Source: Rubrivirga marina | GTDB taxonomy: Bacteria; Bacteroidota; Rhodothermia; Rhodothermales; Rubricoccaceae | Assembly: GCF_002283365.1 (NCBI RefSeq) | Contig: NZ_MQWD01000001.1 | Coordinates: 621,694-685,693 of the forward strand | DNA length: 64,000 nucleotides | Reading direction: 5' to 3' | Part shown: positions 1 through 64,000 of the stretch, piece after piece | Position numbering within the stretch: position 1 is the first letter of the stretch | Layout: every line of letters starts with the position of its first letter | Translations under genes and position numbers: made by a program | The notes under the pieces: model-generated | What the model saw: only the letters and a program-made list of their open reading frames with translations | What the model was told of the DNA's origin: nothing | Databases searched by the model: none

Positions 1-390
1 CCGCAGACGGTCACGGCGTCGCTGCTGGCCCTCACCGACAGCCCGGTCGCGATCCTGCTCCTGATCAACCTCGTGCTGCTGGTCGTCGGGACGTTCATGG
101 ACATGACGCCGGCCGTCCTGATCTTCACGCCCATCTTCCTCCCGATCGCCATCGACCTCGGGATCGACCCGGTCCACTTCGGGATCATCATGGTCCTGAA
201 CCTCTGCATCGGGCTGTGCACGCCGCCCGTGGGGACGATCCTGTTCGTCGGCGTCGGCGTGGCGGGGACGACCATCGAACGGGTCATCCGGCCGCTCCTG
301 CCCATGTTCCTGGCGATGGTGATCGCGCTCGTCCTCATCACGTTCGTGCCGGCGCTGAGCCTCTGGCTCCCCCGCCTCTTCGGGTACTAG
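1..390 (+). CDS. TRAP transporter large permease subunit (DctM family), C-terminal end, partial
   Basis: This is the 3' end of an open frame that enters from the left edge. The visible ~129 residues are almost entirely hydrophobic helices with the glycine/proline-rich segment CTPPVGTILFVG, which is characteristic of the DctM/SiaM large membrane subunit of TRAP transporters. These take up acidic substrates such as sugar acids, using a sodium gradient and a periplasmic binding protein. A uronate or uronate oligomer is a plausible substrate, because the next genes make the galacturonate pathway; that is inference from position. The family is about 425 residues long, so roughly two thirds lies outside the window. 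The stop is TAG at 388-390. Confidence 0.85.
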   Translation, partial: PQTVTASLLALTDSPVAILLLINLVLLVVGTFMDMTPAVLIFTPIFLPIAIDLGIDPVHFGIIMVLNLCIGLCTPPVGTILFVGVGVAGTTIERVIRPLLPMFLAMVIALVLITFVPALSLWLPRLFGY

Positions 391-428
391 ACGCCCCTCC
401 GCCCCGGAGGCGCCAGGGCACGCGCCCG

Positions 429-436
429 TACCTTCT
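429..436 (+). promoter_or_regulatory. Candidate Bacteroidota-type -7 element before the LacI gene
   Basis: TACCTTCT fits the TAnnTT core of the Bacteroidota -7 box (TAnnTTTG) and lies 25 nt before the ATG at 462. Similar TACnTTC boxes at 21-24 nt from the start occur before the beta-lactamase fusion, ECF sigma and sodium symporter genes. No convincing TTG -33 box is visible. Confidence 0.35.
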
Positions 437-461
437 CATTCTCCCCCGGCCGCGAGGCCCA

Positions 462-1475
462 ATGCCACAAAAAGTCCGCCTCATCGACATCGCCGACCGC
501 CTCGGGCTGACCAAGGTGAGCGTGTCGAAGGCGCTCCGCGACCACGGCGACATCTCGGAGGAGACGCGCGAACTGGTCAAGCGGACGGCCGCGGAGATGG
601 GCTACACCCCGAACCTCCTCGCCCGGTCGCTCTCGTCGCAGCGCTCGCACACGCTCGGGGTCGTCGTCCCGAAGATCGCCCACACGTTCTTCTCGTCGGT
701 CATCGAGGCGGTCCAGGAGGAGGCGACGGCGCGGGGCTACGGGATCGTCCTGGCGGTGTCGAGCGAGCGGGCCGGCCTCGAGCGCCAGCACATCGAGCGG
801 CTCCTGTCGATGCGCGTCGACGGGCTCCTGGTGTCGGTGTCGAAGGAGGCGCCGGACCTCGAGATCTACGACCGCGTCCGCCAGATGGGTGTCCCGCTCG
901 TGTTCTTCGACCGCCAGATCGAGGGGCTCGGGTTCGGGAGCGTGACCGTCGACGACCGGGCGGGGGCGCGGCGGGCCGTCGAGCACCTCATCGGGCTGGG
1001 CCACGACGAGATCGTCCACGTGGCCGGGACGCCGGAGGTCGCCATCGGGCGCGACCGGCGGGCCGGCTACGAGGACGCGCTCCGGGCCCACGAGCTGCCC
1101 GTCCGCGAGGCCCTCATCGTGAGCGGCGGGTTCGACGAGCGGTTCGGCGCGCGGGCGATGCGCGAGTTGTTGGATCGCGGGGACCCGCCGTCGGCCATCT
1201 TCACGGTGACGCAGCCCGTCGGCCTCGGGGTCTACGGCGTACTCGCCGAGGCGGGCCTGGCGAGCGACGTCACGCTCGCCTCGTTCGGCGACGACGCCAG
1301 CAGCGTCCACCTCCGGATCGCCGACGCCATCGTCCGTCAGCCGACGGGTGAGATCGGGCGGCGGGCGCTCGGCCTGCTCCTCGACCAAGTCGAGGGGGGC
1401 GGCCTCCTCGCCATCGGGGCCGAGCCTCACGAGGTCCTGGAGGTCGACCTCATCACGAGCACGACCCCGGCGTAG
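462..1475 (+). CDS. LacI-family transcriptional regulator
   Basis: A 337-residue protein with the standard LacI layout: an N-terminal helix-turn-helix (about residues 5-30, including DIADRLGLTKVSVSKALRD), a hinge around residues 45-60, and a periplasmic-binding-protein-like sensor domain from LGVVVPKIAHTFFSSVIEA onward. The open frame extends upstream to 216, but only from the ATG at 462 does the protein begin with the expected short leader before the HTH. It sits between a TRAP transporter and uxaB, so it probably senses a galacturonate or KDG-type metabolite and controls this locus. Three palindromes with a central CG, as expected of LacI operators, lie at 1527, 4755 and 11619. The ligand cannot be read from the sequence. 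Confidence 0.9.
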   Translation: MPQKVRLIDIADRLGLTKVSVSKALRDHGDISEETRELVKRTAAEMGYTPNLLARSLSSQRSHTLGVVVPKIAHTFFSSVIEAVQEEATARGYGIVLAVSSERAGLERQHIERLLSMRVDGLLVSVSKEAPDLEIYDRVRQMGVPLVFFDRQIEGLGFGSVTVDDRAGARRAVEHLIGLGHDEIVHVAGTPEVAIGRDRRAGYEDALRAHELPVREALIVSGGFDERFGARAMRELLDRGDPPSAIFTVTQPVGLGVYGVLAEAGLASDVTLASFGDDASSVHLRIADAIVRQPTGEIGRRALGLLLDQVEGGGLLAIGAEPHEVLEVDLITSTTPA

Positions 1476-1495
1476 GGCCTTCAGGACGTTCCCGG

Positions 1496-1525
1496 TTGCG
1501 CTTCCGGCGAGAGTCCCTATCTTGA
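1496..1525 (+). promoter_or_regulatory. Candidate uxaB promoter (-33 TTG, -7 TATCTTGA)
   Basis: TTG at 1496-1498 and TATCTTGA at 1518-1525 are separated by 19 bases, matching Bacteroidota promoter geometry (TTTG and TAnnTTTG). The perfect palindrome at 1527-1538 begins 1 base after the -7 box and would cover the transcription start, which is an ideal repressor position. The ATG of uxaB follows at 1543, so the leader would be only a few bases long. Confidence 0.5.
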
Positions 1526-1526
1526 C

Positions 1527-1538
1527 TTTACCGGTAAA
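1527..1538. promoter_or_regulatory. Perfect palindromic operator TTTACCGGTAAA before uxaB
   Basis: A 12-base perfect palindrome with a central CG, 4 bases before the uxaB start codon and directly after the candidate -7 box. It fits the consensus KTWACCGGTWAM shared with sites at 4755-4766 and 11619-11630. Location and form suit binding by the adjacent LacI regulator; binding itself is inferred. Confidence 0.6.
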
Positions 1539-1542
1539 GCCC

Positions 1543-2976
1543 ATGGAGATCGACGCCCTGCCCCGCCTCGACGCCTCGCTCGCCGAGGCTGAGCCCGCCC
1601 GTCCCGAGCGCGTGCTCCAGTTCGGCACGGGCGCCTTCCTCCGCGGCTTCGCCGACCCGTTCGTGGCCGAGGCCAACGCGTCCGGCGCCTTCGACGGGCG
1701 CGTGGTGATGGTGGGCTCGACGGGCAGCGGCCGGGCCGCGGCGCTCGGCGCCCAGGACGGCCTCTACACGCTCTGCGTCCGCGGCCTCCGCGACGGCGAG
1801 CCGGTCGACGAGACGCACCTCGTCACGTCGGTCTCGCGCGCCCTCGCGGCCTCCGCCGACTGGGACGCCGTCCTCGCCCTCGCCCGCTCGCCGGAGCTCC
1901 GGCTGGTCGTCTCCAACACGACCGAGATCGGCATCACCGACGACCCGGACGACCGACCGGATCTCGACCCGCCGCGGTCATTCCCAGGCAAACTGGCCGC
2001 CGCGCTCGCGGCCCGCGCCGAGGCCCACGGCTACGACGGCGGGGGACTCGTCGTCCTCCCGTGCGAGCTCATCGAGGGGAACGGCGACCGGCTCCGTGAG
2101 ATCGTCGAGGCGCACGCCGAGCGGTGGGAGCTAGGCGACGCCTTCCGCGACTGGCTCGACCGCGAGGTCACGTTCTGCAACACGCTCGTCGACCGGATCG
2201 TGCCGGGCAACCCGGACGACGCCGACGCCCTGTTCGAGCGGCTCGGCTACACCGACGACCTCCTGACGGTCACCGAGCCGTACCGGCTCTGGGCCATCGA
2301 GGGCGACGACGCGCTCGCCGACCGCCTCCCCCTCGTCGGCCTCGACGGCGTCGTGGTCGCGGACGACCTCACGCCATACCGCGAGCGGAAGGTCCGCATT
2401 CTCAACGGCGGGCACACCGCGACCGTCCCGGCGGCGATCCTCTGCGGGCTCGACACGGTCTCCGAGGCGCTCGACGACGAGACCGTGGGCACGTTCGTCC
2501 GCCGCGCGATCCTGGACGAGATCGTGCCGAGCCTCCGGATCGACCCGACGATGGCCGAGACGTTCGCACACGCCGTGATCGACCGGTTCGCGAACCCGTT
2601 CGTAGCCCATGCCCTCCGCGACATCACGTTCCAGCAGACGGCCAAGCTGGGCGTCCGCGTGGCCCCGTCGATCCGCGAGTACGTCGAGACGCACGGCGAG
2701 GCGCCGCCGCTCCTGTGCTTCGGCGTGGCCGCCCTGCTCGCCGCCGTCCGCCCCGACGGCGCTGACGGCCTGTCGGCCGACGACGCCGCGGGCGACTGGG
2801 AGCGACGCTGGGCGGACGTTGATCTGGCCGACACCGACGAGCTCCGGGCATTCACGGTCGTCGCGCTGGGCCGCTGGGACCTCGACACGGTCGAGGGCGT
2901 GCCGGAGTCCGTCGCCGACGCGCTCGTCGCGATCGAACGCGACGGCTGCCGCGCCGCGCTCGCCGCCCGCCTCTGA
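1543..2976 (+). CDS. uxaB: Tagaturonate reductase (altronate oxidoreductase), long-chain polyol dehydrogenase family
   Basis: A 477-residue cytoplasmic enzyme of the mannitol dehydrogenase family. The N-terminal Rossmann region begins QFGTGAFLRGF (residues 26-36). The C-terminal part carries the family catalytic pattern K-x4-N-x2-H as K283, N288 and H291 within KVRILNGGHT. In this family the NGxHT context and length fit tagaturonate reductase (UxaB), which converts D-tagaturonate to D-altronate with NADH. Fructuronate reductase (UxuB) is the main alternative; the neighbouring uxaC, GH28 and pectate lyases favour UxaB. The start is the ATG at 1543, just behind the palindromic operator. It is followed at 32 bases by kdgA and then kdgK, forming an operon. 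The intervening dehydratase uxaA is missing from the window. Confidence 0.85.
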   Translation: MEIDALPRLDASLAEAEPARPERVLQFGTGAFLRGFADPFVAEANASGAFDGRVVMVGSTGSGRAAALGAQDGLYTLCVRGLRDGEPVDETHLVTSVSRALAASADWDAVLALARSPELRLVVSNTTEIGITDDPDDRPDLDPPRSFPGKLAAALAARAEAHGYDGGGLVVLPCELIEGNGDRLREIVEAHAERWELGDAFRDWLDREVTFCNTLVDRIVPGNPDDADALFERLGYTDDLLTVTEPYRLWAIEGDDALADRLPLVGLDGVVVADDLTPYRERKVRILNGGHTATVPAAILCGLDTVSEALDDETVGTFVRRAILDEIVPSLRIDPTMAETFAHAVIDRFANPFVAHALRDITFQQTAKLGVRVAPSIREYVETHGEAPPLLCFGVAALLAAVRPDGADGLSADDAAGDWERRWADVDLADTDELRAFTVVALGRWDLDTVEGVPESVADALVAIERDGCRAALAARL

Positions 2977-2994
2977 TCCTTTTTGTGCCCGAAC

Positions 2995-3006
2995 GGAAGG
3001 GCTTCC
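2995..3006. promoter_or_regulatory. GGAAGGGCTTCC near-palindrome before kdgA
   Basis: This element ends 2 bases before the ATG of kdgA. It differs from a perfect GGAAGCGCTTCC palindrome only in the central pair, and resembles start-proximal sites at 11598, 11689, 37053, 41584, 50728 and 52719. It could be an operator of a second LacI/CcpA-like regulator, or simply the translation start region of kdgA (GGAAGG also resembles a Shine-Dalgarno sequence). Confidence 0.3.
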
Positions 3007-3008
3007 GC

Positions 3009-3674
3009 ATGACCCGTTCTGAGATCCTCGACTCCGTCCTCGCCAGCGGCGCCGTCGCCGTCGTCCGCATGGCCGACTCGGGCCGCCTCGTGCGGCTCGC
3101 CGAGGCCATCGCCGAGGGCGGCGTGACCGCCATCGAGATCACGATGACGACGCCGAACGCGCTCGACGTCATCGAGGCGACCGGCCGCGAGCTCGGCGAC
3201 GCCGTGACCGTCGGCGTGGGGTCGGTGCTCGACGCCGAGACCGCCCGCCGCGCCGTCGACGCCGGCGCCCGCTACGTCGTCAGCCCCGTGTTCAAGCCCG
3301 AGATCGTCGCCGAGGCCCACCGCCTCGACGTGCCTGTGATGCCGGGGTGCTTCACGCCGACCGAGATCCTCACGGCGACGGAGGCCGGCGCTGACGTCGT
3401 CAAGGTGTTCCCGGCCGACGTGTTCGGGCCGACGTTCTTCAAGGCCGTCCTCGCGCCCATGCCGCACCTCCGGATGATGCCGACCGGCGGGGTCTCGCTC
3501 ACGAACGCGGGCGACTGGATCCGGGCCGGCGCCGTGGCCGTCGGCGTGGGGAGCGCGCTCCTCGACAAGCAGGCCATCGCCGACGGCGACTGGGCCACGC
3601 TCACCCAGAAGGCCCGGACCCTCCGCCAGTCGGTCGAGGCGGGCCGGGCCTCCATCTCCACCGCCTCGCGCTAA
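3009..3674 (+). CDS. kdgA: Bifunctional KDPG / 4-hydroxy-2-oxoglutarate aldolase
   Basis: A 221-residue class I aldolase of the KDPG/KHG family with a single TIM barrel. The family's catalytic residues are visible: R20 in VVR, E43 in AIEIT, and the Schiff-base lysine K132 in VVKVFPAD. It cleaves 2-keto-3-deoxy-6-phosphogluconate to pyruvate and glyceraldehyde-3-phosphate, the last step of galacturonate catabolism. I chose the ATG at 3009; an in-frame GTG at 2985 would add eight residues but lies very close to the uxaB stop. It stands between uxaB and kdgK (3-base gap to the latter), so kinase and aldolase are co-expressed. Confidence 0.9.
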   Translation: MTRSEILDSVLASGAVAVVRMADSGRLVRLAEAIAEGGVTAIEITMTTPNALDVIEATGRELGDAVTVGVGSVLDAETARRAVDAGARYVVSPVFKPEIVAEAHRLDVPVMPGCFTPTEILTATEAGADVVKVFPADVFGPTFFKAVLAPMPHLRMMPTGGVSLTNAGDWIRAGAVAVGVGSALLDKQAIADGDWATLTQKARTLRQSVEAGRASISTASR

Positions 3675-3677
3675 CTC

Positions 3678-4706
3678 ATGAAAGTCGTCACGCTCGGCGA
3701 GATCATGCTCCGGCTCTCGACGCCGGGCTTCACCCGGTTCGTCCAGGCCCAGTCGTTCGACGCCACCTACGGCGGCGGCGAGGCCAACGTGGCCGTGGCC
3801 CTCGCGAACTACGGATTCGAGAGTTACTTCGTCTCCAAGCTGCCGGCCCACGAGATCGGGCAGGCCGCCGTCAACCACCTCCGGCGGTTCGGGGTCTCGG
3901 ACCGGTTCATCGTGCGCGGCGGCGACCGCGTGGGGATCTACTTCCTCGAGACCGGCGCGAGCCAGCGGCCGAGCAAAGTCATCTACGACCGCACCGACGC
4001 GGCCGTGACGACCCTGACCCCCGACGAGCTCGACCTCGGCGCCGTGTTCGAGGGGGCCCGGTGGTTCCACTTTACGGGCATCACGCCCGCCCTCGGCGAG
4101 ACGGCCCGGAAGACCGTCGTCGCGGCGGCGAAGGCGGCCAAGGGCGCCGGCGCGACCGTCTCGTGCGACCTCAACTTCCGCAAGAAGCTGTGGACGACTG
4201 AGGAGGCCCAGGCCACGATGCGCCCTCTCATGGAGCACGTCGACGTCTGCATCGCGAATGAGGAGGACGCCGACAAATGCCTCGGGCTGACAGCTGGCGA
4301 GACGGACGTCCACGGCGCGGAGCTCGACGAGGCGGGGTACGTCGACTTGGCGAAGCGGCTCAAGCGAGAATTCGACTTCGAGGCCGTCGCCATCACGCTC
4401 CGCGAGTCGTTCTCGGCCAGCCACAACGGCTGGAGCGCGATCCTCCACGACGACAAGGACTGCGCCGAGCCCGTCCGCTCGACGCGGTACGACATCCAGA
4501 TCGTCGACCGGGTCGGCGGGGGGGACTCGTTCGCGTCGGGCCTCATCGCGGGGCTCTTGCAAAAGGGCGACACGCGCGAGGCGCTCGAGTTCGCCGTCGC
4601 CGCGTCGTGCCTCAAGCAGACGATCCCGGGCGACTTCAACCTCGTCAGCCGCGCCGAGGTGGACGCCCTCGTGGCCGGCGACGGCTCCGGGCGCGTTCAG
4701 CGCTAG
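3678..4706 (+). CDS. kdgK: 2-keto-3-deoxygluconate kinase, PfkB family
   Basis: A 342-residue PfkB-type sugar kinase. The N-terminal glycine pair region GGGEANVAVAL and the C-terminal anion-hole/catalytic motif DRVGGGDSFASG (catalytic Asp about residue 283) define the family. The motif has GGGD instead of the usual GAGD, which is common among KDG kinases. It phosphorylates KDG to KDPG, the substrate of the aldolase encoded just upstream. A different PfkB specificity is possible in principle, but the operon with uxaB and kdgA makes KDG kinase much the best assignment. Start ATG at 3678, 3 bases after the aldolase stop. Confidence 0.9.
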   Translation: MKVVTLGEIMLRLSTPGFTRFVQAQSFDATYGGGEANVAVALANYGFESYFVSKLPAHEIGQAAVNHLRRFGVSDRFIVRGGDRVGIYFLETGASQRPSKVIYDRTDAAVTTLTPDELDLGAVFEGARWFHFTGITPALGETARKTVVAAAKAAKGAGATVSCDLNFRKKLWTTEEAQATMRPLMEHVDVCIANEEDADKCLGLTAGETDVHGAELDEAGYVDLAKRLKREFDFEAVAITLRESFSASHNGWSAILHDDKDCAEPVRSTRYDIQIVDRVGGGDSFASGLIAGLLQKGDTREALEFAVAASCLKQTIPGDFNLVSRAEVDALVAGDGSGRVQR

Positions 4707-4754
4707 TCCGCTCACTCCCCCTCGCCATGCCTCAACGCGTCACACGTTGACACA

Positions 4755-4766
4755 GTAACCGGTTAC
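4755..4766. promoter_or_regulatory. Perfect palindromic operator GTAACCGGTTAC
   Basis: A 12-base perfect palindrome with a central CG, 70 bases before the next start codon and in the kdgK-to-secreted-protein gap. It matches the KTWACCGGTWAM consensus of the sites at 1527 and 11619. A TTGACA at 4747-4752 lies just upstream, but no -7 or -10 box at a suitable distance is seen. Confidence 0.55.
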
Positions 4767-4836
4767 GCCAGGAGGCCTTCGACCTCGGCTTCCGCTGACT
4801 CCACCGTTCCCACCTCCACCATCCCCCCTACGACCC

Positions 4837-6888
4837 ATGAGACTCTTGCTCCTTCTCGCCGCGCTCCTGCTGGCCGTCGCGCCCGACGCTCAGGACGCTG
4901 CCTCCGTCAACTGGTCGCTCACCGAGGCCGACGGCCTCGCGGTGACGGCCGAAGAAGGCGGCGCCGTCGGCAGCGACGTGACGTCGATGACGCTCGTCGC
5001 CCGCGACTACACCGGCACGCTCACCGGCGACGCCAACGGCCCGCTCGGGCCGTACCAGCGGTGGTACCTCGACGGCGCCGAGTGGCCCGTCGAGAGCGCC
5101 CCCGACCCGGCGCGCTACGTCGAGTTCGCCGTCACGGCCGCCGACGCGACCACCCTCACGCTCACCGACATCGACCTCGTGATGAACGCGGGCGGGACCG
5201 GCGAGCTCGACGCGAGCCTGTTCTACGACACCGACCCGTCGTTCTCCGCGCCCACCCCGCTCGCGACCGACGTCGACGTCTCGCGCGACGCCGTCGGGGA
5301 CTTCAGCTTCGACATCTCCGAGGAGTTGGCCGCGGGCCAGACGCTCTACGTCCGCGTGTACCCGTGGCTCGGCGGTGGCAACCCGAGCAGCGGGCGCTAC
5401 CTGTTCCTCCAGGACGTCACGATCTCCGGCACGAGCGAGACGGCCGGTGGTGGCGATGACGTCGACGGCGTGTTCTGGTCGCTCTCGGCGGCCGACACGA
5501 CCTCGGTCACGTCCGCCTCGGCCGGCCTCGGGGGCGCGCCCGTCCGGTCCGCCGACGTCGAGGTCCGCGACTACACGGGCGACCTCCGCGACGCCGACGA
5601 CGCCGTCGGCCCCTACGGCCCGTTCCAGCGCTGGTGGCGCGGCGACGGGATCCAGTGGCCCGTCGAGGAGGCCATCGACCCGGCCCGCTACATCGAGTTC
5701 GCCGCCGGCGCGGAGGCCGGGGAAACGTTCTACGTCGACGGCGTCTCGCTCTACGCCCACGGCGACGGCACGAGCGAGATGCGCGCGAGCGTGTTCTACG
5801 CGACGAGCGCCGACTTCTCGAACCCGGTCGCGCTGGAGGAGGACTTCTCGGCCGACGACGGCGACGTGGCCGGGGCGATCATCCTCCGCGAGTACGACCT
5901 CGACCTGGCCGTGCCCGCGGGCGACTCGATCTACGTCCGCGTCTACCCGTACCTCGGCAGCGGCGACCCGAGCGTCACGCGCTACCTCATGCTCCAGGCC
6001 ATGACCATCTCGGGCTCGACCATGGAGCCGGTCGAGAACGAGGGCGTCTTCTGGTCGCTCTCGGCGAGCGACACGACGTCGGTCACGTCGGCCGGCCCGG
6101 ACCTCGACGGCGCCATGGTCCGCGCCTCGGCCCTCGAGGTCCGCGACTACGACGGCGACCTCCGCGACGCGGGCGACGCCGTCGGCCCGTTCGGCCCGTT
6201 CCAGCGCTGGTGGCTCGGCGGCGAGGATTGGCCGGACGAGGACGGCCCGGTTGCGGACCGCTACGTCGAGTTCCCCGCGGGCGCCGATGACGACATGCGC
6301 TTCCGCGTCGACTCGCTCTCGGTCTACATCCACGGCGACGGGACGAGCGCCATGCGCGCCCAGGTCGCCTACTCGACGAACGCCGACTTTTCCGACCCCG
6401 TGGTCCTGGAGGAGGAGCTTGAGGCCGACGACGGCGACACGGCCGGCGCAATCATCCTCCGCTCGTACGAGGTCGGCGAGATCGCGTCCGACTCGATCTA
6501 TGTTCGGATCTACCCGTGGGTCCGCTCGAGCTCGGTCGGCTCGGGCCGGTACCTCCTGCTCCAGGCCATGACGATCTACGGCGAGGCCGTGGGCGGCATC
6601 GCGACGGAGCGGGCGCCAGAGGCCGGTCGTCTCTCGCTGCTCCCGGCCGCGCCGAACCCGGTGACGGGCTCGACGACGCTCCGCTACGAGCTCGCCGAGG
6701 CCGCCGAAGTCGAGGTCGTCGTGGTCAACGTGCTCGGCCAGCGCGTCTCGACGCTCGCCTCGGCCCCGACGCCGGCCGGCGCGCACGCCGTCACGATCGA
6801 CGCCTCGGGCCTCGCCGCCGGCGCGTACTTCGTGCAGGTGCGCGCCGACGGTGAGGCGCAGACCCGCCCGTTCGTCGTCGTCCGCTAA
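4837..6888 (+). CDS. Secreted T9SS protein with three tandem beta-rich accessory repeats
   Basis: A 683-residue protein with a clear signal peptide (MRLLLLLAALLLAVAPDAQ). It contains three consecutive copies of a roughly 185-residue module, each starting with (N/F)WSL and carrying RDY(T/D)G, a Y(V/I)EF strand and a conserved RxYPW/Y near its end. A classical type A T9SS sorting domain (about residues 605-683) ends in FVVVR. The modules contain no recognisable catalytic motif. From memory, similar modules are found attached to Bacteroidota pectate lyases and pectinesterases, so a pectin-binding or surface-display role is inferred. It is preceded by a palindromic operator and followed by a strong hairpin terminator, so it can be transcribed alone. 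Confidence 0.75.
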   Translation: MRLLLLLAALLLAVAPDAQDAASVNWSLTEADGLAVTAEEGGAVGSDVTSMTLVARDYTGTLTGDANGPLGPYQRWYLDGAEWPVESAPDPARYVEFAVTAADATTLTLTDIDLVMNAGGTGELDASLFYDTDPSFSAPTPLATDVDVSRDAVGDFSFDISEELAAGQTLYVRVYPWLGGGNPSSGRYLFLQDVTISGTSETAGGGDDVDGVFWSLSAADTTSVTSASAGLGGAPVRSADVEVRDYTGDLRDADDAVGPYGPFQRWWRGDGIQWPVEEAIDPARYIEFAAGAEAGETFYVDGVSLYAHGDGTSEMRASVFYATSADFSNPVALEEDFSADDGDVAGAIILREYDLDLAVPAGDSIYVRVYPYLGSGDPSVTRYLMLQAMTISGSTMEPVENEGVFWSLSASDTTSVTSAGPDLDGAMVRASALEVRDYDGDLRDAGDAVGPFGPFQRWWLGGEDWPDEDGPVADRYVEFPAGADDDMRFRVDSLSVYIHGDGTSAMRAQVAYSTNADFSDPVVLEEELEADDGDTAGAIILRSYEVGEIASDSIYVRIYPWVRSSSVGSGRYLLLQAMTIYGEAVGGIATERAPEAGRLSLLPAAPNPVTGSTTLRYELAEAAEVEVVVVNVLGQRVSTLASAPTPAGAHAVTIDASGLAAGAYFVQVRADGEAQTRPFVVVR

Positions 6889-6904
6889 GCGATATCCCAC
6901 CACA

Positions 6905-6932
6905 GGCCCGGCGGCCTCTCCGCCGCCGGGCC
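6905..6932 (+). terminator. Hairpin terminator after the triple-repeat T9SS gene
   Basis: A perfect 10-bp stem (GGCCCGGCGG at 6905-6914 with CCGCCGGGCC at 6923-6932) and an 8-base loop, 17 bases after the stop codon. There is no long T tract, as is usual in this GC-rich DNA. Confidence 0.6.
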
Positions 6933-6940
6933 ACCTGATT

Positions 6941-8389
6941 ATGACCGGACCGCAGTCCCGCCGCCAGTTCGTCCGCCGCGCCGCGCTCGGCGCGGGCGGG
7001 CTCGCCGTGCTCCCCGGCCTCGCCGCTGGCTGCACGGGTGTCCCCGCCTCGGTCACCGAGGCGGGCGGGGCCGACGCCAACGCGTGGGACCGCGTGCCCG
7101 AGATCCTCGCCCGCATCCGCCCGCCCCAGTTCCCCGACCGCGATTTTTCGATTGCGGAGTATGGGGCTGTGGAAGGGGAGAAGGCCACCGACGCCTTCCG
7201 CGCTGCCGTCGAGGCCGCGCACGGGGCCGGCGGCGGTCGCGTGGTCGTCCCGCCCGGAGACTGGCTGACGGGCCCGATCCACCTCCTGTCGAATGTCGAG
7301 CTCCACGTCTCCGACGGCGCCACGCTCGGCTTCTCGACCGACCCCGCCGACTATCTCCCGGCCGTCTGGACGCGCTGGGAGGGCGTCGAGCTGATGAACT
7401 ACTCGCCGCTGATCTACGCCTTCGAGCAGGAGAACGTCGCCGTCACGGGCGGCGGGACGCTCGACGGCCGCGCGGGCGGGACGGACTGGTGGACCTGGAA
7501 AGGGCCGTGGAAGGACAACCGCCACGGCTGGACCGAGGGGATGCCGCAGCAGCGCGAGGCGCGCGACCGGCTCTTCGCACAGGCCGAGGCGGGCGTCCCC
7601 GTCGAGGAGCGCGTCTATGGCGAGGGTGACTACCTCCGCCCGAGCTTCGTCGAGTTCTACCGCTGCCGGAACGTGCTGATCGAGGGCGTGACCGTCGTCC
7701 GCTCGCCCATGTGGCTCCTCCACCCGACGCTGTGCACGAACGTGACGGTGCGCGGGGTGACGGCTAACTCGCACGGGCCCAACAACGACGGCTGCAATCC
7801 CGAGTCCTGCACCGACGTCCTCATCGAGGGCTGCTTTTTCGACACCGGCGACGACTGCATCGCCCTCAAGTCTGGCCGGAACGCCGACGGGCGGCGGCTG
7901 GCGGCGCCCATCCAGAACGTCGTCGTACGCGACTGCACGATGCGCGACGGGCACGGCGGCGTCGTGATCGGGAGCGAGATGTCGGGCGGCGCGCGCGACG
8001 TGTTCGCCGAGCGGTGCCAGATGGACAGCCCGAACCTCGAGCGCGTGCTCCGGATCAAGACCAACTCGGTCCGGGGCGGCGTGGTCGAGGGCGTCTACAT
8101 GCGCGACGTCACGGCCGGCCAGGTGGCCGACGCCGTCGTCCGGGTCAACTTCCTCTACGAGGAGGGCGACGCCGGCGACTTCCCGCCGACCGTCCGCGAC
8201 ATCGACGTCCGCCGCGTGACGAGCGAGCGGAGCGAGCGGGCGCTCTACCTCATCGGCTACCCCCACGCCCCCATCCGCGACGTGACGATCTCGGACTGCC
8301 GCTTCGCCGGCGTCGCCGAGGACAGCGTCGTCGAACACGTCGAGGGGCTCGTGCTCCGCGACGTCACCATCCTCGACCGCGACGCCTAG
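6941..8389 (+). CDS. GH28 polygalacturonase-type lipoprotein
   Basis: A 482-residue parallel beta-helix enzyme. All four GH28 signature motifs are present: NND at 281-283, DTGDD at 301-305 (two catalytic aspartates), GHG at 337-339, and RIK at 371-373. It should hydrolyse the galacturonan backbone of pectin. The N-terminus (SRRQFVRRAALGAGG) is Tat-like and ends in a lipobox LAAGC with Cys31, so the protein is probably a lipoprotein rather than a T9SS cargo. The ATG at 6941 was chosen over the upstream open frame because it directly precedes this signal. The PL9 gene follows after 11 bases, then kduD and kduI, forming one transcription unit. Exo versus endo action cannot be told. Confidence 0.9.
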   Translation: MTGPQSRRQFVRRAALGAGGLAVLPGLAAGCTGVPASVTEAGGADANAWDRVPEILARIRPPQFPDRDFSIAEYGAVEGEKATDAFRAAVEAAHGAGGGRVVVPPGDWLTGPIHLLSNVELHVSDGATLGFSTDPADYLPAVWTRWEGVELMNYSPLIYAFEQENVAVTGGGTLDGRAGGTDWWTWKGPWKDNRHGWTEGMPQQREARDRLFAQAEAGVPVEERVYGEGDYLRPSFVEFYRCRNVLIEGVTVVRSPMWLLHPTLCTNVTVRGVTANSHGPNNDGCNPESCTDVLIEGCFFDTGDDCIALKSGRNADGRRLAAPIQNVVVRDCTMRDGHGGVVIGSEMSGGARDVFAERCQMDSPNLERVLRIKTNSVRGGVVEGVYMRDVTAGQVADAVVRVNFLYEEGDAGDFPPTVRDIDVRRVTSERSERALYLIGYPHAPIRDVTISDCRFAGVAEDSVVEHVEGLVLRDVTILDRDA

Positions 8390-8400
8390 CGTCTCCCACC

Positions 8401-9906
8401 ATGCGACTCGTCCTACTCCTCGCTCTCTTGCTGGCCGCGCCCGCCTCGGTGGCGCAGTCGACCTACTTCGTGGCCCCGAACGGGAGCGCGCTCGGCTCCG
8501 GTGCCATCGGGTCCCCGCTGACGCTCCCGGCCGCTCTCTCTCGCGTGGCGCCCGGCGACACCGTCTACGTCCGCGGCGGAGCCTACGCCTCGTCGTCGTC
8601 GATCCGGTTCCAGACGAGCGGCGCGGACGGCGCCTACGTCCACGTCTGGGCCTACCCCGAGGACGACGAGCGGCCCGTCTTCGACTTTACCGGCGCGAGC
8701 AAGGGGTTCGACGTCCAGGCCAGCTATCTCCACCTCAAGGGGATCACGGTCGAGAACTCGAACGACAACGGGATCCAGCTCTCTGGCGAGGCCGCGAGCC
8801 ACAACATCGTTGAGCAGATGATCGCCCGCCGCAACGGCGACTCCGGCATCCAAGTCAACGACGGGGCCGCCTACAACCTCCTCCTCAACAACGACTCGTA
8901 CGAGAACTACGACGCGGGCAACCAGGGCGAGAACGCCGACGGCTTCGCCGTCAAGTTCGGCGTGGGCGAGGGAAACGTGCTCCGCGGCAACCGCGCCTGG
9001 GCCAACTCCGACGACGGCTACGACTTCTGGAGCCTCGACGACCCCGGCCAGGGCGGCGTCCTCATCGAGGGCAACTGGGCCTTCCGCAACGGGTTCAACA
9101 CCTGGGGCGTCACGGGCTTCAACGGCGACTCGAACGGGTTCAAGCTGGGCAAGGGCGAGGGGCCGCACACGCTCATCCGCAACCTCGCCTGGGACCACCG
9201 CGCCAACGGGTTCGACGTGAACGGCAACGCGAGCGGCGTGACGGTCTACCACAACACGGCGTACCTCAACCGCGGCGTCAACTTCCAGTTCGACGACGAC
9301 CCCCAGATCGACGAGCAGGCGCCGTACGTCCTGCGCAACAACGCGTCCGTCGCCGCGAGCGTCCGCATGGACCCGTCCGTGGCCGACGACGAGGCCAACT
9401 CGTGGAACGCCATCGTCGACCTCGCCACCCCGGCCGACTTCGTGAGCCTCGACGACACCGGGGCCGACGGGCCGCGCGGCCCCGACGGCAGCCTGCCCGA
9501 CCTCGGCGGCTTCCTTCACCTGGTCGAGGGCAGCGACCTCATCGACGTCGGCGTCGACGTGGGCCTGGAGTTCGCGGGAACGGCACCCGACCTCGGCGCC
9601 TACGAAGCGGGCCTCGTCACGGCGGCCGACGACGAGCCCGAGGCCGGCATCGTGCTGTCTCACGCCGGCGCCAACCCGGCGCGCGGGCTCACCCGGGTGG
9701 CCGTCACGCTCGACGCCAGCCGCGTCGTCCGCCTCACGCTCCACGACGCGCTCGGCCGCGAGGTCGCCGTCGTCGCCGACGGGCCGCTCCCGGGCGGTCG
9801 CCAGACGCTGGCGGTCGACCTCGCCGGGCTCACCCCCGGCGTCTACGTGGCCCGCCTCCAGGCCGGCGATGCCGTCCGCGCCCTCTCGCTCACCGTCGTC
9901 CGCTAG
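8401..9906 (+). CDS. PL9 family pectate lyase with T9SS sorting domain
   Basis: A 501-residue secreted protein: signal peptide residues 1-19, a right-handed beta-helix to about residue 410, and a T9SS type A domain at about 418-501 ending in LTVVR. PL9 hallmarks are the calcium/substrate segment NADGFAVKFG (178-187) followed by SDDGYDFW (203-210), then NGFKLG with K248, which corresponds to the catalytic base lysine of Pel9A-type enzymes. The enzyme cleaves polygalacturonate by beta-elimination, giving 4,5-unsaturated oligomers. These are the input for GH105, KduI and KduD, all encoded nearby. Start ATG at 8401, 11 bases after the GH28 stop. Confidence 0.88.
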   Translation: MRLVLLLALLLAAPASVAQSTYFVAPNGSALGSGAIGSPLTLPAALSRVAPGDTVYVRGGAYASSSSIRFQTSGADGAYVHVWAYPEDDERPVFDFTGASKGFDVQASYLHLKGITVENSNDNGIQLSGEAASHNIVEQMIARRNGDSGIQVNDGAAYNLLLNNDSYENYDAGNQGENADGFAVKFGVGEGNVLRGNRAWANSDDGYDFWSLDDPGQGGVLIEGNWAFRNGFNTWGVTGFNGDSNGFKLGKGEGPHTLIRNLAWDHRANGFDVNGNASGVTVYHNTAYLNRGVNFQFDDDPQIDEQAPYVLRNNASVAASVRMDPSVADDEANSWNAIVDLATPADFVSLDDTGADGPRGPDGSLPDLGGFLHLVEGSDLIDVGVDVGLEFAGTAPDLGAYEAGLVTAADDEPEAGIVLSHAGANPARGLTRVAVTLDASRVVRLTLHDALGREVAVVADGPLPGGRQTLAVDLAGLTPGVYVARLQAGDAVRALSLTVVR

Positions 9907-9908
9907 CC

Positions 9909-10670
<762 letters not shown>

Positions 10671-10719
10671 CGGCCGGACGACGCTCTCGACTCCCCTTCT
10701 CCAGACCTCCCGTCTCCCC

Positions 10720-11550
10720 ATGGCCCTCCACACGCTCCCTGACGCCGAACGCACGAAGCGCCTGACCACCGACGAACTCCGGAGCCACTTCCTGGTCGAC
10801 GACCTCTTCCAGGACGGCGCCGTGACCTTCAGGTTCGCCGACCTCGACCGCGTCGTCCTCGCCGGCGCCGTCCCAACCGGCGGCTCCCTCGACCTCGGCA
10901 TGCCCGACGAACTGGCGGCCGACTCGTTCTGCGAGCGCCGCGAGGTGGGCATCCTCAACATCGGCAGGGCCGGGACAGTGACGGTCGGCGATGACAGCTA
11001 CTACCTCGGCAACCGAGACCTCCTCTACGTCGGGCGCGGGAGCGGGGCGATCTCGTTCGCCAGTGACACCGCCGGGTCGCCGGCCCGGTTCTACGTCGTC
11101 AGCTACCCCGCCCACGGCGCGCACCCGACGACGCTCGTCCGCAAGGCCGACGCGGAGCTCGAGGAGCTCGGGAGCGCCGAGCAAGCCAACCGGCGCGACC
11201 TGTTCAAGTACGTCCGTCCCGGTGGCGTCGAGAGCGCCCAGCTGGTCATGGGGATCACCGAGATCCAGGAGGGCAGCGTCTGGAACACCATGCCCGCCCA
11301 CACGCACGCGCGGCGGACGGAGGTGTACCTCTACTTCGACGTGCCCGAGGGCGACGTCGTGTTCCACATGATGGGCGAGCCACAGGAGGTGCGGACCGTC
11401 GTCGTGCGTGACGGCGAGGCCGTCCTGTCGCCGGGTTGGTCGATCCACGCCGGTGCCGGGACGCGGGCCTACACGTTCTGCTGGGCCATGGGCGGCGAGA
11501 ACCAGGACTTCGGCGACATGCAGTTCGTCGGCATGGAGGATATCCGGTAG
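10720..11550 (+). CDS. kduI: 5-dehydro-4-deoxy-D-glucuronate isomerase
   Basis: A 276-residue cupin-type isomerase. The metal-binding stretch MPAHTHARRTEVYLYF (H194, H196, E201) and the C-terminal WSIHAGAGTRAYTFCWAMGG are characteristic of KduI. It interconverts 5-keto-4-deoxyuronate and 2,5-diketo-3-deoxygluconate after unsaturated galacturonate has been released from pectin fragments. It is the last gene of the GH28-PL9-kduD-kduI unit. The length is close to the E. coli enzyme (278 residues) and the start ATG at 10720 needs no adjustment. Confidence 0.93.
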   Translation: MALHTLPDAERTKRLTTDELRSHFLVDDLFQDGAVTFRFADLDRVVLAGAVPTGGSLDLGMPDELAADSFCERREVGILNIGRAGTVTVGDDSYYLGNRDLLYVGRGSGAISFASDTAGSPARFYVVSYPAHGAHPTTLVRKADAELEELGSAEQANRRDLFKYVRPGGVESAQLVMGITEIQEGSVWNTMPAHTHARRTEVYLYFDVPEGDVVFHMMGEPQEVRTVVVRDGEAVLSPGWSIHAGAGTRAYTFCWAMGGENQDFGDMQFVGMEDIR

Positions 11551-11591
11551 CCGAGCGGCAACGGACGCGGCTAAACCTCCTTCAGGGTTCC

Positions 11592-11622
11592 TTGACAAAG
11601 CGCTTCCGCCCCCCTAGCTTAA
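11592..11622 (+). promoter_or_regulatory. Candidate TonB-receptor promoter (TTGACA ... TAGCTTAA)
   Basis: TTG at 11592-11594 and TAGCTTAA at 11615-11622 are 20 bases apart, matching Bacteroidota promoter spacing. An AAGCGCTT palindrome (11598-11605) sits in the spacer and a KTWACCGGTWAM site (11619-11630) overlaps the -7 box, so two different repressors could act here. The start codon is 84 bases downstream. Confidence 0.55.
11596..11607. promoter_or_regulatory. CAAAGCGCTTCC operator-like site in the promoter spacer
   Basis: Its AAGCGCTT core is a perfect 8-base palindrome with a central CG, like a LacI/CcpA-type half-site pair. It lies between the -33 and -7 boxes of the TonB receptor promoter. 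A second copy of the same type, GGAAGCGCTTTC, is at 11689-11700. Confidence 0.45.
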
Positions 11623-11630
11623 CCGGTAAC
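11619..11630. promoter_or_regulatory. TTAACCGGTAAC operator-like site before the TonB receptor
   Basis: This is the third match to KTWACCGGTWAM. It is imperfect as a palindrome (two mismatched pairs) but agrees with every position of the consensus from the two perfect sites. It overlaps the -7 box, a typical repression position. Confidence 0.5.
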
Positions 11631-11688
11631 TGAACTGGAGTCTCACCCGTTAGCTCGGCCTCACAGGGCCCCTTCCGGCCCACCCTTC

Positions 11689-11700
11689 GGAAGCGCTTTC
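11689..11700. promoter_or_regulatory. GGAAGCGCTTTC operator-like site in the leader
   Basis: It contains the same AAGCGCTT core as the site at 11598 and ends 6 bases before the ATG at 11707. Two sites about 90 bases apart could allow DNA looping by a tetrameric LacI-type protein; that is inference. Confidence 0.45.
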
Positions 11701-11706
11701 CTCCCC

Positions 11707-14700
11707 ATGCGACTCTCGACCTCCTTCCTAAGCCGGCTCGCCGTGGTCCTCTGTCTGGGTCTCGGCCTCGCCGTTTCGGTCTCGGCCCAGGGAACGATCC
11801 GCGGCGTCGTCACCGACTCCCTCAGCGACGGGACGCTCCCCGGCGCCAACGTGTTCGTCATGGAGACGGCCCTCGGCGCTGCGACCGACATCGACGGGGC
11901 GTACCGGATCCAGCGCGTCCCCACCGGGAGCTACAGCGTCCGCGTGTCCTACGTCGGGTACGAGACGCGGATGATCCCCGTGACGGTCGTCGACGGGCAG
12001 ACGGTGGAGCTCGACGTGGCCCTCCGGTCGAGCACGAACCTGGGCGAGGTCGTCGTGTCGGGCCAGCTCGAGGGCCAGCAGCAGGCGATCAACCAGCAGC
12101 TCTCATCCAACACCATCGTCAACGTGGTGTCGGAGGAGAAAATCCAAGAGCTCCCGGACGCCAACGCGGCCGAGTCGATCGGCCGGCTCCCGGGCGTGTC
12201 GGTCCAGCGCTCGGGCGGCGAGGCCAACCAGATCACGCTCCGCGGCCTGAGCGGGGCGTTCACGAACGTGACCGTCGACGGCGTCAAGCTGTCGCCGACC
12301 GACGCGGCCTCCCGGTCCGTCGACCTCAGCGCCATCTCACAGGGCTCCCTCGCGGGCATCGAGTTGTTCAAGGCCCTCACGCCCGACAAAGACGGCGACG
12401 CCATCGCCGGATCGGTCAACCTCGTGACGCGGCGCGCGCCCGAGAGCCGCGAGCTCCGCGTCGACGTCCTCGGCGCGTACAACGAGCTGGCGGGCGACGT
12501 CGGCCAGTACGACGCCGACTTCCGCTACGGCGAGCGGTTCTTCGACGGCCTCCTCGGCCTCCAGCTCTCGGGCAACCTCGAGCGCCGGAACCGGAGCCGC
12601 GAGGAGTACGACCCGTCGTTCGACTGCTCGATCAACGACTTCACGGTTTGCCAGATCGAGGACCTCCAGCTCGACTACACCGACGAGATCCGGACGCGCC
12701 GGGGCGGCGGCGCCATCCTCGACGTCGCGACGCCCGACGGCGGGTTCGTCAAGCTCAGCGGGCTCTACAACCAGACCACCCGCGACTTCATCACCTACGG
12801 CCGGAACTACCCCACCACGGGGGACCTCCTGTTCTACACGGCCCGCGACCGCGAGCAGTCGATCCAGCTCTTCAACAGCGCGCTGACGGGCGAGAACTAC
12901 GTCTTCGGGTTCAACACGACGTGGGGCGCCTCGTTCTCGCGCTCCGAGTCGGACTTCCCGTTCGACTACGAACTCGCGTTCACCGAGCCGTCCACGACCG
13001 ACGCCGACGGGACGCCGCTCTCGGGCATCTCCCCGGTGCCCACCGAGGTCCGCCGAGGCGCGCCCGAGGGGATCATCCCGTACGCGCTCAACAACTTCGA
13101 GCGGGCCTACCTCTACTCGGCGTTCTCCCGCAACGAGGACGCCTACGACGAGGACCGCGCGGCCTACCTCGACCTTGAGCGGGAGTACACGCTCGGCAGG
13201 TCGGTCCGCGGCGCGTTCAAGGTCGGCGGGAAGTACCGGAGCAAGAGCCGGGGCCGGAACCGGACCGAGATCTTCTCGCCCTACTACAACGAGCCGTTCC
13301 CACGCTTCACCCGGATGCCGGACGGGTCGATCGTGCCGAAGGACTTCGCGGGGTCGGCGTTCGAGGACCTCGTCCTGTTCAACGACCGGCTCATCCTGGC
13401 GACCAACTTCCTCGGTGGCGGGGCGCGGGAGGAGGACCTTTTCGGCCGGTTCACGCTCACGCCGGTCCTCGACCGCGACCTCGTCCGGGCGTGGTACGAC
13501 TTGAACATCAACGGCTTCACGGACCAGGCCGGGCGGAACCCGGAGTACGAGGAGAACCTCGAGCCGGCCGTCGACTTCTACGACATCACCGAGCGGGTCT
13601 CGGCGGCGTACGCCATGAACACGTTCGACCTCGGCCGCCGCGCGACGCTGATCGCCGGCGTCCGCGTCGAGCACGAGGACAACGACTACGCCAGCCGGTT
13701 CGCCCCGACGGGCCTCCAAGGCGTCCCGGTCCCGACCGGCGCCATCCGCGACACGACGTCGGCATTCGAGCAGACGGTCTGGCTCCCGAACGCGCAGCTG
13801 GCGCTCCGCCCGACCGACTTCCTGACGGTCCGGCTGGCGGCCTACCGCGCGCTCGCCCGGCCCGACTTCAACAACCGGCTGGCCAACGCGGTCGCCCGGA
13901 ACAACGGGTTCTTCTTCCCCGGCAACAGCATCACGCTGGGCAACCCGAACCTCCGCACGGCGACGGCCTGGAACTATGAGCTGAACACGAGCTTCTTCGG
14001 CCCCCGTCTCGGGCTGTTCTCGGTCTCCGGCTTCTACAAGCGGATCGACGACTACTTCCAGACCATCAACGGGCTTTCGTACACGGGCAACGCCGTGTTC
14101 GACTCGCTCGGGATCGACTACCGGAGCCCGTACGGCGAGAGCGTCCGGTACCAGCTCCGCGTCCCGTTCAACCTCGACACGCCGACGGAGGTCTACGGCG
14201 TCGAGGTGGAGCACCAGACGAACCTGAGCTGGCTGCGCGGCCCGCTCTCGGGGATCGTGCTCGGCTACAACTTCTCCGTCGTCCGGTCCACGACGTCGGT
14301 TCCGCGCGTCCGCGTCGAGACCGAGTACATCGAGCGGCCGCCGTTCCCGCCCATCGCGCAGGTCACGTACGTGCCGTACGAGCAGGAGCAGAAGCTCCAG
14401 GAGCAGCCGGACTTCTTCGCCAACGTGTCGCTGGGCTACGACTTCCGCGCGTTCTCGGCCCGGCTCTCGGTCTTCCACCAGGACCGCTACAACACGTCGT
14501 TCGCGGGGAACGAGCGGACCGGGTTCGACAACCTCCGCAGCGGCTACACCCGCGTCGACCTCGCCTTCAAGCAGGCCGTCGGCGAGCGGGTCCGGCTGCT
14601 CCTCAACGTCAACAACCTGACCGGCGTCGAGGAGAGCGCGCTCCGTTACAGCTCGTTCCTCGACCGGACGCTCATCAACGACAGCGAGATCTACGGCACG

Positions 14701-14733
14701 ACGGTCGACTTCGGCTTCCGGCTGGACTTCTAG
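11707..14733 (+). CDS. TonB-dependent outer-membrane receptor with N-terminal carboxypeptidase-regulatory-like domain
   Basis: A 1008-residue receptor: signal peptide (about 1-28), a carboxypeptidase D regulatory-like domain (about 30-112, GTIRGVVTDSLSDGTLPGAN), a plug (about 125-240, with LPDANAAESIGRLPGVS and ITLRGL) and a C-terminal 22-strand barrel ending in aromatic F. The plug resembles the TonB-dependent receptors of the Xanthomonas/Caulobacter carbohydrate type rather than SusC, and no SusD follows. The import of pectin oligomers across the outer membrane is inferred from its position amid lyases. Its own promoter carries two kinds of operator-like palindrome, and a strong hairpin terminator follows. 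Confidence 0.9.
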   Translation: MRLSTSFLSRLAVVLCLGLGLAVSVSAQGTIRGVVTDSLSDGTLPGANVFVMETALGAATDIDGAYRIQRVPTGSYSVRVSYVGYETRMIPVTVVDGQTVELDVALRSSTNLGEVVVSGQLEGQQQAINQQLSSNTIVNVVSEEKIQELPDANAAESIGRLPGVSVQRSGGEANQITLRGLSGAFTNVTVDGVKLSPTDAASRSVDLSAISQGSLAGIELFKALTPDKDGDAIAGSVNLVTRRAPESRELRVDVLGAYNELAGDVGQYDADFRYGERFFDGLLGLQLSGNLERRNRSREEYDPSFDCSINDFTVCQIEDLQLDYTDEIRTRRGGGAILDVATPDGGFVKLSGLYNQTTRDFITYGRNYPTTGDLLFYTARDREQSIQLFNSALTGENYVFGFNTTWGASFSRSESDFPFDYELAFTEPSTTDADGTPLSGISPVPTEVRRGAPEGIIPYALNNFERAYLYSAFSRNEDAYDEDRAAYLDLEREYTLGRSVRGAFKVGGKYRSKSRGRNRTEIFSPYYNEPFPRFTRMPDGSIVPKDFAGSAFEDLVLFNDRLILATNFLGGGAREEDLFGRFTLTPVLDRDLVRAWYDLNINGFTDQAGRNPEYEENLEPAVDFYDITERVSAAYAMNTFDLGRRATLIAGVRVEHEDNDYASRFAPTGLQGVPVPTGAIRDTTSAFEQTVWLPNAQLALRPTDFLTVRLAAYRALARPDFNNRLANAVARNNGFFFPGNSITLGNPNLRTATAWNYELNTSFFGPRLGLFSVSGFYKRIDDYFQTINGLSYTGNAVFDSLGIDYRSPYGESVRYQLRVPFNLDTPTEVYGVEVEHQTNLSWLRGPLSGIVLGYNFSVVRSTTSVPRVRVETEYIERPPFPPIAQVTYVPYEQEQKLQEQPDFFANVSLGYDFRAFSARLSVFHQDRYNTSFAGNERTGFDNLRSGYTRVDLAFKQAVGERVRLLLNVNNLTGVEESALRYSSFLDRTLINDSEIYGTTVDFGFRLDF

Positions 14734-14741
14734 CCGGCCCC

Positions 14742-14765
14742 GCCCGCCTCGGCCCCGAGGCGGGC
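14742..14765 (+). terminator. Hairpin terminator after the TonB receptor
   Basis: GCCCGCCTCGG (14742-14752) and CCGAGGCGGGC (14755-14765) are perfectly complementary (11 bases per arm, loop effectively 4 bases with a 10-bp stem), beginning 8 bases after the stop. Confidence 0.6.
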
Positions 14766-14804
14766 CTCCGCCCTCGGGCACTCTCTCACACCACCCCTCC
14801 CCTC

Positions 14805-16526
14805 ATGAGACCCATGCTACGCACCCCGGCCGTCGCGGCCGTCCTCCTGCTGGCGGCCGGCGCCGCCACAGCGCAGACGGCGCCCCAGACCTGCCCCGCC
14901 ACCGACGACGTCTGCGTCGTCCAGAACGGCCAGACGCTGAACAACGTCATCGACGCCGACACGACGGCGACCGGCGACCGGATCCGCGACGGCCGCGTCT
15001 ACCAGCTCCAGCGCGACGGGATCTACCTCATCGACTCCGGCATCAACAACGTCGGCTGGCACCTCCGGATCGTCGGGGCCGAGGGCGAGGGCGCGCTCCC
15101 GCAGGTCTACACCGCGCCCAACGCCACGAGCGGCAACCGCGTCGGCGACGTGTTCCTCCAGGAGGGCGACATCACGTTCCGCGACTTCGACTTCGCGGGC
15201 GTCCTCCCGCCCGAGGCCGGCGGCACGCTCCCGTTCATGTCGACGACGTTCGTCCGGACCAACGCGTCCGGGTACGACCTCGTCATGGACAACCTGACCG
15301 TCGTCAACCTCGAGGCCCAGATCGTCCGGACGCAGGCGGCCCTCCGCAAGTTCGAGATGACCAACTCGATCTGGGCCAACTCCGGCTGGCTCGGGACCGA
15401 CGGGACCAACTTCGGCGCGGGCAAGGGGATCGACCTCCGCGACGGCTCGATCGACTCGCTGATCTTCCGGAACAACACGTTCATCAACTACACGGACCGG
15501 ATCATCCGCCACCGCTCGAGCACGGGGCCGGTCCAGAACATGGTCTTCGACCACAACACGATCCTCAACGCGGTCTCCTACCACGGGACGCTCGCGCTGG
15601 GCCAGGTGGGCAACTCGGTCCAGATCACGAACAACCTCTGGGTCGACTCGTTCGTGGCCGGTGAGGACTCGAGCGACGTCGTCCGCCAGTCGGAGTTCGA
15701 CGAGTCGGGCGAGGTCTACGCCTCGAACGGCCAGGCCAAGCTGACCTGGATCCTCTCGGAGCCGAACGAGACGACGACCTGGACGGTCGCGAACAACTAC
15801 TACGCGGTCTCCGACGAGGTCGCGGCGTTCTACGAGACGTTCGGCGACGGCGGCGGCGACGACGGCAACCCGGACAACGGGACCGACGGCGACAACGACA
15901 TCATCGGCCCGGGCTCCCCGCTCACGGACCACATCCGGAGCCGGATCTCGAACCCCGACCTGGCCTTCCAGGAGATCGACGTCGAGCTCACGGACCGGCC
16001 CGACGCCCCGGTCGCCATGGTCACGTGGTACCGCACGGAGACCGGGCGGACGAAGGACACCTCGACGTTCGACGTCGAGACCGACGACTACGACCGCCGC
16101 GACCTCGCCTACTTCATCGGCGACTTCGACCCGTCGTACCCGACGACCTCGCCGGCCTACACCGCCGCCGACAACGGGTGCCCGGTGGGCGACCTCTCGT
16201 GGTTCCCCGAGGTCGACGTCGAGGCGTGCCTCATGGGCGTCGCCAACGAGGGCGACGTGGCCCGCGCCGCGCTCGGCCTGACGAACGGCCCGAACCCGTT
16301 CCGCGACGCCACGACGATCCGGTTCACGCTGCCGGCGGCCTCGGACGTCGCGCTCGACGTGTTCGACGCGCTCGGCCGCCGGGTCGGGACGCTGGCCTCG
16401 GGCCCGCTCGCCGCCGGCGACCACACGGTCCGCTGGGCCGCCACCGACGCCGCGTCCGGTGTCTACGTTGTCCGCCTCCAGGCCGGCGACGTCGTGGCCT
16501 CGCACCGCGTCCTCGTCGTCCGCTAA
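14805..16526 (+). CDS. Secreted beta-helix T9SS protein of unassigned family (possible pectin-active enzyme)
   Basis: A 573-residue protein with signal peptide (about 1-23), a central region rich in right-handed beta-helix features (repeated NNTFINY, DHNTILNA and TNNLWVDS ladders, about residues 150-300), a linker rich in Asp/Gly/Asn (about 345-370) and a T9SS type A domain ending in RVLVVR. I see no PL1, PL9, GH28 or CE8 catalytic signature. The fold and the location between a TonB receptor and uxaC make a pectin-binding protein or an uncharacterised lyase possible. Both ATG at 14805 and ATG at 14814 give a usable signal peptide. It is framed by hairpin terminators on both sides, so it may be a single-gene unit. 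Confidence 0.7.
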   Translation: MRPMLRTPAVAAVLLLAAGAATAQTAPQTCPATDDVCVVQNGQTLNNVIDADTTATGDRIRDGRVYQLQRDGIYLIDSGINNVGWHLRIVGAEGEGALPQVYTAPNATSGNRVGDVFLQEGDITFRDFDFAGVLPPEAGGTLPFMSTTFVRTNASGYDLVMDNLTVVNLEAQIVRTQAALRKFEMTNSIWANSGWLGTDGTNFGAGKGIDLRDGSIDSLIFRNNTFINYTDRIIRHRSSTGPVQNMVFDHNTILNAVSYHGTLALGQVGNSVQITNNLWVDSFVAGEDSSDVVRQSEFDESGEVYASNGQAKLTWILSEPNETTTWTVANNYYAVSDEVAAFYETFGDGGGDDGNPDNGTDGDNDIIGPGSPLTDHIRSRISNPDLAFQEIDVELTDRPDAPVAMVTWYRTETGRTKDTSTFDVETDDYDRRDLAYFIGDFDPSYPTTSPAYTAADNGCPVGDLSWFPEVDVEACLMGVANEGDVARAALGLTNGPNPFRDATTIRFTLPAASDVALDVFDALGRRVGTLASGPLAAGDHTVRWAATDAASGVYVVRLQAGDVVASHRVLVVR

Positions 16527-16534
16527 CGCCGACA

Positions 16535-16555
16535 GGCTGGCGCCCGCCGCCAGCC
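16535..16555 (+). terminator. First hairpin after the beta-helix T9SS gene
   Basis: GGCTGGCG (16535-16542) pairs with CGCCAGCC (16548-16555) over a 5-base loop, 8 bases after the stop. A second, stronger hairpin follows at 16564, so the pair forms a tandem terminator region. Confidence 0.5.
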
Positions 16556-16563
16556 GCTTCTCT

Positions 16564-16597
16564 GCGGGTCCCGCTCCCACGTCGGGGCGGGACCCGC
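16564..16597 (+). terminator. Second hairpin before uxaC
   Basis: GCGGGTCCCGC (16564-16574) is perfectly complementary to GCGGGACCCGC (16587-16597), an 11-bp stem with a 12-base loop. It lies 25 bases before the uxaC start and separates the two transcription units. Confidence 0.55.
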
Positions 16598-16622
16598 GTG
16601 TCTACAGGGCCCCCCTCTCCCC

Positions 16623-18095
16623 ATGTCCGCCGAGCCCCTCCGCCTCCACCCCGACCGGTTCTTCTCGCCCGACCCCGCCGTCCGGCGCGTCGCCCGCGAG
16701 CTGTACGAGACGGTCGCCGACCTCCCGCTCGTCTGCCCGCACGGCCACGTCCCGCCGGCGCTCCTCGCCGAGGACGCGCCCTTCCCGGAGCCGACGGCCC
16801 TCCTCCTCACGCCGGACCACTACATCTTCCGGATGCTCTATTCGCAGGGCGTCTCGATGGAGGCCCTGGGGATCCCGACCCGGGACGGGACGACGGTCGA
16901 GGCCGACCCGCGCGCCGTGTGGCAGCGGTTCGCCGACCACTACCACCTCTTCCTCGGCACGCCCACGCGGGCCTGGCTCGACCACACGTTCGCCCAGGTC
17001 TTCGGCATCGACGTCAAGCTGAGCGGCGAGACGGCGATGGACGTCTACGACGCCATCGACGCGAAGCTGGGCGAGCCCGACTTCCGCCCGCGCGCGCTCT
17101 TCGACCGGTTCAACATCGACGTCCTCACGACGACCGACGGCGCGGCGGACACGCTCGAGCACCACCGCGCCATCCGCGAGTCGGAGTGGGACGGCCGGGT
17201 GCTCCCGTGCTTCCGGCCCGACGCCGTGTTCCGGATCGCCGCGCCCGAGTGGGCCGCCGAGATGGTCCGCCTCGGCGACGCCGCGGGCGTGGAGGTGACG
17301 GACTACGCCGGGTTCATCCGCGTGCTCGAAGAGCGCCGGGCGTTCTTCAAGTCGATGGGCGCGACGTCGACCGACCACGCCGTCGTCGACCCGCTCACGC
17401 ACCGGCTCGACGACGCCGAGGCCGACCGGCTCCTCCAGCGCGCGCTGAGGGGCGAGGCGACGGCGGCCGACCAGGCCGCGTTCGAGGCCCACATGCTCAT
17501 GGAGATGGCCCGGATGAGCGTGGAGGACGGGCTCGTGATGCAGCTCCACCCGGGCTCCTTCCGCGACCACAACCCTGCCGTCTTCCGCCGCTTCGGGCGC
17601 GACATGGGGGCCGACATCCCGCTCGCGACGGAGTACACGCGCAACCTCCGTGCGCTCCTCAACGTCTACGGCACCGAGCCGGGCTTCACGCTCGTCGTGT
17701 TCACGCTCGACGAGAGCACCTACAGCCGCGAGCTGGCCCCGCTCGCCGGGCACTACCCCGCCATGCGCCTCGGCCCCGCGTGGTGGTTCTTCGACTCGAT
17801 CGAAGGCATGCGGCGCTACCGCCAGCGCACGACGGAGACGGCCGGGTTCTACAACACCGCGGGCTTCAACGACGACACGCGGGCGTTCCTCTCGATCCCG
17901 GCCCGCCACGACCTCTCGCGCCGCGTCGACGCGGACTACCTCGCGGGCCTCGTCGCCGAGCACCGGCTCGACGAGAGCGATGCGCACGGGCTGATCCAGG
18001 CGCTCGCGGTCGGCCTCGCGCGCGACACGTACAACCTCGGCGAGGGCACACCCGAGTCGTTGCTCGAGCTGTCGTCCGACGGCGAAGCCCGGTAG
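16623..18095 (+). CDS. uxaC: Glucuronate/galacturonate isomerase
   Basis: A 490-residue uronate isomerase of the amidohydrolase-like UxaC family. The metal-binding CPHGHV (about residues 38-43), the conserved SGETAMDVYDAID and the late WWFFDSIEGMRRYR segment all fit. It converts D-galacturonate to D-tagaturonate (and glucuronate to fructuronate), feeding UxaB at the other end of the locus. It is the first gene of a compact operon: the PL1-like gene starts 2 bases after its stop. Length is close to the usual ~470 residues. Confidence 0.93.
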   Translation: MSAEPLRLHPDRFFSPDPAVRRVARELYETVADLPLVCPHGHVPPALLAEDAPFPEPTALLLTPDHYIFRMLYSQGVSMEALGIPTRDGTTVEADPRAVWQRFADHYHLFLGTPTRAWLDHTFAQVFGIDVKLSGETAMDVYDAIDAKLGEPDFRPRALFDRFNIDVLTTTDGAADTLEHHRAIRESEWDGRVLPCFRPDAVFRIAAPEWAAEMVRLGDAAGVEVTDYAGFIRVLEERRAFFKSMGATSTDHAVVDPLTHRLDDAEADRLLQRALRGEATAADQAAFEAHMLMEMARMSVEDGLVMQLHPGSFRDHNPAVFRRFGRDMGADIPLATEYTRNLRALLNVYGTEPGFTLVVFTLDESTYSRELAPLAGHYPAMRLGPAWWFFDSIEGMRRYRQRTTETAGFYNTAGFNDDTRAFLSIPARHDLSRRVDADYLAGLVAEHRLDESDAHGLIQALAVGLARDTYNLGEGTPESLLELSSDGEAR

Positions 18096-18097
18096 CC

Positions 18098-20140
18098 GTG
18101 AACGCCGTCCCGATCCTCGCCGAACGGTTCGGCTGGAGCGTCCTGCTCGCCGCCGCGCTCGTGCTCGCGGGCTGGGCGTCGGCGGCAGCCGCCCAGATCC
18201 CGGCGTTCCCGGGCGCCGAGGGCTACGGCATGTGGACCGTCGGCGGCCGCGGCGGCGACGTCTACCGCGTCACGACGCTGGAGGACTACGACGAGGGCGA
18301 GACGCCCATCCCCGGCTCCCTCCGCGAGGCCGTCGAGGCGGAGGGACCACGCACCGTCGTCTTCCGCGTGACCGGGACGATCCGCCTGAAGCGACGGTTG
18401 GAGGTCTGGAACCCGTACCTCACCGTCGCCGCGCAGTCGGCGCCGGGCGAGGGCGTGACGCTCGCGGACTACGGCGTCGAGGTGTGGGCGCCGGAGGTGA
18501 TCCTCCGCTACCTCCGCGTGCGGCCGGGCGACCTCGCGCACGAGGAGCAGGACGCGATCAACCTCCGCAACGGGCCCGCCATCGTCGACCACTGCTCGGT
18601 GAGCTGGGCCACCGACGAGACGCTCAGCATCATCCACCGCGCGTCGGCCGTCACGGTCCAGCACTGCCTGATCGCCGAGAGCCTCAACCGGTCGGTCCAC
18701 CACAAGGGCGCGCACGGCTACGGCACGCTCATCACGGCCACGGGCGACGTCTCGGTCCACCACTCGGTCTACGCCTTCCACGAGAGCCGGAACCCGCGGC
18801 CGAAGGACGTCCGCCTCGACTTCCGCCACAACCTGATCTACGGGTGGGGCGACCAGCCGGGCTACGCCTACGAGGACTTTCTCCAGATGAACCACGTCGG
18901 CAACGCCGTCGAGCCGCTCGCCTACTCGCGGGCGCCCGACTGCGCGTTCAACGTGGGCGGGGCGAACGCGCGGATCTACGCCGCCGACAACCTCCGCCTC
19001 GGGCCCGAGGCGGGCCTGGTGAATCAGGGCCTCTGCGCCTCGCGCGGCTACGGTCCGGAGATCCTCGCTGTCGTTCGCGTCGACACACCGTTCCCGGCGC
19101 CGGCCGTCACGCCGACGCCGACGGAGAAGTTGAAGGGCGAGCTCCTTGAGACCGTCGGCGCGACGCGGCCGGCGCGCGACGCCGTCGACCGGCGGGTCCT
19201 CGGACAGATCGAGCGGGGCGAGGGCGAGATCATCGACTCCCAGTCGGAGGTCGGCGGCTGGCCGGAGCTGGCGGCCGCCGAGCCGCCCGTCGACGACGAC
19301 GCGGACGGGATGCCGGACGCCTGGGAGCGCGCCCACGGCCTCGACCCCGCCGAGGGTGACGACCACCGCGGCGACGCCGACGGGGACGGCTACACGAACC
19401 TTGAGGAGTGGCTGAACGAGACGGACCCGCAGACGCCGGCCCGCTGGATCGCCCCGCCGACGTTCGCGCCCGCCCCGGGCACGCCCTTCACCGACTCCCT
19501 CGTCGTGATGGTTTCGGCCGGTGCATGGCCGGCCCACGTCACGCGCGATGGGACGGAGCCGACGGCCGCCTCGCCGCGCGCCGCCGGGCCGATCACGCTC
19601 ACGGAGACGGCTCACCTCCGGGCGCGCGTGGTCGAGCCCGGCGCCGCGACGGCGACGGCCGTCGCGCTCTACCCCCGCCTCGACTGGCGCCCGGCCACGG
19701 CGCGCCCCGCCCGCACACGCCCCGGCCTCGCCGCCGCCGTCTACGACTCGCCCGACTGGGACGAGGGCCCGCAGACGGCTGACCTCGACCCGGTCCGCAC
19801 GGGGACCGAGGCGGACGTAGACGCCGTGCTCGCGCGCCCCGAGCCGACCGGCGTCGTCCTCGGCGGCTGGCTCGACGTGCCCGCCGACGGGATCTACACC
19901 TTCTGGTTCTCCGACCACCCGCGCTCGCGGCTCCTGATCGACGGCAAGGCCGTCTCGCCCGGGATGCCGTCTGGCGAGCGGCCCGCGCGGCTCGCGCTCC
20001 GCGCCGGCCTCCACCGGTTCGGCGTGCGGAGCCTCCACGAGGAGCCCCAGCGCGACCCGTCGCTGACGTGGGCCGGCCCCGGCTTCGAACGTCGGCCCCT
20101 CGACCCCGCCTTCCTGTCCCACTCTCCGTCCGACCTGTGA
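18098..20140 (+). CDS. Secreted PL1-like pectate lyase with Ca-binding linker, chitobiase-C-like and PA14-like domains
   Basis: A 680-residue protein starting at GTG 18098, the only start giving a short signal peptide directly after uxaC. The catalytic part (about residues 30-370) begins with FPGAEGYGMWTVGGRGG and contains DHCSVSWATDE, the hallmark of the divergent bacterial pectate lyase PL1 group. Next comes a thrombospondin-type-3/dockerin-like Asp-rich segment (DDDADGMPDAWE ... DADGDGYTNLEEW), a short Fn3/CHB_HEX_C-like stretch with TRDGTEPT, and a C-terminal PA14-like domain (GGWLDVPADGIYTFWFSDHP). No T9SS tail is present, so export or anchoring differs from its neighbours. It ends in a GTGA overlap with the GH105 gene. 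Confidence 0.82.
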   Translation: MNAVPILAERFGWSVLLAAALVLAGWASAAAAQIPAFPGAEGYGMWTVGGRGGDVYRVTTLEDYDEGETPIPGSLREAVEAEGPRTVVFRVTGTIRLKRRLEVWNPYLTVAAQSAPGEGVTLADYGVEVWAPEVILRYLRVRPGDLAHEEQDAINLRNGPAIVDHCSVSWATDETLSIIHRASAVTVQHCLIAESLNRSVHHKGAHGYGTLITATGDVSVHHSVYAFHESRNPRPKDVRLDFRHNLIYGWGDQPGYAYEDFLQMNHVGNAVEPLAYSRAPDCAFNVGGANARIYAADNLRLGPEAGLVNQGLCASRGYGPEILAVVRVDTPFPAPAVTPTPTEKLKGELLETVGATRPARDAVDRRVLGQIERGEGEIIDSQSEVGGWPELAAAEPPVDDDADGMPDAWERAHGLDPAEGDDHRGDADGDGYTNLEEWLNETDPQTPARWIAPPTFAPAPGTPFTDSLVVMVSAGAWPAHVTRDGTEPTAASPRAAGPITLTETAHLRARVVEPGAATATAVALYPRLDWRPATARPARTRPGLAAAVYDSPDWDEGPQTADLDPVRTGTEADVDAVLARPEPTGVVLGGWLDVPADGIYTFWFSDHPRSRLLIDGKAVSPGMPSGERPARLALRAGLHRFGVRSLHEEPQRDPSLTWAGPGFERRPLDPAFLSHSPSDL

Positions 20141-21333
20141 CCCACCGACTCCCGCTCCTCGCCGTCCTGCTCGCGGGCTGCACCGCCGCGCCGCAGGCCC
20201 AGGCCCCTCCCGCTCCGGAGGCCGGCTGGGCCGCCGCCATGACTGAGGCCGTCATGGCCCGCCGCCCGCTCGTCCGCGAGCGCTGGGACTACGAGACCGG
20301 CACCGTCCTCCGCGGCGTCGAGGAGCTCTACGCCGAGACCGGCGACGAGCGCTACGTCGACTACATCAAGTCGAACATCGACGCCTACGTCCAGCCCGAC
20401 GGCTCGATCGAGACGTACCGGATCGAGGACTACAACCTCGACAACATCAAGGCCGGCAGCGCCCTGTTCCTCCTCGACGCGACGACCGACGACCCGCGCT
20501 ACCGCACCGCCGCCGACCTCCTCAAGCGCCAGCTCGACGAGCAGCCGACGACGAGCGAGGGCGGCTACTGGCACAAGCAGCGCTACCCCTTCCAGATGTG
20601 GATGGACGGGCTCTACATGGCCGAGCCGTTCGCTGTCGACTACGCCCTTGAGTACCTCGAGGGCGAGGCCCGCGAGGAGGCGCTCGACCACGCCGCGCTC
20701 CAGTTCCTTCTCGCCGCGCGCTACCTCCGCGACCCCGCCACCGGCCTCTACTACCACGGCTGGGACGAGGCCAAAGAGCAGATCTGGGCCGACCCGCAGA
20801 CCGGCCGCTCGCAGGAGTTCTGGGGCCGCGCGATGGGCTGGTACGCCATGGCCCTGGTCGACGTGCTGGAGGACTTCCCGGAGACGCATCCCGACCGCGG
20901 CGCGCTGCTCGACCTGCTCCAGGACTACGCCGAGGCGGTCGCGAACGTGCAGGACCCGGTGTCTGGCGTCTGGTGGCAGGTCCTCGACAAGTCCAACTGG
21001 GAAGGCAACTACCTCGAGTCGTCGGCCTCGGCCATGTTCACGTACGCCCTCCTCAAGGGCGTCCGCCTCGGGCTTCTGGACCGCGACCGCTACCTCCCGC
21101 GCGCCGAGCGGGCCTACCACGGCCTGATCCGGGAGTTCATCCGGCCGGGCGACGACGGCATGATCTCGCTGACGCGGGTCGTCAGCGTGGGCGGCCTCGG
21201 CGGCGACAACGACCGGGACGGGAGCTTCGAGTACTACCTCTCGGAGCCCGTCGTCGCCGACGACCCGAAGGGGACGGCCCCGTTCATCCTGGCGAGCCTC
21301 GAGATGGAGCGGCTCGGCCTCCTCCCCCAGTAG
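20137..21333 (+). CDS. GH105 unsaturated (rhamno)galacturonyl hydrolase lipoprotein
   Basis: A 398-residue (alpha/alpha)6-barrel protein. The motif FQMWMDGLYMAEPF contains the catalytic aspartate typical of GH105/GH88, and FWGRAMGWYAMALVD is the usual second signature. It removes the 4,5-unsaturated uronyl residue left by pectin or rhamnogalacturonan lyases, producing the input of KduI. The start is a GTG at 20137 that overlaps the previous stop codon (GTGA), giving MTHRLPLLAVLLAGC with a lipobox at Cys15, so it is probably membrane anchored. The longer upstream frame was rejected because it has no signal peptide. Substrate (galacturonan versus rhamnogalacturonan) is unresolved. Confidence 0.88.
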   Translation: MTHRLPLLAVLLAGCTAAPQAQAPPAPEAGWAAAMTEAVMARRPLVRERWDYETGTVLRGVEELYAETGDERYVDYIKSNIDAYVQPDGSIETYRIEDYNLDNIKAGSALFLLDATTDDPRYRTAADLLKRQLDEQPTTSEGGYWHKQRYPFQMWMDGLYMAEPFAVDYALEYLEGEAREEALDHAALQFLLAARYLRDPATGLYYHGWDEAKEQIWADPQTGRSQEFWGRAMGWYAMALVDVLEDFPETHPDRGALLDLLQDYAEAVANVQDPVSGVWWQVLDKSNWEGNYLESSASAMFTYALLKGVRLGLLDRDRYLPRAERAYHGLIREFIRPGDDGMISLTRVVSVGGLGGDNDRDGSFEYYLSEPVVADDPKGTAPFILASLEMERLGLLPQ

Positions 21334-21337
21334 ACCG

Positions 21338-22486
21338 ATGCGCACGCTCCTCACGCTCGCCCTGCTCGCCTCGGCGGCCGCGTCGGCCCAGCCGGCCGTG
21401 ACCGTGACCGTCGAGAACCCGACCACCACCGCCCGCCCCGACGAGGTCGTCGAGGTGGACTGGGCAGCGCTCGCGGACGCGCTCCCCGCTCTCTCCGTCA
21501 ACGCCGTCCGCGCCGTCGACGCGTCCGGGGCGGAGCTGGTCTCGCAGCCGCTCGACATCGACCAGGACGGGACGCCCGAGCACCTGCTCGTCCTGACGAG
21601 CCTTTGGCCGAATGAGACGCGGTCCTTCCGCGTGGAGGCCGCCGCGCCTGCCGAGGCGTACGCGCCGCGCGTCCACGTCCGCCACGACGACTACCGCGAC
21701 GACATGGCGTGGGAGAGCGACCGCGTCGCCTGGCGGACCTACGGGAAGGGCCTCTGGGAGGCCGACGAGTTCGAGCCGCTCAACTCGTCCGGCATCGACG
21801 TGTGGCTGAAGCGGACGCGCGACCTCGTCACCGAGGCGTGGTACGAAAAGGGCCACGACGCCTACCACATCGACACCGGCGAGGGCGCCGACTTCTACTC
21901 CGTCGGGACGACGCTGGGCGCCGGCGGGACCGGCGTCTGGGCCGATGGCGAGCTGCATCGGGCCGAGAACTTCGACGACTGGCGGATCCTCGCAGACGGC
22001 CCCATCCGCGCCGTGTTCGAGATGGACTACGGCCCGTTCGACGCGGGCGACACGTCGGTGAGGGAGACGAAGCGGATCGCGATTGACGCCGGGCGGCACC
22101 TGTTCCGCCAGGAGGCGACCTACAGCGCGGCCGTGCCCGCCGTCGTCGGGCTCGTGGACCGGCCGGAGGGCGTCGTGTCCTCGTCGCGACCCGGCGACGG
22201 GTGGACGTGGGTCGCGCTGTGGGGGCCGGTCGAGCGGAAGAACGGCGGGCACGGCGACCTCGGCACGGCCGTGATCGTCCCGACCGACGCCATCGAGGCG
22301 ATCCGCCACGAGGGCCGGCACGACCTCGCCCTGATCCCGGCCACGCCCGGCGAGCCTGTCGTGTCCTACGCCGGCGCCGGCTGGACCGCCAGCGGCGACG
22401 TCGGCTCGGTCGAGGACTGGTGGGCGCTCCTCGACGCCGAGGCCGCCCGCCTCTCTGCCCCCATCGTCGTGACCGTGGGCGACTAG
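21338..22486 (+). CDS. DUF4861 family secreted protein
   Basis: A 382-residue protein with a signal peptide (about 1-18, ending ASAQ) and the layout of DUF4861 proteins, including VAWRTYGKGLWEADEF and the segment KGHDAYHIDTGEGADFYSVG. These are repeatedly found in pectin and rhamnogalacturonan loci of Bacteroidota, but I know of no firmly established activity. Conserved His, Asp and Glu residues in the DAYHIDTGEGADFY stretch could be catalytic or metal binding. The gene starts 4 bases after the GH105 stop and precedes the CE12-CE8 gene, so it is expressed with them. A lyase or an accessory role are both possible. Confidence 0.75.
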   Translation: MRTLLTLALLASAAASAQPAVTVTVENPTTTARPDEVVEVDWAALADALPALSVNAVRAVDASGAELVSQPLDIDQDGTPEHLLVLTSLWPNETRSFRVEAAAPAEAYAPRVHVRHDDYRDDMAWESDRVAWRTYGKGLWEADEFEPLNSSGIDVWLKRTRDLVTEAWYEKGHDAYHIDTGEGADFYSVGTTLGAGGTGVWADGELHRAENFDDWRILADGPIRAVFEMDYGPFDAGDTSVRETKRIAIDAGRHLFRQEATYSAAVPAVVGLVDRPEGVVSSSRPGDGWTWVALWGPVERKNGGHGDLGTAVIVPTDAIEAIRHEGRHDLALIPATPGEPVVSYAGAGWTASGDVGSVEDWWALLDAEAARLSAPIVVTVGD

Positions 22487-22508
22487 CGACCCCGCCCGCC
22501 TCTGCCCC

Positions 22509-24296
22509 ATGACTGCCCGTCCGCCATTCCAGCTTCTCGGCCTCGCGCTGCTGGCCGCCCTCGCCGGCTTCGCGTTCGCCCCGCGGCCCGTCCACGTGTT
22601 CGTCGCGGGCGACTCGACGGCGGCCGACAAACGCGCCGAGCGACGGCCCGAGACGGGGTGGGCCGAGCGGCTCCAGAGCTACTTCGACACGGACGACGTC
22701 CGCGTGGTCAACCTCGCGCGGAACGGGCGGAGCACGCGGACCTTCCTCGAGGAGGGCCGCTGGGCGTCGCTGCTGGAGGAGGTCCGGCCGGGCGACGTCG
22801 TCCTCATCCAGTTCGGCCACAACGACCAGTCGGAGAGCAAGCCCGACCGCTACACGCCGCCGGATGCGTTCCAGGCCAACCTCCGCCGGTTCGTCGCCGA
22901 CGTCCGCGCGAAGGAGGCGACGCCCGTGCTCATGACGCCGGTCGTCCGCCGCCGCTTCGACGACGCGGGCCGGTTCCACGACGTCCACGGCGAGTACCCG
23001 GACCTCACGCGGGCCATCGCGGAGGAGACCGGTGCGCCGCTCGTCGACCTCCACCGGTCGAGCGAGGCGGCGCTGCGCGCGTGGGGCGCCGAGGGCTCGA
23101 AGGACCTGTTCCTCGTCTTCGGCCCCGGCGAGCACGCGAACTACCCCGACGGGCTCGACGACAACACGCACTTCTCCCCGCTCGGCGCGTCGGTGATGGC
23201 CCGGCTCGCGGCCGAGGGGATCCGCGACGCCGGGCTCGGGCTGGCCGACCACCTGCTCCTCGACGCGCCGCCCGCCTGGGACGCCGTCGTCGGCGACCCA
23301 GCCGGCCTCGGGCCCGAGGCGGAGGGAGCCAGGCGGTTCGAGACGATCGGCGCGGCGCTCGACGCGATCCCCCCCGAGCGCGACGGGCCGTACCGCGTGC
23401 TCGTCGGCGACGGGCGGTACCGCGAGAAGCTGACCGTCACCGACCCCGAGGTCCACCTCGTGGGAGAGAGCCGCGACGGAGCGGTCCTGACCTACGACGC
23501 CCACGGCGACACGCCGGGGCCCGACGGCGAGCGCCTCGGGACGTGGGGGAGCGCGACGCTCACCGTCCGGGCGCCCGGCTTCCGTGCCGAGACGCTGACC
23601 ATCGAGAACGCCTTCGACTACCCGGCCAACGCCGCCCTCTCGGACGACGACCCGGCCAAGGTGGCGAACCCGCAGGCCGTCGCCCTCATGCTGGACGAGG
23701 GGAGCGACCGGGCCGTCCTCTCCGAGGCCACGGTCACCGGCTACCAGGACACGTTCTTCGCCGAGTCCGGCCGCGCCTACGTCTGGCGCTCGCTCGTCTC
23801 CGGCCACGTCGACTTCCTCTTCGGCGGCGGGCAGGTCGTCTTCGACGAGTCCGTGATCGTCTCGCGCGACCGGGCCGACAAGAACCCGACGGGCTACGTG
23901 ACCGCCCCGAGCACGCGCGTCGGGTACCCGTTCGGGTTCCTGTTCGTCGACAGCCGGCTCGAGAAGGAGCCCGGCGTCGAGGCCGGGTCCGTCCGCCTCG
24001 GGCGGCCGTGGCACCCGGGCAACGACTCGACGGCCAACGGGAGCGCCGTGTTCGTCCGGACGTGGATGGACGACCACGTCGGCGCGGACGGCTACGCGCC
24101 GATCTCCGGCCGCGGCCCCGACGGCGAGCGGATCTGGTACGACCTCGAGCCGACCTCCCGCTTCTTCGAGTGGGGGACGACCGGCCCCGGCGCCCACGTC
24201 GGCCCGCGGCGTCCGCAGCTGACGGGCGCGCAGGCCGCGGGGTACACGCCCGGGCACGTCCTCGACGGCTGGCGACCGGCCCGGTCGCTCTACTAA
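22509..24296 (+). CDS. Fused rhamnogalacturonan acetylesterase (CE12) and pectin methylesterase (CE8)
   Basis: A 595-residue two-enzyme protein. Residues 1-25 are a signal anchor or peptide. Residues 27-245 form an SGNH esterase with GDST (Ser36), GHND (Asn105) and DNTHFSPLG (Asp218, His221), as in CE12 acetylesterases. Residues 275-595 form a CE8 beta-helix with Q389, GYQDTFF (Q413, D414), GHVDFLFG (D435) and RLGRPW (R499, W501), i.e. all pectin methylesterase catalytic positions. One polypeptide would therefore strip both acetyl and methyl esters from pectin, opening it to GH28, PL1 and PL9. It is the last gene of the uxaC operon. No T9SS tail or lipobox is visible. Confidence 0.88.
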   Translation: MTARPPFQLLGLALLAALAGFAFAPRPVHVFVAGDSTAADKRAERRPETGWAERLQSYFDTDDVRVVNLARNGRSTRTFLEEGRWASLLEEVRPGDVVLIQFGHNDQSESKPDRYTPPDAFQANLRRFVADVRAKEATPVLMTPVVRRRFDDAGRFHDVHGEYPDLTRAIAEETGAPLVDLHRSSEAALRAWGAEGSKDLFLVFGPGEHANYPDGLDDNTHFSPLGASVMARLAAEGIRDAGLGLADHLLLDAPPAWDAVVGDPAGLGPEAEGARRFETIGAALDAIPPERDGPYRVLVGDGRYREKLTVTDPEVHLVGESRDGAVLTYDAHGDTPGPDGERLGTWGSATLTVRAPGFRAETLTIENAFDYPANAALSDDDPAKVANPQAVALMLDEGSDRAVLSEATVTGYQDTFFAESGRAYVWRSLVSGHVDFLFGGGQVVFDESVIVSRDRADKNPTGYVTAPSTRVGYPFGFLFVDSRLEKEPGVEAGSVRLGRPWHPGNDSTANGSAVFVRTWMDDHVGADGYAPISGRGPDGERIWYDLEPTSRFFEWGTTGPGAHVGPRRPQLTGAQAAGYTPGHVLDGWRPARSLY

Positions 24297-24372
24297 CGGC
24301 GACCGTCCGGGGGCGTGTCCGCCGGTGCGAATGGGAGCGTCGCCAGACCCGGGGCGGCCGGTGGGCATCGGG

Positions 24373-24380
24373 TACGTTCG
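24373..24380 (+). promoter_or_regulatory. Candidate -7 element before the hydrolase/beta-lactamase gene
   Basis: TACGTTCG matches TAnnTTTG in all but one defined position and lies 24 bases before the ATG at 24405. No -33 TTG is visible at 19-20 bases upstream. Confidence 0.35.
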
Positions 24381-24404
24381 GGGCGCCACCTCCCCCCACT
24401 CGTG

Positions 24405-25916
24405 ATGCTCGCTCTCCTCCGGGTCTCCGCTCTCGCCCTCCTCGTCCTCTCCGCGTGCTCGCCGGCGCCGGCCGGGGGCCGGGTCCTCGCTGAGCCTCCC
24501 GCCCAGCCCGACCCCGGCGCCCGCTACCTCGTTTACCTGCACGGCCGGATCGTCGAGGACCAGGGCGAGCGCCCGACCCACCCCGACTTCGGGACCTACG
24601 AGTACCGCGCCGTCCTTGAGGCCCTCGCCGACTCCGGATTCGTCGTCCTCAGCGAACCGCGCGCACCGAACACGGACGTCTGGGCCTACGCCGCCCGCGT
24701 CGCTGACCAGGTCCGCGGGCTCATCGAGGCGGGCGTGCCGGCCGACCACGTCACGGTGGTCGGGTTCTCGAAGGGCGGAGGGATCGCGGTTCACACGGCG
24801 GCCCGACTCGGCGAGCCCGAGGTCCGGTTCGCGTTCCTCGCCGCCTGCGGCGACGGGGTGTTCGCCCCGGAGCTCCAGGTGTCGGGCCGCGTCCTCTCCG
24901 TCGTCGAGGCGAGCGACGACCTCGCGGCGCCGTCGTGCGAGCCGCTCCTCGAGCACGCCGCCGATGTCCCCCAGCGGGCCGAGGTCACGATCGCGACGGG
25001 CGAGCGGCACGGGGCGTTCTACCGGCCCCGTGCCGAGTGGCTCGGCCCCGTCGTCGCGTGGGCCCGGGGAGAGGGGATCGCGGACGAGGGCCCTGACCTC
25101 GGCGCCCTCGCGGACGAGGTGGAACGACTCGCCGCGCCCGCCGAGGGCCGCGTCGGCGTCGGGATCGCCCTGCTCGGGAGCGACGAGGCCGTGGTCGTCG
25201 GGGAGGGGCGGCACCCGATGCAGAGCGTGTTCAAGCTGCCCCTCGGGATGGCCGTCCTCGCGGCCGTCGACCGCGGCGAGCTGTCGCTCGACCGGCGCGT
25301 CGCCGTCACACTGGCCGACTTCGTCTCGGACCGCCAGCACAGCCCGATCCGCGACCGGCACCCCGACGGCGTCGAGCTCTCGGTCGGCGAGCTCCTCGGG
25401 GCGGCCGCCGGGGGCAGCGACGGGACGGCGGCGGACGTGCTCCTCGACCTCCTCGGCGGCCCGGCCGAGGTCGAGGGGTTCCTCCGCGGGATCGGGGTCG
25501 AAGGCGTCGATGTGGCCGTGACGGAGAAGGACATGGGACGGGACTACGACGCGCAGTACCGGAATGGGGCGACGCCGGCCGGCGCCCTGGCCCTCCTCCG
25601 GGCCCTCCACGCCGGGCGGGGCCTGTCGCAGGAGAGCCGCACGCTCCTCCTCCGCGTCCTCACTGAGACGACGACGGGCCCTAACCGGCTGCGCGGCCGG
25701 CTCCCGGAGGGCACGCCCGTGGCCCACAAGACGGGGACGTCGCGGGCGCGCGACGGCGTGACCGCGGCGACCAACGACGTCGGCCTCGTGACGCTGCCGG
25801 ACGGGCGGCGCCTGGCCGTCGCCGTGTTCGTGTCGGACTCGCCGGCCGACGACGCGACGCGCGAGCGGGTCATCGCCGACGTGGCCCGAGCGGCCTACGA
25901 CGCTTGGGCGAGGTAG
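24405..25916 (+). CDS. Lipoprotein fusing an alpha/beta-hydrolase domain to a class A (subclass A2-like) beta-lactamase
   Basis: A 503-residue protein starting at ATG 24405, with a lipobox ending at Cys18 (LLVLSAC). Residues ~40-225 look like a small alpha/beta-hydrolase: nucleophile elbow GFSKGG (Ser122), acidic residue D171/D172 and H202 in GERHGAF. Residues ~235-503 are a class A serine beta-lactamase with SVFK (Ser274, Lys277), SDG (Ser338, Asp339, with Gly instead of Asn), E374 in TEKDMG as the likely omega-loop base, and KTGTS (Lys442). The TETTTGPNRLRG and ATNDVG segments point to the PER/CfxA-like A2 group. Both catalytic sets appear intact. The physiological substrate is unknown; antibiotic hydrolysis should not be assumed. 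It is followed by an ECF sigma gene. Confidence 0.85.
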   Translation: MLALLRVSALALLVLSACSPAPAGGRVLAEPPAQPDPGARYLVYLHGRIVEDQGERPTHPDFGTYEYRAVLEALADSGFVVLSEPRAPNTDVWAYAARVADQVRGLIEAGVPADHVTVVGFSKGGGIAVHTAARLGEPEVRFAFLAACGDGVFAPELQVSGRVLSVVEASDDLAAPSCEPLLEHAADVPQRAEVTIATGERHGAFYRPRAEWLGPVVAWARGEGIADEGPDLGALADEVERLAAPAEGRVGVGIALLGSDEAVVVGEGRHPMQSVFKLPLGMAVLAAVDRGELSLDRRVAVTLADFVSDRQHSPIRDRHPDGVELSVGELLGAAAGGSDGTAADVLLDLLGGPAEVEGFLRGIGVEGVDVAVTEKDMGRDYDAQYRNGATPAGALALLRALHAGRGLSQESRTLLLRVLTETTTGPNRLRGRLPEGTPVAHKTGTSRARDGVTAATNDVGLVTLPDGRRLAVAVFVSDSPADDATRERVIADVARAAYDAWAR

Positions 25917-25955
25917 CACAACGGTTTGGCGGGGCACGGTCCAGTGAGCGGGGCC

Positions 25956-25963
25956 TACCTTCC
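25956..25963 (+). promoter_or_regulatory. Candidate -7 element before the ECF sigma gene
   Basis: TACCTTCC lies 20 bases before the ATG at 25984. The nearest TTG (25926-25928) is 27 bases upstream, too far for a normal -33 box. Confidence 0.3.
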
Positions 25964-25983
25964 GACCGCCCACCGCTCCCGCC

Positions 25984-26643
25984 ATGCCCCGTTCCGACGA
26001 CCGCCACCCCGACCGCGTCGGCGCCGTGACGGCCGTGCTCGGCGAGGCCGCCGCGGGCGACCTCTCGCAAGATGAGCTCGTGGCCCGGCTCCTGCCCATC
26101 GTCTACGACGAGCTCCGCGGGATCGCGCGGGCCCAGCGGCGCCGCTACGACGTCGACGGGTTCCAGACGACGGCGCTCGTCCACGAGGCGTACCTCCGGC
26201 TGGCCGGACACACCCTCGTGCCCGAACGGGCCTACGTGTTCGCCGCCGCCGCGCGGGCCATGCGGAACGTCCTCGTGGACCACGCCCGGCGGCACCACGC
26301 GCTCAAGCGCGGAGGCGGCGAAAAGCCCATGGGCCTGACGACGGCCGGCGGCCTGCCCGATGGCGACCTCGACGCGCTCGCCGAGCGGGTCCTCGACGTC
26401 GACGAGGCGCTGGGGAAGCTGGCCGCGCTCGACGAGCGGGCCGCGCGCGTCGTCGAGTGCCGCTACTTCGGCGGGCTCACGTTCGAGGAGACGGCCGCCG
26501 CGCTCGACGTCTCGGAGGCCACGGCCAAGCGGGACTGGCGCCGCGCCCGCGCGTGGCTCCACCGCGCGCTCGTGGAGCGTGACCCGGACACGCCGGGAGC
26601 TGCGGAGGGAGCGTACAGACCCCCCCGCTCCGATGCCGCCTGA
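25984..26643 (+). CDS. ECF-type RNA polymerase sigma factor
   Basis: A 219-residue sigma-70 family protein. Region 2 (about residues 30-100) has VYDELRGIARAQRRR and FQTTALVHEAYLRL, and region 4 (about 140-205) has ECRYFGGLTFEETAAALDVS followed by the recognition helix ATAKRDWRRARAWL. The QTTALVHEAYLRL stretch is typical of the ECF subgroup that is regularly encoded beside Ser/Thr kinases instead of anti-sigma factors. The last 11 bases overlap the kinase start, so the pair is translationally coupled and probably functions as one signalling unit. Its target promoters are unknown. Confidence 0.9.
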   Translation: MPRSDDRHPDRVGAVTAVLGEAAAGDLSQDELVARLLPIVYDELRGIARAQRRRYDVDGFQTTALVHEAYLRLAGHTLVPERAYVFAAAARAMRNVLVDHARRHHALKRGGGEKPMGLTTAGGLPDGDLDALAERVLDVDEALGKLAALDERAARVVECRYFGGLTFEETAAALDVSEATAKRDWRRARAWLHRALVERDPDTPGAAEGAYRPPRSDAA

Positions 26644-29512
26644 CGCCCCCGCCGACCCCGAGGCCACCCGGTGGGCCCGCGTCGCCGAGGCGTTCGACGT
26701 CGTCGCGGACCTTCCCCGGGAGGAACGGCCGGCCGCGCTCGACCGGCTCTGCCGCTCCTCCGACGGCCAGCCCGACACGGCGCTTCGCGCCGAGGTGGAG
26801 AGCCTTCTCGCCGCCGACGCCGAGGCCACGACCGGGACCGACGGCCTCGACCTCGGCGCACACGACGCGGCGGTCCTCCTGGACGACGGCCCGATCGTCG
26901 GCGAGCGCGTCGGGCCGTGGCGCGTGGTCCGCGAGATCGGCCGGGGCGGGATGGGCCGCGTCGACCTGGTGGAGCGGGCCGACGGGGCGTACGAGCAGCG
27001 GGCGGCGCTGAAGCGGCTCGGGCTCGTGGCGCCGAGCCGGGTCCGCCGGTTCCTCCGCGAGCGGCAGATCCTGGCCTCGCTCGACCACCCCGGGATCGCC
27101 CGGCTCCTCGACGGCGGCGTCGCCGACGACGGCGCGCCCTACCTCGTCATGGAGTACGCCGAGGGCGAGCCGATCACGGCCTACGCCGACCGCCGAGGGC
27201 TCGGGCTCCGTGCGCGGCTCCGCCTGTTCGTCCAGGTCTGCGACGCCGTCGCCTACGCGCACCGGCACCTCGTCGTCCACCGAGACCTCAAGCCGTCGAA
27301 CGTCCTCGTGGGCGAGCGCAGCACGCCGACCGTCGAGGACACGCCGACCGGCACCGCCGACGGCGTCCCGCCGGGCGCCCGCGTGGCGCTCCTCGACTTC
27401 GGCGTGGCCCGCCTCCTCGACGCCGATGCCGACGACCCGCTGACCGTCGAGGGGCCCGTGGCGCCCCTCACGCCCGGCTACGCAGCGCCCGAACAGGTCG
27501 CCGGCGGCCCGATCACGACGGCGGCCGACGTGTGGGCGCTCGGCGTGCTCCTGTACGAGCTCCTCACGGGCCGGCGCCCCATCGAGGGCTCGACGCGCGA
27601 GGCCTGGGCCGAGGCCGTCCGCACGACCGACCCCCGCCCGCCCAGCGGGGTCGCCGATTCGACGACCGAGGCGAAGCGGCTCCGCGGCGACCTCGACGCG
27701 ATCGTCCTCACGGCGCTCCGGCGCGAGCCCGAGGCCCGCTACGCGAGCGCCCACGACCTCGCGGCCGACCTCCGGCGGTACCTCGCGGGCGAGCCCGTGA
27801 CCGCGCGGGCGCCCTCGGCGTGGTACCGGGCGCGGCGGTTCACGGGGCGCCACAAGACGGCCGTGGCGTCGGCGGTGCTCGTGGCCCTCGCCGTCGTCGC
27901 CGGCGGCGCGACGACGGCGTGGCAGGCCCGCGAGGCCCGCGCCGCCGCGGCCGAGAGCGCGGCCACCGCCGACTTCCTCGCCGGCATCTTCCAGGGCGCC
28001 GACCCGACGGCCTCGGGCGAATCGCTCCTCGCGCTCGACCTCCTCGAGCGCGGCGCGCGGCGGATCGACGCGGAGCTGGCTGGCCAATCGGCCGTCCGGG
28101 CCGGCCTCTACCTCGTCGTCGGCGACGCCTACCTCGGCCTCGGGCGGCCCGACTCGGCCGTGGCCTTCGCCCAGCGCGCCCTCGCGCTCCGGCAATCGGA
28201 CGGCGCCGCGCCCGACGCCGTTGAGGCCGTCCGCGCCCGCCTCCTCTTCGCCCGTGGCCTCTACCCCATCGACCCGACCGGAGCCGGCGACGTCTTCGAG
28301 TCGGCCGTGGCCGACGCGCGCGCGACCGGTGACGACGCGCTCGTCCTCGACGCGCTCGAGACGCAGGCCACCCTCGCCGGCAACCAGGTGATGACCCCGC
28401 AGGAGACGGTCGCGACGCTCGAGGAGGCCGTCGCGCTGTGCCGGCGGCTGGAGGGCGAGGAGAGTCCCCGCCTCGGGCGCCTGCTGGCCCTCCTCGCCAT
28501 GCAGGTGGCCTCGGCACACCAGCACGGGCGGAGCGAGCCGCTCCTCCGCCAGGCGCTCGCGGTGCTCCCCGCCGAGACCGAGCCGTACGAGCGGTCGGTC
28601 GTCCTGCTCGACCTCGCCAGCCTGCTCAACGCGATGGGCCGGCAGGACGAGGGCGCCGCGGCAGTCGACGAGGCGCTCGCCCTCCGCCGGCGCGTCCTCG
28701 GCGACGACGACGTCCGCACGGCGGAGGCCCTCGGGGTCCGCGCGGAGGTCGCCGGCGACGGCCCCGAGGCGGCCGAACGCGACGCGCGGGCGGGACTCGC
28801 CATCACAGAGCGGGCCGGCAACCAGACCATCGCGATCGAGATTCTCGCCTCGCTCGGGTCGGCCCTCATGGCCCAGGAGCGGTACGACGAGGCCGCCGAG
28901 GTCTACCGGCGCCGGTTCGAGCGGGTCGGCGCGGTCCTCGGGACCGACGGCACACGCTACGCCGCCGCCTCGGGCAACGTGGGACGCGCGCTCCACGCCG
29001 CCGGCCGCTACGACGAGGCCGCCGCGGCGTGGGACGAGTCGATCCGCCTCACCACGGCGACCTACGGCGCCGAATCGGCCGTCGTGGCGTCGACGTACCT
29101 GGCGGCCGGCCACACGGCGGCGGAGGCCGGCGACGCGGCCGAGGCCGGGCGCCTCTATCGGGAGGCGTTCGACCGGAGCCGCGCCTTCGACGCCTCCAGC
29201 CGAACGCGGGCCCACGCGGCGATGCTCCACGGTCGAGCGCTCCTCGACCTTGGCCGGGCGGAGGACGCCATCGGCCCGCTCCGCTCGGCCGTCGAGGCCC
29301 GGGACGTCCTCTCGCGTCCGGCCCACCGCGTCCGCTCCGAGTCCGACGACGACCGGGCGGTGGCACTGCTGGGCGAGGCGCTCCTCGCGACGGGCTCGCC
29401 CGAGGCCGCCGTGCCGCTGCTCGAGGAGGCCCTCCCGGCGCTCGTGGCCGACCTCGGGCCGGACGACGACGCGACCCGCCGGGCACGACGGGCGCTCGAC
29501 CGGGCCCGCTAG
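26633..29512 (+). CDS. Membrane Ser/Thr protein kinase (PknB-like) with extracytoplasmic TPR tail
   Basis: A 959-residue protein. A short helical N-terminal region (1-90) is followed by a complete kinase domain (about 95-385): glycine loop IGRGGMGRV (102-110), Lys127 in AALKRL, HRDLKPSN (216-223), DFG at 255-257, and YAAPEQV. A transmembrane helix (about 407-427, TAVASAVLVALAVVAGG) separates it from about 530 residues of TPR-like helical repeats (AGRYDEAAAAWDESIRL and similar). All key kinase residues are present, so it should be active. The start ATG at 26633 lies inside the end of the ECF sigma gene; the longer frame upstream is a shadow. Phosphorylation control of the coupled sigma factor is inferred. 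Confidence 0.9.
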   Translation: MPPDAPADPEATRWARVAEAFDVVADLPREERPAALDRLCRSSDGQPDTALRAEVESLLAADAEATTGTDGLDLGAHDAAVLLDDGPIVGERVGPWRVVREIGRGGMGRVDLVERADGAYEQRAALKRLGLVAPSRVRRFLRERQILASLDHPGIARLLDGGVADDGAPYLVMEYAEGEPITAYADRRGLGLRARLRLFVQVCDAVAYAHRHLVVHRDLKPSNVLVGERSTPTVEDTPTGTADGVPPGARVALLDFGVARLLDADADDPLTVEGPVAPLTPGYAAPEQVAGGPITTAADVWALGVLLYELLTGRRPIEGSTREAWAEAVRTTDPRPPSGVADSTTEAKRLRGDLDAIVLTALRREPEARYASAHDLAADLRRYLAGEPVTARAPSAWYRARRFTGRHKTAVASAVLVALAVVAGGATTAWQAREARAAAAESAATADFLAGIFQGADPTASGESLLALDLLERGARRIDAELAGQSAVRAGLYLVVGDAYLGLGRPDSAVAFAQRALALRQSDGAAPDAVEAVRARLLFARGLYPIDPTGAGDVFESAVADARATGDDALVLDALETQATLAGNQVMTPQETVATLEEAVALCRRLEGEESPRLGRLLALLAMQVASAHQHGRSEPLLRQALAVLPAETEPYERSVVLLDLASLLNAMGRQDEGAAAVDEALALRRRVLGDDDVRTAEALGVRAEVAGDGPEAAERDARAGLAITERAGNQTIAIEILASLGSALMAQERYDEAAEVYRRRFERVGAVLGTDGTRYAAASGNVGRALHAAGRYDEAAAAWDESIRLTTATYGAESAVVASTYLAAGHTAAEAGDAAEAGRLYREAFDRSRAFDASSRTRAHAAMLHGRALLDLGRAEDAIGPLRSAVEARDVLSRPAHRVRSESDDDRAVALLGEALLATGSPEAAVPLLEEALPALVADLGPDDDATRRARRALDRAR

Positions 29513-29528
29513 CCGCCCTCGTCGCCGG

Positions 29529-30965
29529 TCAGCACTCGGTGAACCGGACGGAGACGTTCGTGGCGAGCCCGCCCTGCGACGTCTCCTTGAACCGGTCGGA
29601 CATGCCCTCGGCCGTCTCGCGGAGCGTCCGGATGACGGCGTCGAGCGAGACCTTCGCGCGGTCTGGCGCGCCGGCCAGCGCCAGCTCGGCCGCGTTGATG
29701 GCCTTGACGGCGCCCATCGTGTTCCGCTCGATGCAGGGGATCTGGACGAGCCCCGCGACGGGGTCGCACGTCATCCCGAGGTGGTGCTCCATGGCGATCT
29801 CGGCGGCCTGGAACGCCTGCGCGGGCGTCCCGCCCTCGGCCTCGCACAGCGCCGCCGCGGCCATCGCGCTCGACACGCCGACCTCCGCCTGGCACCCGCC
29901 CATCGCGGCCGAGATCGTGGCCCCCTTCTTGAAGAACGTCCCGACCTCGCCGGCCACGAGGAGGAAGTCGAGGACCTGCTCCTCCGTGACCTCCTCGTCG
30001 GAGAAGCAGACGAGGTAGAACAGGACGGCCGGGATGACGCCCGCCGCCCCGTTCGTCGGCGCGGTGACGACGCGGCCGAGGTTCGCGTTCTCCTCGTTGA
30101 CGGCGAGCGCGAACGCGCTGACCCACTGGAGGGTCTGCTTGAAGGAGAACGGCCGGCCGCGGATGGCGGCGATCCACTCGGCGGACGTCTGCGCGTCGTC
30201 GTCGGGGAGGAGCCGGCGGTTGATGCCGGCCGCGCGGCGCTCGACGCCGAGGCCGCCGGGGAGGACGCCCTCGGTGTGGCACCCGCGGAAGACGCCCTCG
30301 CGCATGACGGCCCAGAGGGCGCGGAGCCGCTCGCGGATCTCGTCGTCGGTCCGCCACGCGCGCTCGTTCTCCCACACGCTGTCGGCGATGCGGCAGTCGG
30401 CCTCGCGGCAGTGCTCGAGCATCTCGGCCGGGACCTGCGCCGGGCGCGGCAGCCGGATGCCGGCGGCCTGCGCCCGCGCCTCGCCCTCCGCCACCACGAA
30501 CCCGCCGCCGACCGAGTAGTAGGTCGACGCCCGCTCGGCGCCGTCGACCACGGCCACGCACGTCATCCCGTTGGCGTGGCCCGGCAGGCGCTCTGCCGGG
30601 TGGAAGACCGTGTCGGCCTCGGGGTCGAACGGGACCGCGCGCCCCCCGAGGCGGAGCTGCCGGTCGGCCCGAAGCGCTGCGACGGTCTCCCCGATCCGCT
30701 CGACCTCGATGGTCACGGGGTCGTGGCCGAGGAGCGCGAGCCAGACGGCCTGGTCGGTGCAGTGGCCGCGGCCCGTGAGCGCGAGCGAGCCGTAGAGGTG
30801 GATCTGGACGCGCTCGACGCGGTCGAGGACGCCCGCCTCGGCGAGCTCGGCGAGCCACCGCTGGACGGCCCGCCACGGGCCCAGCGTGTGCGACGACGAC
30901 GGCCCGACGCCGATCTTGAGCATGTCGAAGACGCTCAGCGCCTCCGGAGCGGGGGTCTCGGTCAT
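29529..30965 (-). CDS. sdaA: L-serine ammonia-lyase (iron-sulfur, single-chain)
   Basis: A 478-residue enzyme of the [4Fe-4S] L-serine dehydratase family, with beta (about 10-170) and alpha (about 200-478) parts on one chain. KIGVGPSSSHT is the N-terminal family signature. Cluster-ligand cysteines appear in AMGGCQAEVG, MTCDPVAG and IPCIERN. It deaminates L-serine to pyruvate and ammonia. The start codon is the ATG at 30965; the longer frame to 31313 has no family homology at its N-terminus. It is convergent with the kinase gene, with only 16 bases between stops and no room for an obvious separate terminator. Confidence 0.93.
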   Translation of the reverse strand: MTETPAPEALSVFDMLKIGVGPSSSHTLGPWRAVQRWLAELAEAGVLDRVERVQIHLYGSLALTGRGHCTDQAVWLALLGHDPVTIEVERIGETVAALRADRQLRLGGRAVPFDPEADTVFHPAERLPGHANGMTCVAVVDGAERASTYYSVGGGFVVAEGEARAQAAGIRLPRPAQVPAEMLEHCREADCRIADSVWENERAWRTDDEIRERLRALWAVMREGVFRGCHTEGVLPGGLGVERRAAGINRRLLPDDDAQTSAEWIAAIRGRPFSFKQTLQWVSAFALAVNEENANLGRVVTAPTNGAAGVIPAVLFYLVCFSDEEVTEEQVLDFLLVAGEVGTFFKKGATISAAMGGCQAEVGVSSAMAAAALCEAEGGTPAQAFQAAEIAMEHHLGMTCDPVAGLVQIPCIERNTMGAVKAINAAELALAGAPDRAKVSLDAVIRTLRETAEGMSDRFKETSQGGLATNVSVRFTEC

Positions 30966-31085
30966 GGGCGCAAGGTCGGCACGCCGGAGGCGCGCACCGT
31001 TGCCTTTCGCTGAACTCCGAGCCGCGGGCCCGCGAGCGCCCCGCCGGTCGTCGTACGCTGTGGGGCCCCGTCCCCTCCCCTTCTC

Positions 31086-31478
31086 ATGGCCGCCTACAAG
31101 CCCGACGGCTACTCCAGCGTCTCGGTCTATCTCCTCGTCGACGAGCCCCAGCCCGTGATCGACTTTCTGACAGACGCGCTCGACGCCGAGCTGCTGCGCC
31201 GGTTCGACCTGCCCGACGGCCGGCTGGAGCACGCCGAGGTCCGGATCGACGACACGGTCGTGATGATCGCCGAGGCCGGCGCGGGCTTCCCGGCGTTCCC
31301 GGTGTGGCTCCACGTCTACGTCCCGGACGTGGACGAGACCTTCCGTCGCGCCATCGGGGCGGGCGGGACGGCGGTCCAGCCGCCGATGCAGAAGGGCGAC
31401 GGCGACCGGCGGTGCGGCGTGCGCGGGCCGGCGGGCAACACGTGGTGGGTCTCGACGCAGGTGGGCGAGCCCAACTGA
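31086..31478 (+). CDS. VOC superfamily protein (PhnB/glyoxalase-like)
   Basis: A 130-residue protein with the paired beta-alpha-beta-beta-beta modules of the vicinal oxygen chelate fold. YSSVSVYLLVDEPQPVIDFL opens the first module and VWLHVYVPDVDETFRRAI opens the second, ending in GVRGPAGNTWWVSTQ. This pattern is closest to the PhnB-like VOC group, whose members have diverse or unknown activities. There is no neighbour that gives a substrate: it is divergent from sdaA (120 bases) and convergent with the hydrolase-kinase fusion gene. Confidence 0.8.
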   Translation: MAAYKPDGYSSVSVYLLVDEPQPVIDFLTDALDAELLRRFDLPDGRLEHAEVRIDDTVVMIAEAGAGFPAFPVWLHVYVPDVDETFRRAIGAGGTAVQPPMQKGDGDRRCGVRGPAGNTWWVSTQVGEPN

Positions 31479-31496
31479 GCGCGCCTCCGGGCCCCC

Positions 31497-33617
31497 CTAC
31501 GCCGCCCCGAGCACGGCGGCAGCGTCCACCGCGTCCGGCAGCGGGCCGACGTGGGTGAGCTTCCGCGCGGCCATCCGCGCGCCGGCTCGAGCACAGTCCG
31601 ACGGGTCCTGCCCCGCGAGCCACGCGGCCAGGAAGCCGGCCCAGAAGGCATCGCCCGCGCCCGTCACGTCGGCCGCCTCGACGGGCTCGGCGGGGACCTC
31701 GACGAGGTCGTCGTCCCACGCCACGAGCGCGCCGTCGGCGCCCCGCGTGAGACAGACGAGCGAGGCGCCGAGGCCGAGGAGGTGGCCGACGGCCGCGTCG
31801 TCGCTGGCGGCGTCGCGGCCCCAAAGCCGCGTGAGGTCGTCGCGGCTGCACTTCACGAGCGGGCTGAGCGCGAGAACCCGGCGCGCGGCGTCCTGCTGGT
31901 GGGCTCGTCGCACGTCCGTGTCGGGCGCGAAGTTGACGTCGATCGAAACCGCCAGCCCGAGCGCGCGGGTGCGCGCGGCGGCGTCGAGCAGCGTCGCGCG
32001 GGCGGGCTCGCGGCTGAGGGCAAAGCCGGACGTGTGGAACAGCCGGGCCCGCCGGAGGAGCGCGTCCGGGAGCTGGCTCGGCCAGAGGAGCCGGTCGGCC
32101 GTGCGGTAGGCCACGAAGTCGGGCGTCCCGGCCGAGCGGGCGACGGCCACGAGGCTCGTCGGCTCGTCGCGGACCGCGAACCGGGCGTCGACGCCCACGC
32201 GTTCGGCGGCGGCCGTCAGAAACTGCCCGAGCCCATCGTCGCCGACGGACGCCACGAGCGCGACGGGCACGCCCAAGCGAGCGAGGTTGCTCGCGAGGTT
32301 CGCCGGGCTCCCGCCGGCGTGGCGCTCGAACACGGCGGCCCCCCCGAGGTCGTCTGTGGGCTCGCTCGTGATCAGGTCGGCCAGCACCTCGCCGGCGACG
32401 ACGACGAGCGGCGCCGCGGCCTCGGGCGTTGATTCGAGCATGAGGGCGGGCGTCCAATCCCCGAGGCCACCCTCGAGGGCGGCGCCGCCGAGGACCGCAC
32501 CGGCGGCGCTCCAGGCGAGCGGCGTCGTGCCGAGACGCTCGCCACGCTCGGCGTCGAGGTATTCGGGGAAGGCCTCGCCGTTGGCGGCCGCGACACGGTC
32601 GAGGAGGGCACGAGCGTCGTCGGCCCGCCCCGCCTCGGCGAGCGCGGCCACCCACCAGCCGTTGACCATTGGCCAGCACCCGCCGTTGTGGTAGTGCCCG
32701 GGCCGGTTTGAGAACCGGTCTCGGACGGTCCCGCGCAACGTCGCCCATCCGTCGTCGCCCTCGCGGATCTGAGGGGCGAAGGCGGGCACGAGCCGGGGCG
32801 CGGCCTCCTCGGCGAGCGCCAGCCCGTGATCGAGGAGCGCGTCCCGGCGATCGGGCCAAAGGTCCGCGAGGACGGCCAGCGCTGAGCCGAGCGCGTCGAA
32901 CCGCCGGACGTAGCCGCCGGGCGTGAGTGCGGCGAGCGGGTGCGACCTCTCGCCGTCCGAAAGCGAGGAGCGGTAGGCCGCCGGGTGGTAGGCCGCCTCA
33001 GCGTCGCCCGCCGCGTGCGGCCAGAACGTCGCCTCGATGAGGGCGTGGAGTCGGTCGGCCCGCGTGGCGACCGAGGCCGGCGACGGCGCCCAGGGCGCCC
33101 ACGCGCGGAGCGCCAGCAGACGGAGCACCTGGTCGTAGAGGAGGTACCCGTGGAGGTCGTACTCGTCGGCCCAGTCGCCGGACTGCGGGACGTAGACGAG
33201 CCCGCGCGCGTTGACCTCCCAGGCGTCGAGGAGGTTGAGCACGCCGCCGATCGCGGGCGCCCACCGCGCGGCCCACGCCGCGTCGCCCGAATGCTGGGCC
33301 CAGCGCGCCGCGCCGAGCACGGCCCACGGTCCCGCATCGACGCGCCCCGCCAGCCCACCGTAGCTCACCGCTTCCGTCGCGCCGTCTACCACCGACACGT
33401 TCGACGGGACCTGCCCCTGCGGCCCGACGTGTGCGAGGAGCGTCTCGACCGTCTGGCGGAGGCCGTCGGCGAGCGCGTCGTCGCCCGAGACGAGGCCGGC
33501 GAGGCCGCAGATCACGCCGTCGCGCGCCCACACGCGGCGGTAGTTGGTCCGGTCCGTCGGCGAGGCGAGATAGCCCGCCTCGGTGAGCGACTGGCGCAGA
33601 AGGTCGAGCGCGGTCAT
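31497..33617 (-). CDS. Fusion of a GH100-like (neutral invertase-type) hydrolase and a PfkB sugar kinase
   Basis: A 706-residue chimaeric protein. Residues 1-395 form an (alpha/alpha)6-type hydrolase with YRRVWARDG (27-34), GRVDAGPW and YHNGGCWPMVNGWW (309-322); the last strongly resembles the YHNGGSWP signature of neutral/alkaline invertases, with amylo-1,6-glucosidase relatives as alternative. Residues 403-706 are a complete PfkB kinase ending with the DVTGAGDAFWAGF catalytic motif, fructokinase-like. A natural reading is hydrolysis of a disaccharide and immediate phosphorylation of one product. I chose ATG 33617, whose ATGA overlaps the blh stop; ATG 33629 is also possible. It is the last gene of the cyclase-blh trio. 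Confidence 0.8.
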   Translation of the reverse strand: MTALDLLRQSLTEAGYLASPTDRTNYRRVWARDGVICGLAGLVSGDDALADGLRQTVETLLAHVGPQGQVPSNVSVVDGATEAVSYGGLAGRVDAGPWAVLGAARWAQHSGDAAWAARWAPAIGGVLNLLDAWEVNARGLVYVPQSGDWADEYDLHGYLLYDQVLRLLALRAWAPWAPSPASVATRADRLHALIEATFWPHAAGDAEAAYHPAAYRSSLSDGERSHPLAALTPGGYVRRFDALGSALAVLADLWPDRRDALLDHGLALAEEAAPRLVPAFAPQIREGDDGWATLRGTVRDRFSNRPGHYHNGGCWPMVNGWWVAALAEAGRADDARALLDRVAAANGEAFPEYLDAERGERLGTTPLAWSAAGAVLGGAALEGGLGDWTPALMLESTPEAAAPLVVVAGEVLADLITSEPTDDLGGAAVFERHAGGSPANLASNLARLGVPVALVASVGDDGLGQFLTAAAERVGVDARFAVRDEPTSLVAVARSAGTPDFVAYRTADRLLWPSQLPDALLRRARLFHTSGFALSREPARATLLDAAARTRALGLAVSIDVNFAPDTDVRRAHQQDAARRVLALSPLVKCSRDDLTRLWGRDAASDDAAVGHLLGLGASLVCLTRGADGALVAWDDDLVEVPAEPVEAADVTGAGDAFWAGFLAAWLAGQDPSDCARAGARMAARKLTHVGPLPDAVDAAAVLGAA

Positions 33618-34597
33618 CGGCCGGTCCATACGTGCTGTCGGAGGTCCATCCACGCGACCACGACCACGTGGGGGACGGTCAGAGCCGCGATCCCGACGAG
33701 GTAGGCGCCGACACTCGCGACCCGCCCGCGGAGCGCGTCCGCGAACACGAGGCCGATGAGGGCGAGCGCGCCGAGCGTCGCGGGCGCGGCGTACAGCGAG
33801 AGCCGCCGTGCCGATCCGTCGGCCACGAGCGGCCCGAGCCGGGCGAGGTGCCGGACCGCGTGCCACAGGCAGAAGTACACGCCGACGCTCCACAGCGGCG
33901 GGAGCACGGCGAAGAACACGGCGAGGCCGGCGACCTCCGCCAGATCCAGCCCGAGCGACCGCCACGCGCGGCGTCGGCGGCCCACGACCGCGCCCCACAT
34001 GGCATAGACGCCGATCAGCACACCGAGGCCGACCCACACGACCGCAGACGGAATGCCGAGCACGAGCCGGCGCGCGGCCTCGGCGCCGTCGGGCTGGAGC
34101 GCCGCCGCCATCGCCCCGACCACCTCGGCGTAGACCTCGGGGTGGGCCGCCAGCGGGACGGCCATCGGCAGCGCCCCGCGGACGGCGCCGGCCAGCACGC
34201 GCTGCGCCGGGCCCGCGAGGTGCGCGTCCCACCCGAGCGCCCGGAGCGCGTAGACGTCACCCTGTCCCCAGTGCGCCCACGTCAGCAAGACGAAGCCGAC
34301 GGCGGCCGCCGTCGGCGCCGCCCACCACGCCGCGAGAACGAGCGCGCCGAGCGCGAGGTACGCCACGCAGAGGCGCGCGAGCGGACCGAGGCGGAGGGGC
34401 TCACCCCGCATCGCGAACGGAACGAGCGGGTCGACGGCGCCGTGCGGCAGCCCCAGGACGACGGCGCTCGACACCCACGGGAGGGCGAGCACGGCGGCCG
34501 GGGCATCGGCGAGAGCCGGTGTCAATGCCAGGGAGCCTAGCACGCCCCCCCAGGCCAGCGCGAGGCCGCCCCACCGCCACGCGAACGGGAACGTCAC
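33614..34597 (-). CDS. blh: Brp/Blh family beta-carotene 15,15'-dioxygenase
   Basis: A 327-residue multi-spanning membrane protein. GLPHGAVDPLV, LTWAHWGQGD and FCLWHAVRHLARL carry the conserved histidines that coordinate iron in the bacteriorhodopsin-related Brp/Blh oxygenases, and a further His lies in TVPHVVVVAW. It splits beta-carotene into two retinals, the chromophore of microbial rhodopsins. The start is a GTG at 34597 that overlaps the stop of the lycopene cyclase gene (GTGA); its own stop overlaps the next start (ATGA). The frame extends further upstream, but only within the cyclase gene. A rhodopsin gene is therefore expected elsewhere in the genome. Confidence 0.88.
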   Translation of the reverse strand: MTFPFAWRWGGLALAWGGVLGSLALTPALADAPAAVLALPWVSSAVVLGLPHGAVDPLVPFAMRGEPLRLGPLARLCVAYLALGALVLAAWWAAPTAAAVGFVLLTWAHWGQGDVYALRALGWDAHLAGPAQRVLAGAVRGALPMAVPLAAHPEVYAEVVGAMAAALQPDGAEAARRLVLGIPSAVVWVGLGVLIGVYAMWGAVVGRRRRAWRSLGLDLAEVAGLAVFFAVLPPLWSVGVYFCLWHAVRHLARLGPLVADGSARRLSLYAAPATLGALALIGLVFADALRGRVASVGAYLVGIAALTVPHVVVVAWMDLRQHVWTGR

Positions 34598-35331
34598 GCC
34601 GGTACCGGCCGCGCGCGCCGCAGCCTGCCCACCGTCTCGGGAAGGGCGTCGCGCTCCAGCATCACGAGCCCCTGCGCCACGAGTTGGGCGGTCACGAAAA
34701 AGAACAGGCCCTCCTCGAACGGGAGCCCGGCCACCTCCCACCCCGTCCGCGTCGCGTCGGTGATGTCCCAGATCCCGAGCCCGATGGCCACCCGGTCGGC
34801 GAGGCAGAAGTAGAACGCCGTCGGGACCACGGCCCACGCCACGAGCCGCCGCCGCGCCCAGATGAGGTGCCCGCCCAGTCCCCACATCAGCGCGAGGATC
34901 GGGAAGGCCCAGGCCAGGATCAGCCCGAGGTAGAGCCAGCGGCCGCCGGCCACCACGCAGGCCACCCCCACCACCGACAGCACCGCGAACACGGCCGTCC
35001 CCACGACGCGCGCCGTCACGTTCGGGGCCGCCGGCTCGGCCGGCCAGCGCGCCTGGAGGAGCCGCACGACCAGCCCCACGATCACGGACTCGATCACGAA
35101 GAAGGCGTACTCCTCGACCGGCACGTAGCCGATCGTCGCCCAGACACGGTCCGGAGGGTACGTCCACACCTCGTTGGCCACGAGGAAGTTGTCCCAGGGC
35201 GTCGTGTAGACGAACGCGATGCCCGTGATGAGCGCGAGCGGCCACCACGGCTCGCGCGTCCGCCCCTGCAGGAGCGCGAGCGCCGCGAGGACCGGGAGCG
35301 TAAAGACGAAGTGGAACTGGAGGTACGTCAC
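34594..35331 (-). CDS. Lycopene cyclase, CrtYcd-type fused heterodimeric form
   Basis: A 245-residue membrane protein made of two similar three-helix halves. The first starts TYLQFHFVFTLPVL and contains FVYTTPWDNFLV and VPVEEYAFF; the second contains DRVAIGLGIWDI and LPFEEGLFFFVT. PWDN and the two (P)xEE(Y/G)xFF motifs are the signature of the CrtYc/CrtYd-type lycopene cyclase. It makes the beta-carotene that Blh then cleaves. The start is taken as GTG 35331, directly before TYLQF; no ATG is available at the right place. The gap to the sodium symporter end is 92 bases. Confidence 0.87.
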   Translation of the reverse strand: MTYLQFHFVFTLPVLAALALLQGRTREPWWPLALITGIAFVYTTPWDNFLVANEVWTYPPDRVWATIGYVPVEEYAFFVIESVIVGLVVRLLQARWPAEPAAPNVTARVVGTAVFAVLSVVGVACVVAGGRWLYLGLILAWAFPILALMWGLGGHLIWARRRLVAWAVVPTAFYFCLADRVAIGLGIWDITDATRTGWEVAGLPFEEGLFFFVTAQLVAQGLVMLERDALPETVGRLRRARPVPA

Positions 35332-35423
35332 CGGCCGCGCAGAGGAGGGCAACGCCAACGGTGGCCGGCGCGCGCGGTTGCCGCCCGTCCCGTCGGGTGT
35401 TTCCGGACTCGCGCGCCCCCACC

Positions 35424-37013
35424 CTACCAGAACAGCCCGACCACGACCGCCGTGAGCCCGACGAGCACGGCCGACTGAACGCGGTAGTTCTTCCACGCCG
35501 GGACGCCCTTGAGCTCCTCCGTCTCGGCACGGAAGAAGGCGGGCGTCCACATGAGCCCCTCCGTCTTCTCGGCCGGCGGCGGCGCCGTCCGGAGGCTCAC
35601 GATCACCATGGCGGCCATCGAGATCAGGAGCAGGATGGGCGCGAGGTAGAGGAAGTTGAACCGGAGGACGTCCGTGATGCTCAGCACCAAGAAGATCACC
35701 GAGGCGGTGTGGCCCGCCACCAGCCCCGCGAGCGCGCCGTGGCCGTTGGCCCGCTTCCAGAACACCCCGAGCACGAAGAGGGCGATCGCCGGCGGCGCCA
35801 CGTAGGCCAGCGTCGACTGGAGGTAGTCCCACAGCGTGTCGGCCCGCGTGATGATGGGGCTCCAGACAATCGCGACCACCATGCAGATGGCCGTCACGAT
35901 CCGCCCGATCCGGGCCAGGGCCTGGGGCGACGTGCTCGGCCGGTACTTCTTGACAAAGTCCATCGTGACCAGCGTCGAGGCCGCGTTGAGCGTCGAGTCG
36001 ACGCTCGACATGATGGCGGCGACCATGGCCGTGAGCACGAGCGCCCGGAACCCGGCGGGCAGGAGGTCGAAGAGGAGCGTCGGGAAGATCTGGTCCGGGT
36101 TGGCGACCATCCCCTCGGGGTAGAGCACGCGCCCGAACGTGCCCGGCATCACCATGAGGAACAGGATGGGCAGCTTGAGGAGCCCGCCGAAGAGCGCGCC
36201 CCAGCGGCCGTGGTCGAGGTTCTTGGCGCCGAGCACGCGCTGGACCATGAACTGGTTGGTCGTCCAGAAATAGAACCCGAGGAGGAAGACGCCCGTGATC
36301 AGCCCGAGCCACGGCATGTCGGGGCTCGAGAGGGGCTGGATGAGCGAGAGCTTCTCCTCCGGCGTCACGGCCACGACGGCGTCCCAGCCGCCGGAGCGCT
36401 GCCACGCCATGAACGAGACGGCCGCGGCGCCGACCAGCAGGAGCGTCCCCTGGATGGCGTCGGTGTAGACGACGGCCTTGAGCCCGCCCGCGATCGTGTA
36501 GGCGCCGGCGACGAGGGCGAGGATCGTCATCGAGCCCCAGAGCGGGAAGTCGGGGTAGAGGAGTTGGACGACGAGGGCCCCCGCGTAGAGCGCCGCGGCC
36601 GTGTCGACGATGACCGACAGGAAGATCGAGATGGCCGAGAAGTAGGTCCGGCTCCGCCCGTCGAACCGCTTCTCGAGGAACTCGGGCATCGTGTAGATCC
36701 CGCTCTTGAGGTAGAACGGGAGGAAGAACAGCACGAACACCACGAGCACCAGGGCCGCCATCCACTCGTAGTTGTAGACGGAGAGCCCGATGCCCCCGTA
36801 CGCCGCGCTCGCCATCCCGATCATCGACGACGACGACAGGTTTGAGGCGACGAGGCTGATCCCGATGAGCCCCCACGTCAGCGAGCGGCCCGCCAGGAAG
36901 TAGTCCTCCCCGTCGTCGGTGTGGCGCGAGAAGTACAGGCCGATGCCGAAGATGACGACACCGTAGGCCAGGACGACCGCGATGTCGAGCGTCGTCAGAG
37001 TGAACTCGGGCAT
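35424..37013 (-). CDS. Sodium:solute symporter (SSS family)
   Basis: A 529-residue transporter with about 13 to 14 hydrophobic helices, including the SSS signature regions EDYFLAGRSLTWGLIG, NLSSSSMIG and VMVAAIMSSVDSTLNAAST-type serine-rich helix (the AIMSSVDSTLNAAS stretch holds the conserved Na2-site serines). It resembles the SGLT-like sugar members of the family, often found with sugar-processing gene sets in this phylum. A monosaccharide or oxidised sugar is a plausible substrate given the isomerase and oxidoreductase genes to its right. The start is the ATG at 37013; a TTG two codons earlier is less likely. The promoter carries a GGAAGCGTTTCC palindrome. Confidence 0.88.
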   Translation of the reverse strand: MPEFTLTTLDIAVVLAYGVVIFGIGLYFSRHTDDGEDYFLAGRSLTWGLIGISLVASNLSSSSMIGMASAAYGGIGLSVYNYEWMAALVLVVFVLFFLPFYLKSGIYTMPEFLEKRFDGRSRTYFSAISIFLSVIVDTAAALYAGALVVQLLYPDFPLWGSMTILALVAGAYTIAGGLKAVVYTDAIQGTLLLVGAAAVSFMAWQRSGGWDAVVAVTPEEKLSLIQPLSSPDMPWLGLITGVFLLGFYFWTTNQFMVQRVLGAKNLDHGRWGALFGGLLKLPILFLMVMPGTFGRVLYPEGMVANPDQIFPTLLFDLLPAGFRALVLTAMVAAIMSSVDSTLNAASTLVTMDFVKKYRPSTSPQALARIGRIVTAICMVVAIVWSPIITRADTLWDYLQSTLAYVAPPAIALFVLGVFWKRANGHGALAGLVAGHTASVIFLVLSITDVLRFNFLYLAPILLLISMAAMVIVSLRTAPPPAEKTEGLMWTPAFFRAETEELKGVPAWKNYRVQSAVLVGLTAVVVGLFW

Positions 37014-37034
37014 GGGCAATCGGTGGAGTGAGCG

Positions 37035-37042
37035 TGAAGGTA
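37035..37042 (-). promoter_or_regulatory. Candidate -7 element of the sodium symporter gene
   Basis: On the minus strand this reads TACCTTCA, 21 bases before the ATG at 37013. The operator-like palindrome at 37053-37064 is 10 bases upstream of it, inside the expected -33/-7 spacer. Confidence 0.4.
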
Positions 37043-37052
37043 CCCGAGTTGC

Positions 37053-37064
37053 GGAAGCGTTTCC
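37053..37064. promoter_or_regulatory. GGAAGCGTTTCC operator-like palindrome before the symporter
   Basis: Five of six base pairs are complementary around a central CG. It is the same type as the elements at 11598, 11689 and 52719 and lies 39 bases before the start codon. Confidence 0.45.
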
Positions 37065-37108
37065 ACTCCGCGCTTCTCAGCGTTTGGCCTCGTCCCTCCA
37101 CTCCCCGA

Positions 37109-37136
37109 GGCGGGCCGCCTCGCGCGTCGGCCCGCC
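37109..37136 (-). terminator. Hairpin terminator after the ADP-ribosylglycohydrolase gene
   Basis: GGCGGGCCG (37109-37117) and CGGCCCGCC (37128-37136) form a perfect 9-bp stem with a 10-base loop, immediately after the stop codon of the minus-strand gene at 37137. Confidence 0.55.
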
Positions 37137-38228
37137 CTACCCCGGCGGGTAGCGGTCGTACCAGCCCGGCCCCGTCCGCCCGTACCCGTCGACCTCCACC
37201 GCCCGCGCGTCGTGGAGGTCGTCGGCGACTTGGAGGATCACGTCGACCAGCTCGACCTCGGTGCGCCAGCGCTCGGGAAGGGCCTCGACGCCGAGCGCCG
37301 TGCCGAGGAGGTTGCCGCAGATGGACGCCGTCGAGTCGCTGTCGCCGTCGTGGGTCACGGCCATCCGGAGCGCCCGCTCGACGTCGGCCGGGTGGCGGAG
37401 CGCGCAGAGGGCGGCGACGGCGAGGGCCTCCTCGGCCACCCAGCCGGGCCCCTGGCCGGGCGTCACGGTCCCCAGCGCGTGCACGGCCTCGACCTCGTCG
37501 GTGTCCGACGCCGCGAGCTGGCGGGCCCGGTCGAGCGCGGCGACCGTCTCTCCGCCGCCCGTGACGTGGGCCGACGCCACGATCGACCGGCCGATCGCCT
37601 CGTCCAGTGTGGCGCCCTCGCGGAGGGCGTGGATGGCGAGGGCGAACGCGCCGGCCGCGACGTAACCGGTCACGTGGCCGTGGGTGAGCTGCGCGATCTC
37701 AGCCCCGAGCGTGAACGCCTGCTTCGGGTTGTCCGCCAGCAGGCCCACCGGCGCGACGCGCATCACGCCGCCGCACCCCTTCGACTGGTTCTGGAACGGC
37801 TGCTTCGCCCGCCGCACTTCGAGCGCACGAAGGCACGTCGTGCCGGGCGCCCGCCGGGCGTGGAGTTCCGGGATGCGGAACAGCCAGCTGGTCGTGTGCG
37901 CGTCCGGCCCCGGCGGCGTCTCCTCCTGCGTGTCGAGCCACCGGATGTACGCGTTGAGCGTGACGCCCGGGATCGTGACGACGCCCTTCGTCGCCCCCCG
38001 GTGGTACGCCCGCAGACAGCCCTCGGCCGTCCACAGCGTCATCTGCGTGTCGTCCGTGATCGCGCCGTGGACGCCGTAGGCCTCGCCGATCTCGCTCGGC
38101 CCGCCCGGCCCGTACCGCTCGACGATCTGGGCGTGGCGGACGAACTCGACCGGCGCGCCGAGCGCGTCGCCCACGGCGCCGCCGAGGAGGCAGCCGCGGA
38201 CGCGGGAGCGGGCGCTCGACTCGGGCAC
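37137..38228 (-). CDS. ADP-ribosylglycohydrolase family protein
   Basis: A 363-residue protein starting at GTG 38228. The metal-binding motifs of the family are present: GAVGDALG near the N-terminus, ITDDTQMTLW (D59, D60) and HDGDSDSTASICGNLLG near residue 305. Family members remove ADP-ribose from proteins or nucleic acid adducts, but many metabolic-locus homologues have unknown substrates, possibly glycosides or nucleosides. It starts 6 bases after the HiPIP stop and is the final gene of the downstream minus-strand unit. A role linked to sugar processing is inference only. Confidence 0.85.
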   Translation of the reverse strand: MPESSARSRVRGCLLGGAVGDALGAPVEFVRHAQIVERYGPGGPSEIGEAYGVHGAITDDTQMTLWTAEGCLRAYHRGATKGVVTIPGVTLNAYIRWLDTQEETPPGPDAHTTSWLFRIPELHARRAPGTTCLRALEVRRAKQPFQNQSKGCGGVMRVAPVGLLADNPKQAFTLGAEIAQLTHGHVTGYVAAGAFALAIHALREGATLDEAIGRSIVASAHVTGGGETVAALDRARQLAASDTDEVEAVHALGTVTPGQGPGWVAEEALAVAALCALRHPADVERALRMAVTHDGDSDSTASICGNLLGTALGVEALPERWRTEVELVDVILQVADDLHDARAVEVDGYGRTGPGWYDRYPPG

Positions 38229-38234
38229 GGCGCG

Positions 38235-38555
38235 CTACGCCGCCATCGCCACCCACGAGCGGCACCAGCCGGCCGGCGCGACCGGCCCGGCGAACAGCTG
38301 GCACCCGCCGCACGGCGAGCCGCCCTCGGGCGCGTTGTAGAACCGGCAGTTGTCACACCGCTGGCCCGGGACCTGCGACACGTCGACGTACTCGAGGCTC
38401 TGGCGCTGCTGGAGCGCCGCCGCGTCGAGTTGGTCGTAGCCCGCGCACGAGGCGGCGGTCACGTCCCCGCCCCCACACGCGGAGAGGATCGGCCCGACGC
38501 CGAGCACGGCGCCGGCGGAGGCGAGGAAGCGACGACGGGAGACGGAGTCGGACAT
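38235..38555 (-). CDS. High-potential iron-sulfur protein (HiPIP), Tat-exported
   Basis: A 106-residue protein with a twin-arginine type leader (VSRRRFLASAGAV) and a lipobox-like LSAC (Cys27). The mature part has cysteines at 67, 70, 85 and 98, spaced as in HiPIP [4Fe-4S] proteins (CDNC, GGC, GWC), with an additional Cys82. In Rhodothermus-like bacteria HiPIP carries electrons between periplasmic dehydrogenases or complex III and terminal oxidase. Lying next to sugar isomerase and oxidoreductase genes, it is a candidate electron acceptor for the GMC dehydrogenase encoded at 45987; this is inference. The small size is normal for the family. Confidence 0.88.
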   Translation of the reverse strand: MSDSVSRRRFLASAGAVLGVGPILSACGGGDVTAASCAGYDQLDAAALQQRQSLEYVDVSQVPGQRCDNCRFYNAPEGGSPCGGCQLFAGPVAPAGWCRSWVAMAA

Positions 38556-38635
38556 GAGAGTGTGGGAGTGAGCGAGGGAACGGGTGCCCGCCAGCGAGAA
38601 CGTACGGCGGAGACGGCGGGGGTCGGCGTCAGGGC

Positions 38636-39646
38636 CTACCCCTCGCTGGCCTTCGAGAACTGCTGATCGAAGACGATGTCGGACGGCGGGAAGTCGACGC
38701 GCTTGACGAAGGCGGCGGCCTCGGCGGCCCCGTGCTCGCGGTCCATCTTCATGTCCTCCCACTCGACCGACAGTGGGCCCTCGTAGCCGACGTCGTTGAG
38801 CGCGCGGATGATCTCCTCGAAGTCGATCTTGCCGCGGCCGAGGCTCCGGAAGTCCCACGAGCGTCGCGGGTCGCCGAAGTCGGTGTGGCCGCCGAGCGTG
38901 CCCGCCTCGGTCCGCACGTCGGACCACCAGACGTCCTTCATGTGGACGTGGAAGATCCGGTCGCCGTGGTCGCGGATGAATCGGACGTAGTCGGCGTTCT
39001 GGTAGCCGAAGTGGCTCGGGTCGAAGTTGACGCCGAACGCCGGGTGGCCGCCCATGGCGTCCAGCGCGCGCGCCCAGCTCGGCCCGTCGAACGCGATCTC
39101 GCTCGGGTGGACCTCGAGCGCGAACCGGACGCCGAGCTCCTGGAACCGGTCGAGGATCGGCGTCCACCGCTCGGCCGTCTCCTGGAAGCCGGCCTCGATG
39201 TCCTCGGGGAGGTTCGGCGGCCACGAGTAGAAGAGGTGCCAGATCGGCGAGCCCGTGAAGCCCGTCACGATCTCCAGCCCCAGCTTGTGGGCCGCCTCGG
39301 CGGTCTTGATCACCTCCTCGGCCGCGCGCTGGCGGACGCCCTCGGGGTCGCCGTCGCCCCACACATGGGGCGGCACGATCGCTTTGTGGCGGCCGTCGAT
39401 GATCTTGTCGGCCACGGCCTGCCCGACGAGGTGGCACGAGATGGCGTAGAGGCTCAGGCCGTTGTCGGACAGCAGCTTCTGTTGGGACTCGGCGTAGCCG
39501 TCCTCCTCCAGGACCTTGTGGACGTCCATGTGGTCGCCCCAGGTGGCGAGCTCGAGACCGTCGTAGCCCCAGGAGGCGGCCTTCGGCGCGAGGTCGGCGA
39601 TGGGCATGTCGGCCCACTGGCCAGTGAACAGGGTAACGGGACGCAT
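38636..39646 (-). CDS. Sugar phosphate isomerase/epimerase family (xylose isomerase-like TIM barrel)
   Basis: A 336-residue soluble protein without signal peptide. The TIM-barrel features are [49 protein letters not shown] and FHVHMKD, which hold the Glu, Asp, His and Glu metal ligands usual in this superfamily, with SVEWEDMKM near the end. Proteins of this group occur with Gfo/Idh/MocA dehydrogenases in pathways that oxidise and rearrange or cleave sugars. The specific reaction cannot be read off. It lies between the HAD phosphatase and the HiPIP genes in the same direction, 58 and 80 bases apart. Start ATG 39646. Confidence 0.85.
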
Positions 39647-39704
39647 GGGTAAGGGTGAGAGGTGAAGAGAGGCGGGCTGCAAGCGCCTCGGCGTCGCGGC
39701 GGGA

Positions 39705-40340
39705 CTACTCGTCAGCCGGAGGCGCCTCGGCGACGGGGAGCCCGAGGCGGACGAGGTCGGCGCGGAGCGCGGCGGGCGTGGTGAAGTCGATCCCGTGGAA
39801 GCCGAGCCGCCGGGCCGTCGCGACGTTCGGCGCGCTGTCGTCGATAAAGACGGCGCTCGCAGGCTCGATGCTGAAGTCCTCCACGAGGTGCTCGAAGATG
39901 TCGGCGTCGGGCTTGGCCTTCTCGACCTCGCCGGACACGACGATCCCGTCGAACCAGCCAAGGAAGTCGAACCGCTCCTGGGCGATGGGGAAGGTTTCGG
40001 CCGACCAGTTGGTGAGCGCGTAGACCGGCGTGCCGGCCTCTTTCAGTTCGCGGAAGAGGTCGACCGTCCCGTCGATGGCGCCGCCCAGCATGTCGGGCCA
40101 GCGGCTCCACCACGCCTCGATCCACTCGGCGTGCTCCGGGAATTCCTTCGACCGCTCCGCGATGCCCTCCGCGAACGGCTTGCCCGCGTCAAAGCCGCGG
40201 TTCCACTCGGACGTGGCGACGTGCTCGAGGAAGTGCTCGATCTGCTCGTCGGTCCCGCCGAGTTGGCGGTACGCGTAGCGCGGGTCCCAGTCGATGAGGA
40301 CGCCGCCGAGGTCGAAGACGACGGTGGTGGGCAGAGGCAT
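39705..40340 (-). CDS. HAD-superfamily hydrolase (YihX-like phosphatase)
   Basis: A 211-residue HAD subfamily IA protein. Motif I is [11 protein letters not shown] (the DLG form, with Gly at the second-Asp position, also seen in the glucose-1-phosphate phosphatase YihX), motif II is YALTNWS, and motif III/IV are [10 protein letters not shown] and FIDDS. It probably dephosphorylates a small sugar phosphate or related compound. It lies in the Gfo/Idh-isomerase-HiPIP gene set, which suggests a sugar-phosphate substrate, but HAD specificity cannot be predicted from this. Start ATG 40340. Confidence 0.85.
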
Positions 40341-40418
40341 GGGGGAAGAGGGATGGGAGAGGGATAGGGGGTGAGACGGGCGTCGGCCCATCCCGTATCC
40401 CTCTATCCCGCATCCCTC
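40341..40418. repeat. Degenerate GGGATA/GGGATG repeat with inverted halves
   Basis: Forward copies (GAGGGATGGGAGAGGGATAG, 40348-40367) face complementary copies (CATCCCGTATCCCTCTATCC onward, 40389-40418), so the transcript could fold into a long imperfect hairpin. It fills the gap between the HAD gene and the Gfo/Idh gene and also encodes the last few codons and the stop of the latter. Confidence 0.5.
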
Positions 40419-41572
40419 GCCGGAGGCTCGTAGCTCGCGTCGACCCAGGCTTCCTTCTCGCCGCTCTCCAGCGCCGTCAGGATAAAGTGAACGCCCCGGG
40501 CGCCGTCCTCGACCGTCGGGAAGTCGAGGTCGAGCGGGTCGGGCTCCTGGCCGGCGAGCCGGGCGGCGATCGTGCGGAGCGCGTTCGAGTACACGTTGGC
40601 GAACGCCTCGTTGAACGCCTCGGGGTGGCCCGGCGGGAGGCGTGTGGCGTGCCGGGCGGCCGGCGCGAGGTCGTCGTGGCCGCGGCGGTAGACGCGCTCC
40701 TGGCCCTCGCGCGGAAGGAAGCGGAGCTCGTTCGGATCCTCCTGGTGCCAGATCAGCGAGCCCTTTTCGCCGAAGACCTCCAGGCTGAGGCCGTTCTCGA
40801 GGCCGGCCGCGATCTGGGAGCAGTGGAGGACGCCGGCGGCGCCGTTGTCGAACCGGAGGAGCATGCTCGCGTCGTCGTCGATGGGGCGGCCCTCGACGAC
40901 CGACCGGACGTCGGCGCAGATCCGGGTAAGGTGGAGGCCTGTCACGTACGCGGCGAGATTCTCGGCGTGGCACCCGATGTCGCCGATGGCGCCGGCGCCC
41001 GCCAGCTTCGGGTCGGTCCGCCAGGCGGCCTGCTTGTTGCCCTCCCGCTCGACCGGCGTCGAGAGCCAGCCCTGGCTGTACTCGGCGACGACCTTCCGGA
41101 CCTCGCCGAGCTCGCCGCCCTGGACCATCGCCCGGGCCTGCTTGACCATCGGGTAGCCCGTGTAGTTGTGTGTCAGCGCGAACACGAGGCCCGAGTCGTG
41201 GACGGCGCGGACGAGCGCCTCGGCGTCCTCCAGCGTCGTCGTCATCGGCTTGTCGCAGATGACGTGGATCCCGCGCTCGAGGAAAGCAAGGGCCGCCGGC
41301 GCGTGGACGTGGTTCGGCGTCACGATGCAGACGACGTCGATGCCGTCCTCGCGCGCCGCCTCCGCCTCGGCCATCTCCTCGAACGTGCCGTAGGCCCGCT
41401 CGACGCCGAGCGTCGCGGCGTGGCGCTTGGACTTGTCGGGGTCGGAGGAGAACGCGCCGGCCACGAGCGTGGCGAGGCCGTCGACGCGGAGGGCGCGGCG
41501 GTGGACCTCGCCGATAAAGGCGCCGGGGCCGCCGCCGACCATGCCGGCGCGGAGGGGTCGATTCAAAGACAT
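40403..41572 (-). CDS. Gfo/Idh/MocA family oxidoreductase (cytoplasmic)
   Basis: A 389-residue NAD(P)-dependent sugar oxidoreductase. The Rossmann motif is GMVGGGPGAFIGEVH, the conserved EKP-type segment appears as CDKPMTTTL, and the second domain includes IGDIGCHAENLAAYVTG with the catalytic-type His. It has no signal peptide, unlike the paralogue at 44485. Such enzymes oxidise or reduce hydroxyls of sugars, inositols or glycosides. It is the first gene of the minus-strand set Gfo/Idh, HAD, isomerase, HiPIP, ADP-ribosylglycohydrolase. A GGAAGGGCTTAC element lies 11 bases before the start codon ATG 41572. Confidence 0.87.
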   Translation of the reverse strand: MSLNRPLRAGMVGGGPGAFIGEVHRRALRVDGLATLVAGAFSSDPDKSKRHAATLGVERAYGTFEEMAEAEAAREDGIDVVCIVTPNHVHAPAALAFLERGIHVICDKPMTTTLEDAEALVRAVHDSGLVFALTHNYTGYPMVKQARAMVQGGELGEVRKVVAEYSQGWLSTPVEREGNKQAAWRTDPKLAGAGAIGDIGCHAENLAAYVTGLHLTRICADVRSVVEGRPIDDDASMLLRFDNGAAGVLHCSQIAAGLENGLSLEVFGEKGSLIWHQEDPNELRFLPREGQERVYRRGHDDLAPAARHATRLPPGHPEAFNEAFANVYSNALRTIAARLAGQEPDPLDLDFPTVEDGARGVHFILTALESGEKEAWVDASYEPPARDAG

Positions 41573-41583
41573 GGGCAAAGGGC

Positions 41584-41595
41584 GGAAGGGCTTAC
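41584..41595. promoter_or_regulatory. GGAAGGGCTTAC operator-like site before Gfo/Idh
   Basis: It resembles the GGAAGCGCTTTCC elements elsewhere with two changes, and sits 11 bases upstream of the ATG at 41572. It is the weakest member of the set. Confidence 0.25.
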
Positions 41596-41651
41596 GCAGA
41601 GTACGCCCGGGAGCCCCCCCACGTCCACACGCGAGCCCACGGGCGGACGCA

Positions 41652-41675
41652 CGAGGGCGGCGCGCGGCGCCCTCG
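41652..41675. other. GC-rich hairpin in the intergenic region
   Basis: CGAGGGCG (41652-41659) pairs with CGCCCTCG (41668-41675). It lies between the Gfo/Idh gene and the T9SS pseudogene remnant; no function is evident. Confidence 0.3.
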
Positions 41676-41719
41676 CGGCTGCACGTCAGGCGCGCGGACT
41701 CCAGCCACCGTCCCCGTAG

Positions 41720-42237
41720 CTCAGCGAGAACGCCCCGGGCGGCGCGTGCAATCCGCCCCAGGAGATCCTCGACGCCTACGCCGCGCGGGTGGTCTGTGAG
41801 GCCGGCGCCTTCAGCGCCACCGGCTCCGACGCCTCCTCGTTTGTCAAGCACGACCCCGCCAGCGGCCGGCTGGCGGGCGACCCGACGTCGAGGCCCGTCC
41901 CGACGGGGGCGACCCGACGGCGGTGTGGGGCGAGGCCGACGACGCGGCGTGGGAGGGCGTGCTCTCGGGCGCTCCGGCCTCCGAGCTCGCGACGCCGTTC
42001 CCGAACCCGACGAGCGGTCAGACGTCGGTCGTGTCCGCCGTCGAGGCGGCCACGGCGGTGCGGCTGGCGGTCTACGACGCGCTCGGCCGTGAGGTCGCCG
42101 TGCTGGCCGAGGGCCCGGTCGAGGTCGGCGCGCACCGCGCCACGCTCGACGGCGCCACGCTGCCGCCCGGGGTCTACCTCGTGCGACCGACGGCGGCCGA
42201 CGGCCAGACGGCGGTGCAGCGGCTCACGGTGGCCCGC
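41720..42237 (+). pseudogene. Decayed 3' end of a T9SS-exported protein gene
   Basis: Reading from 41720 gives a plausible protein fragment (EILDAYAARVVCEAG, then FVKHDPASGRLAGDP) that shifts frame near 41900 and continues as WGEADDAAWEGVLSG into a complete type A T9SS sorting domain (about 41980-42237, FPNPTSGQTSV to QRLTVAR). Intact domains in this window end with (V)VR and a stop; here the codon after Arg is TGC at 42238, one base from TGA, so the frame runs on. A terminator-type hairpin follows at the usual distance. No start codon or signal peptide belongs to it. The upstream body of the gene is gone, so the original function cannot be told. Confidence 0.65.
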
Positions 42238-42248
42238 TGCCCCCCGGT

Positions 42249-42286
42249 CCGCCTCGGCGGCTCCCTGGCCGGGGTCGCCGAGGCGG
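42249..42286 (+). terminator. Relict terminator hairpin of the T9SS pseudogene
   Basis: CCGCCTCGGCG (42249-42259) and CGCCGAGGCGG (42276-42286) form a perfect 11-bp stem, 11 bases after the last Arg codon of the sorting domain, matching the layout after intact secreted genes. Confidence 0.45.
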
Positions 42287-42329
42287 GCGGACACGATCGC
42301 TGGGACGGCACGTCGCGGGGCCGCCGCCG

Positions 42330-42587
42330 CTAGAGGACGATGTCCGAGAGGGCCGCGACGACGGCGCCGAAGAACAGGCCGTAGGCGACGGTCCGCACCC
42401 AGGGAGGGCCGCCGCGGAAGGCCCAGAAGAGGAGCGCGTTCGCGGCGGCGAACATCAGCTCCCAGCTGGCGGCGGACGCGTTCGGCGGCTCGGCCGTCAG
42501 GTCGCGCACGCCCACCACCAGGAAGAACAGCGCCAGAACGGCGTAGGTGACCCCGCGGAAGGGCGACCGCTCGGCAGGGTCAGGCAT
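42330..42587 (-). CDS. Small hypothetical membrane protein
   Basis: An 85-residue protein with three predicted membrane segments (about 12-28, 41-58 and 65-82): YAVLALFFLVVGVRDL, WELMFAAANALLFWAF and VAYGLFFGAVVAALSDIVL. No family is recognised. It starts 18 bases after the stop of the neighbouring isomerase-like gene on the same strand, so it is likely the last gene of the DUF1080-to-isomerase operon. The composition is normal for the region, and the frame is flanked by clear intergenic DNA, which supports it being real. Confidence 0.6.
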   Translation of the reverse strand: MPDPAERSPFRGVTYAVLALFFLVVGVRDLTAEPPNASAASWELMFAAANALLFWAFRGGPPWVRTVAYGLFFGAVVAALSDIVL

Positions 42588-42605
42588 CGGGAGGACGGCG
42601 GTCGA

Positions 42606-43517
42606 TCAGACGGAGCAGCGCCGGATCGCGTCGGCGAGGGCCGCGCGGGGGTCGCCGGTCGGGATGAACTCCTGGGCCACGAAGCCCGCGAAGCCGGCGG
42701 CGTCGAGCGCGCGCACGATGGCGGGGTAGAACAGCTCCTGCGTCTCGTCGATCTCGTGGCGTCCCGGCACGCCCGCCGTGTGGAAGTGCACGAACGCGTC
42801 GAGATTCTCGGTCACGGTGCGGATCACGTCGCCCTCCATGATCTGCATGTGGTAGATGTCGTAGAGGATCTTGAAGTGTGGGCTTCCGATCCGCTCGACG
42901 AGCGCGAGCCCCCACGCCGACGAGTCGCCCATGTAGTCGGGGTGGTCCACCTTCGAGTTGAACAGCTCGATGCAGAGCGTGACGCCCTCCGCCTCGGCGA
43001 GCGGGAGGATCCGCTCGATCCCCTCGGCCATCTGCTCCAGGCCCTCGGCGTCGTCCTGGCCGTCGCGGTTGCCGGAGAACACGATGAGGTTGGTCCACCC
43101 CGCCGCGGCCGTCGCGCGGATCTGGGGCTCGTAGGCGGCCACGAGCGCGTCGTGGTGCGCCCGCTTGTTCCAGCCGACGCGGAGGGCGTCCTCGGCGGCC
43201 GGCGGGTGGGCCGTCATGGCGCACGTGAGGCCGTAGCGCACCAGCGTCGGCGCGTCGGTCGGCTGCACGAGCTCGACAGACTCGATGCCCAACTCGACGG
43301 CCGTCTCGCAGAGCTCGTCGAGCGACCACTCGCCGAAGGGCCACCGCGTGACCGAGTGGCGAAACGAGGCCGCCCGCCTCGGGCCGGTCGGCGACGCGGC
43401 CGAGGCGGACGGGTCCGCGCCCGCCGGGCTGGCCGTGGGAGGCGCCAGCGCGGCGGGTGCGCAGCCCGCGAGGGGGAGCGCGGCGCCGGCCGCGCGGACG
43501 AAGTCGCGGCGGCGCAC
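42606..43517 (-). CDS. Exported TIM-barrel protein, hydroxypyruvate isomerase-like
   Basis: A 303-residue protein with a Tat-like leader MRRRDFVRAAGAALPLAGC carrying a lipobox at Cys19, then a low-complexity Ala/Pro/Ser linker to about residue 45. The TIM barrel has VELGIESVELVQP, LIVFSGNRDG, LCIELFNSKVDHPDY, KILYDIYHMQI, VHFHTAGVPGRHEID and FVAQEFIPTGDP, which match the hydroxypyruvate isomerase-like branch with its Glu/Asp/His/Glu metal site. An exported, lipid-anchored member cannot be a glyoxylate-pathway enzyme; a role on oxidised sugars or glycosides in the periplasm is inferred. It is separated from the next gene by one base. Confidence 0.82.
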   Translation of the reverse strand: MRRRDFVRAAGAALPLAGCAPAALAPPTASPAGADPSASAASPTGPRRAASFRHSVTRWPFGEWSLDELCETAVELGIESVELVQPTDAPTLVRYGLTCAMTAHPPAAEDALRVGWNKRAHHDALVAAYEPQIRATAAAGWTNLIVFSGNRDGQDDAEGLEQMAEGIERILPLAEAEGVTLCIELFNSKVDHPDYMGDSSAWGLALVERIGSPHFKILYDIYHMQIMEGDVIRTVTENLDAFVHFHTAGVPGRHEIDETQELFYPAIVRALDAAGFAGFVAQEFIPTGDPRAALADAIRRCSV

Positions 43518-43518
43518 G

Positions 43519-44382
43519 CTAGCGGAGGGACTCGACGTAGTCGATGCTGGCCTCGGCGAAGGCCAGGCTCTCGTCGTTCGGCGGGAAGTCGGCCTCGATG
43601 AAGGCGTGCTCCAGGCCGGACGTCTCGCTGGCGGCGAAGATGCGCGGCCAGTCGATGGTGCCCTGGCCGACGACCGTCTGCGTCATCTCGTCGCCGGTCC
43701 CCGTCCCGTCCTTGACGTGCCACATCTGGAAGCGGCCGGGGTAGCGCTCGAACACGTCGACGGGGTCGTAGCCCGCCACCACGGCCCAGAACAGGTCGAG
43801 CTCGAGGGCCACGAGCGCCGGGTCGAGCCGCTCGACGAAGTCGAAGTAGGCGGGCCGGTCGGTCCCGAACGTGTCGAACTCGAAGTCGTGGTTGTGGTAC
43901 GCCATCGTCAGGCCCGCGGCCTGGGCCTGCTCCCCGAACCCGTTGATCTCGTCGGCGAGGGCGAGGTACCCGTCGCGGTCGGGCCGCTGGTCCGGCGGCA
44001 GCCACGGGATCGTGACGTACCGGTGGCCAACCGTCTGCGCCGCCTCCAGGACGCCGTCGATGTCGGCGCGGACGAGGTCGATCCCGACGTGGGCCGACGG
44101 CGACGTGAGGCCGTGCGCGTCGAGCGCGGCGCGGAAGTCGGCCGGCGAGCGGTCGGCGTAGCCCGCCGTCTCCACCTCGCCGTACCCGAAGCGCGTGAGC
44201 ATGTCGAACACCCCGTTGACGTCGCCGGGGAAGATGTCGCGGAGCGTGTACAGCTGGATCCCGATCTCGGCGGGGACGTCGGCGGCGCGGGCGGCGGCGA
44301 GCGCGCGCGAAGCGCCCGGTCCGAGGATGGCGCCCGCGGCGAGCGCGGCGCCCGACTGGCGGAGAAAGTGGCGGCGGTTCAT
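43519..44382 (-). CDS. Exported sugar isomerase/epimerase-like TIM-barrel protein
   Basis: A 287-residue protein with a Tat-type signal (MNRRHFLRQSGAALAAGAI). The barrel contains IGIQLYTLRDIF, MAYHNHDFEFDTF, ALELDLFWAVVAGYDPV, FQMWHVKD and HAFIEADF, a pattern typical of exported sugar phosphate isomerase/epimerase proteins that pair with Gfo/Idh/MocA dehydrogenases. YHNHDFEF and LELDxFW hold the likely metal ligands. It starts after a 102-base spacer from the Gfo/Idh gene, and its stop is one base from the start of the second exported isomerase, so the two are co-translated. Related two-subunit enzymes cleave 3-keto-glycosides; that role is a hypothesis here. Confidence 0.84.
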   Translation of the reverse strand: MNRRHFLRQSGAALAAGAILGPGASRALAAARAADVPAEIGIQLYTLRDIFPGDVNGVFDMLTRFGYGEVETAGYADRSPADFRAALDAHGLTSPSAHVGIDLVRADIDGVLEAAQTVGHRYVTIPWLPPDQRPDRDGYLALADEINGFGEQAQAAGLTMAYHNHDFEFDTFGTDRPAYFDFVERLDPALVALELDLFWAVVAGYDPVDVFERYPGRFQMWHVKDGTGTGDEMTQTVVGQGTIDWPRIFAASETSGLEHAFIEADFPPNDESLAFAEASIDYVESLR

Positions 44383-44395
44383 GGGGGTCGGAGGT

Positions 44396-44480
44396 CAGGG
44401 TTCAGCGGTCAGGGTTCGGAGTTCGCCGAGTTCAACGGTGGGCCGAGAGCCAGCGCAGCCCGCTCTGAACTCCCCCTCCG
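44396..44480. repeat. Short direct and inverted repeats in an operon spacer
   Basis: Contains GGTCAGGGTTC twice (around 44394-44418) and GGAGTTC facing GAACTCC. It is one of three spacers in these minus-strand operons built from reiterated 7- to 11-base units. It carries no gene. Confidence 0.4.
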
Positions 44481-44484
44481 AACT

Positions 44485-45924
44485 CTACGAAGGAAGCTCC
44501 CAGCCGGCGCGGTAGGTCCGGGTGAGGAGGGCATCGCCGGCCGGGTGGTTCGTGATCCGGCCGTCGGGCGTCACGGCGATGGGCTGGCCGGCGTTCATGG
44601 CGGCCACGCCGAGGAGCATGATCTCGTTGAGGTGCGCGGCGTAGGCGAACGGACTCGACGCCTCGGCCTGCCCCTGGATCGCGCGGACCCAGTTCATCTC
44701 GTGGCCGCCGATGCCGCCCTCGACGCGCGGGAGCGAGACCGGCACGTCGGCCGCCTCGGCCGCGAGGTCGACGCCCGGGTCGTTGGCCAGGAAGCGCGGG
44801 TTCGTCCCGTACGTCTCGTGGATCAGCATCCCGCGCTCGCCGACGAAGATGACGCCGCCGTTGGGGTCGAGCGTGAAGCCGTCGGGCGCGATCGTGGGCG
44901 TCGGCGGGAGGAGGCCGCCGTCGTACCACGTCATGGCGAGGCTCTGGCCGGCGTCGGCCGCCCCGGCCTCGGCGCCGAGGCCGGCGAAGTGGTACGTCGT
45001 GACGGTCGCGAGGGGGTACGTCGCGGGGTCCTCACGGTCGCCGCCCCACGGCGTGTGGCGCGTCTCGACGCGGGCCGGGCGCCCGAGGTCGAGCGCCCAC
45101 ACGGGGAAGTCGACGAGGTGGGCGCCCATGTCGCCCAGCGAGCCGACGCCGAAGCCGACCCACCCGCGCCACCCGAACGGGTGGATGCCGGGCCGGTAGG
45201 GCTGGTCCTCGTTGGGGCCGAGGTAGAGGTCCCACGCGAGGCCGTCCGGGACGGGCGCGGGCTCCGTCGCCGGGACGCCCTGCGGCCACCACCCGTTGGG
45301 CCGGTTCGTCCACGACTGGACCTCGCGGATCGGCCCGAGCACGCCGGCGCGGACGACCTCGACCACGCGCCGGCCGTCGTCGCCGGAGTGGCCTTGGTTG
45401 CCCATCTGCGTCACGACGCCGGTGGCGGCTGCCTTCTGGGTCAGCCGGCGGCTCTCGTCGACGGTGTACGTCAGCGGCTTCTGGGCGTAGACGGCCAGCC
45501 CGCGGTCCATCGCCATCAGCGCGGCGATGGCGTGGACGTGGTCCGGCGTGGCGATCACGACGCCGTCGAGACCGTCGGCCGCGGCGAGCATCTCGCGGAA
45601 GTCGGCGTACTGGGTGGCACTTTCGTAGGCGTCGCGGAGCGCCTCGCCCTCCTGGCGGCGCCCCGGGTCGTCGGCATCGAGGCGCCCCTGGACCGATTCC
45701 CACACGCGGCCCATGTCGACGTCGGCGATCGCCGCGATGCGGACGTCGTCCATCATCGCGAGGGGGACGGCGTTCGAGGCGCCCATCCCGCCGGCCCCGA
45801 TCACGCCAACGGCGACGGTGTCGCTCGGCGCGACATAGCCGGCGCCCCCGAGCACGTGGCGCGGGACGACGAACGGCGCCGCGCTCGCGGCGGCCGTGGT
45901 GCGAACGAAAGAGCGACGGTTCAT
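44485..45924 (-). CDS. Tat-exported Gfo/Idh/MocA family oxidoreductase
   Basis: A 479-residue protein with a Tat-like leader (MNRRSFVRTTAAASAAPFVV). The Rossmann fold starts GVIGAGGMG, the conserved proline segment is YAQKPLTYTVDESRRLT, and GSLGDMGAHLVD carries the catalytic-type region. This matches the large exported Gfo/Idh/MocA group with a bound cofactor that is frequent in Bacteroidota and Planctomycetes. It is located between the GMC dehydrogenase and the two exported isomerases in one minus-strand operon, so all four are expected to act in the periplasm on the same sugar or glycoside. Start ATG 45924. Confidence 0.88.
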   Translation of the reverse strand: MNRRSFVRTTAAASAAPFVVPRHVLGGAGYVAPSDTVAVGVIGAGGMGASNAVPLAMMDDVRIAAIADVDMGRVWESVQGRLDADDPGRRQEGEALRDAYESATQYADFREMLAAADGLDGVVIATPDHVHAIAALMAMDRGLAVYAQKPLTYTVDESRRLTQKAAATGVVTQMGNQGHSGDDGRRVVEVVRAGVLGPIREVQSWTNRPNGWWPQGVPATEPAPVPDGLAWDLYLGPNEDQPYRPGIHPFGWRGWVGFGVGSLGDMGAHLVDFPVWALDLGRPARVETRHTPWGGDREDPATYPLATVTTYHFAGLGAEAGAADAGQSLAMTWYDGGLLPPTPTIAPDGFTLDPNGGVIFVGERGMLIHETYGTNPRFLANDPGVDLAAEAADVPVSLPRVEGGIGGHEMNWVRAIQGQAEASSPFAYAAHLNEIMLLGVAAMNAGQPIAVTPDGRITNHPAGDALLTRTYRAGWELPS

Positions 45925-45950
45925 GAGGGATGAGTGATGCGTGATGAGTC

Positions 45951-45979
45951 GGGGTGAAGGGCCTTTCACTCTTCACCCC
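45951..45979 (-). terminator. Hairpin downstream of the GMC gene
   Basis: GGGGTGAAG (45951-45959) pairs perfectly with CTTCACCCC (45971-45979) over an 11-base loop, 8 bases after the GMC gene end. It is part of a spacer with reiterated GTGATG-type units and could be an attenuator or RNA-stability hairpin inside the operon rather than a full terminator. Confidence 0.4.
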
Positions 45980-45986
45980 TCACCCA

Positions 45987-47756
45987 TTACACCCTGAGGT
46001 CGCCGTTGTTAACCGCGTTCACGGCGTGGTCGACGGCGCGGGCCGTGAAGGCCATGTAGGTCAGCGACGGGTTCTGGCAGCCGGCCGACGTCATGAAGGC
46101 GCCGTCGGTGACGTAGAGGTTCGGGATCTCGTGGACACGGTTCCACTCGTCGACGCAGCCCTCCTCAGGCGTCGCCGCCATGCGGGCCGTGCCCATCTCG
46201 TGGATCCCCTCGCCGAGCCGGTACGGGGCCTCCCACGTGCTCACGTTGACCGCGCCGGCGGCCTCGAGCATCTCGGCCCCGTCGTTCTGCATCGCGACCC
46301 GCATCCGCCGTTCGTTGTCGCGGATGGAGCCGACGATTCGGGGGATCGGGACGCCCCATTGATCGACCTGGTCGGTCAGCTCGACGCGGTTGTCGTCGTA
46401 GGCGAGGGTCTCGCCGAAGGGGAACATCGAGAAGCTCCACTGGCCGGGCTCCCGGAGGCTCTGCTTGAGGGCGACGCCCACGCCGCCCATGCCCGCGCCG
46501 CGGCCCCAGCCCCCGCGGCTCGATCCGCCCTGGTAGCCGTAGCCCCGGATGAAGTCGCGGTTCGAGGACGGGTCCCAGGGGAGGTTCTGGAAGCGCGGGA
46601 TGTAGATCCCGTTCGGCCGGTTGCCGAACGTGTACCGGTCCTCGAAGCCCGGGATCTCGCCGTTGGCGCCCACCATGAAGTGGTGGTCCATGATCCCCTT
46701 GCCGAGGAGGCCCGACTGGTTGCCGAGGCCGTCGGGGAAGCGCGGCGTCTTCGTGTTCATCAGGATCATCGCGCTCCCGATGGCGCTCGCGTTGAGGAAC
46801 ACGAGCCTCGCGTTGAACACCATCTCCTCCTTCGTATTCCGGTCGACGACGCGGACGCCCGTCACGCGGTCGGCCTCCTCGTCGTAGACGAGCGAGTGGA
46901 CGATGGAGTCGGGCCGGATCGTGAGGTTGCCCGTCGCCTGGGCGGCCGGGAGCGTCGACGAGAGCGAGCAGAAGTAGGCGCCGGCCGTGCACCCGCGGTC
47001 GCACGGGCCGCAGTAGTGGCACCCGGCCCGTCCGTTGTGCGCCTGCGTCAGGATCGCCACGCGCCCGACCGTCATGGGCCGCCCGTTGTACGTGTCCGCG
47101 ATCGACTGGCGAACGTGCTGCTCGACGGCCGTCAGCGGCATCGCCGGGAGGAACTCCGAGTCGGGCAGGTTACGGATCCCGAGGGCCTCGCCCGAGATGC
47201 CCACGAACCGCTCGACGTGCGAGTACCACGGCTCGATGTCGGCGTACCCGATGGGCCACCGCGTGCCCCGCCCGTCGCGCTCGTTGGCGGTGAAGTCCAT
47301 GTCCGAGAGCCGGTACGTCTGGCGGCCCCACATGATGGAGCGCCCGCCGAGGTGGTAGCCCCGCACCCACAGGAACTCGTCGGCCGCGTCGTCCTCGCCG
47401 GTCTCGTAGGGGTGGTCGACATCGTCGACGTACCAGTGGGCCGTGTTCTCGTTGAACGGGCCGGCCTTCGACTGGCGGAACTGGCGCTCCTCGACCGCGC
47501 GACGGTCGCCGCGCCCACGGAACGGCGTCTCCCACGGCGCGCGGTGCTCGGTGACGTAGTCGGCCCCGTGCTCGACGTTTCGGCCGCGCTCGAGGACGAG
47601 CGTCCTGAGGCCCTTCTCAGTGAGCTCCTTGGCGGCCCACCCGCCCGACATCCCCGACCCGATCACGATGGCGTCGTAGGGCTCGGAGCTGGCCTGGACG
47701 TGGACCGTCCGGAGCTTCTCGATGGTCGTGGCCCCGTGGCCGCTGTGGTTCTGCAT
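45987..47756 (-). CDS. GMC-family FAD-dependent dehydrogenase with four-cysteine cluster motif
   Basis: A 589-residue flavoprotein with the FAD motif VIGSGMSGGW (31-40), HLGGRSIMWGR (135-145), and a C-terminal GIHEMGTARM plus SAGCQNPSLTYMA region holding the His and Asn of GMC active sites. CHYCGPCDRGC provides Cys246, 249, 252 and 256, consistent with an iron-sulfur cluster as in FAD-dependent gluconate/glucose dehydrogenase catalytic subunits. The gene after which it is transcribed encodes a gluconate-dehydrogenase subunit-3-like partner with a Tat-type leader, which would carry this leaderless subunit across the membrane. Glucoside 3-dehydrogenases share this two-subunit design, making sugar C3 oxidation a good hypothesis. 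Start ATG 47756. Confidence 0.88.
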   Translation of the reverse strand: MQNHSGHGATTIEKLRTVHVQASSEPYDAIVIGSGMSGGWAAKELTEKGLRTLVLERGRNVEHGADYVTEHRAPWETPFRGRGDRRAVEERQFRQSKAGPFNENTAHWYVDDVDHPYETGEDDAADEFLWVRGYHLGGRSIMWGRQTYRLSDMDFTANERDGRGTRWPIGYADIEPWYSHVERFVGISGEALGIRNLPDSEFLPAMPLTAVEQHVRQSIADTYNGRPMTVGRVAILTQAHNGRAGCHYCGPCDRGCTAGAYFCSLSSTLPAAQATGNLTIRPDSIVHSLVYDEEADRVTGVRVVDRNTKEEMVFNARLVFLNASAIGSAMILMNTKTPRFPDGLGNQSGLLGKGIMDHHFMVGANGEIPGFEDRYTFGNRPNGIYIPRFQNLPWDPSSNRDFIRGYGYQGGSSRGGWGRGAGMGGVGVALKQSLREPGQWSFSMFPFGETLAYDDNRVELTDQVDQWGVPIPRIVGSIRDNERRMRVAMQNDGAEMLEAAGAVNVSTWEAPYRLGEGIHEMGTARMAATPEEGCVDEWNRVHEIPNLYVTDGAFMTSAGCQNPSLTYMAFTARAVDHAVNAVNNGDLRV

Positions 47757-47842
47757 TCGTTCGGACGTGGAAACGTTGAGGGGTGGGTAGGCGCGTCGGA
47801 CGTTCCACTCAGAACGCCGCACGGCCTTAGGCCCAGGCACGC

Positions 47843-48610
47843 TTAGGCCCAGGCGCGGCCGACCTCGGAGAGCGGGACGTCGGGGTCGTAGCGACCGGGA
47901 GCGGCGAGCCACTGGAGCTCCTGCGTGGCCCCGGGCTCGGAGGTGTAGTAGCCGGCGAGCGTGAGTTCCTTGAGCTGGCGGTAGGCTGGCGGCGGGGTGG
48001 CGGCACCCGTCGAAACCGTCCCCTCGCCCGTGACGATCTCCTGCGAGCTGCCCGTCGTGTCGTCCATGGCCTCGCCGAGGTCGCCCTGCATGCCGGCCAC
48101 CTCGTTCTCCTGCTCCTCCTGGATGGCCGCGGTGCCCTCCGTCGCCACGCCGGCCACGTCCTCGTCGAGCTCCTCCGCCTCGGCGGCCGGCTCGGACGGG
48201 CGGAACGCCTCGGCGTCGAGCGCGGCGACGAACGCCGCGCGGGCCTCGTCGTCGAGGCCCGTGAACGAGCCGCCCTCGGCCTGGGCGTCGAGCCCGTCGA
48301 GCCACGCGAGGAACTGGTCGCGCTCCTCGGGGGCGTACCACTCCGTTAGCATCTTGTCGATGAACTGGGGCACGCCGACGTCCGAGGCCCCGGGCGTGTC
48401 GGTGGCCGGGAGGATCTGGTCGACGAGGGCCGCCAGCGTCTGCTGCTGGCCCTCGGCGAGGGTCTGGTACTGGTAGCTGGCGAGCTCGCCGCCGGACGGC
48501 GTGCGGCACCCGGCGAGGAGGCCGGACGCCAGCGGGGCCGAGACGACGCCGCCGAGCACGTACGAGAGCCGGCGGAGCGCCGAGCGGCGGTCGATGGGGG
48601 AGTCGAACAT
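47843..48610 (-). CDS. Gluconate 2-dehydrogenase subunit 3-like Tat lipoprotein with acidic insertion
   Basis: A 255-residue protein. The leader (DRRSALRRLSYVLGG, then LLAGC with Cys35) is Tat-like with a lipobox. The Gluconate_2-dh3 fold is visible in LAALVDQILPATDTPGASDVGV and the C-terminal LKELTLAGYYTSEPGATQELQW. Between them, about residues 142-200 form a strongly acidic, Glu/Asp/Ala-rich low-complexity stretch that is not part of the usual domain. It is the small partner of the GMC dehydrogenase encoded 86 bases downstream. The signal would export the folded flavoprotein as a complex. The function of the acidic insertion is unknown. Confidence 0.83.
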   Translation of the reverse strand: MFDSPIDRRSALRRLSYVLGGVVSAPLASGLLAGCRTPSGGELASYQYQTLAEGQQQTLAALVDQILPATDTPGASDVGVPQFIDKMLTEWYAPEERDQFLAWLDGLDAQAEGGSFTGLDDEARAAFVAALDAEAFRPSEPAAEAEELDEDVAGVATEGTAAIQEEQENEVAGMQGDLGEAMDDTTGSSQEIVTGEGTVSTGAATPPPAYRQLKELTLAGYYTSEPGATQELQWLAAPGRYDPDVPLSEVGRAWA

Positions 48611-48657
48611 GGAATCGAGAGCGGAGAGCGGGGGGCGAGCGAGACGCCGAGGCGGGG

Positions 48658-49959
48658 CTACCCGACGGCGGGGACGCCCGCCTCGGGGGCCGGCGTGAGG
48701 CTCGCGTCGGGGTGGTCGGCCGCCGGGGTCGCCGAGACCTCCGAGCGGTCGACGCGGTCGTTGAACAGGAGGATGAACAGGACGAGCACGACCGCGGCGA
48801 AGGCGGCCGGGATCCACCAGAACTGGGTCCACTCGGCCAGCGGGAGCACGTCGCGCCCGCCGAGGAAGCCGTTGTAGACCTGGCCCGCGACCTGCGCCCC
48901 GATCAGCATCCCGACGCCGTAGGTGACCAGCACCAGCAGGCCCTGGGCCTGCCCGCGCACGGCCGGCGTGCTCTTCTTCTCGACGTAGATCTGGCCCGTC
49001 ACGAAGAAGAAGTCGTAGCAGATGCCGTGGAGCGCGACGCCGCCGATGATCATCCACGTCACGGCCTCGGGCGCCGCCAGCGCGAAGAGGGCGTAGCGGA
49101 GGACCCACGCGACCATCCCGGCCGCGAGCATCCACTTCACGCCCCACCGCACGAACAGGAGCGGCATCACGAGCATAAAGAGGACCTCCGAGACCTGCCC
49201 CAGCGACTGCGTCGCGGCGATGTTCTCGAAGCCCGTCGCCCCCAGGAAGAGCTGGGTGAAGTTGTAGTAGGCCGCCAGCGGGATGCAGATGAGGAAGCTG
49301 GCCGCGAGGAACACGTAGAACGGCCGGCTCCCGAGCTGGCGGAACGCGTCGACGCCGGCGATGCTGGCCGCCGAGACGGGCTGGCCCTTCGCCACCGGCG
49401 GCGTGTTCGGGAGCGTGAAGGCGAACAGGCCCAGGATGATGGACCCGATGCCCGTGAGGTAGAGCGGCCACGCCGTCGCCTCGGCCGACTCGACGCCGAG
49501 CACCGGGCTCAGGATGAACGAGATGGCGAGCCCGGCCACGATCCACCCGATCGTCCCGAACACGCGGATCACGGGGAACTCCTTTTCCTGGTCGTCCAGC
49601 TGCTCGAACGCGATCGTGTTCGAGAGGCCCAGCGTGGGCATGTAGCAGAGGTTGTAGGCCAGGAGCGCCAGGATGAAGACCGTCGGGTTGCCGATCGTCG
49701 ACGGCGCGGCCAGCATGAACACGCCGCCGAGCAGGTGGAGCACGCCGAACACCTTCTGGGCAGCGAAGTAGCGGTCGGCCACGAGCCCGAGGAAGAACGG
49801 GGCCACGATCGCCGCGATCGGGTTCACGGTGTAGGGCCAGTGCGTCAGGTCGCCGAGCCCCTCGGCCGCCATGTAGACGGCGACCGTGGTGTACCAGGCG
49901 CCCCAGACGAAGAACTCCAGGAACATCATCGTGCTCAGCCGAGCCTTGATCCCGTTCAT
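48658..49959 (-). CDS. MFS transporter, nucleoside/sugar:H+ symporter (NupG/XapB-like)
   Basis: A 433-residue protein with 12 predicted membrane helices. MFLEFFVWGAWYTTVAVYM near the N-terminus, VIRVFGTIGWIVAG and DFFFVTGQIYVEKK are typical of the nucleoside:H+ symporter branch of MFS, whose members in this phylum are commonly associated with sugar and glycoside loci. It starts 12 bases after the DUF1080 stop and precedes the dehydrogenase subunits, so it likely imports the product of the periplasmic reactions. Start ATG 49959. The C-terminal tail is polar and not conserved. Confidence 0.85.
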   Translation of the reverse strand: MNGIKARLSTMMFLEFFVWGAWYTTVAVYMAAEGLGDLTHWPYTVNPIAAIVAPFFLGLVADRYFAAQKVFGVLHLLGGVFMLAAPSTIGNPTVFILALLAYNLCYMPTLGLSNTIAFEQLDDQEKEFPVIRVFGTIGWIVAGLAISFILSPVLGVESAEATAWPLYLTGIGSIILGLFAFTLPNTPPVAKGQPVSAASIAGVDAFRQLGSRPFYVFLAASFLICIPLAAYYNFTQLFLGATGFENIAATQSLGQVSEVLFMLVMPLLFVRWGVKWMLAAGMVAWVLRYALFALAAPEAVTWMIIGGVALHGICYDFFFVTGQIYVEKKSTPAVRGQAQGLLVLVTYGVGMLIGAQVAGQVYNGFLGGRDVLPLAEWTQFWWIPAAFAAVVLVLFILLFNDRVDRSEVSATPAADHPDASLTPAPEAGVPAVG

Positions 49960-49971
49960 ATCGGTGGTGGG

Positions 49972-50676
49972 CTAGAGAGTGCGGATGCGGACCGAGCGGA
50001 CCTCGAGGCGGTCGCCATGGTCTTGGATGCCGACGATGCCGGACCGGCGCGTGCCGTAGGCCGGGAAGGTCCCGTCGTCGCGGAACTTGCTAACGGCGAG
50101 GCGGGCGTCCCACTCGGCCGAGCCCTGCTCGGCCTCGACGATCTGCTCACCGTTGAGCCAGTGCTCGAGGTCGGCGCCGTCGGCCACGATGCGGGACGTG
50201 TTCCAATCGCCGGGGCGGCTGGCGCCCTCCGTCGGCGTGTAGAGGTCGTAGAGCGCGCCGTTGCGGTGGCTCGGGTACTGCCCGTCGGGGTGGCAGTCGT
50301 CGAGGACCTGCATCTCAAGCGCCGTCCGGTAGATCGGCGCGAGGTCGGCGGACTCCTCGCCGCGGTAGAAGATGCCGGAGTTGCCGCACTCGGCGATCCG
50401 CCACTCGACCTCGAGCTCGAAGTCGCCGTAGGTGCCGGGGGCCACGAGGTCGCCGCCGTCGTCGGTGCCGGGCGTGAGGGTGAGGACGCCGCCCTCGACC
50501 GACCACGCTGCCGGGACGTCGGCGCGGGCGTAGCCGTGCCAGCCGTCGAGCGAGGTCCCGTCGAAGAGCTCGACCCAGTCGTCTTGGCTTGGCGGCGCGC
50601 CGTCAGCGCTTCCGACGCCGCCGGCGCAGCCGGCGAGGGTGACGAGCGCGGCCAGGGCGAGGAGCGCGCGGGGCAT
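49972..50676 (-). CDS. DUF1080 (3-keto-disaccharide hydrolase domain) lipoprotein
   Basis: A 234-residue lipoprotein: signal MPRALLALAALVTLAGC with a lipobox at Cys17, then a concanavalin-like beta-sandwich with WVELFDGTSLDGWHGY, GNSGIFYRG, YRTALEMQVLDD and LEHWLNGEQIVEAE, all standard for the DUF1080/PF06439 family. This domain is described as a 3-keto-disaccharide (3-keto-glycoside) hydrolase domain, and such proteins are often encoded with Gfo/Idh/MocA and isomerase-like genes, as here. It is the first gene of the eight-gene minus-strand operon that ends at 42330. The ATG at 50676 was chosen because it starts the signal peptide. Confidence 0.87.
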   Translation of the reverse strand: MPRALLALAALVTLAGCAGGVGSADGAPPSQDDWVELFDGTSLDGWHGYARADVPAAWSVEGGVLTLTPGTDDGGDLVAPGTYGDFELEVEWRIAECGNSGIFYRGEESADLAPIYRTALEMQVLDDCHPDGQYPSHRNGALYDLYTPTEGASRPGDWNTSRIVADGADLEHWLNGEQIVEAEQGSAEWDARLAVSKFRDDGTFPAYGTRRSGIVGIQDHGDRLEVRSVRIRTL

Positions 50677-50699
50677 GGTCAAGAGGCCGTGAAGGGACC

Positions 50700-50707
50700 T
50701 CAATGTA
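50700..50707 (-). promoter_or_regulatory. Candidate -7 element of the DUF1080 operon
   Basis: On the minus strand this reads TACATTGA, very like the uxaB box TATCTTGA, 23 bases before the ATG at 50676. The GGAAGCCCTTTC element lies 20 bases further upstream. Confidence 0.4.
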
Positions 50708-50727
50708 GGCCCAACACCCCCGCGCGT

Positions 50728-50739
50728 GGAAGCCCTTTC
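50728..50739. promoter_or_regulatory. GGAAGCCCTTTC operator-like site before the DUF1080 operon
   Basis: One base from GGAAGCGCTTTC at 11689. It is 51 bases upstream of the first start codon of the operon, near the -33 region. Confidence 0.4.
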
Positions 50740-50834
50740 ATCAACCGCCCTGACGGATTCCGCCTGGGGGCCGCGCCGGCCGAGGCGGGGGCGGCCGAGG
50801 CAAGGGTGGCCTGCCCAGGGGACCGGCCGGGCCA

Positions 50835-51266
50835 CTAGGTGCTCCGCGACGTGATCTCGATGCGGACGGCCCCGTTCCCGAGTTCCCCCCGCCCGCTGAA
50901 CGACCCCTCGATGGTGCCGGGGTCGCGGTTGACGAGCCGGCCCGAGAGCTGGCCCTCGAACGGGGCCTCCGAAAAACGGAGCGTGAGCCGCACGTTGAGG
51001 TCCTCGGTGAACGAGCCGTCGACCACGAGGAACTCGAACGTCCCCTGCGCCAGGTCCTCGATCTCGCCGTCGCCCGTGATGGCGACGCCGGTGTCGCGCA
51101 GCCGGAACGTGATGGGGTAGCGCGTCGCGCCCTGGGTCGTCGCGTCGTAGACGACGCCCTCCCAGGTGCCCGTCAGGCCGACCGCCTCGGAGCCGCCGCC
51201 GAGGAAGCCGCAGCCGGAGACGGCCACCAGCGCGGCGAGGACGAGGGAGGACGAGAGGCGACGCAT
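50835..51266 (-). CDS. Small hypothetical lipoprotein
   Basis: A 143-residue protein with a clean lipoprotein signal (MRRLSSSLVLAALVAVSGC, lipobox Cys19). The mature part is beta-rich, with GTWEGVVYDATTQGATRYPI, LRLRFSEAPFEG-like strands and GTIEGSFSGRGELG, resembling small lipocalin-like or beta-barrel-like accessory lipoproteins. No established family is recognised. It stands between the haloperoxidase-like gene and the DUF1080 operon on the same strand, 29 and 158 bases away. Confidence 0.7.
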   Translation of the reverse strand: MRRLSSSLVLAALVAVSGCGFLGGGSEAVGLTGTWEGVVYDATTQGATRYPITFRLRDTGVAITGDGEIEDLAQGTFEFLVVDGSFTEDLNVRLTLRFSEAPFEGQLSGRLVNRDPGTIEGSFSGRGELGNGAVRIEITSRST

Positions 51267-51295
51267 GGGGGGCGGGGCGGGGGACGCCCGCGAAG

Positions 51296-52678
51296 CTACT
51301 CCGCCGGCCCGTTGGCGACGGGGCGCACCGGCGCGCCCTGGGCCACCGACGGCGCTCGCATCTCGATCCGCTCGACGTGGAGGCCGCCCACGCCGCGGCC
51401 CTGCTCGACGCCCCGCTCGGCGGCCATCCGGTAGTGAATCCCGCCGTACAGCCGGCTGACGGCGGCCTCCTCGGCCGCCTGGCGGAACGACGTGAAGTCG
51501 CGGGCCGGAAGCCCGTACGCCACCTCGGTCGTGTCGTGGAACGCGAAGCCGTCGCCGTAGACGTCGGTCAGCGCCTCGGCCGCCGCCGCCGAGATCACGC
51601 TGTGGCCCGACGAGTACTCGGGGAACGGCGGCGTCTGGAGGAGCGGGGCCCAGTCCTCGTCGATGTGCTCATTGATCACGGTCTCGGGGCGGACGAGCCG
51701 GCTCCTGAACTTCTCGTCCCACACCGAGATGAACCCGTCGGCCACGGCGATGGCGGTGCGGACGTAGGCCTCGGCCGCGCCGGCGATGTCGTCGTCGGCG
51801 GTCCGGCTGGCGATCGCGGCGATGCCCATCCAGTGGCCGCCCGGCGTGATCTTCTTGGTCGCGAACATGGCGTGCCCCCGCGTGTGCATCACGTAGGGGT
51901 TGCAGTCCCAGAACGCGGCGATCTCGCGCTGCTCGTCCGTCATGTCGCGCCCGATCTCGTAGACCTCGTCGACCTGCCGGCGGAACTCGCTCCCCGGCTC
52001 GACGGAGTAGGGGTACGGCGGGAGGGGCTTGAACTGCGACGCCGAGTCGAGGACGAACGGGCGCATCGTGGCCCAGCCCGGCTCGATGGCGTCCATGTAA
52101 GCGGGCGGGGTCGGGCGCCAGGTGCCGGGCTCGTCGGTGATGGTGTAGGCCGGCGCGCTCCGCGTCTGGGCGTAGCCGTCCCCCGACGCCCACGCCAGCA
52201 CGTGCTGGGCGACGGTCTCGCCGTAGGACTGGGACTGGCGGCGAAGCCGGCGGCTCATGCCGGCCTGGTCGAGCCGCGCCTCCACGCTCGTTCGGTACGC
52301 GTCGATCTCCTCGTCCGAGAACGTCAGCGCCTCGCCCACGGCGAGGGCCGCGTAGACCGCGGCGGTCGGTCCGTGGACCGGCTCGGTCGGCGCGGGCGTC
52401 GCCCCGAGCCCGTTGAGCTGGCCGGCCAGCGTCACGAGGTCAGGGCGGAACGGGGCGAGCGCCTCGTAGGCCGCGACCGACGTGTAGGCGTAGACGCGGC
52501 TCGCCACGGGCGGGCTGAAGATGTCGTACGTCATCACGTCCGTGACCCGCAGCAGGGCGCCGTGGAGGAGCTCCGGGTCGGAGGCCTCGGGCGGGGCGGC
52601 GGCGGGGTCGGCGTCCTGGCAGCCGGCTAGGGCGACGAGCGCAACGAGGCCGGCGAGAGCGAGCGGGCGGAAACTCAT
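51296..52678 (-). CDS. Vanadium-dependent haloperoxidase / PAP2-type phosphatase lipoprotein
   Basis: A 460-residue lipoprotein (MSFRPLALAGLVALVALAGC, lipobox Cys20). The vanadate/phosphate-binding motifs of the PAP2/haloperoxidase superfamily are present: EKFRSRLVRPETVINEH, FPEYSSGHS (the PSGH-type motif) and SRLYGGIHYRMAAERG. The layout is that of the vanadium haloperoxidase-like group in Bacteroidota. Whether it halogenates or acts as a phosphatase cannot be decided from motifs. The ATG at 52678 was preferred to the GTG three codons upstream. A perfect AAGCGCTT core lies about 40 bases before the start. Confidence 0.82.
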   Translation of the reverse strand: MSFRPLALAGLVALVALAGCQDADPAAAPPEASDPELLHGALLRVTDVMTYDIFSPPVASRVYAYTSVAAYEALAPFRPDLVTLAGQLNGLGATPAPTEPVHGPTAAVYAALAVGEALTFSDEEIDAYRTSVEARLDQAGMSRRLRRQSQSYGETVAQHVLAWASGDGYAQTRSAPAYTITDEPGTWRPTPPAYMDAIEPGWATMRPFVLDSASQFKPLPPYPYSVEPGSEFRRQVDEVYEIGRDMTDEQREIAAFWDCNPYVMHTRGHAMFATKKITPGGHWMGIAAIASRTADDDIAGAAEAYVRTAIAVADGFISVWDEKFRSRLVRPETVINEHIDEDWAPLLQTPPFPEYSSGHSVISAAAAEALTDVYGDGFAFHDTTEVAYGLPARDFTSFRQAAEEAAVSRLYGGIHYRMAAERGVEQGRGVGGLHVERIEMRAPSVAQGAPVRPVANGPAE

Positions 52679-52718
52679 GGTCTGCACATCCGGTTCACAT
52701 CAGGGAAGATCCCACGGG

Positions 52719-52730
52719 GAAAGCGCTTCC
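52719..52730. promoter_or_regulatory. GAAAGCGCTTCC operator-like site before the haloperoxidase-like gene
   Basis: Contains the perfect AAGCGCTT palindrome (52721-52728) with central CG, 40 bases upstream of the ATG at 52678, and precedes a weak -7-like GATCTTCC on the minus strand. Confidence 0.45.
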
Positions 52731-52758
52731 GCAAGGCAAACGCTCGGGATTCACGGAC

Positions 52759-55700
52759 CTAGCGGGCCGCCACCCGCTCCGCCTCGGGCCCGAGGCGGAG
52801 GATCTGGAGTGGGCCGTCGCTCGGCGCCGACACCAGCAGGCGCGACCCGTCGGCGGCATCCAGAAAACGGAGGGCGCGGACCTCGCCGTCGAGCACGAGC
52901 CCGCGGTTCAGCTCGACGGGCTCGAACGCACCGCTCCCGTCGCCGCGGAGAACGAGCCCGTGGCCGGCGTCGTAGCGCCCGCGGTCTGGGCGGACGCCGA
53001 GGAGGCCGCCGCCGAGCACGAGGTCGAGCACGCCGTCGCCGTCGACGTCGTCGCAGGCGATGGCATAGACGGGCTCGACCTGCGCCCAATCGGGGAGCGG
53101 GCGGAGCGTGAAGCGGCCGGCGCCGTCGTTGAGCGCGACGGCGCTCGCGAACGTCGTCGCCGTGCGCTGGACGGCGTCGTCGGCGCGGTCGCCGAAGAGG
53201 TCGGGGACCGTCCGCGCGCCGAAAGCGGCGAAGCTCGTGAACCGCTGCTTGAACTCCGGGAACTGCTGCCGCAGCACGCCGACGGTCGAGAGCGGGTAGT
53301 CGGCGCCGTCGCGGTACGAGGTGAGGATGCCGTCGAGCGCGTCGTTGCCGTCGAAGTCGCTCAGCCAGAGCCGCGCCGGGTGCTCGGCGCTGGCGCGGAC
53401 CCGCGAGTTCAGACCGAGGTTGCCGAGCGCGAGGTCGAGGTCGCCGTCGCCGTCGAAATCCGCCACGTCGAGGGCGGTCCACCAGCCGGTCGCGTCGTCC
53501 ATGCCCGTCTCGGCGCGCTCGAAGCCGGCGCCCGTGTTGCGGAACACGGTCGGCGCCATCCATTCGCCCGCGAGCGCGAGGTCGGGGCGGCCGTCGCCGT
53601 CGAGGTCGGCGAAGGCGGCGCGCGCGACCATGCCCACCTCGGCGAGGTCCGGGCCGAGGTCGGCGGTGGCGTCGCGGAACCGGCCGCGGCCGTCGTTCTC
53701 GAGGAGCGCGCTCCGCGCCGGGTTGCCGTACTCACGCGGCACCACGCGCCCGCCGACGAACAGGTCGGTGTCGCCGTCGCCGTCCCAGTCGGCCGCGGCC
53801 ACGTCGCCGACGTGAACGAAGAGATCGGGCAGGCTGCCGGCCGGCGCGGCCTCGAACCCGCCCGCGCCGTCGCCGAGGTAGAGCCGGTCGCGGATCGGGT
53901 CGGCGTCGCCGCGGAACTCGTTGCCGGCGGTGCCGACGTAGAGGTCGAGCGCGCCGTCGCCGTTCGCGTCGAAGAAGACGGCCGCGACCGCCTCGGTCTC
54001 GCGCTCGGCGTCCTCGTCCCACAGCGGCACCGAGGCCGGCGCGAAGCCGCTCGCGGTCTGGCGGAACAGGACGTTCGCCTGCACGCGCGCGCCGCCCACG
54101 AACAGGTCGTCGAGCCCGTCGCCGTCCACGTCGCCGACGGCGAGGGCGGGGCCGAGCCGCGACAGCATGTGAGGCATCAGCCGCTCGCGGTTGAAGTCGA
54201 TGAAGGTGTTCTCCTCGTGCCGCCAGTCGGGCGCGAGCGCGGCGCTCACGTCGGTGAAGAGCGCCGGCTCCTCCGTCGTCGTCGGCGCCTCGCTTGGCGG
54301 GCCGGCGTCGGCCTGGCGGAGCGTGAGCGGGCCGGCCGGCACGTCGGTCAGCGTCTGCACCGCGCCGTCGGGCCACGTCACCTGCACGCGCTCCGCCTGC
54401 GCGGCACCGCCGAGGCCGACCACCAGCCGCGGATCGACGGACGACAGAAAGCCGCGCGTCGGCTGGGCCTCGGCGGTCTGGCGGAGGCTGTCCGTCCACA
54501 CGGTGACGTGCGCGCCCGTCCCGAACGTGTTCGGCGCCTCCCCCTCGAGCGAGATCTGGAGCGCCGTCGCGCCGCGCTCGGCGGCCCGGTTGAGGTAGAT
54601 CGAGGCCGGCGCGTTGACGTTGTTGACGACGAGGTCGAGGTCGCCGTCGCCGTCGAGGTCGGCGGTCGCGGCGCCGTTCGAAAAGCCCTCGTCGCCGAGC
54701 CCCCACTCGGGCGCTTCCTCGAACCGGAACCCGCCGACGCCGCGGAACGCCTCATTCGGGACGGCCACCTGCGGCATCTGCTCGAGGAGCGCGAGGTTCT
54801 CCTCCGTCATCCCCTGCTCCAGGTTCTGCTGGATCTGGGCGTCGGAGATGTAGTTGATGTAGTCGAGGTCGTTCGGCCGGCGCCAGATGCCGTTCGTCAC
54901 GAACAGGTCGCGGTGGCCGTCGAGGTCGAGGTCCGCGAGGAGCGCGGCCCAGCTCCAGTCGGTGGCCTCGATCCCCGAGAGGGTGGCGACGTCCGAGAAC
55001 CGCGGCGTGCCGTCGGGGCCGGGCCCGCGGTTGATCTGGAGCGAGTTCCGCGCGACCTGCGGCCCGTAGCCGATCTGCCGCTTGAACGCGTCGATGTCGT
55101 ACGAGTCATCCCCGGCCGACGTCTGGCGGATCGCCTCGTCGCGCGGCATCATGTCGAGGACGACGAGGTCGGCGTCGCCGTCGTTGTCGACGTCGGCGGC
55201 GTCGGCGCCCATCGAGAAGCGAGACGAGTGGGCGAGCGCCGTCTGCGAGACCTCGCGGAACGTGCCGTCGCCGTTGTTGAGGTACACGAAATCGTTCTCG
55301 TGGAAGTCGTTGCCGACGTAGAGGTCGGGCCACCCGTCGCCGTCGAGGTCGCTGGCGACGACCGAGAGCCCGTAGCCCGAGATGCCGCTCGTGATGCCGG
55401 CCTCCTCGGTGACCTCGGTGAAGCGCGGGAGCTGGCCCGCCTCCGAGTCGTTGCGGTAGAGCCGGTCGCCGGAGCGCTCGTCGCGGAGGCGCGTCTCCTC
55501 GGGCCGTTCGTACGTCCGGTCGGTGTGGACGGCGTGGTTGAGGAGGTAGGCATCGAGGTCGCCGTCGCGGTCGTAGTCGAAGAACGTCGCCTGCGTGCCG
55601 AACCCCTCGAAGTCGAGCCCGACCTCGGCCGCGGCCTCGCGGAACCGCGGGACGCCGTCGGGACCCGGTCCCTCGTTCAGGAAGAGCTCGTTCCGGCCGC

Positions 55701-56181
55701 GCTGGCCCTGGTAGGCGCCGAGCGCCGAGACGTAGAGGTCGAGCCGGCCGTCGCCGTCGACGTCGGCCATCGTCACGCCGAAGTCCCAGTCGCTCGTGCC
55801 CCCGACCCCGGCCGCCTCGGTCACGTCCTCGAACCGGACCGGTCCGCCGGGCTCAGTCCGGTTGAGATAGAGCGCGTTCGGCCCCTCGTTCTGGGTGAAG
55901 TAGAGGTCCGGCCGGCCGTCGCCGTCCACGTCGCCCGCGGCCACGCCGCCGCCGTTGTAGTAGTAGAGGTAGTTGAGGATGTTGAACGAGGCGTCCTCGG
56001 CGAGCGCGTTCTCGAACGCGACCCCGCTCTCGGCCGGGTCGAGGCGGACGAACAGCGCGTCTTCGCCCGCGCCCCCGCACCCGGCGAGAAGCGTCCCGAG
56101 CACACAGGAGCCGGCGGCCAGCGCACGGCGCGAGGCGGATCGAAACGAAGCAGATCGAAACAGGCCCAACAACGGTGTCAT
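52759..56181 (-). CDS. Large VCBS/FG-GAP repeat lipoprotein with UnbV/ASPIC-type region (CRTAC1-like)
   Basis: An 1140-residue protein. The probable start ATG 56181 gives a leader ending in LLAGC (lipobox). The rest holds about 14 Ca-binding FG-GAP/VCBS units of the form DxDGDGxxDLxV (DVDGDGRPDLYF, DLDGDGWPDLYVGND and others), arranged as integrin-like beta-propellers, with an ASPIC/UnbV-type insert around residue 560 (PTRGFLSSVDPRLVVGLGG, then VTWPDGAVQTL). Such CRTAC1-like proteins are surface proteins of unknown function. It is a paralogue of the next gene in the same direction, and both stand beside a SusC/SusD pair. The start codon lies inside an intergenic inverted repeat. Confidence 0.82.
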   Translation of the reverse strand: MTPLLGLFRSASFRSASRRALAAGSCVLGTLLAGCGGAGEDALFVRLDPAESGVAFENALAEDASFNILNYLYYYNGGGVAAGDVDGDGRPDLYFTQNEGPNALYLNRTEPGGPVRFEDVTEAAGVGGTSDWDFGVTMADVDGDGRLDLYVSALGAYQGQRGRNELFLNEGPGPDGVPRFREAAAEVGLDFEGFGTQATFFDYDRDGDLDAYLLNHAVHTDRTYERPEETRLRDERSGDRLYRNDSEAGQLPRFTEVTEEAGITSGISGYGLSVVASDLDGDGWPDLYVGNDFHENDFVYLNNGDGTFREVSQTALAHSSRFSMGADAADVDNDGDADLVVLDMMPRDEAIRQTSAGDDSYDIDAFKRQIGYGPQVARNSLQINRGPGPDGTPRFSDVATLSGIEATDWSWAALLADLDLDGHRDLFVTNGIWRRPNDLDYINYISDAQIQQNLEQGMTEENLALLEQMPQVAVPNEAFRGVGGFRFEEAPEWGLGDEGFSNGAATADLDGDGDLDLVVNNVNAPASIYLNRAAERGATALQISLEGEAPNTFGTGAHVTVWTDSLRQTAEAQPTRGFLSSVDPRLVVGLGGAAQAERVQVTWPDGAVQTLTDVPAGPLTLRQADAGPPSEAPTTTEEPALFTDVSAALAPDWRHEENTFIDFNRERLMPHMLSRLGPALAVGDVDGDGLDDLFVGGARVQANVLFRQTASGFAPASVPLWDEDAERETEAVAAVFFDANGDGALDLYVGTAGNEFRGDADPIRDRLYLGDGAGGFEAAPAGSLPDLFVHVGDVAAADWDGDGDTDLFVGGRVVPREYGNPARSALLENDGRGRFRDATADLGPDLAEVGMVARAAFADLDGDGRPDLALAGEWMAPTVFRNTGAGFERAETGMDDATGWWTALDVADFDGDGDLDLALGNLGLNSRVRASAEHPARLWLSDFDGNDALDGILTSYRDGADYPLSTVGVLRQQFPEFKQRFTSFAAFGARTVPDLFGDRADDAVQRTATTFASAVALNDGAGRFTLRPLPDWAQVEPVYAIACDDVDGDGVLDLVLGGGLLGVRPDRGRYDAGHGLVLRGDGSGAFEPVELNRGLVLDGEVRALRFLDAADGSRLLVSAPSDGPLQILRLGPEAERVAAR

Positions 56182-56286
56182 CCTGAACGGAGTGGAGGAT
56201 CTGAACGCCATCCGACGAGCCTGCCGCTGGCGTCTCAACGGCCGGGAGGGCGGCGCCGAGACCCTTCGCGTTCGCTCAGGATGACA
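56176..56286. repeat. Intergenic inverted repeat (TGTCATCCTGA ... TCAGGATGACA)
   Basis: Perfect 11-base arms at 56176-56186 and 56276-56286 enclose about 90 bases, including further imperfect pairing (GGAGGATCT versus GACCCTTCGCG). This TGTCATCCTGA-type element has the look of a dispersed REP/MITE-like repeat. The minus-strand copy GGATGACA supplies the ATG of the gene that ends at 52759. It fills the gap between the two VCBS genes and contains no other gene. Confidence 0.6.
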
Positions 56287-56339
56287 AGGGGGAGAGTCGG
56301 TACGAATCCCAGTGGCGGAAGGCCCGCCGGCCGGTCGTG

Positions 56340-59300
56340 CTAGCGGGAGGCCAGCGGCGCGGGCGCCGGCCCCATCGCGAAGACGACGGGCGCGGCGTCG
56401 TTGCGGACGGCCACGACGACGTCGCCCGACGGCGTCCCGAGGCGGACGAGGCCGCGGACCTCGCCGGTCAGGCGGAAGCCGCTGGCCGGGACGGTCTGGA
56501 AGCGGCCGGCCCCGTCGCCGCGCAGGAACGCGCCGAGCGACGAGGCCTGCCGGCCGAGGTCGGGCTTGAGCCCGTCGCGGTTGCCCGCGAGCAGGAGGTC
56601 GAGCGCGCCGTCACCGTCGGCGTCGAGCGGGAGCGCGGCCGTCATCGGGGCGAGCTGGGCCTCGAACGGGAGCCGCCGGACGCTCCACGACCCGCCCTCG
56701 TTGAGGAGGACGACCGTCGCCAGTTCGGATACCTCCGAGACCGTCGCCAACTCGAGCTGCGACGGCGTCAGGAGGTCCTCGACCCGCTTGCCGACGTAGG
56801 TGCTCGGCGTGAGGTATTCGCCTTTGAGGCTGGGAAGCTGCTTCGTGAGCTCGTTGCGGAGGGCGAAGGGGAGGCTCCGGCTGCGGTTGACCACGGAGAT
56901 CAGCGGGTCCGTCTGGCCGTTCGAGTCGAAGTCGCCGAGGTGGAGCCGCATGGGCTCCTCGGCGCTGGCGTGGAAGCGGCTGTTGAGGCCCCAGTTGGCG
57001 GCGACGAGGTCCTCGTCGCCGTCGCCGTCGAGGTCGGCCGCGGCGAGGCGCTGCCAGAGGCCGGACGTGCCGGCGACGGGCGCCGACGTGAACCGGCCAG
57101 AGTCGTTCGTCCAGATAGCGATCGGCCGCCACTCTGAGGCGGTCGCGAGGTCGTGATCGCCGTCCCCGTCGAGGTCGGCGAACACCGCGCCGGCCACCAT
57201 GCCGACGGCGTCGAGGCCGGGCGCGGCGCTCCGCGTCACGTCGACGAAGCGCGGGGCTCCCGGCCGGCCGTCATTCCGAAGCAGCGCGCTGCGGGGCGTC
57301 ACGCCGTAGGCGCCCGGCACGATCGCCGCACCCACGAACAGGTCGGTGTCGCCGTCGCCGTCCCAGTCGGCCGCGGCGACGGTGCCGGTGCTCTCGGTGA
57401 GGCTCGGGACGGCGCCCTCAGGCGCGGCCTCGAACCCGCCCGCGCCGTCGTTGAGATAGAGCCGGTCGCGGAGGACGGGCGCAGCGGCGGCGGGCTCGTA
57501 GCCGCCGGAGCCGACGTAGAGATCGAGGTCGCCGTCGGCGTCGGCGTCGAGGAAGGCTGCGGCGACGTCCTCCGCCTCGGCGTCGTCTTGGAAGGCTGTG
57601 GGGGTGGTGAGCGCGAACCGCCCGCCGCGCTGCACCCACAGGACGCCCGGCTGGCCCGTCGCGCCGCCGAGGAAGAGGTCGTCGAGCCCGTCGCCGTCCA
57701 CGTCGCCGACGGCCACGGCCGGGCCTTCCTCGGAGTACGCCCGCGGCATGAGCAGCTCGCGGTCGAAGTCCATGGTCGCGTTCTCCTGATGCCGCCAGTC
57801 GGGCGCGACCTCGGCCGTCACGTCACGGAAGAGGACACCGCCTTGGGCCGGCGCCACGAGCGGACGGGCAGCGCCCGTCGCCTCGACCTGGCGGAGCGTG
57901 AGCGCGCCGGCCGGCACGCCCGCGAGCGCCTGCATCCGCCCTCCCGGCCAGCGGACGACGACCGAGTCCGCCTCGGTGGCCTCGCCGAGGCCGACGTGGA
58001 GGACCGGGCTCACGCTCGACTGGAAGCCCCGCGTCGGGACCGCCTCGCGGACCTGGACTCGCCCCTCGTTCCAGACGGCCACCTTGGCCCCGATCCCGCC
58101 CGTGTTGCCGCCCTCGCCCTCCAAAGCGATCGAGAGCGACCGCCGCTCCGGGAACCGCTCGACCGCGTGGTTGAGATAGAAGGAGGCCGGGGCGTTGACG
58201 TTGTTGACGACGAGGTCGAGGTCGCCGTCGCCGTCGAAGTCGGCCGTGGCGGCGCCGTTGGAGTAGCTCGCCTCGTTGAGCCCCCACTCGGGCGCCCGCC
58301 GGAACGCGACGGAGTCACCGACGGAGACGTTGGCGAAGGCGAGGTTCTCGAGCGGCGTCGAGGGCATCTCCTCCGACAGCGCGAGGTAGTCGACGCCGTC
58401 GCCGGTCGCCATGGCCTCGCGCGTCTGCGTGTCGGCGAGGAAGGCGATGTAGTCCTGGTCCGTCACGTCGCGGAGGATGCCGTTGGTGACGTAGAGGTCG
58501 GGCCGCGCGTCGAGGTCGAGGTCGGCGAAGAGGGCGGCCCAGCTCCAGTCGGTGTCGGCGACGCCCGCGAGGCTGGCGATCTCGGAGAACGCGGGGCTGG
58601 CACCCGGCCCGGCTGCGCCCTCGTTCCGCTGGAGCGTGTTGCGCATGAACTGGTGGTGGTACCCGTTGGCCACCTTCGCGCGGTACAGGTTGTGGCCCTC
58701 GTAGCTCGACGACTGCTTGAGCCGGTCGTCGTCCCACGGCAGCATGTCGACCACGAACACCTCGGGCCGGCCGTCGCCCGTGAGGTCCGCCATGTCGGCG
58801 CCCATCGACGACAGGCTGATCGTCGGCATCGACTCTTCGAGGGTCTCGGCGAACGTGCCGTCGCCGCGGTTGAGGTAGAGGTAGTCGCGCTCGAAGAAGT
58901 CGTTCGAGACGTAGACGTCGAGGTCGCCGTCGTCGTCCACGTCGCCCAGCGTGACGCCGAGGCCGAAGGCGATCTCGGAGCCGTAGACGCCGGCCTCCTC
59001 ACTCACGTCGACGAAGCGGGGCGCCTCGCCCGGCGCCGCGTCGTTGCGGTACAGCTTGTCGCCGCCGCCCTCGTGCCGCTCGTCGCGGATGTTGCGGAGG
59101 CCGAACGACGAGACGGGCCGGAACGAGTTGTTGAGGACGTAGAGGTCGAGGTCGCCATCGCTGTCGGCGTCGAAGAACGCGCCGTGCGTCGAGGTCCCCT
59201 CGTCGGCCACGCCCCACGCCTCGGCCACGTCCTCGAAGCGCGGGACGCCGTCGGGCCCCGGCCCGAGGTTGCGGAAGAGCTCGTTGGCCCGGTCGTCGCC

Positions 59301-59726
59301 GTCGACGTTGCCGGCGTTGGAGACGTAGAGGTCGAGCCGGCCGTCGCCGTCCACGTCGGCCACGGACACGCCGGTGCTCCAGGCGTGGGCGCCCTCCACT
59401 CCGGCGGCCTCGGTGACATCCTCAAACCGGATGGGGCCGCCCGCCTCCGTCCGATTCAGAAACAGCCGGTTCGGTCCCTGGTTGGCCGTGAGGTACACGT
59501 CTGGTCGCCCGTCGCCGTCGAGGTCGCCGACGCCGACCCCGCCGCCGTTGAAGAAGTTGCGGTAGGTGAAGACGTTGACGTCCTGGCTCTCCTCGATCCG
59601 GTTCTCGAACGCGAGCCCGGTCTCCTCGGCCGGCAACGACGAGAACAGGGCGTCGTCGCTCGCTCCCCCGGCGCACGCGCCGAGGCCGAGGGCGGCGAGG
59701 AGGCAGAGCAGGGGCAGGGGGCGCAT
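56340..59726 (-). CDS. Second large VCBS/FG-GAP repeat lipoprotein (paralogue)
   Basis: An 1128-residue paralogue of the neighbouring protein, with a leader MRPLPLLCLLAALGLGAC (lipobox Cys18). It has the same order of about 14 FG-GAP/VCBS calcium loops (DLDGDGRPDVYL, DVDGDGLDDLFLGG) and an ASPIC/UnbV-like insert (PTRGFQSSVSPVLHVGLGE). The N-terminal part shares FFNGGGVGVGDLDGDG with the FG-GAP start. A GTG at 59774 would add 16 residues and has a TAGCTTGC -7-like box 24 bases upstream, so the true start is uncertain. Tandem duplication next to susD suggests a shared surface role in glycan handling, which is inference. Confidence 0.82.
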   Translation of the reverse strand: MRPLPLLCLLAALGLGACAGGASDDALFSSLPAEETGLAFENRIEESQDVNVFTYRNFFNGGGVGVGDLDGDGRPDVYLTANQGPNRLFLNRTEAGGPIRFEDVTEAAGVEGAHAWSTGVSVADVDGDGRLDLYVSNAGNVDGDDRANELFRNLGPGPDGVPRFEDVAEAWGVADEGTSTHGAFFDADSDGDLDLYVLNNSFRPVSSFGLRNIRDERHEGGGDKLYRNDAAPGEAPRFVDVSEEAGVYGSEIAFGLGVTLGDVDDDGDLDVYVSNDFFERDYLYLNRGDGTFAETLEESMPTISLSSMGADMADLTGDGRPEVFVVDMLPWDDDRLKQSSSYEGHNLYRAKVANGYHHQFMRNTLQRNEGAAGPGASPAFSEIASLAGVADTDWSWAALFADLDLDARPDLYVTNGILRDVTDQDYIAFLADTQTREAMATGDGVDYLALSEEMPSTPLENLAFANVSVGDSVAFRRAPEWGLNEASYSNGAATADFDGDGDLDLVVNNVNAPASFYLNHAVERFPERRSLSIALEGEGGNTGGIGAKVAVWNEGRVQVREAVPTRGFQSSVSPVLHVGLGEATEADSVVVRWPGGRMQALAGVPAGALTLRQVEATGAARPLVAPAQGGVLFRDVTAEVAPDWRHQENATMDFDRELLMPRAYSEEGPAVAVGDVDGDGLDDLFLGGATGQPGVLWVQRGGRFALTTPTAFQDDAEAEDVAAAFLDADADGDLDLYVGSGGYEPAAAAPVLRDRLYLNDGAGGFEAAPEGAVPSLTESTGTVAAADWDGDGDTDLFVGAAIVPGAYGVTPRSALLRNDGRPGAPRFVDVTRSAAPGLDAVGMVAGAVFADLDGDGDHDLATASEWRPIAIWTNDSGRFTSAPVAGTSGLWQRLAAADLDGDGDEDLVAANWGLNSRFHASAEEPMRLHLGDFDSNGQTDPLISVVNRSRSLPFALRNELTKQLPSLKGEYLTPSTYVGKRVEDLLTPSQLELATVSEVSELATVVLLNEGGSWSVRRLPFEAQLAPMTAALPLDADGDGALDLLLAGNRDGLKPDLGRQASSLGAFLRGDGAGRFQTVPASGFRLTGEVRGLVRLGTPSGDVVVAVRNDAAPVVFAMGPAPAPLASR

Positions 59727-59798
59727 GCGAGGGCGAGTGTCGGGGGCCAGGGCCGACGGGACGAACGGAGCCACGGCGGGACGGCGGGTGGCGACCCC

Positions 59799-59806
59799 GC
59801 AAGCTA
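59799..59806 (-). promoter_or_regulatory. Candidate -7 element before the second VCBS gene
   Basis: On the minus strand this reads TAGCTTGC, close to the TonB promoter box TAGCTTAA. It is 24 bases before the GTG at 59774 and 72 bases before the ATG at 59726. Confidence 0.3.
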
Positions 59807-59835
59807 CGTGCTCGCCAGAGCCTCTTCCATGCGAG

Positions 59836-59864
59836 GCGCCCCGCCCTGAGAGAGGACGGGGCGC
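59836..59864 (-). terminator. Hairpin terminator after susD
   Basis: GCGCCCCG (59836-59843) and CGGGGCGC (59857-59864) form a perfect 8-bp stem, extendable with CCCT and AGGA imperfectly. It is 25 bases downstream of the SusD stop on the minus strand. Confidence 0.5.
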
Positions 59865-59889
59865 TCACAAGCTCATCTAAAGTCGTGAC

Positions 59890-61473
59890 TTAGTACCCCG
59901 CGTTCTGCTGGAGAAGGCCGTCCGAGGCGTCGATCTGGATCTGCGGGATCGGGAACAGCACGCGGTACCCCTGGCTGGCGTCCTTGAACGACCAGGCGTC
60001 GGTGAACCGGCCGAACCGGACGAGGTCCTGGCGCCGCCGCGCCTCGTAGGTCAGCTCGAAGAGCCGCTCGGCGAGGAGGCCGTCGAGGTCGATCGAGGTG
60101 AGCGTCGGCGCGCCGACGCGGGCCCGAAGCGCGTTCACGTCGGTGAGCGCGCCGCCGGCGTCGCCGCTCCGGAGCCGGGCCTCGGCCCGGATCAGGTACA
60201 TCTCGCCGAGGCGGAAGTAGGCGTAGTCGTTGCCGTGGTTGCCGTTCGGCCCGCGGTCCGGGTCCACGTTGAACTTGTTGATCCGGACGCCATTCGCCTC
60301 CGTCGCCGCGCCGTTGACGCCGTTCGGGTAGTCAACGGTGAAGATGAGGGGCTGGCCCGCGCGGTTGTTGATGGCGTCCTCGGCCGTGCACTCGCGGTCC
60401 CGGATGCCCGCCGGGTCACACTGGTCCTGGTTGTAGGCCTGGCCCTGGAGGAAGATCACGCGGCGCGGGTCGTCCTCGGAGAACGCGTTGTACGTGTCGG
60501 CGATCGTGGCGAAGCCGTTCCAGCCGCCGCCCGCGAACGAGTTGTAGTGGCCCCAGCGGTGGGCGAAGTTGAGGCCGTAGCCGTCCTGCGGGAGGTGCTG
60601 GACGACGAAGACGGCCTCCGCGTTGTTCTGGTTGTTCGGGCCGAACTGACTGTACCACGCCTCGAGCCCCTGGTTGAGCGCATACGGCCCGTTGATCACG
60701 CGGGTGGCCGCGTCGATGGCGTCCTGGTAGCGAGGCGCGCCGGGCTGGAGCCCGCTGGCCGTGACCGTCCCCGTGAAGACCGGGGCGTTGATGAACAGGT
60801 TGGCCAGGATCGCGTCGGCCGCGCCCTGCGAGAACCGGCCGCCGTTGCCGGCGCCGGCCACAGGCAGCTCCGTCCGGACCGCCTGGAGCTCGCTAACGAC
60901 GAAGTTGAACACGGTCTCGCGCGTCTCCGTCGGCGGGAGGTCGTCCGGGTCGACGGAGTACTCGCCCTCCTCGTCGCCGATGAGCGGGACGTTGCCGAAG
61001 AGGTCGAGGAGCGTGTAGTAGTAGAACGCCCGGAGCCCGCGGACCTCGGCGACGATGCCGGCCTTGTTGGGGACGTCGAGCGGCTCGAGGTCGCGGAGGA
61101 GGCTGTTGGCCCGGGCCACGCCCGCGAAGGACGCCGTCCAGGCGTCGTTGAGGTCGACGAGCGACGGGCTCCAGGTGTGACGGTGCATGTCGAGCCACCG
61201 GCCGCCGTCGCCCCAGTCGCCGCCTCGCGTCGGGACGATGGTCTCGTCGGACGAGACCTGGCTCAGGTTGTGGTAGGCCCAGAGCGTAGCCCGGAGCTGC
61301 GAGTAGACCGGCGAGAGCGCGGCGATGACCTCGGTCTCGGTTTGGTAGAAGTTCTCCGGCGTGACGGCGCTGTACGGGTCGACCGTGAGGTCGGTGCAGC
61401 CCGCCAGCCCGAAGACGGGCGCGAGGAGCGCTCCGAGGAGCGCAGCGCGCGCGCGGGTGGAAAGCGTGTTCAT
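59890..61473 (-). CDS. SusD/RagB family nutrient-binding outer-membrane lipoprotein
   Basis: A 527-residue lipoprotein with leader ALLAPVFGLAGC (lipobox Cys26). The N-terminal TPR-rich SusD region shows DPYSAVTPENFYQTETEVIAA and AEVRGLRAFYYYTLLDLFG, and the C-terminal part shows YAYFRLGEMYLIRAEARLR and ERLFELTYEARRRQDLVRFGRF, both standard. It forms the lid of the SusC barrel and binds the glycan or peptide to be imported. The SusC partner begins 75 bases upstream of it. The ligand is unknown; the VCBS paralogues downstream may be related cargo or accessory proteins. Confidence 0.93.
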   Translation of the reverse strand: MNTLSTRARAALLGALLAPVFGLAGCTDLTVDPYSAVTPENFYQTETEVIAALSPVYSQLRATLWAYHNLSQVSSDETIVPTRGGDWGDGGRWLDMHRHTWSPSLVDLNDAWTASFAGVARANSLLRDLEPLDVPNKAGIVAEVRGLRAFYYYTLLDLFGNVPLIGDEEGEYSVDPDDLPPTETRETVFNFVVSELQAVRTELPVAGAGNGGRFSQGAADAILANLFINAPVFTGTVTASGLQPGAPRYQDAIDAATRVINGPYALNQGLEAWYSQFGPNNQNNAEAVFVVQHLPQDGYGLNFAHRWGHYNSFAGGGWNGFATIADTYNAFSEDDPRRVIFLQGQAYNQDQCDPAGIRDRECTAEDAINNRAGQPLIFTVDYPNGVNGAATEANGVRINKFNVDPDRGPNGNHGNDYAYFRLGEMYLIRAEARLRSGDAGGALTDVNALRARVGAPTLTSIDLDGLLAERLFELTYEARRRQDLVRFGRFTDAWSFKDASQGYRVLFPIPQIQIDASDGLLQQNAGY

Positions 61474-61548
61474 GGGTTCGGAGGGGCGAGGCCGGCGCCC
61501 AGGATGCCGGCCCCACCGATGAGGTAGAGAGTGTCGGAGGCGGTCACG

Positions 61549-64000
61549 CTAGATCCCGAGGTTCACGCCGATCGTGAACGTCCGAGCGCGCGGGCGGTCG
61601 AGGTAGTCGACGCCGACCGACGAGATCCCGTCGGCCGAGGCGCCCGGCGAGTTGACCTCGGGGTCGAGCCCGGTGTAGGGCGTGAGGACGAACAGGTTGT
61701 TCCCCGTCAGGAAGAGCCGCGCGTTGCGGATCTGGGGGAGCACCTGGCCCAGCCGGTACTCGAACGTGAGTTGGTCGAGCCGGAGGAACGACGCGTCCTC
61801 GACGTAGCGCGACGAGTAGGTCGGCGTCTCGACGACGGCCTCGTCGGGGTCGTACTCGAGGTCGAGGAAGTTCCGGTTGCCCGCGATGCTCCGCGTCCCG
61901 TAGACGAGCGACGTGTTGTTGAACAGCTCGCGGCCCTGCTCGCCTCGGAAGAACGCGCGGACCCCGAAGTCGCCGAACGCGGCGTTGAGCCGGACGCCGT
62001 AGGTGAAGTCCGGTCGCGGGCTCCCGAGCTTGACGCGGTCGTCGTCGCCGGGGCTGTCGGTCGTCCCGACGAGCTCACGGTCGAGCGGGCCGGGCGCCGT
62101 GTCCGGGTCCCCATCGACGTCGACGACCTCGTAGTCGTTGAAGATCGGCTTGCCGTCGGCGTTGTACTCACCGGTGAACTCGTAGCCGTAGAAGATCGGG
62201 AACTCCTCGCCCGGCGTGAGCAGGAGCGACTGGCCGCCCGACTGGCCCTCGCCCGAGATGTTGCCCGTGAAGAGCTGCGTCGCGCCGCCGAGGTCGAGGA
62301 CTTCGTTCCGGTTCGTGTTGAACGTGAGGCCGAGCGTGAAGCTCGACGCGTCGTTCTCGAACAGGAGCGCGTCGAGGGCCAGGTCGACGCCCGTGTTCCG
62401 CAGCGAGCCCACGTTCTGGACCTGCGTCGGGACGACGTCGGCCAGGACCGGGACGTTGAGGAGCAGGTCGTTCGTCGTGTTCCGGTAGAACTCGACGGAG
62501 CCGTAGAACCGGTCGCTCAGGAGCCGGTAGTCGAGGCCGACCGTGACCTCCTCCTTCTGCTCCCACTGGAGGTCCGGGTTGGCCAGCTGGCTCGGCGCGT
62601 AACCCGGGACGATGATCCCGTCGATGACGGCCGAGTTGGCCGGGTTCGCCGCCAGCAGGGGGAGGAACAGGTAGTCGCCGATGGCCTGGTTGCCCACGAC
62701 TCCGTAGCCCGCGCGGAGGCGGAGGTCCGTGACGGCCGTCCCGCCGTCGAAGAACGGCTCGGCCGAGATCCGCCAGGCACCCGAGATGGCCGGGAACAGC
62801 GCGTACCGGTTTTCCTCCGAGAACCGCGACGAGCCGTCGTAGCGGAGCGAGCCCGTGAGGAAGTACCGGTCGCCGTAGTTGACGTTGGCGCGCGTGAAGA
62901 ACGACGCCAGGAGGTTGTCGGCGCGGTACGAGAAGGTGCCCGGGCCGGCGTTGTTGCCGTTGATGGCGACGGTCCCCGACTGGAGGAGGTTGTCCTGGGT
63001 GAAGTCGGTCACGAAGCTCGTCGTCTGGACCGACGTCTCGCTCACGTTGAACTCCTGGTACTCGTAGCCGCCGAGGAGGTCGTAGTTCGTGTTCTCACCG
63101 AGCTGGCTGGCCCAGGTGAGGTAGGTTGAGATCGTCGCCGAGGTCCGCTCGAGCGTCCGGCGGTAGGCCGATCCGCCGTTCGTGGTCGCCGTGGCGAACT
63201 CCTGGCCGACCGGGCTCTGGGCCGGCGTGTAGGCCCGGCGCGTGCCGACCGAGCGGTCGCCACCGACGTTGAGCGAGGCCGTGAGGCCCTCGACGAGGTC
63301 GAGTTCGGCCGTGATGTTGCCGAGCGTCCGGACCGTCCGGGCCGTCTCGTCGATCTGGTTGGCGAGGGCGACCGGGTTGCGGAACGACCGCTGGCCCTCG
63401 ATCTCGTAGTACCCGTCGAGCTGACTGTCGTCGTTGACCGGCGCGATCGGGCGGAACTGGATGGCGTTCTGGAACAGGCCGCCCTCGAACCCACCGACGT
63501 CGTTGGCCGCGACGAAGTCGTCGTCGGTCAGCGCCGACGTGAGGTTCAGGCCGAGGCGGAGCCGGTTGTCGAAGAGCTGGTTGTTCGCGTTGAGCCGGGC
63601 GGTCACGCGCTCCTGGCCCTCCGAGATCACGATCCCCTCGTTGTTGAGGTAGCTCACGCTCGCCCGGTACTGCGTCGTCGGCGTGCCGCCGCCGAACGAG
63701 AGGTTGTGCGACTGGGACACGCCCGTCCGGAAGATCTCGTCGACGAAGTTGGTGTCGAACGCGTTGATGTTGAGGTTGGCGTCGGGGCCACCGAGAATGT
63801 CGTCGCCACTCTGCCCGTCGGCGCCCAGAACGCCCGCGTTGTCGCGGACGAACTGGCGGTACTCCTCGCCCGTGAGGACGTCGTAGGTCGAGGCCGCCGT
63901 CGAGAACGAGGTCGAGCCCTCGTAGTCGACGGTCACGCGGCCCTCGCCGCCGTCCTTCGTCGTGATGAGGATGACGCCGTTCGCGCCGCGCGAGCCGTAG
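61549..64000 (-). CDS. SusC/RagA family TonB-linked outer-membrane protein, partial (N-terminus outside the window)
   Basis: About 817 residues of a SusC-type receptor are visible, starting at the right edge with the conserved YGSRGANGVILITTKDGGEG that ends the plug domain. The rest is the 22-strand barrel, ending ARTFTIGVNLGI with the terminal aromatic-poor strand typical of the family. Signal peptide, carboxypeptidase-like domain and most of the plug lie beyond the window. It is the transport partner of the SusD gene immediately downstream. Conserved motifs such as FFDGGTAVTDLRLRAGYGVVG and the LGNQ-like segment are intact, and no frameshift is seen in the visible part. Confidence 0.93.
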   Translation of the reverse strand, partial: YGSRGANGVILITTKDGGEGRVTVDYEGSTSFSTAASTYDVLTGEEYRQFVRDNAGVLGADGQSGDDILGGPDANLNINAFDTNFVDEIFRTGVSQSHNLSFGGGTPTTQYRASVSYLNNEGIVISEGQERVTARLNANNQLFDNRLRLGLNLTSALTDDDFVAANDVGGFEGGLFQNAIQFRPIAPVNDDSQLDGYYEIEGQRSFRNPVALANQIDETARTVRTLGNITAELDLVEGLTASLNVGGDRSVGTRRAYTPAQSPVGQEFATATTNGGSAYRRTLERTSATISTYLTWASQLGENTNYDLLGGYEYQEFNVSETSVQTTSFVTDFTQDNLLQSGTVAINGNNAGPGTFSYRADNLLASFFTRANVNYGDRYFLTGSLRYDGSSRFSEENRYALFPAISGAWRISAEPFFDGGTAVTDLRLRAGYGVVGNQAIGDYLFLPLLAANPANSAVIDGIIVPGYAPSQLANPDLQWEQKEEVTVGLDYRLLSDRFYGSVEFYRNTTNDLLLNVPVLADVVPTQVQNVGSLRNTGVDLALDALLFENDASSFTLGLTFNTNRNEVLDLGGATQLFTGNISGEGQSGGQSLLLTPGEEFPIFYGYEFTGEYNADGKPIFNDYEVVDVDGDPDTAPGPLDRELVGTTDSPGDDDRVKLGSPRPDFTYGVRLNAAFGDFGVRAFFRGEQGRELFNNTSLVYGTRSIAGNRNFLDLEYDPDEAVVETPTYSSRYVEDASFLRLDQLTFEYRLGQVLPQIRNARLFLTGNNLFVLTPYTGLDPEVNSPGASADGISSVGVDYLDRPRARTFTIGVNLGI

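Follow-up and report, generated by a model that had tools for sequence, protein, structure and literature searches.

A GH100-like invertase domain fused to a PfkB sugar kinase in a presumed sugar-import operon of Rubrivirga marina

Bacterial loci such as scr of Shewanella (PMC2996990) and sux of Xanthomonas (PMC1790865) combine an importer with a sucrose-cleaving enzyme, and scr also contains a fructokinase. Other described relatives of the locus studied here are the GH100 invertases, among them the alkaline invertase InvA of Anabaena (PDB: 5goo-5gor) and CINV1 of Arabidopsis (PDB: 6ttj), the PfkB fructokinases, such as the Halothermothrix orenii enzyme (FRK; PDB: 3hj6) and bacterial ScrK, and the blh and crtYcd retinal genes of Rubrivirga and Rubricoccus (PMC5877348). 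In the window, by which we mean the entire 64,000-nucleotide stretch of Rubrivirga marina DNA that was analysed, a GH100-like domain and a PfkB kinase are joined in one polypeptide (Table 1). Here the sugar is presumably taken up by an SSS symporter, and the cleaving enzyme is GH100-like instead of the phosphorylase or amylosucrase of scr and sux, and is fused to the kinase. The window's hydrolase also departs from the GH100 invertases in its length (about 385 residues), in its attachment to a kinase and in its setting, an import operon of non-photosynthetic bacteria; its partner differs from PfkB fructokinases in being covalently joined to a hydrolase, with fructose as the putative substrate. 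A literature search of incomplete coverage returned no invertase/PfkB fusion. We think the locus is best read as carrying a lineage-specific invertase-kinase fusion within a candidate sucrose-type import and catabolism cassette: a modest variant of known enzymes.

Table 1. Features of the fusion locus, in window coordinates
Feature	Position	Strand	Basis or remark
Fusion gene: GH100-like invertase domain (N-terminal) and PfkB sugar kinase (C-terminal)	31497..33617	-	706 aa
GH100-like hydrolase domain, residues 1-385	32463..33617	-	18-relative profile against InvA and CINV1
Asp151 (motif DWADEY), predicted general acid	33165..33167	-	aligned to InvA chain position 189
Glu352 (motif FPEYLD), predicted general base	32562..32564	-	aligned to InvA chain position 415
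PfkB sugar-kinase domain, residues 404-706	31497..32408	-	PfkB profile, structure match
Asp656 (GAGD motif), predicted catalytic base of the kinase	31650..31652	-	motif
ATGA overlap, blh TGA stop and fusion start	33614..33617	-	sequence
blh, beta-carotene 15,15'-dioxygenase; guest in the presumed operon	33614..34597	-	GTG start; BCD/blh 198 bits
GTGA overlap, crtYcd TGA stop and blh GTG start	34594..34597	-	sequence
crtYcd (CarR-type) lycopene cyclase; guest in the presumed operon	34594..35331	-	GTG start; 127 bits
SSS-family (SGLT-like) sodium:solute symporter	35424..37019	-	SSF 255 bits

The initial annotation had described a hydrolase of the neutral-invertase type in fusion with a fructokinase-like enzyme, the fusion overlapping blh and blh overlapping the lycopene cyclase gene, and the sequence bears out each of these points; the start codon of the fusion is the ATG in CCGATGACCG. 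Four-base overlaps of this kind are ordinary for co-directional bacterial genes, and the same ATGA type joins the unfused hydrolase and kinase genes of an Acidobacteriota MAG (L009). The symporter gene lies directly upstream of crtYcd, with 92 bases between them. The association that is conserved is that of this symporter, which the initial annotation does not describe, with the hydrolase and kinase. A scan of the locus found no sigma-70-like promoter, a result that carries no information because Bacteroidota promoters differ; the terminator-like matches from the same scan all fall inside genes. We presume that the fusion gene is a member of a sugar-import operon, the genes of which would be co-transcribed.

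The hydrolase half passes the GH100 profile (PF12899) weakly, at 29.6 bits against a cut-off of 23.6, and over its C-terminal third only. A profile built from 18 relatives extends the match to almost the whole domain, both for InvA (5goo; E 5.3e-19) and for CINV1 (6ttj; E 8.8e-17), although the relationship is remote: a very long tree branch leads to InvA. Asp151 and Glu352 are invariant in 25 aligned bacterial sequences (the window's included) and in InvA, where the residues aligned to them are spaced 226 apart; we take the InvA catalytic pair to be D188/E414 on the strength of that spacing. A pepper invertase modelled on InvA has the catalytic pair Asp293/Glu519, likewise spaced by 226 (PMC5796173). 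We had considered Asp94 (in GRVDAGP) as the general acid, a candidate that was dropped in favour of Asp151 once the InvA residue count and the spacing of 226 were taken into account; Asp94 and Asp33 are nonetheless retained alongside the pair. The initial annotation had raised the prospect of an inactive domain lacking its catalytic acids; they are intact. The AlphaFold model of the fusion, which was derived from only six sequences, has a mean pLDDT of 70; its hydrolase half is helical and of low confidence, with pLDDT values of 30-50 round the active site, and structure searches with this model returned matches to the kinase half only, and are thus silent on whether the hydrolase adopts the (alpha/alpha)6-barrel of GH100 enzymes. 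Taken together, the profile matches and conserved acids support the assignment of this half as a predicted hydrolase of the alkaline/neutral-invertase type.

The kinase half is recognized by the PfkB profile at 157 bits (cut-off 25.8; residues 404-692), and it carries the GAGD motif, the Asp of which is the catalytic base in PfkB kinases. By sequence, the best solved match is the H. orenii fructokinase, at 166.6 bits, with the next best at 96. By fold, the comparison with PfkB kinases gives Z scores of 33-37, at which fructokinase and 2-keto-3-deoxygluconate kinase tie. The curated subfamily and substrate models all score under their cut-offs, led by iolC (5-dehydro-2-deoxygluconokinase), the top NCBIfam match with 152.8 of 300 bits, and by fructokinase (NF006957; 123 bits against a cut-off of 450). 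It is from the genomic context, a sucrose-type neighbourhood like that of known PfkB fructokinases, that we infer fructose to be the sugar phosphorylated.

Comparison with relatives indicates what is conserved at this locus: a unit of Na+/sugar symporter (SSS), hydrolase and kinase. The three genes stand in this order, unfused, in the Acidobacteriota MAG and in a KSB1 MAG (L010), in three species of the Rhodothermales genus g194 (L121-L123), and the order recurs in L057 and L058; relatives outside the window's family have the symporter, hydrolase and kinase without carotenoid genes directly alongside. A second SSS gene adjoins the kinase in L009, L010, L121 and L123. A point against the sucrose reading is that in G411 the hydrolase is separated by about 170 kb from an SSS-kinase pair. 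The complete fusions that were found all belong to the window's family (G000; G001, a congener, 77% identity; and G004, from one genus over, 66%); in G002 the kinase half is at a contig end, and the locus is broken by the contig gap. At the G004 locus the symporter gene immediately precedes the fusion gene, and carotenoid genes are absent. The fused sequences form a single clade (support 100/100). The simplest history is a single fusion event, in the family to which the window belongs, within an older row of symporter, hydrolase and kinase genes; the stop codon that separated two in-frame genes was probably lost. This route is supported by G520 and G522, in which the two halves share a reading frame interrupted by one TAG.

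What sugar would such a unit handle? Elsewhere in the Bacteroidota, several families have the hydrolase gene in the company of genes for a LacI regulator, a TonB receptor, an MFS transporter and a PfkB kinase, an arrangement that recalls scr and sux (PMC2996990, PMC1790865); the transporter has the sucrose/proton symporter family as its best NCBIfam match (88 bits, under cut-off). Among other Rhodothermales, G014 and G028 carry distant hydrolase paralogues joined to sucrose-6F-phosphate phosphatase (204 and 227 bits), and another such paralogue, in G009, adjoins sucrose-phosphate-synthase-like and phosphatase genes; in G055 the synthase-like gene is only partly present, at a contig end. Since these distant hydrolases lie near sucrose-family transporters, fructokinase-like kinases and sucrose-phosphate synthase or phosphatase, sucrose is the likely substrate. 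On the other side, we know of no SSS symporter with documented sucrose transport. That no sucrose-phosphate phosphatase is encoded in the window genome argues for import and catabolism rather than synthesis or compatible-solute turnover; given also that the conserved neighbours are importers, the role in compatible-solute metabolism put forward in the initial annotation is unlikely.

A different specificity is the alternative that survives best, although we think it improbable: the hydrolase might cut another alpha-glucoside (glucosylglycerate, glucosylglycerol or a turanose-type disaccharide), with the kinase phosphorylating the matching product. Consistent with this idea are weak matches of the hydrolase to an MGH1-like model (29.4 bits, over the cut-off of 27) and to the glucosylglycerate hydrolase (GH63) model NF047898 (24.2 bits against a cut-off of 550), the fact that sequence leaves the kinase substrate unfixed, and the replacement of PfkB by a PRK/uridine-kinase-like kinase next to the hydrolase in some relatives. 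On the other hand, it is sucrose-cleaving invertases that the profile matches over its full length, whereas mycobacterial glucosylglycerate hydrolases match a short C-terminal stretch only (about 1e-6), and the transporter and phosphatase families nearby point to sucrose. We know of no PfkB kinase that acts on glycerate.

We therefore return to sucrose, and consider it probable, from sequence and gene order, that the fusion is a bifunctional cytoplasmic invertase-fructokinase for sucrose catabolism. Sucrose would be imported by the Na+-coupled SSS symporter; the GH100-like half, acting with inversion, would split it into glucose and fructose, Asp151 serving as the acid and Glu352 as the base; and the PfkB half would use ATP to convert the released fructose to fructose 6-phosphate. 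We give very little credence to an elaboration of this scheme, in which fructose would be handed over between the active sites of the single chain and, the retinal genes having been inserted, chloride-pumping rhodopsins would increase the membrane potential behind Na+/sucrose uptake.

The initial annotation had gone further, proposing translational coupling of the fusion to the retinal-synthesis genes and, with it, a link of sugar or compatible-solute metabolism to the energy gained by rhodopsin. We regard this as very unlikely. It is the case that both overlaps are real, that the window genome encodes three rhodopsins, and that its only copies of blh and crtYcd are both at the fusion locus; a Na+ symporter could in principle gain from light-driven ion pumping, and in G016 about 4.8 kb separates an SSS-hydrolase pair from a rhodopsin-crtYcd-blh cluster. 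Nevertheless, the gene order is lost in relatives. In G004 the crtYcd-blh pair is on the same contig as the fusion, but about 3 Mb away; in G001 crtYcd lies between symporter and fusion, ending 67 bases before the fusion start with no overlap, and that genome has no blh and no rhodopsin. Thus, the only other complete fusion loci both lack blh. In G003, a further congener, the neighbour of crtYcd is sdaA, and symporter, fusion and blh are all missing; G006 has crtYcd-blh and no fusion. The arrangements in G004, G001 and G003 indicate that the overlap of blh with the fusion is peculiar to the window species or its nearest kin; only in the window's genus do crtYcd and blh lie inside the presumed transcription unit. 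The Rubrivirga rhodopsin paper had already concluded that, between two species, blh alone was deleted or acquired, with the flanks conserved (PMC5877348).

The rhodopsins themselves offer little to this proposal. Their TM3 stretches (DWVVTTPLLLAA, TWFLSTPLLLLA and TWFLTTPLLLLD) match, letter for letter, those of the Rubrivirga marina SAORIC-28 rhodopsins R28XeR, R28HR1 and R28HR2, and their motifs, DTA, TTD and TSA, are those of the Rubrivirga xenorhodopsin and chloride-pump types, as given in PMC5877348. As a separate observation, G001 resembles R. profundi SAORIC-476. Because the motifs are those of anion pumps and a xenorhodopsin, whereas an outward proton pump would carry others, an energy gain through proton-motive force is doubtful and would not be the expected output. 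A Na+-pumping rhodopsin as a partner for the symporter was also considered and rejected: none of the three motifs is that of a Na+ pump. Light coupling as the function of the locus was rejected on the gene order in relatives and on the existence of a fusion-bearing congener that lacks both blh and rhodopsins, and a functional link between the carotenoid genes and the sugar enzyme is not supported. What stands from the initial annotation is a fusion enzyme with intact catalytic acids; the connection to light does not.

Finally, the limited sequence similarity to GH100 enzymes that have been characterised might suggest that the hydrolase half is no longer catalytic and instead regulates the kinase or acts as its scaffold, a notion that we find scarcely credible in the face of the retention of Asp151, Glu352, Asp33 and Asp94, and of 81% and 69% identity between this half and those of its fused relatives.

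The fusion appears to be a natural two-step enzyme, the unfused, in-frame ancestral type of which persists in relatives. The overlap of its gene with a light-related one need not imply a functional link; rather, the setting to which it would belong is a putative sucrose-type cassette of SSS symporter, GH100-like hydrolase and PfkB kinase that is common to several phyla, and to which family models give vague names.

In several genomes, the position of the PfkB kinase next to the GH100-like hydrolase is filled by a small P-loop kinase resembling PRK and uridine kinase, a protein that could take fructose as its substrate. We also noted that, in unfused clusters of three phyla (L009, Acidobacteriota; L010, KSB1; L121 and L123, Rhodothermales genus g194), a divergent second SSS-type transporter adjoins the kinase; none was seen adjoining the hydrolase-kinase fusion.

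A second case of proximity between the sugar row and retinal genes was found in G016, probably arising by chance: about 4.8 kb separates an SSS-hydrolase-kinase row from a rhodopsin-crtYcd-blh cluster that is accompanied by a photolyase and a CarH-like regulator. The sole blh gene of the window genome is distant from all three of its rhodopsin genes, the motifs of which are DTA, TTD and TSA. The window itself appears rich in pectin and uronate genes: translations read by eye include a putative KDPG aldolase, ketodeoxygluconate kinase, pectinesterase with a GDSL domain, and SusC/SusD.

Two further Rhodothermales each encode a fusion of an N-terminal sucrose-6F-phosphate phosphatase with the GH100-like domain, and both catalytic residues are present in the predicted sucrose hydrolase part. 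Judged from sequence, these proteins would unite the final step of sucrose synthesis with sucrose hydrolysis, an apparent futile pair.

Coordinates of the features described (L, locus)
Feature	Location	Strand	Basis
Small P-loop kinase	L060:10696-11376
Small P-loop kinase	L066:8691-9374
Small P-loop kinase	L071:8912-9571
Small P-loop kinase	L016:793-1461
Second SSS-type transporter	L009:5947-7860
Second SSS-type transporter	L010:8821-10206
Second SSS-type transporter	L121:4543-6474
Second SSS-type transporter	L123:8086-10017
Sugar row and retinal cluster, G016	L060:7898-18252
Rhodopsin, window genome	L102:5777-6454
Rhodopsin, window genome	L103:6060-6797
Rhodopsin, window genome	L104:6473-7360
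Putative pectin/uronate genes	window 2985-4706, 22509-24296, 59890-63936		translations read by eye
Phosphatase-GH100-like fusion	L019:1468-3549	(-)
Phosphatase-GH100-like fusion	L020:1462-3537	(-)
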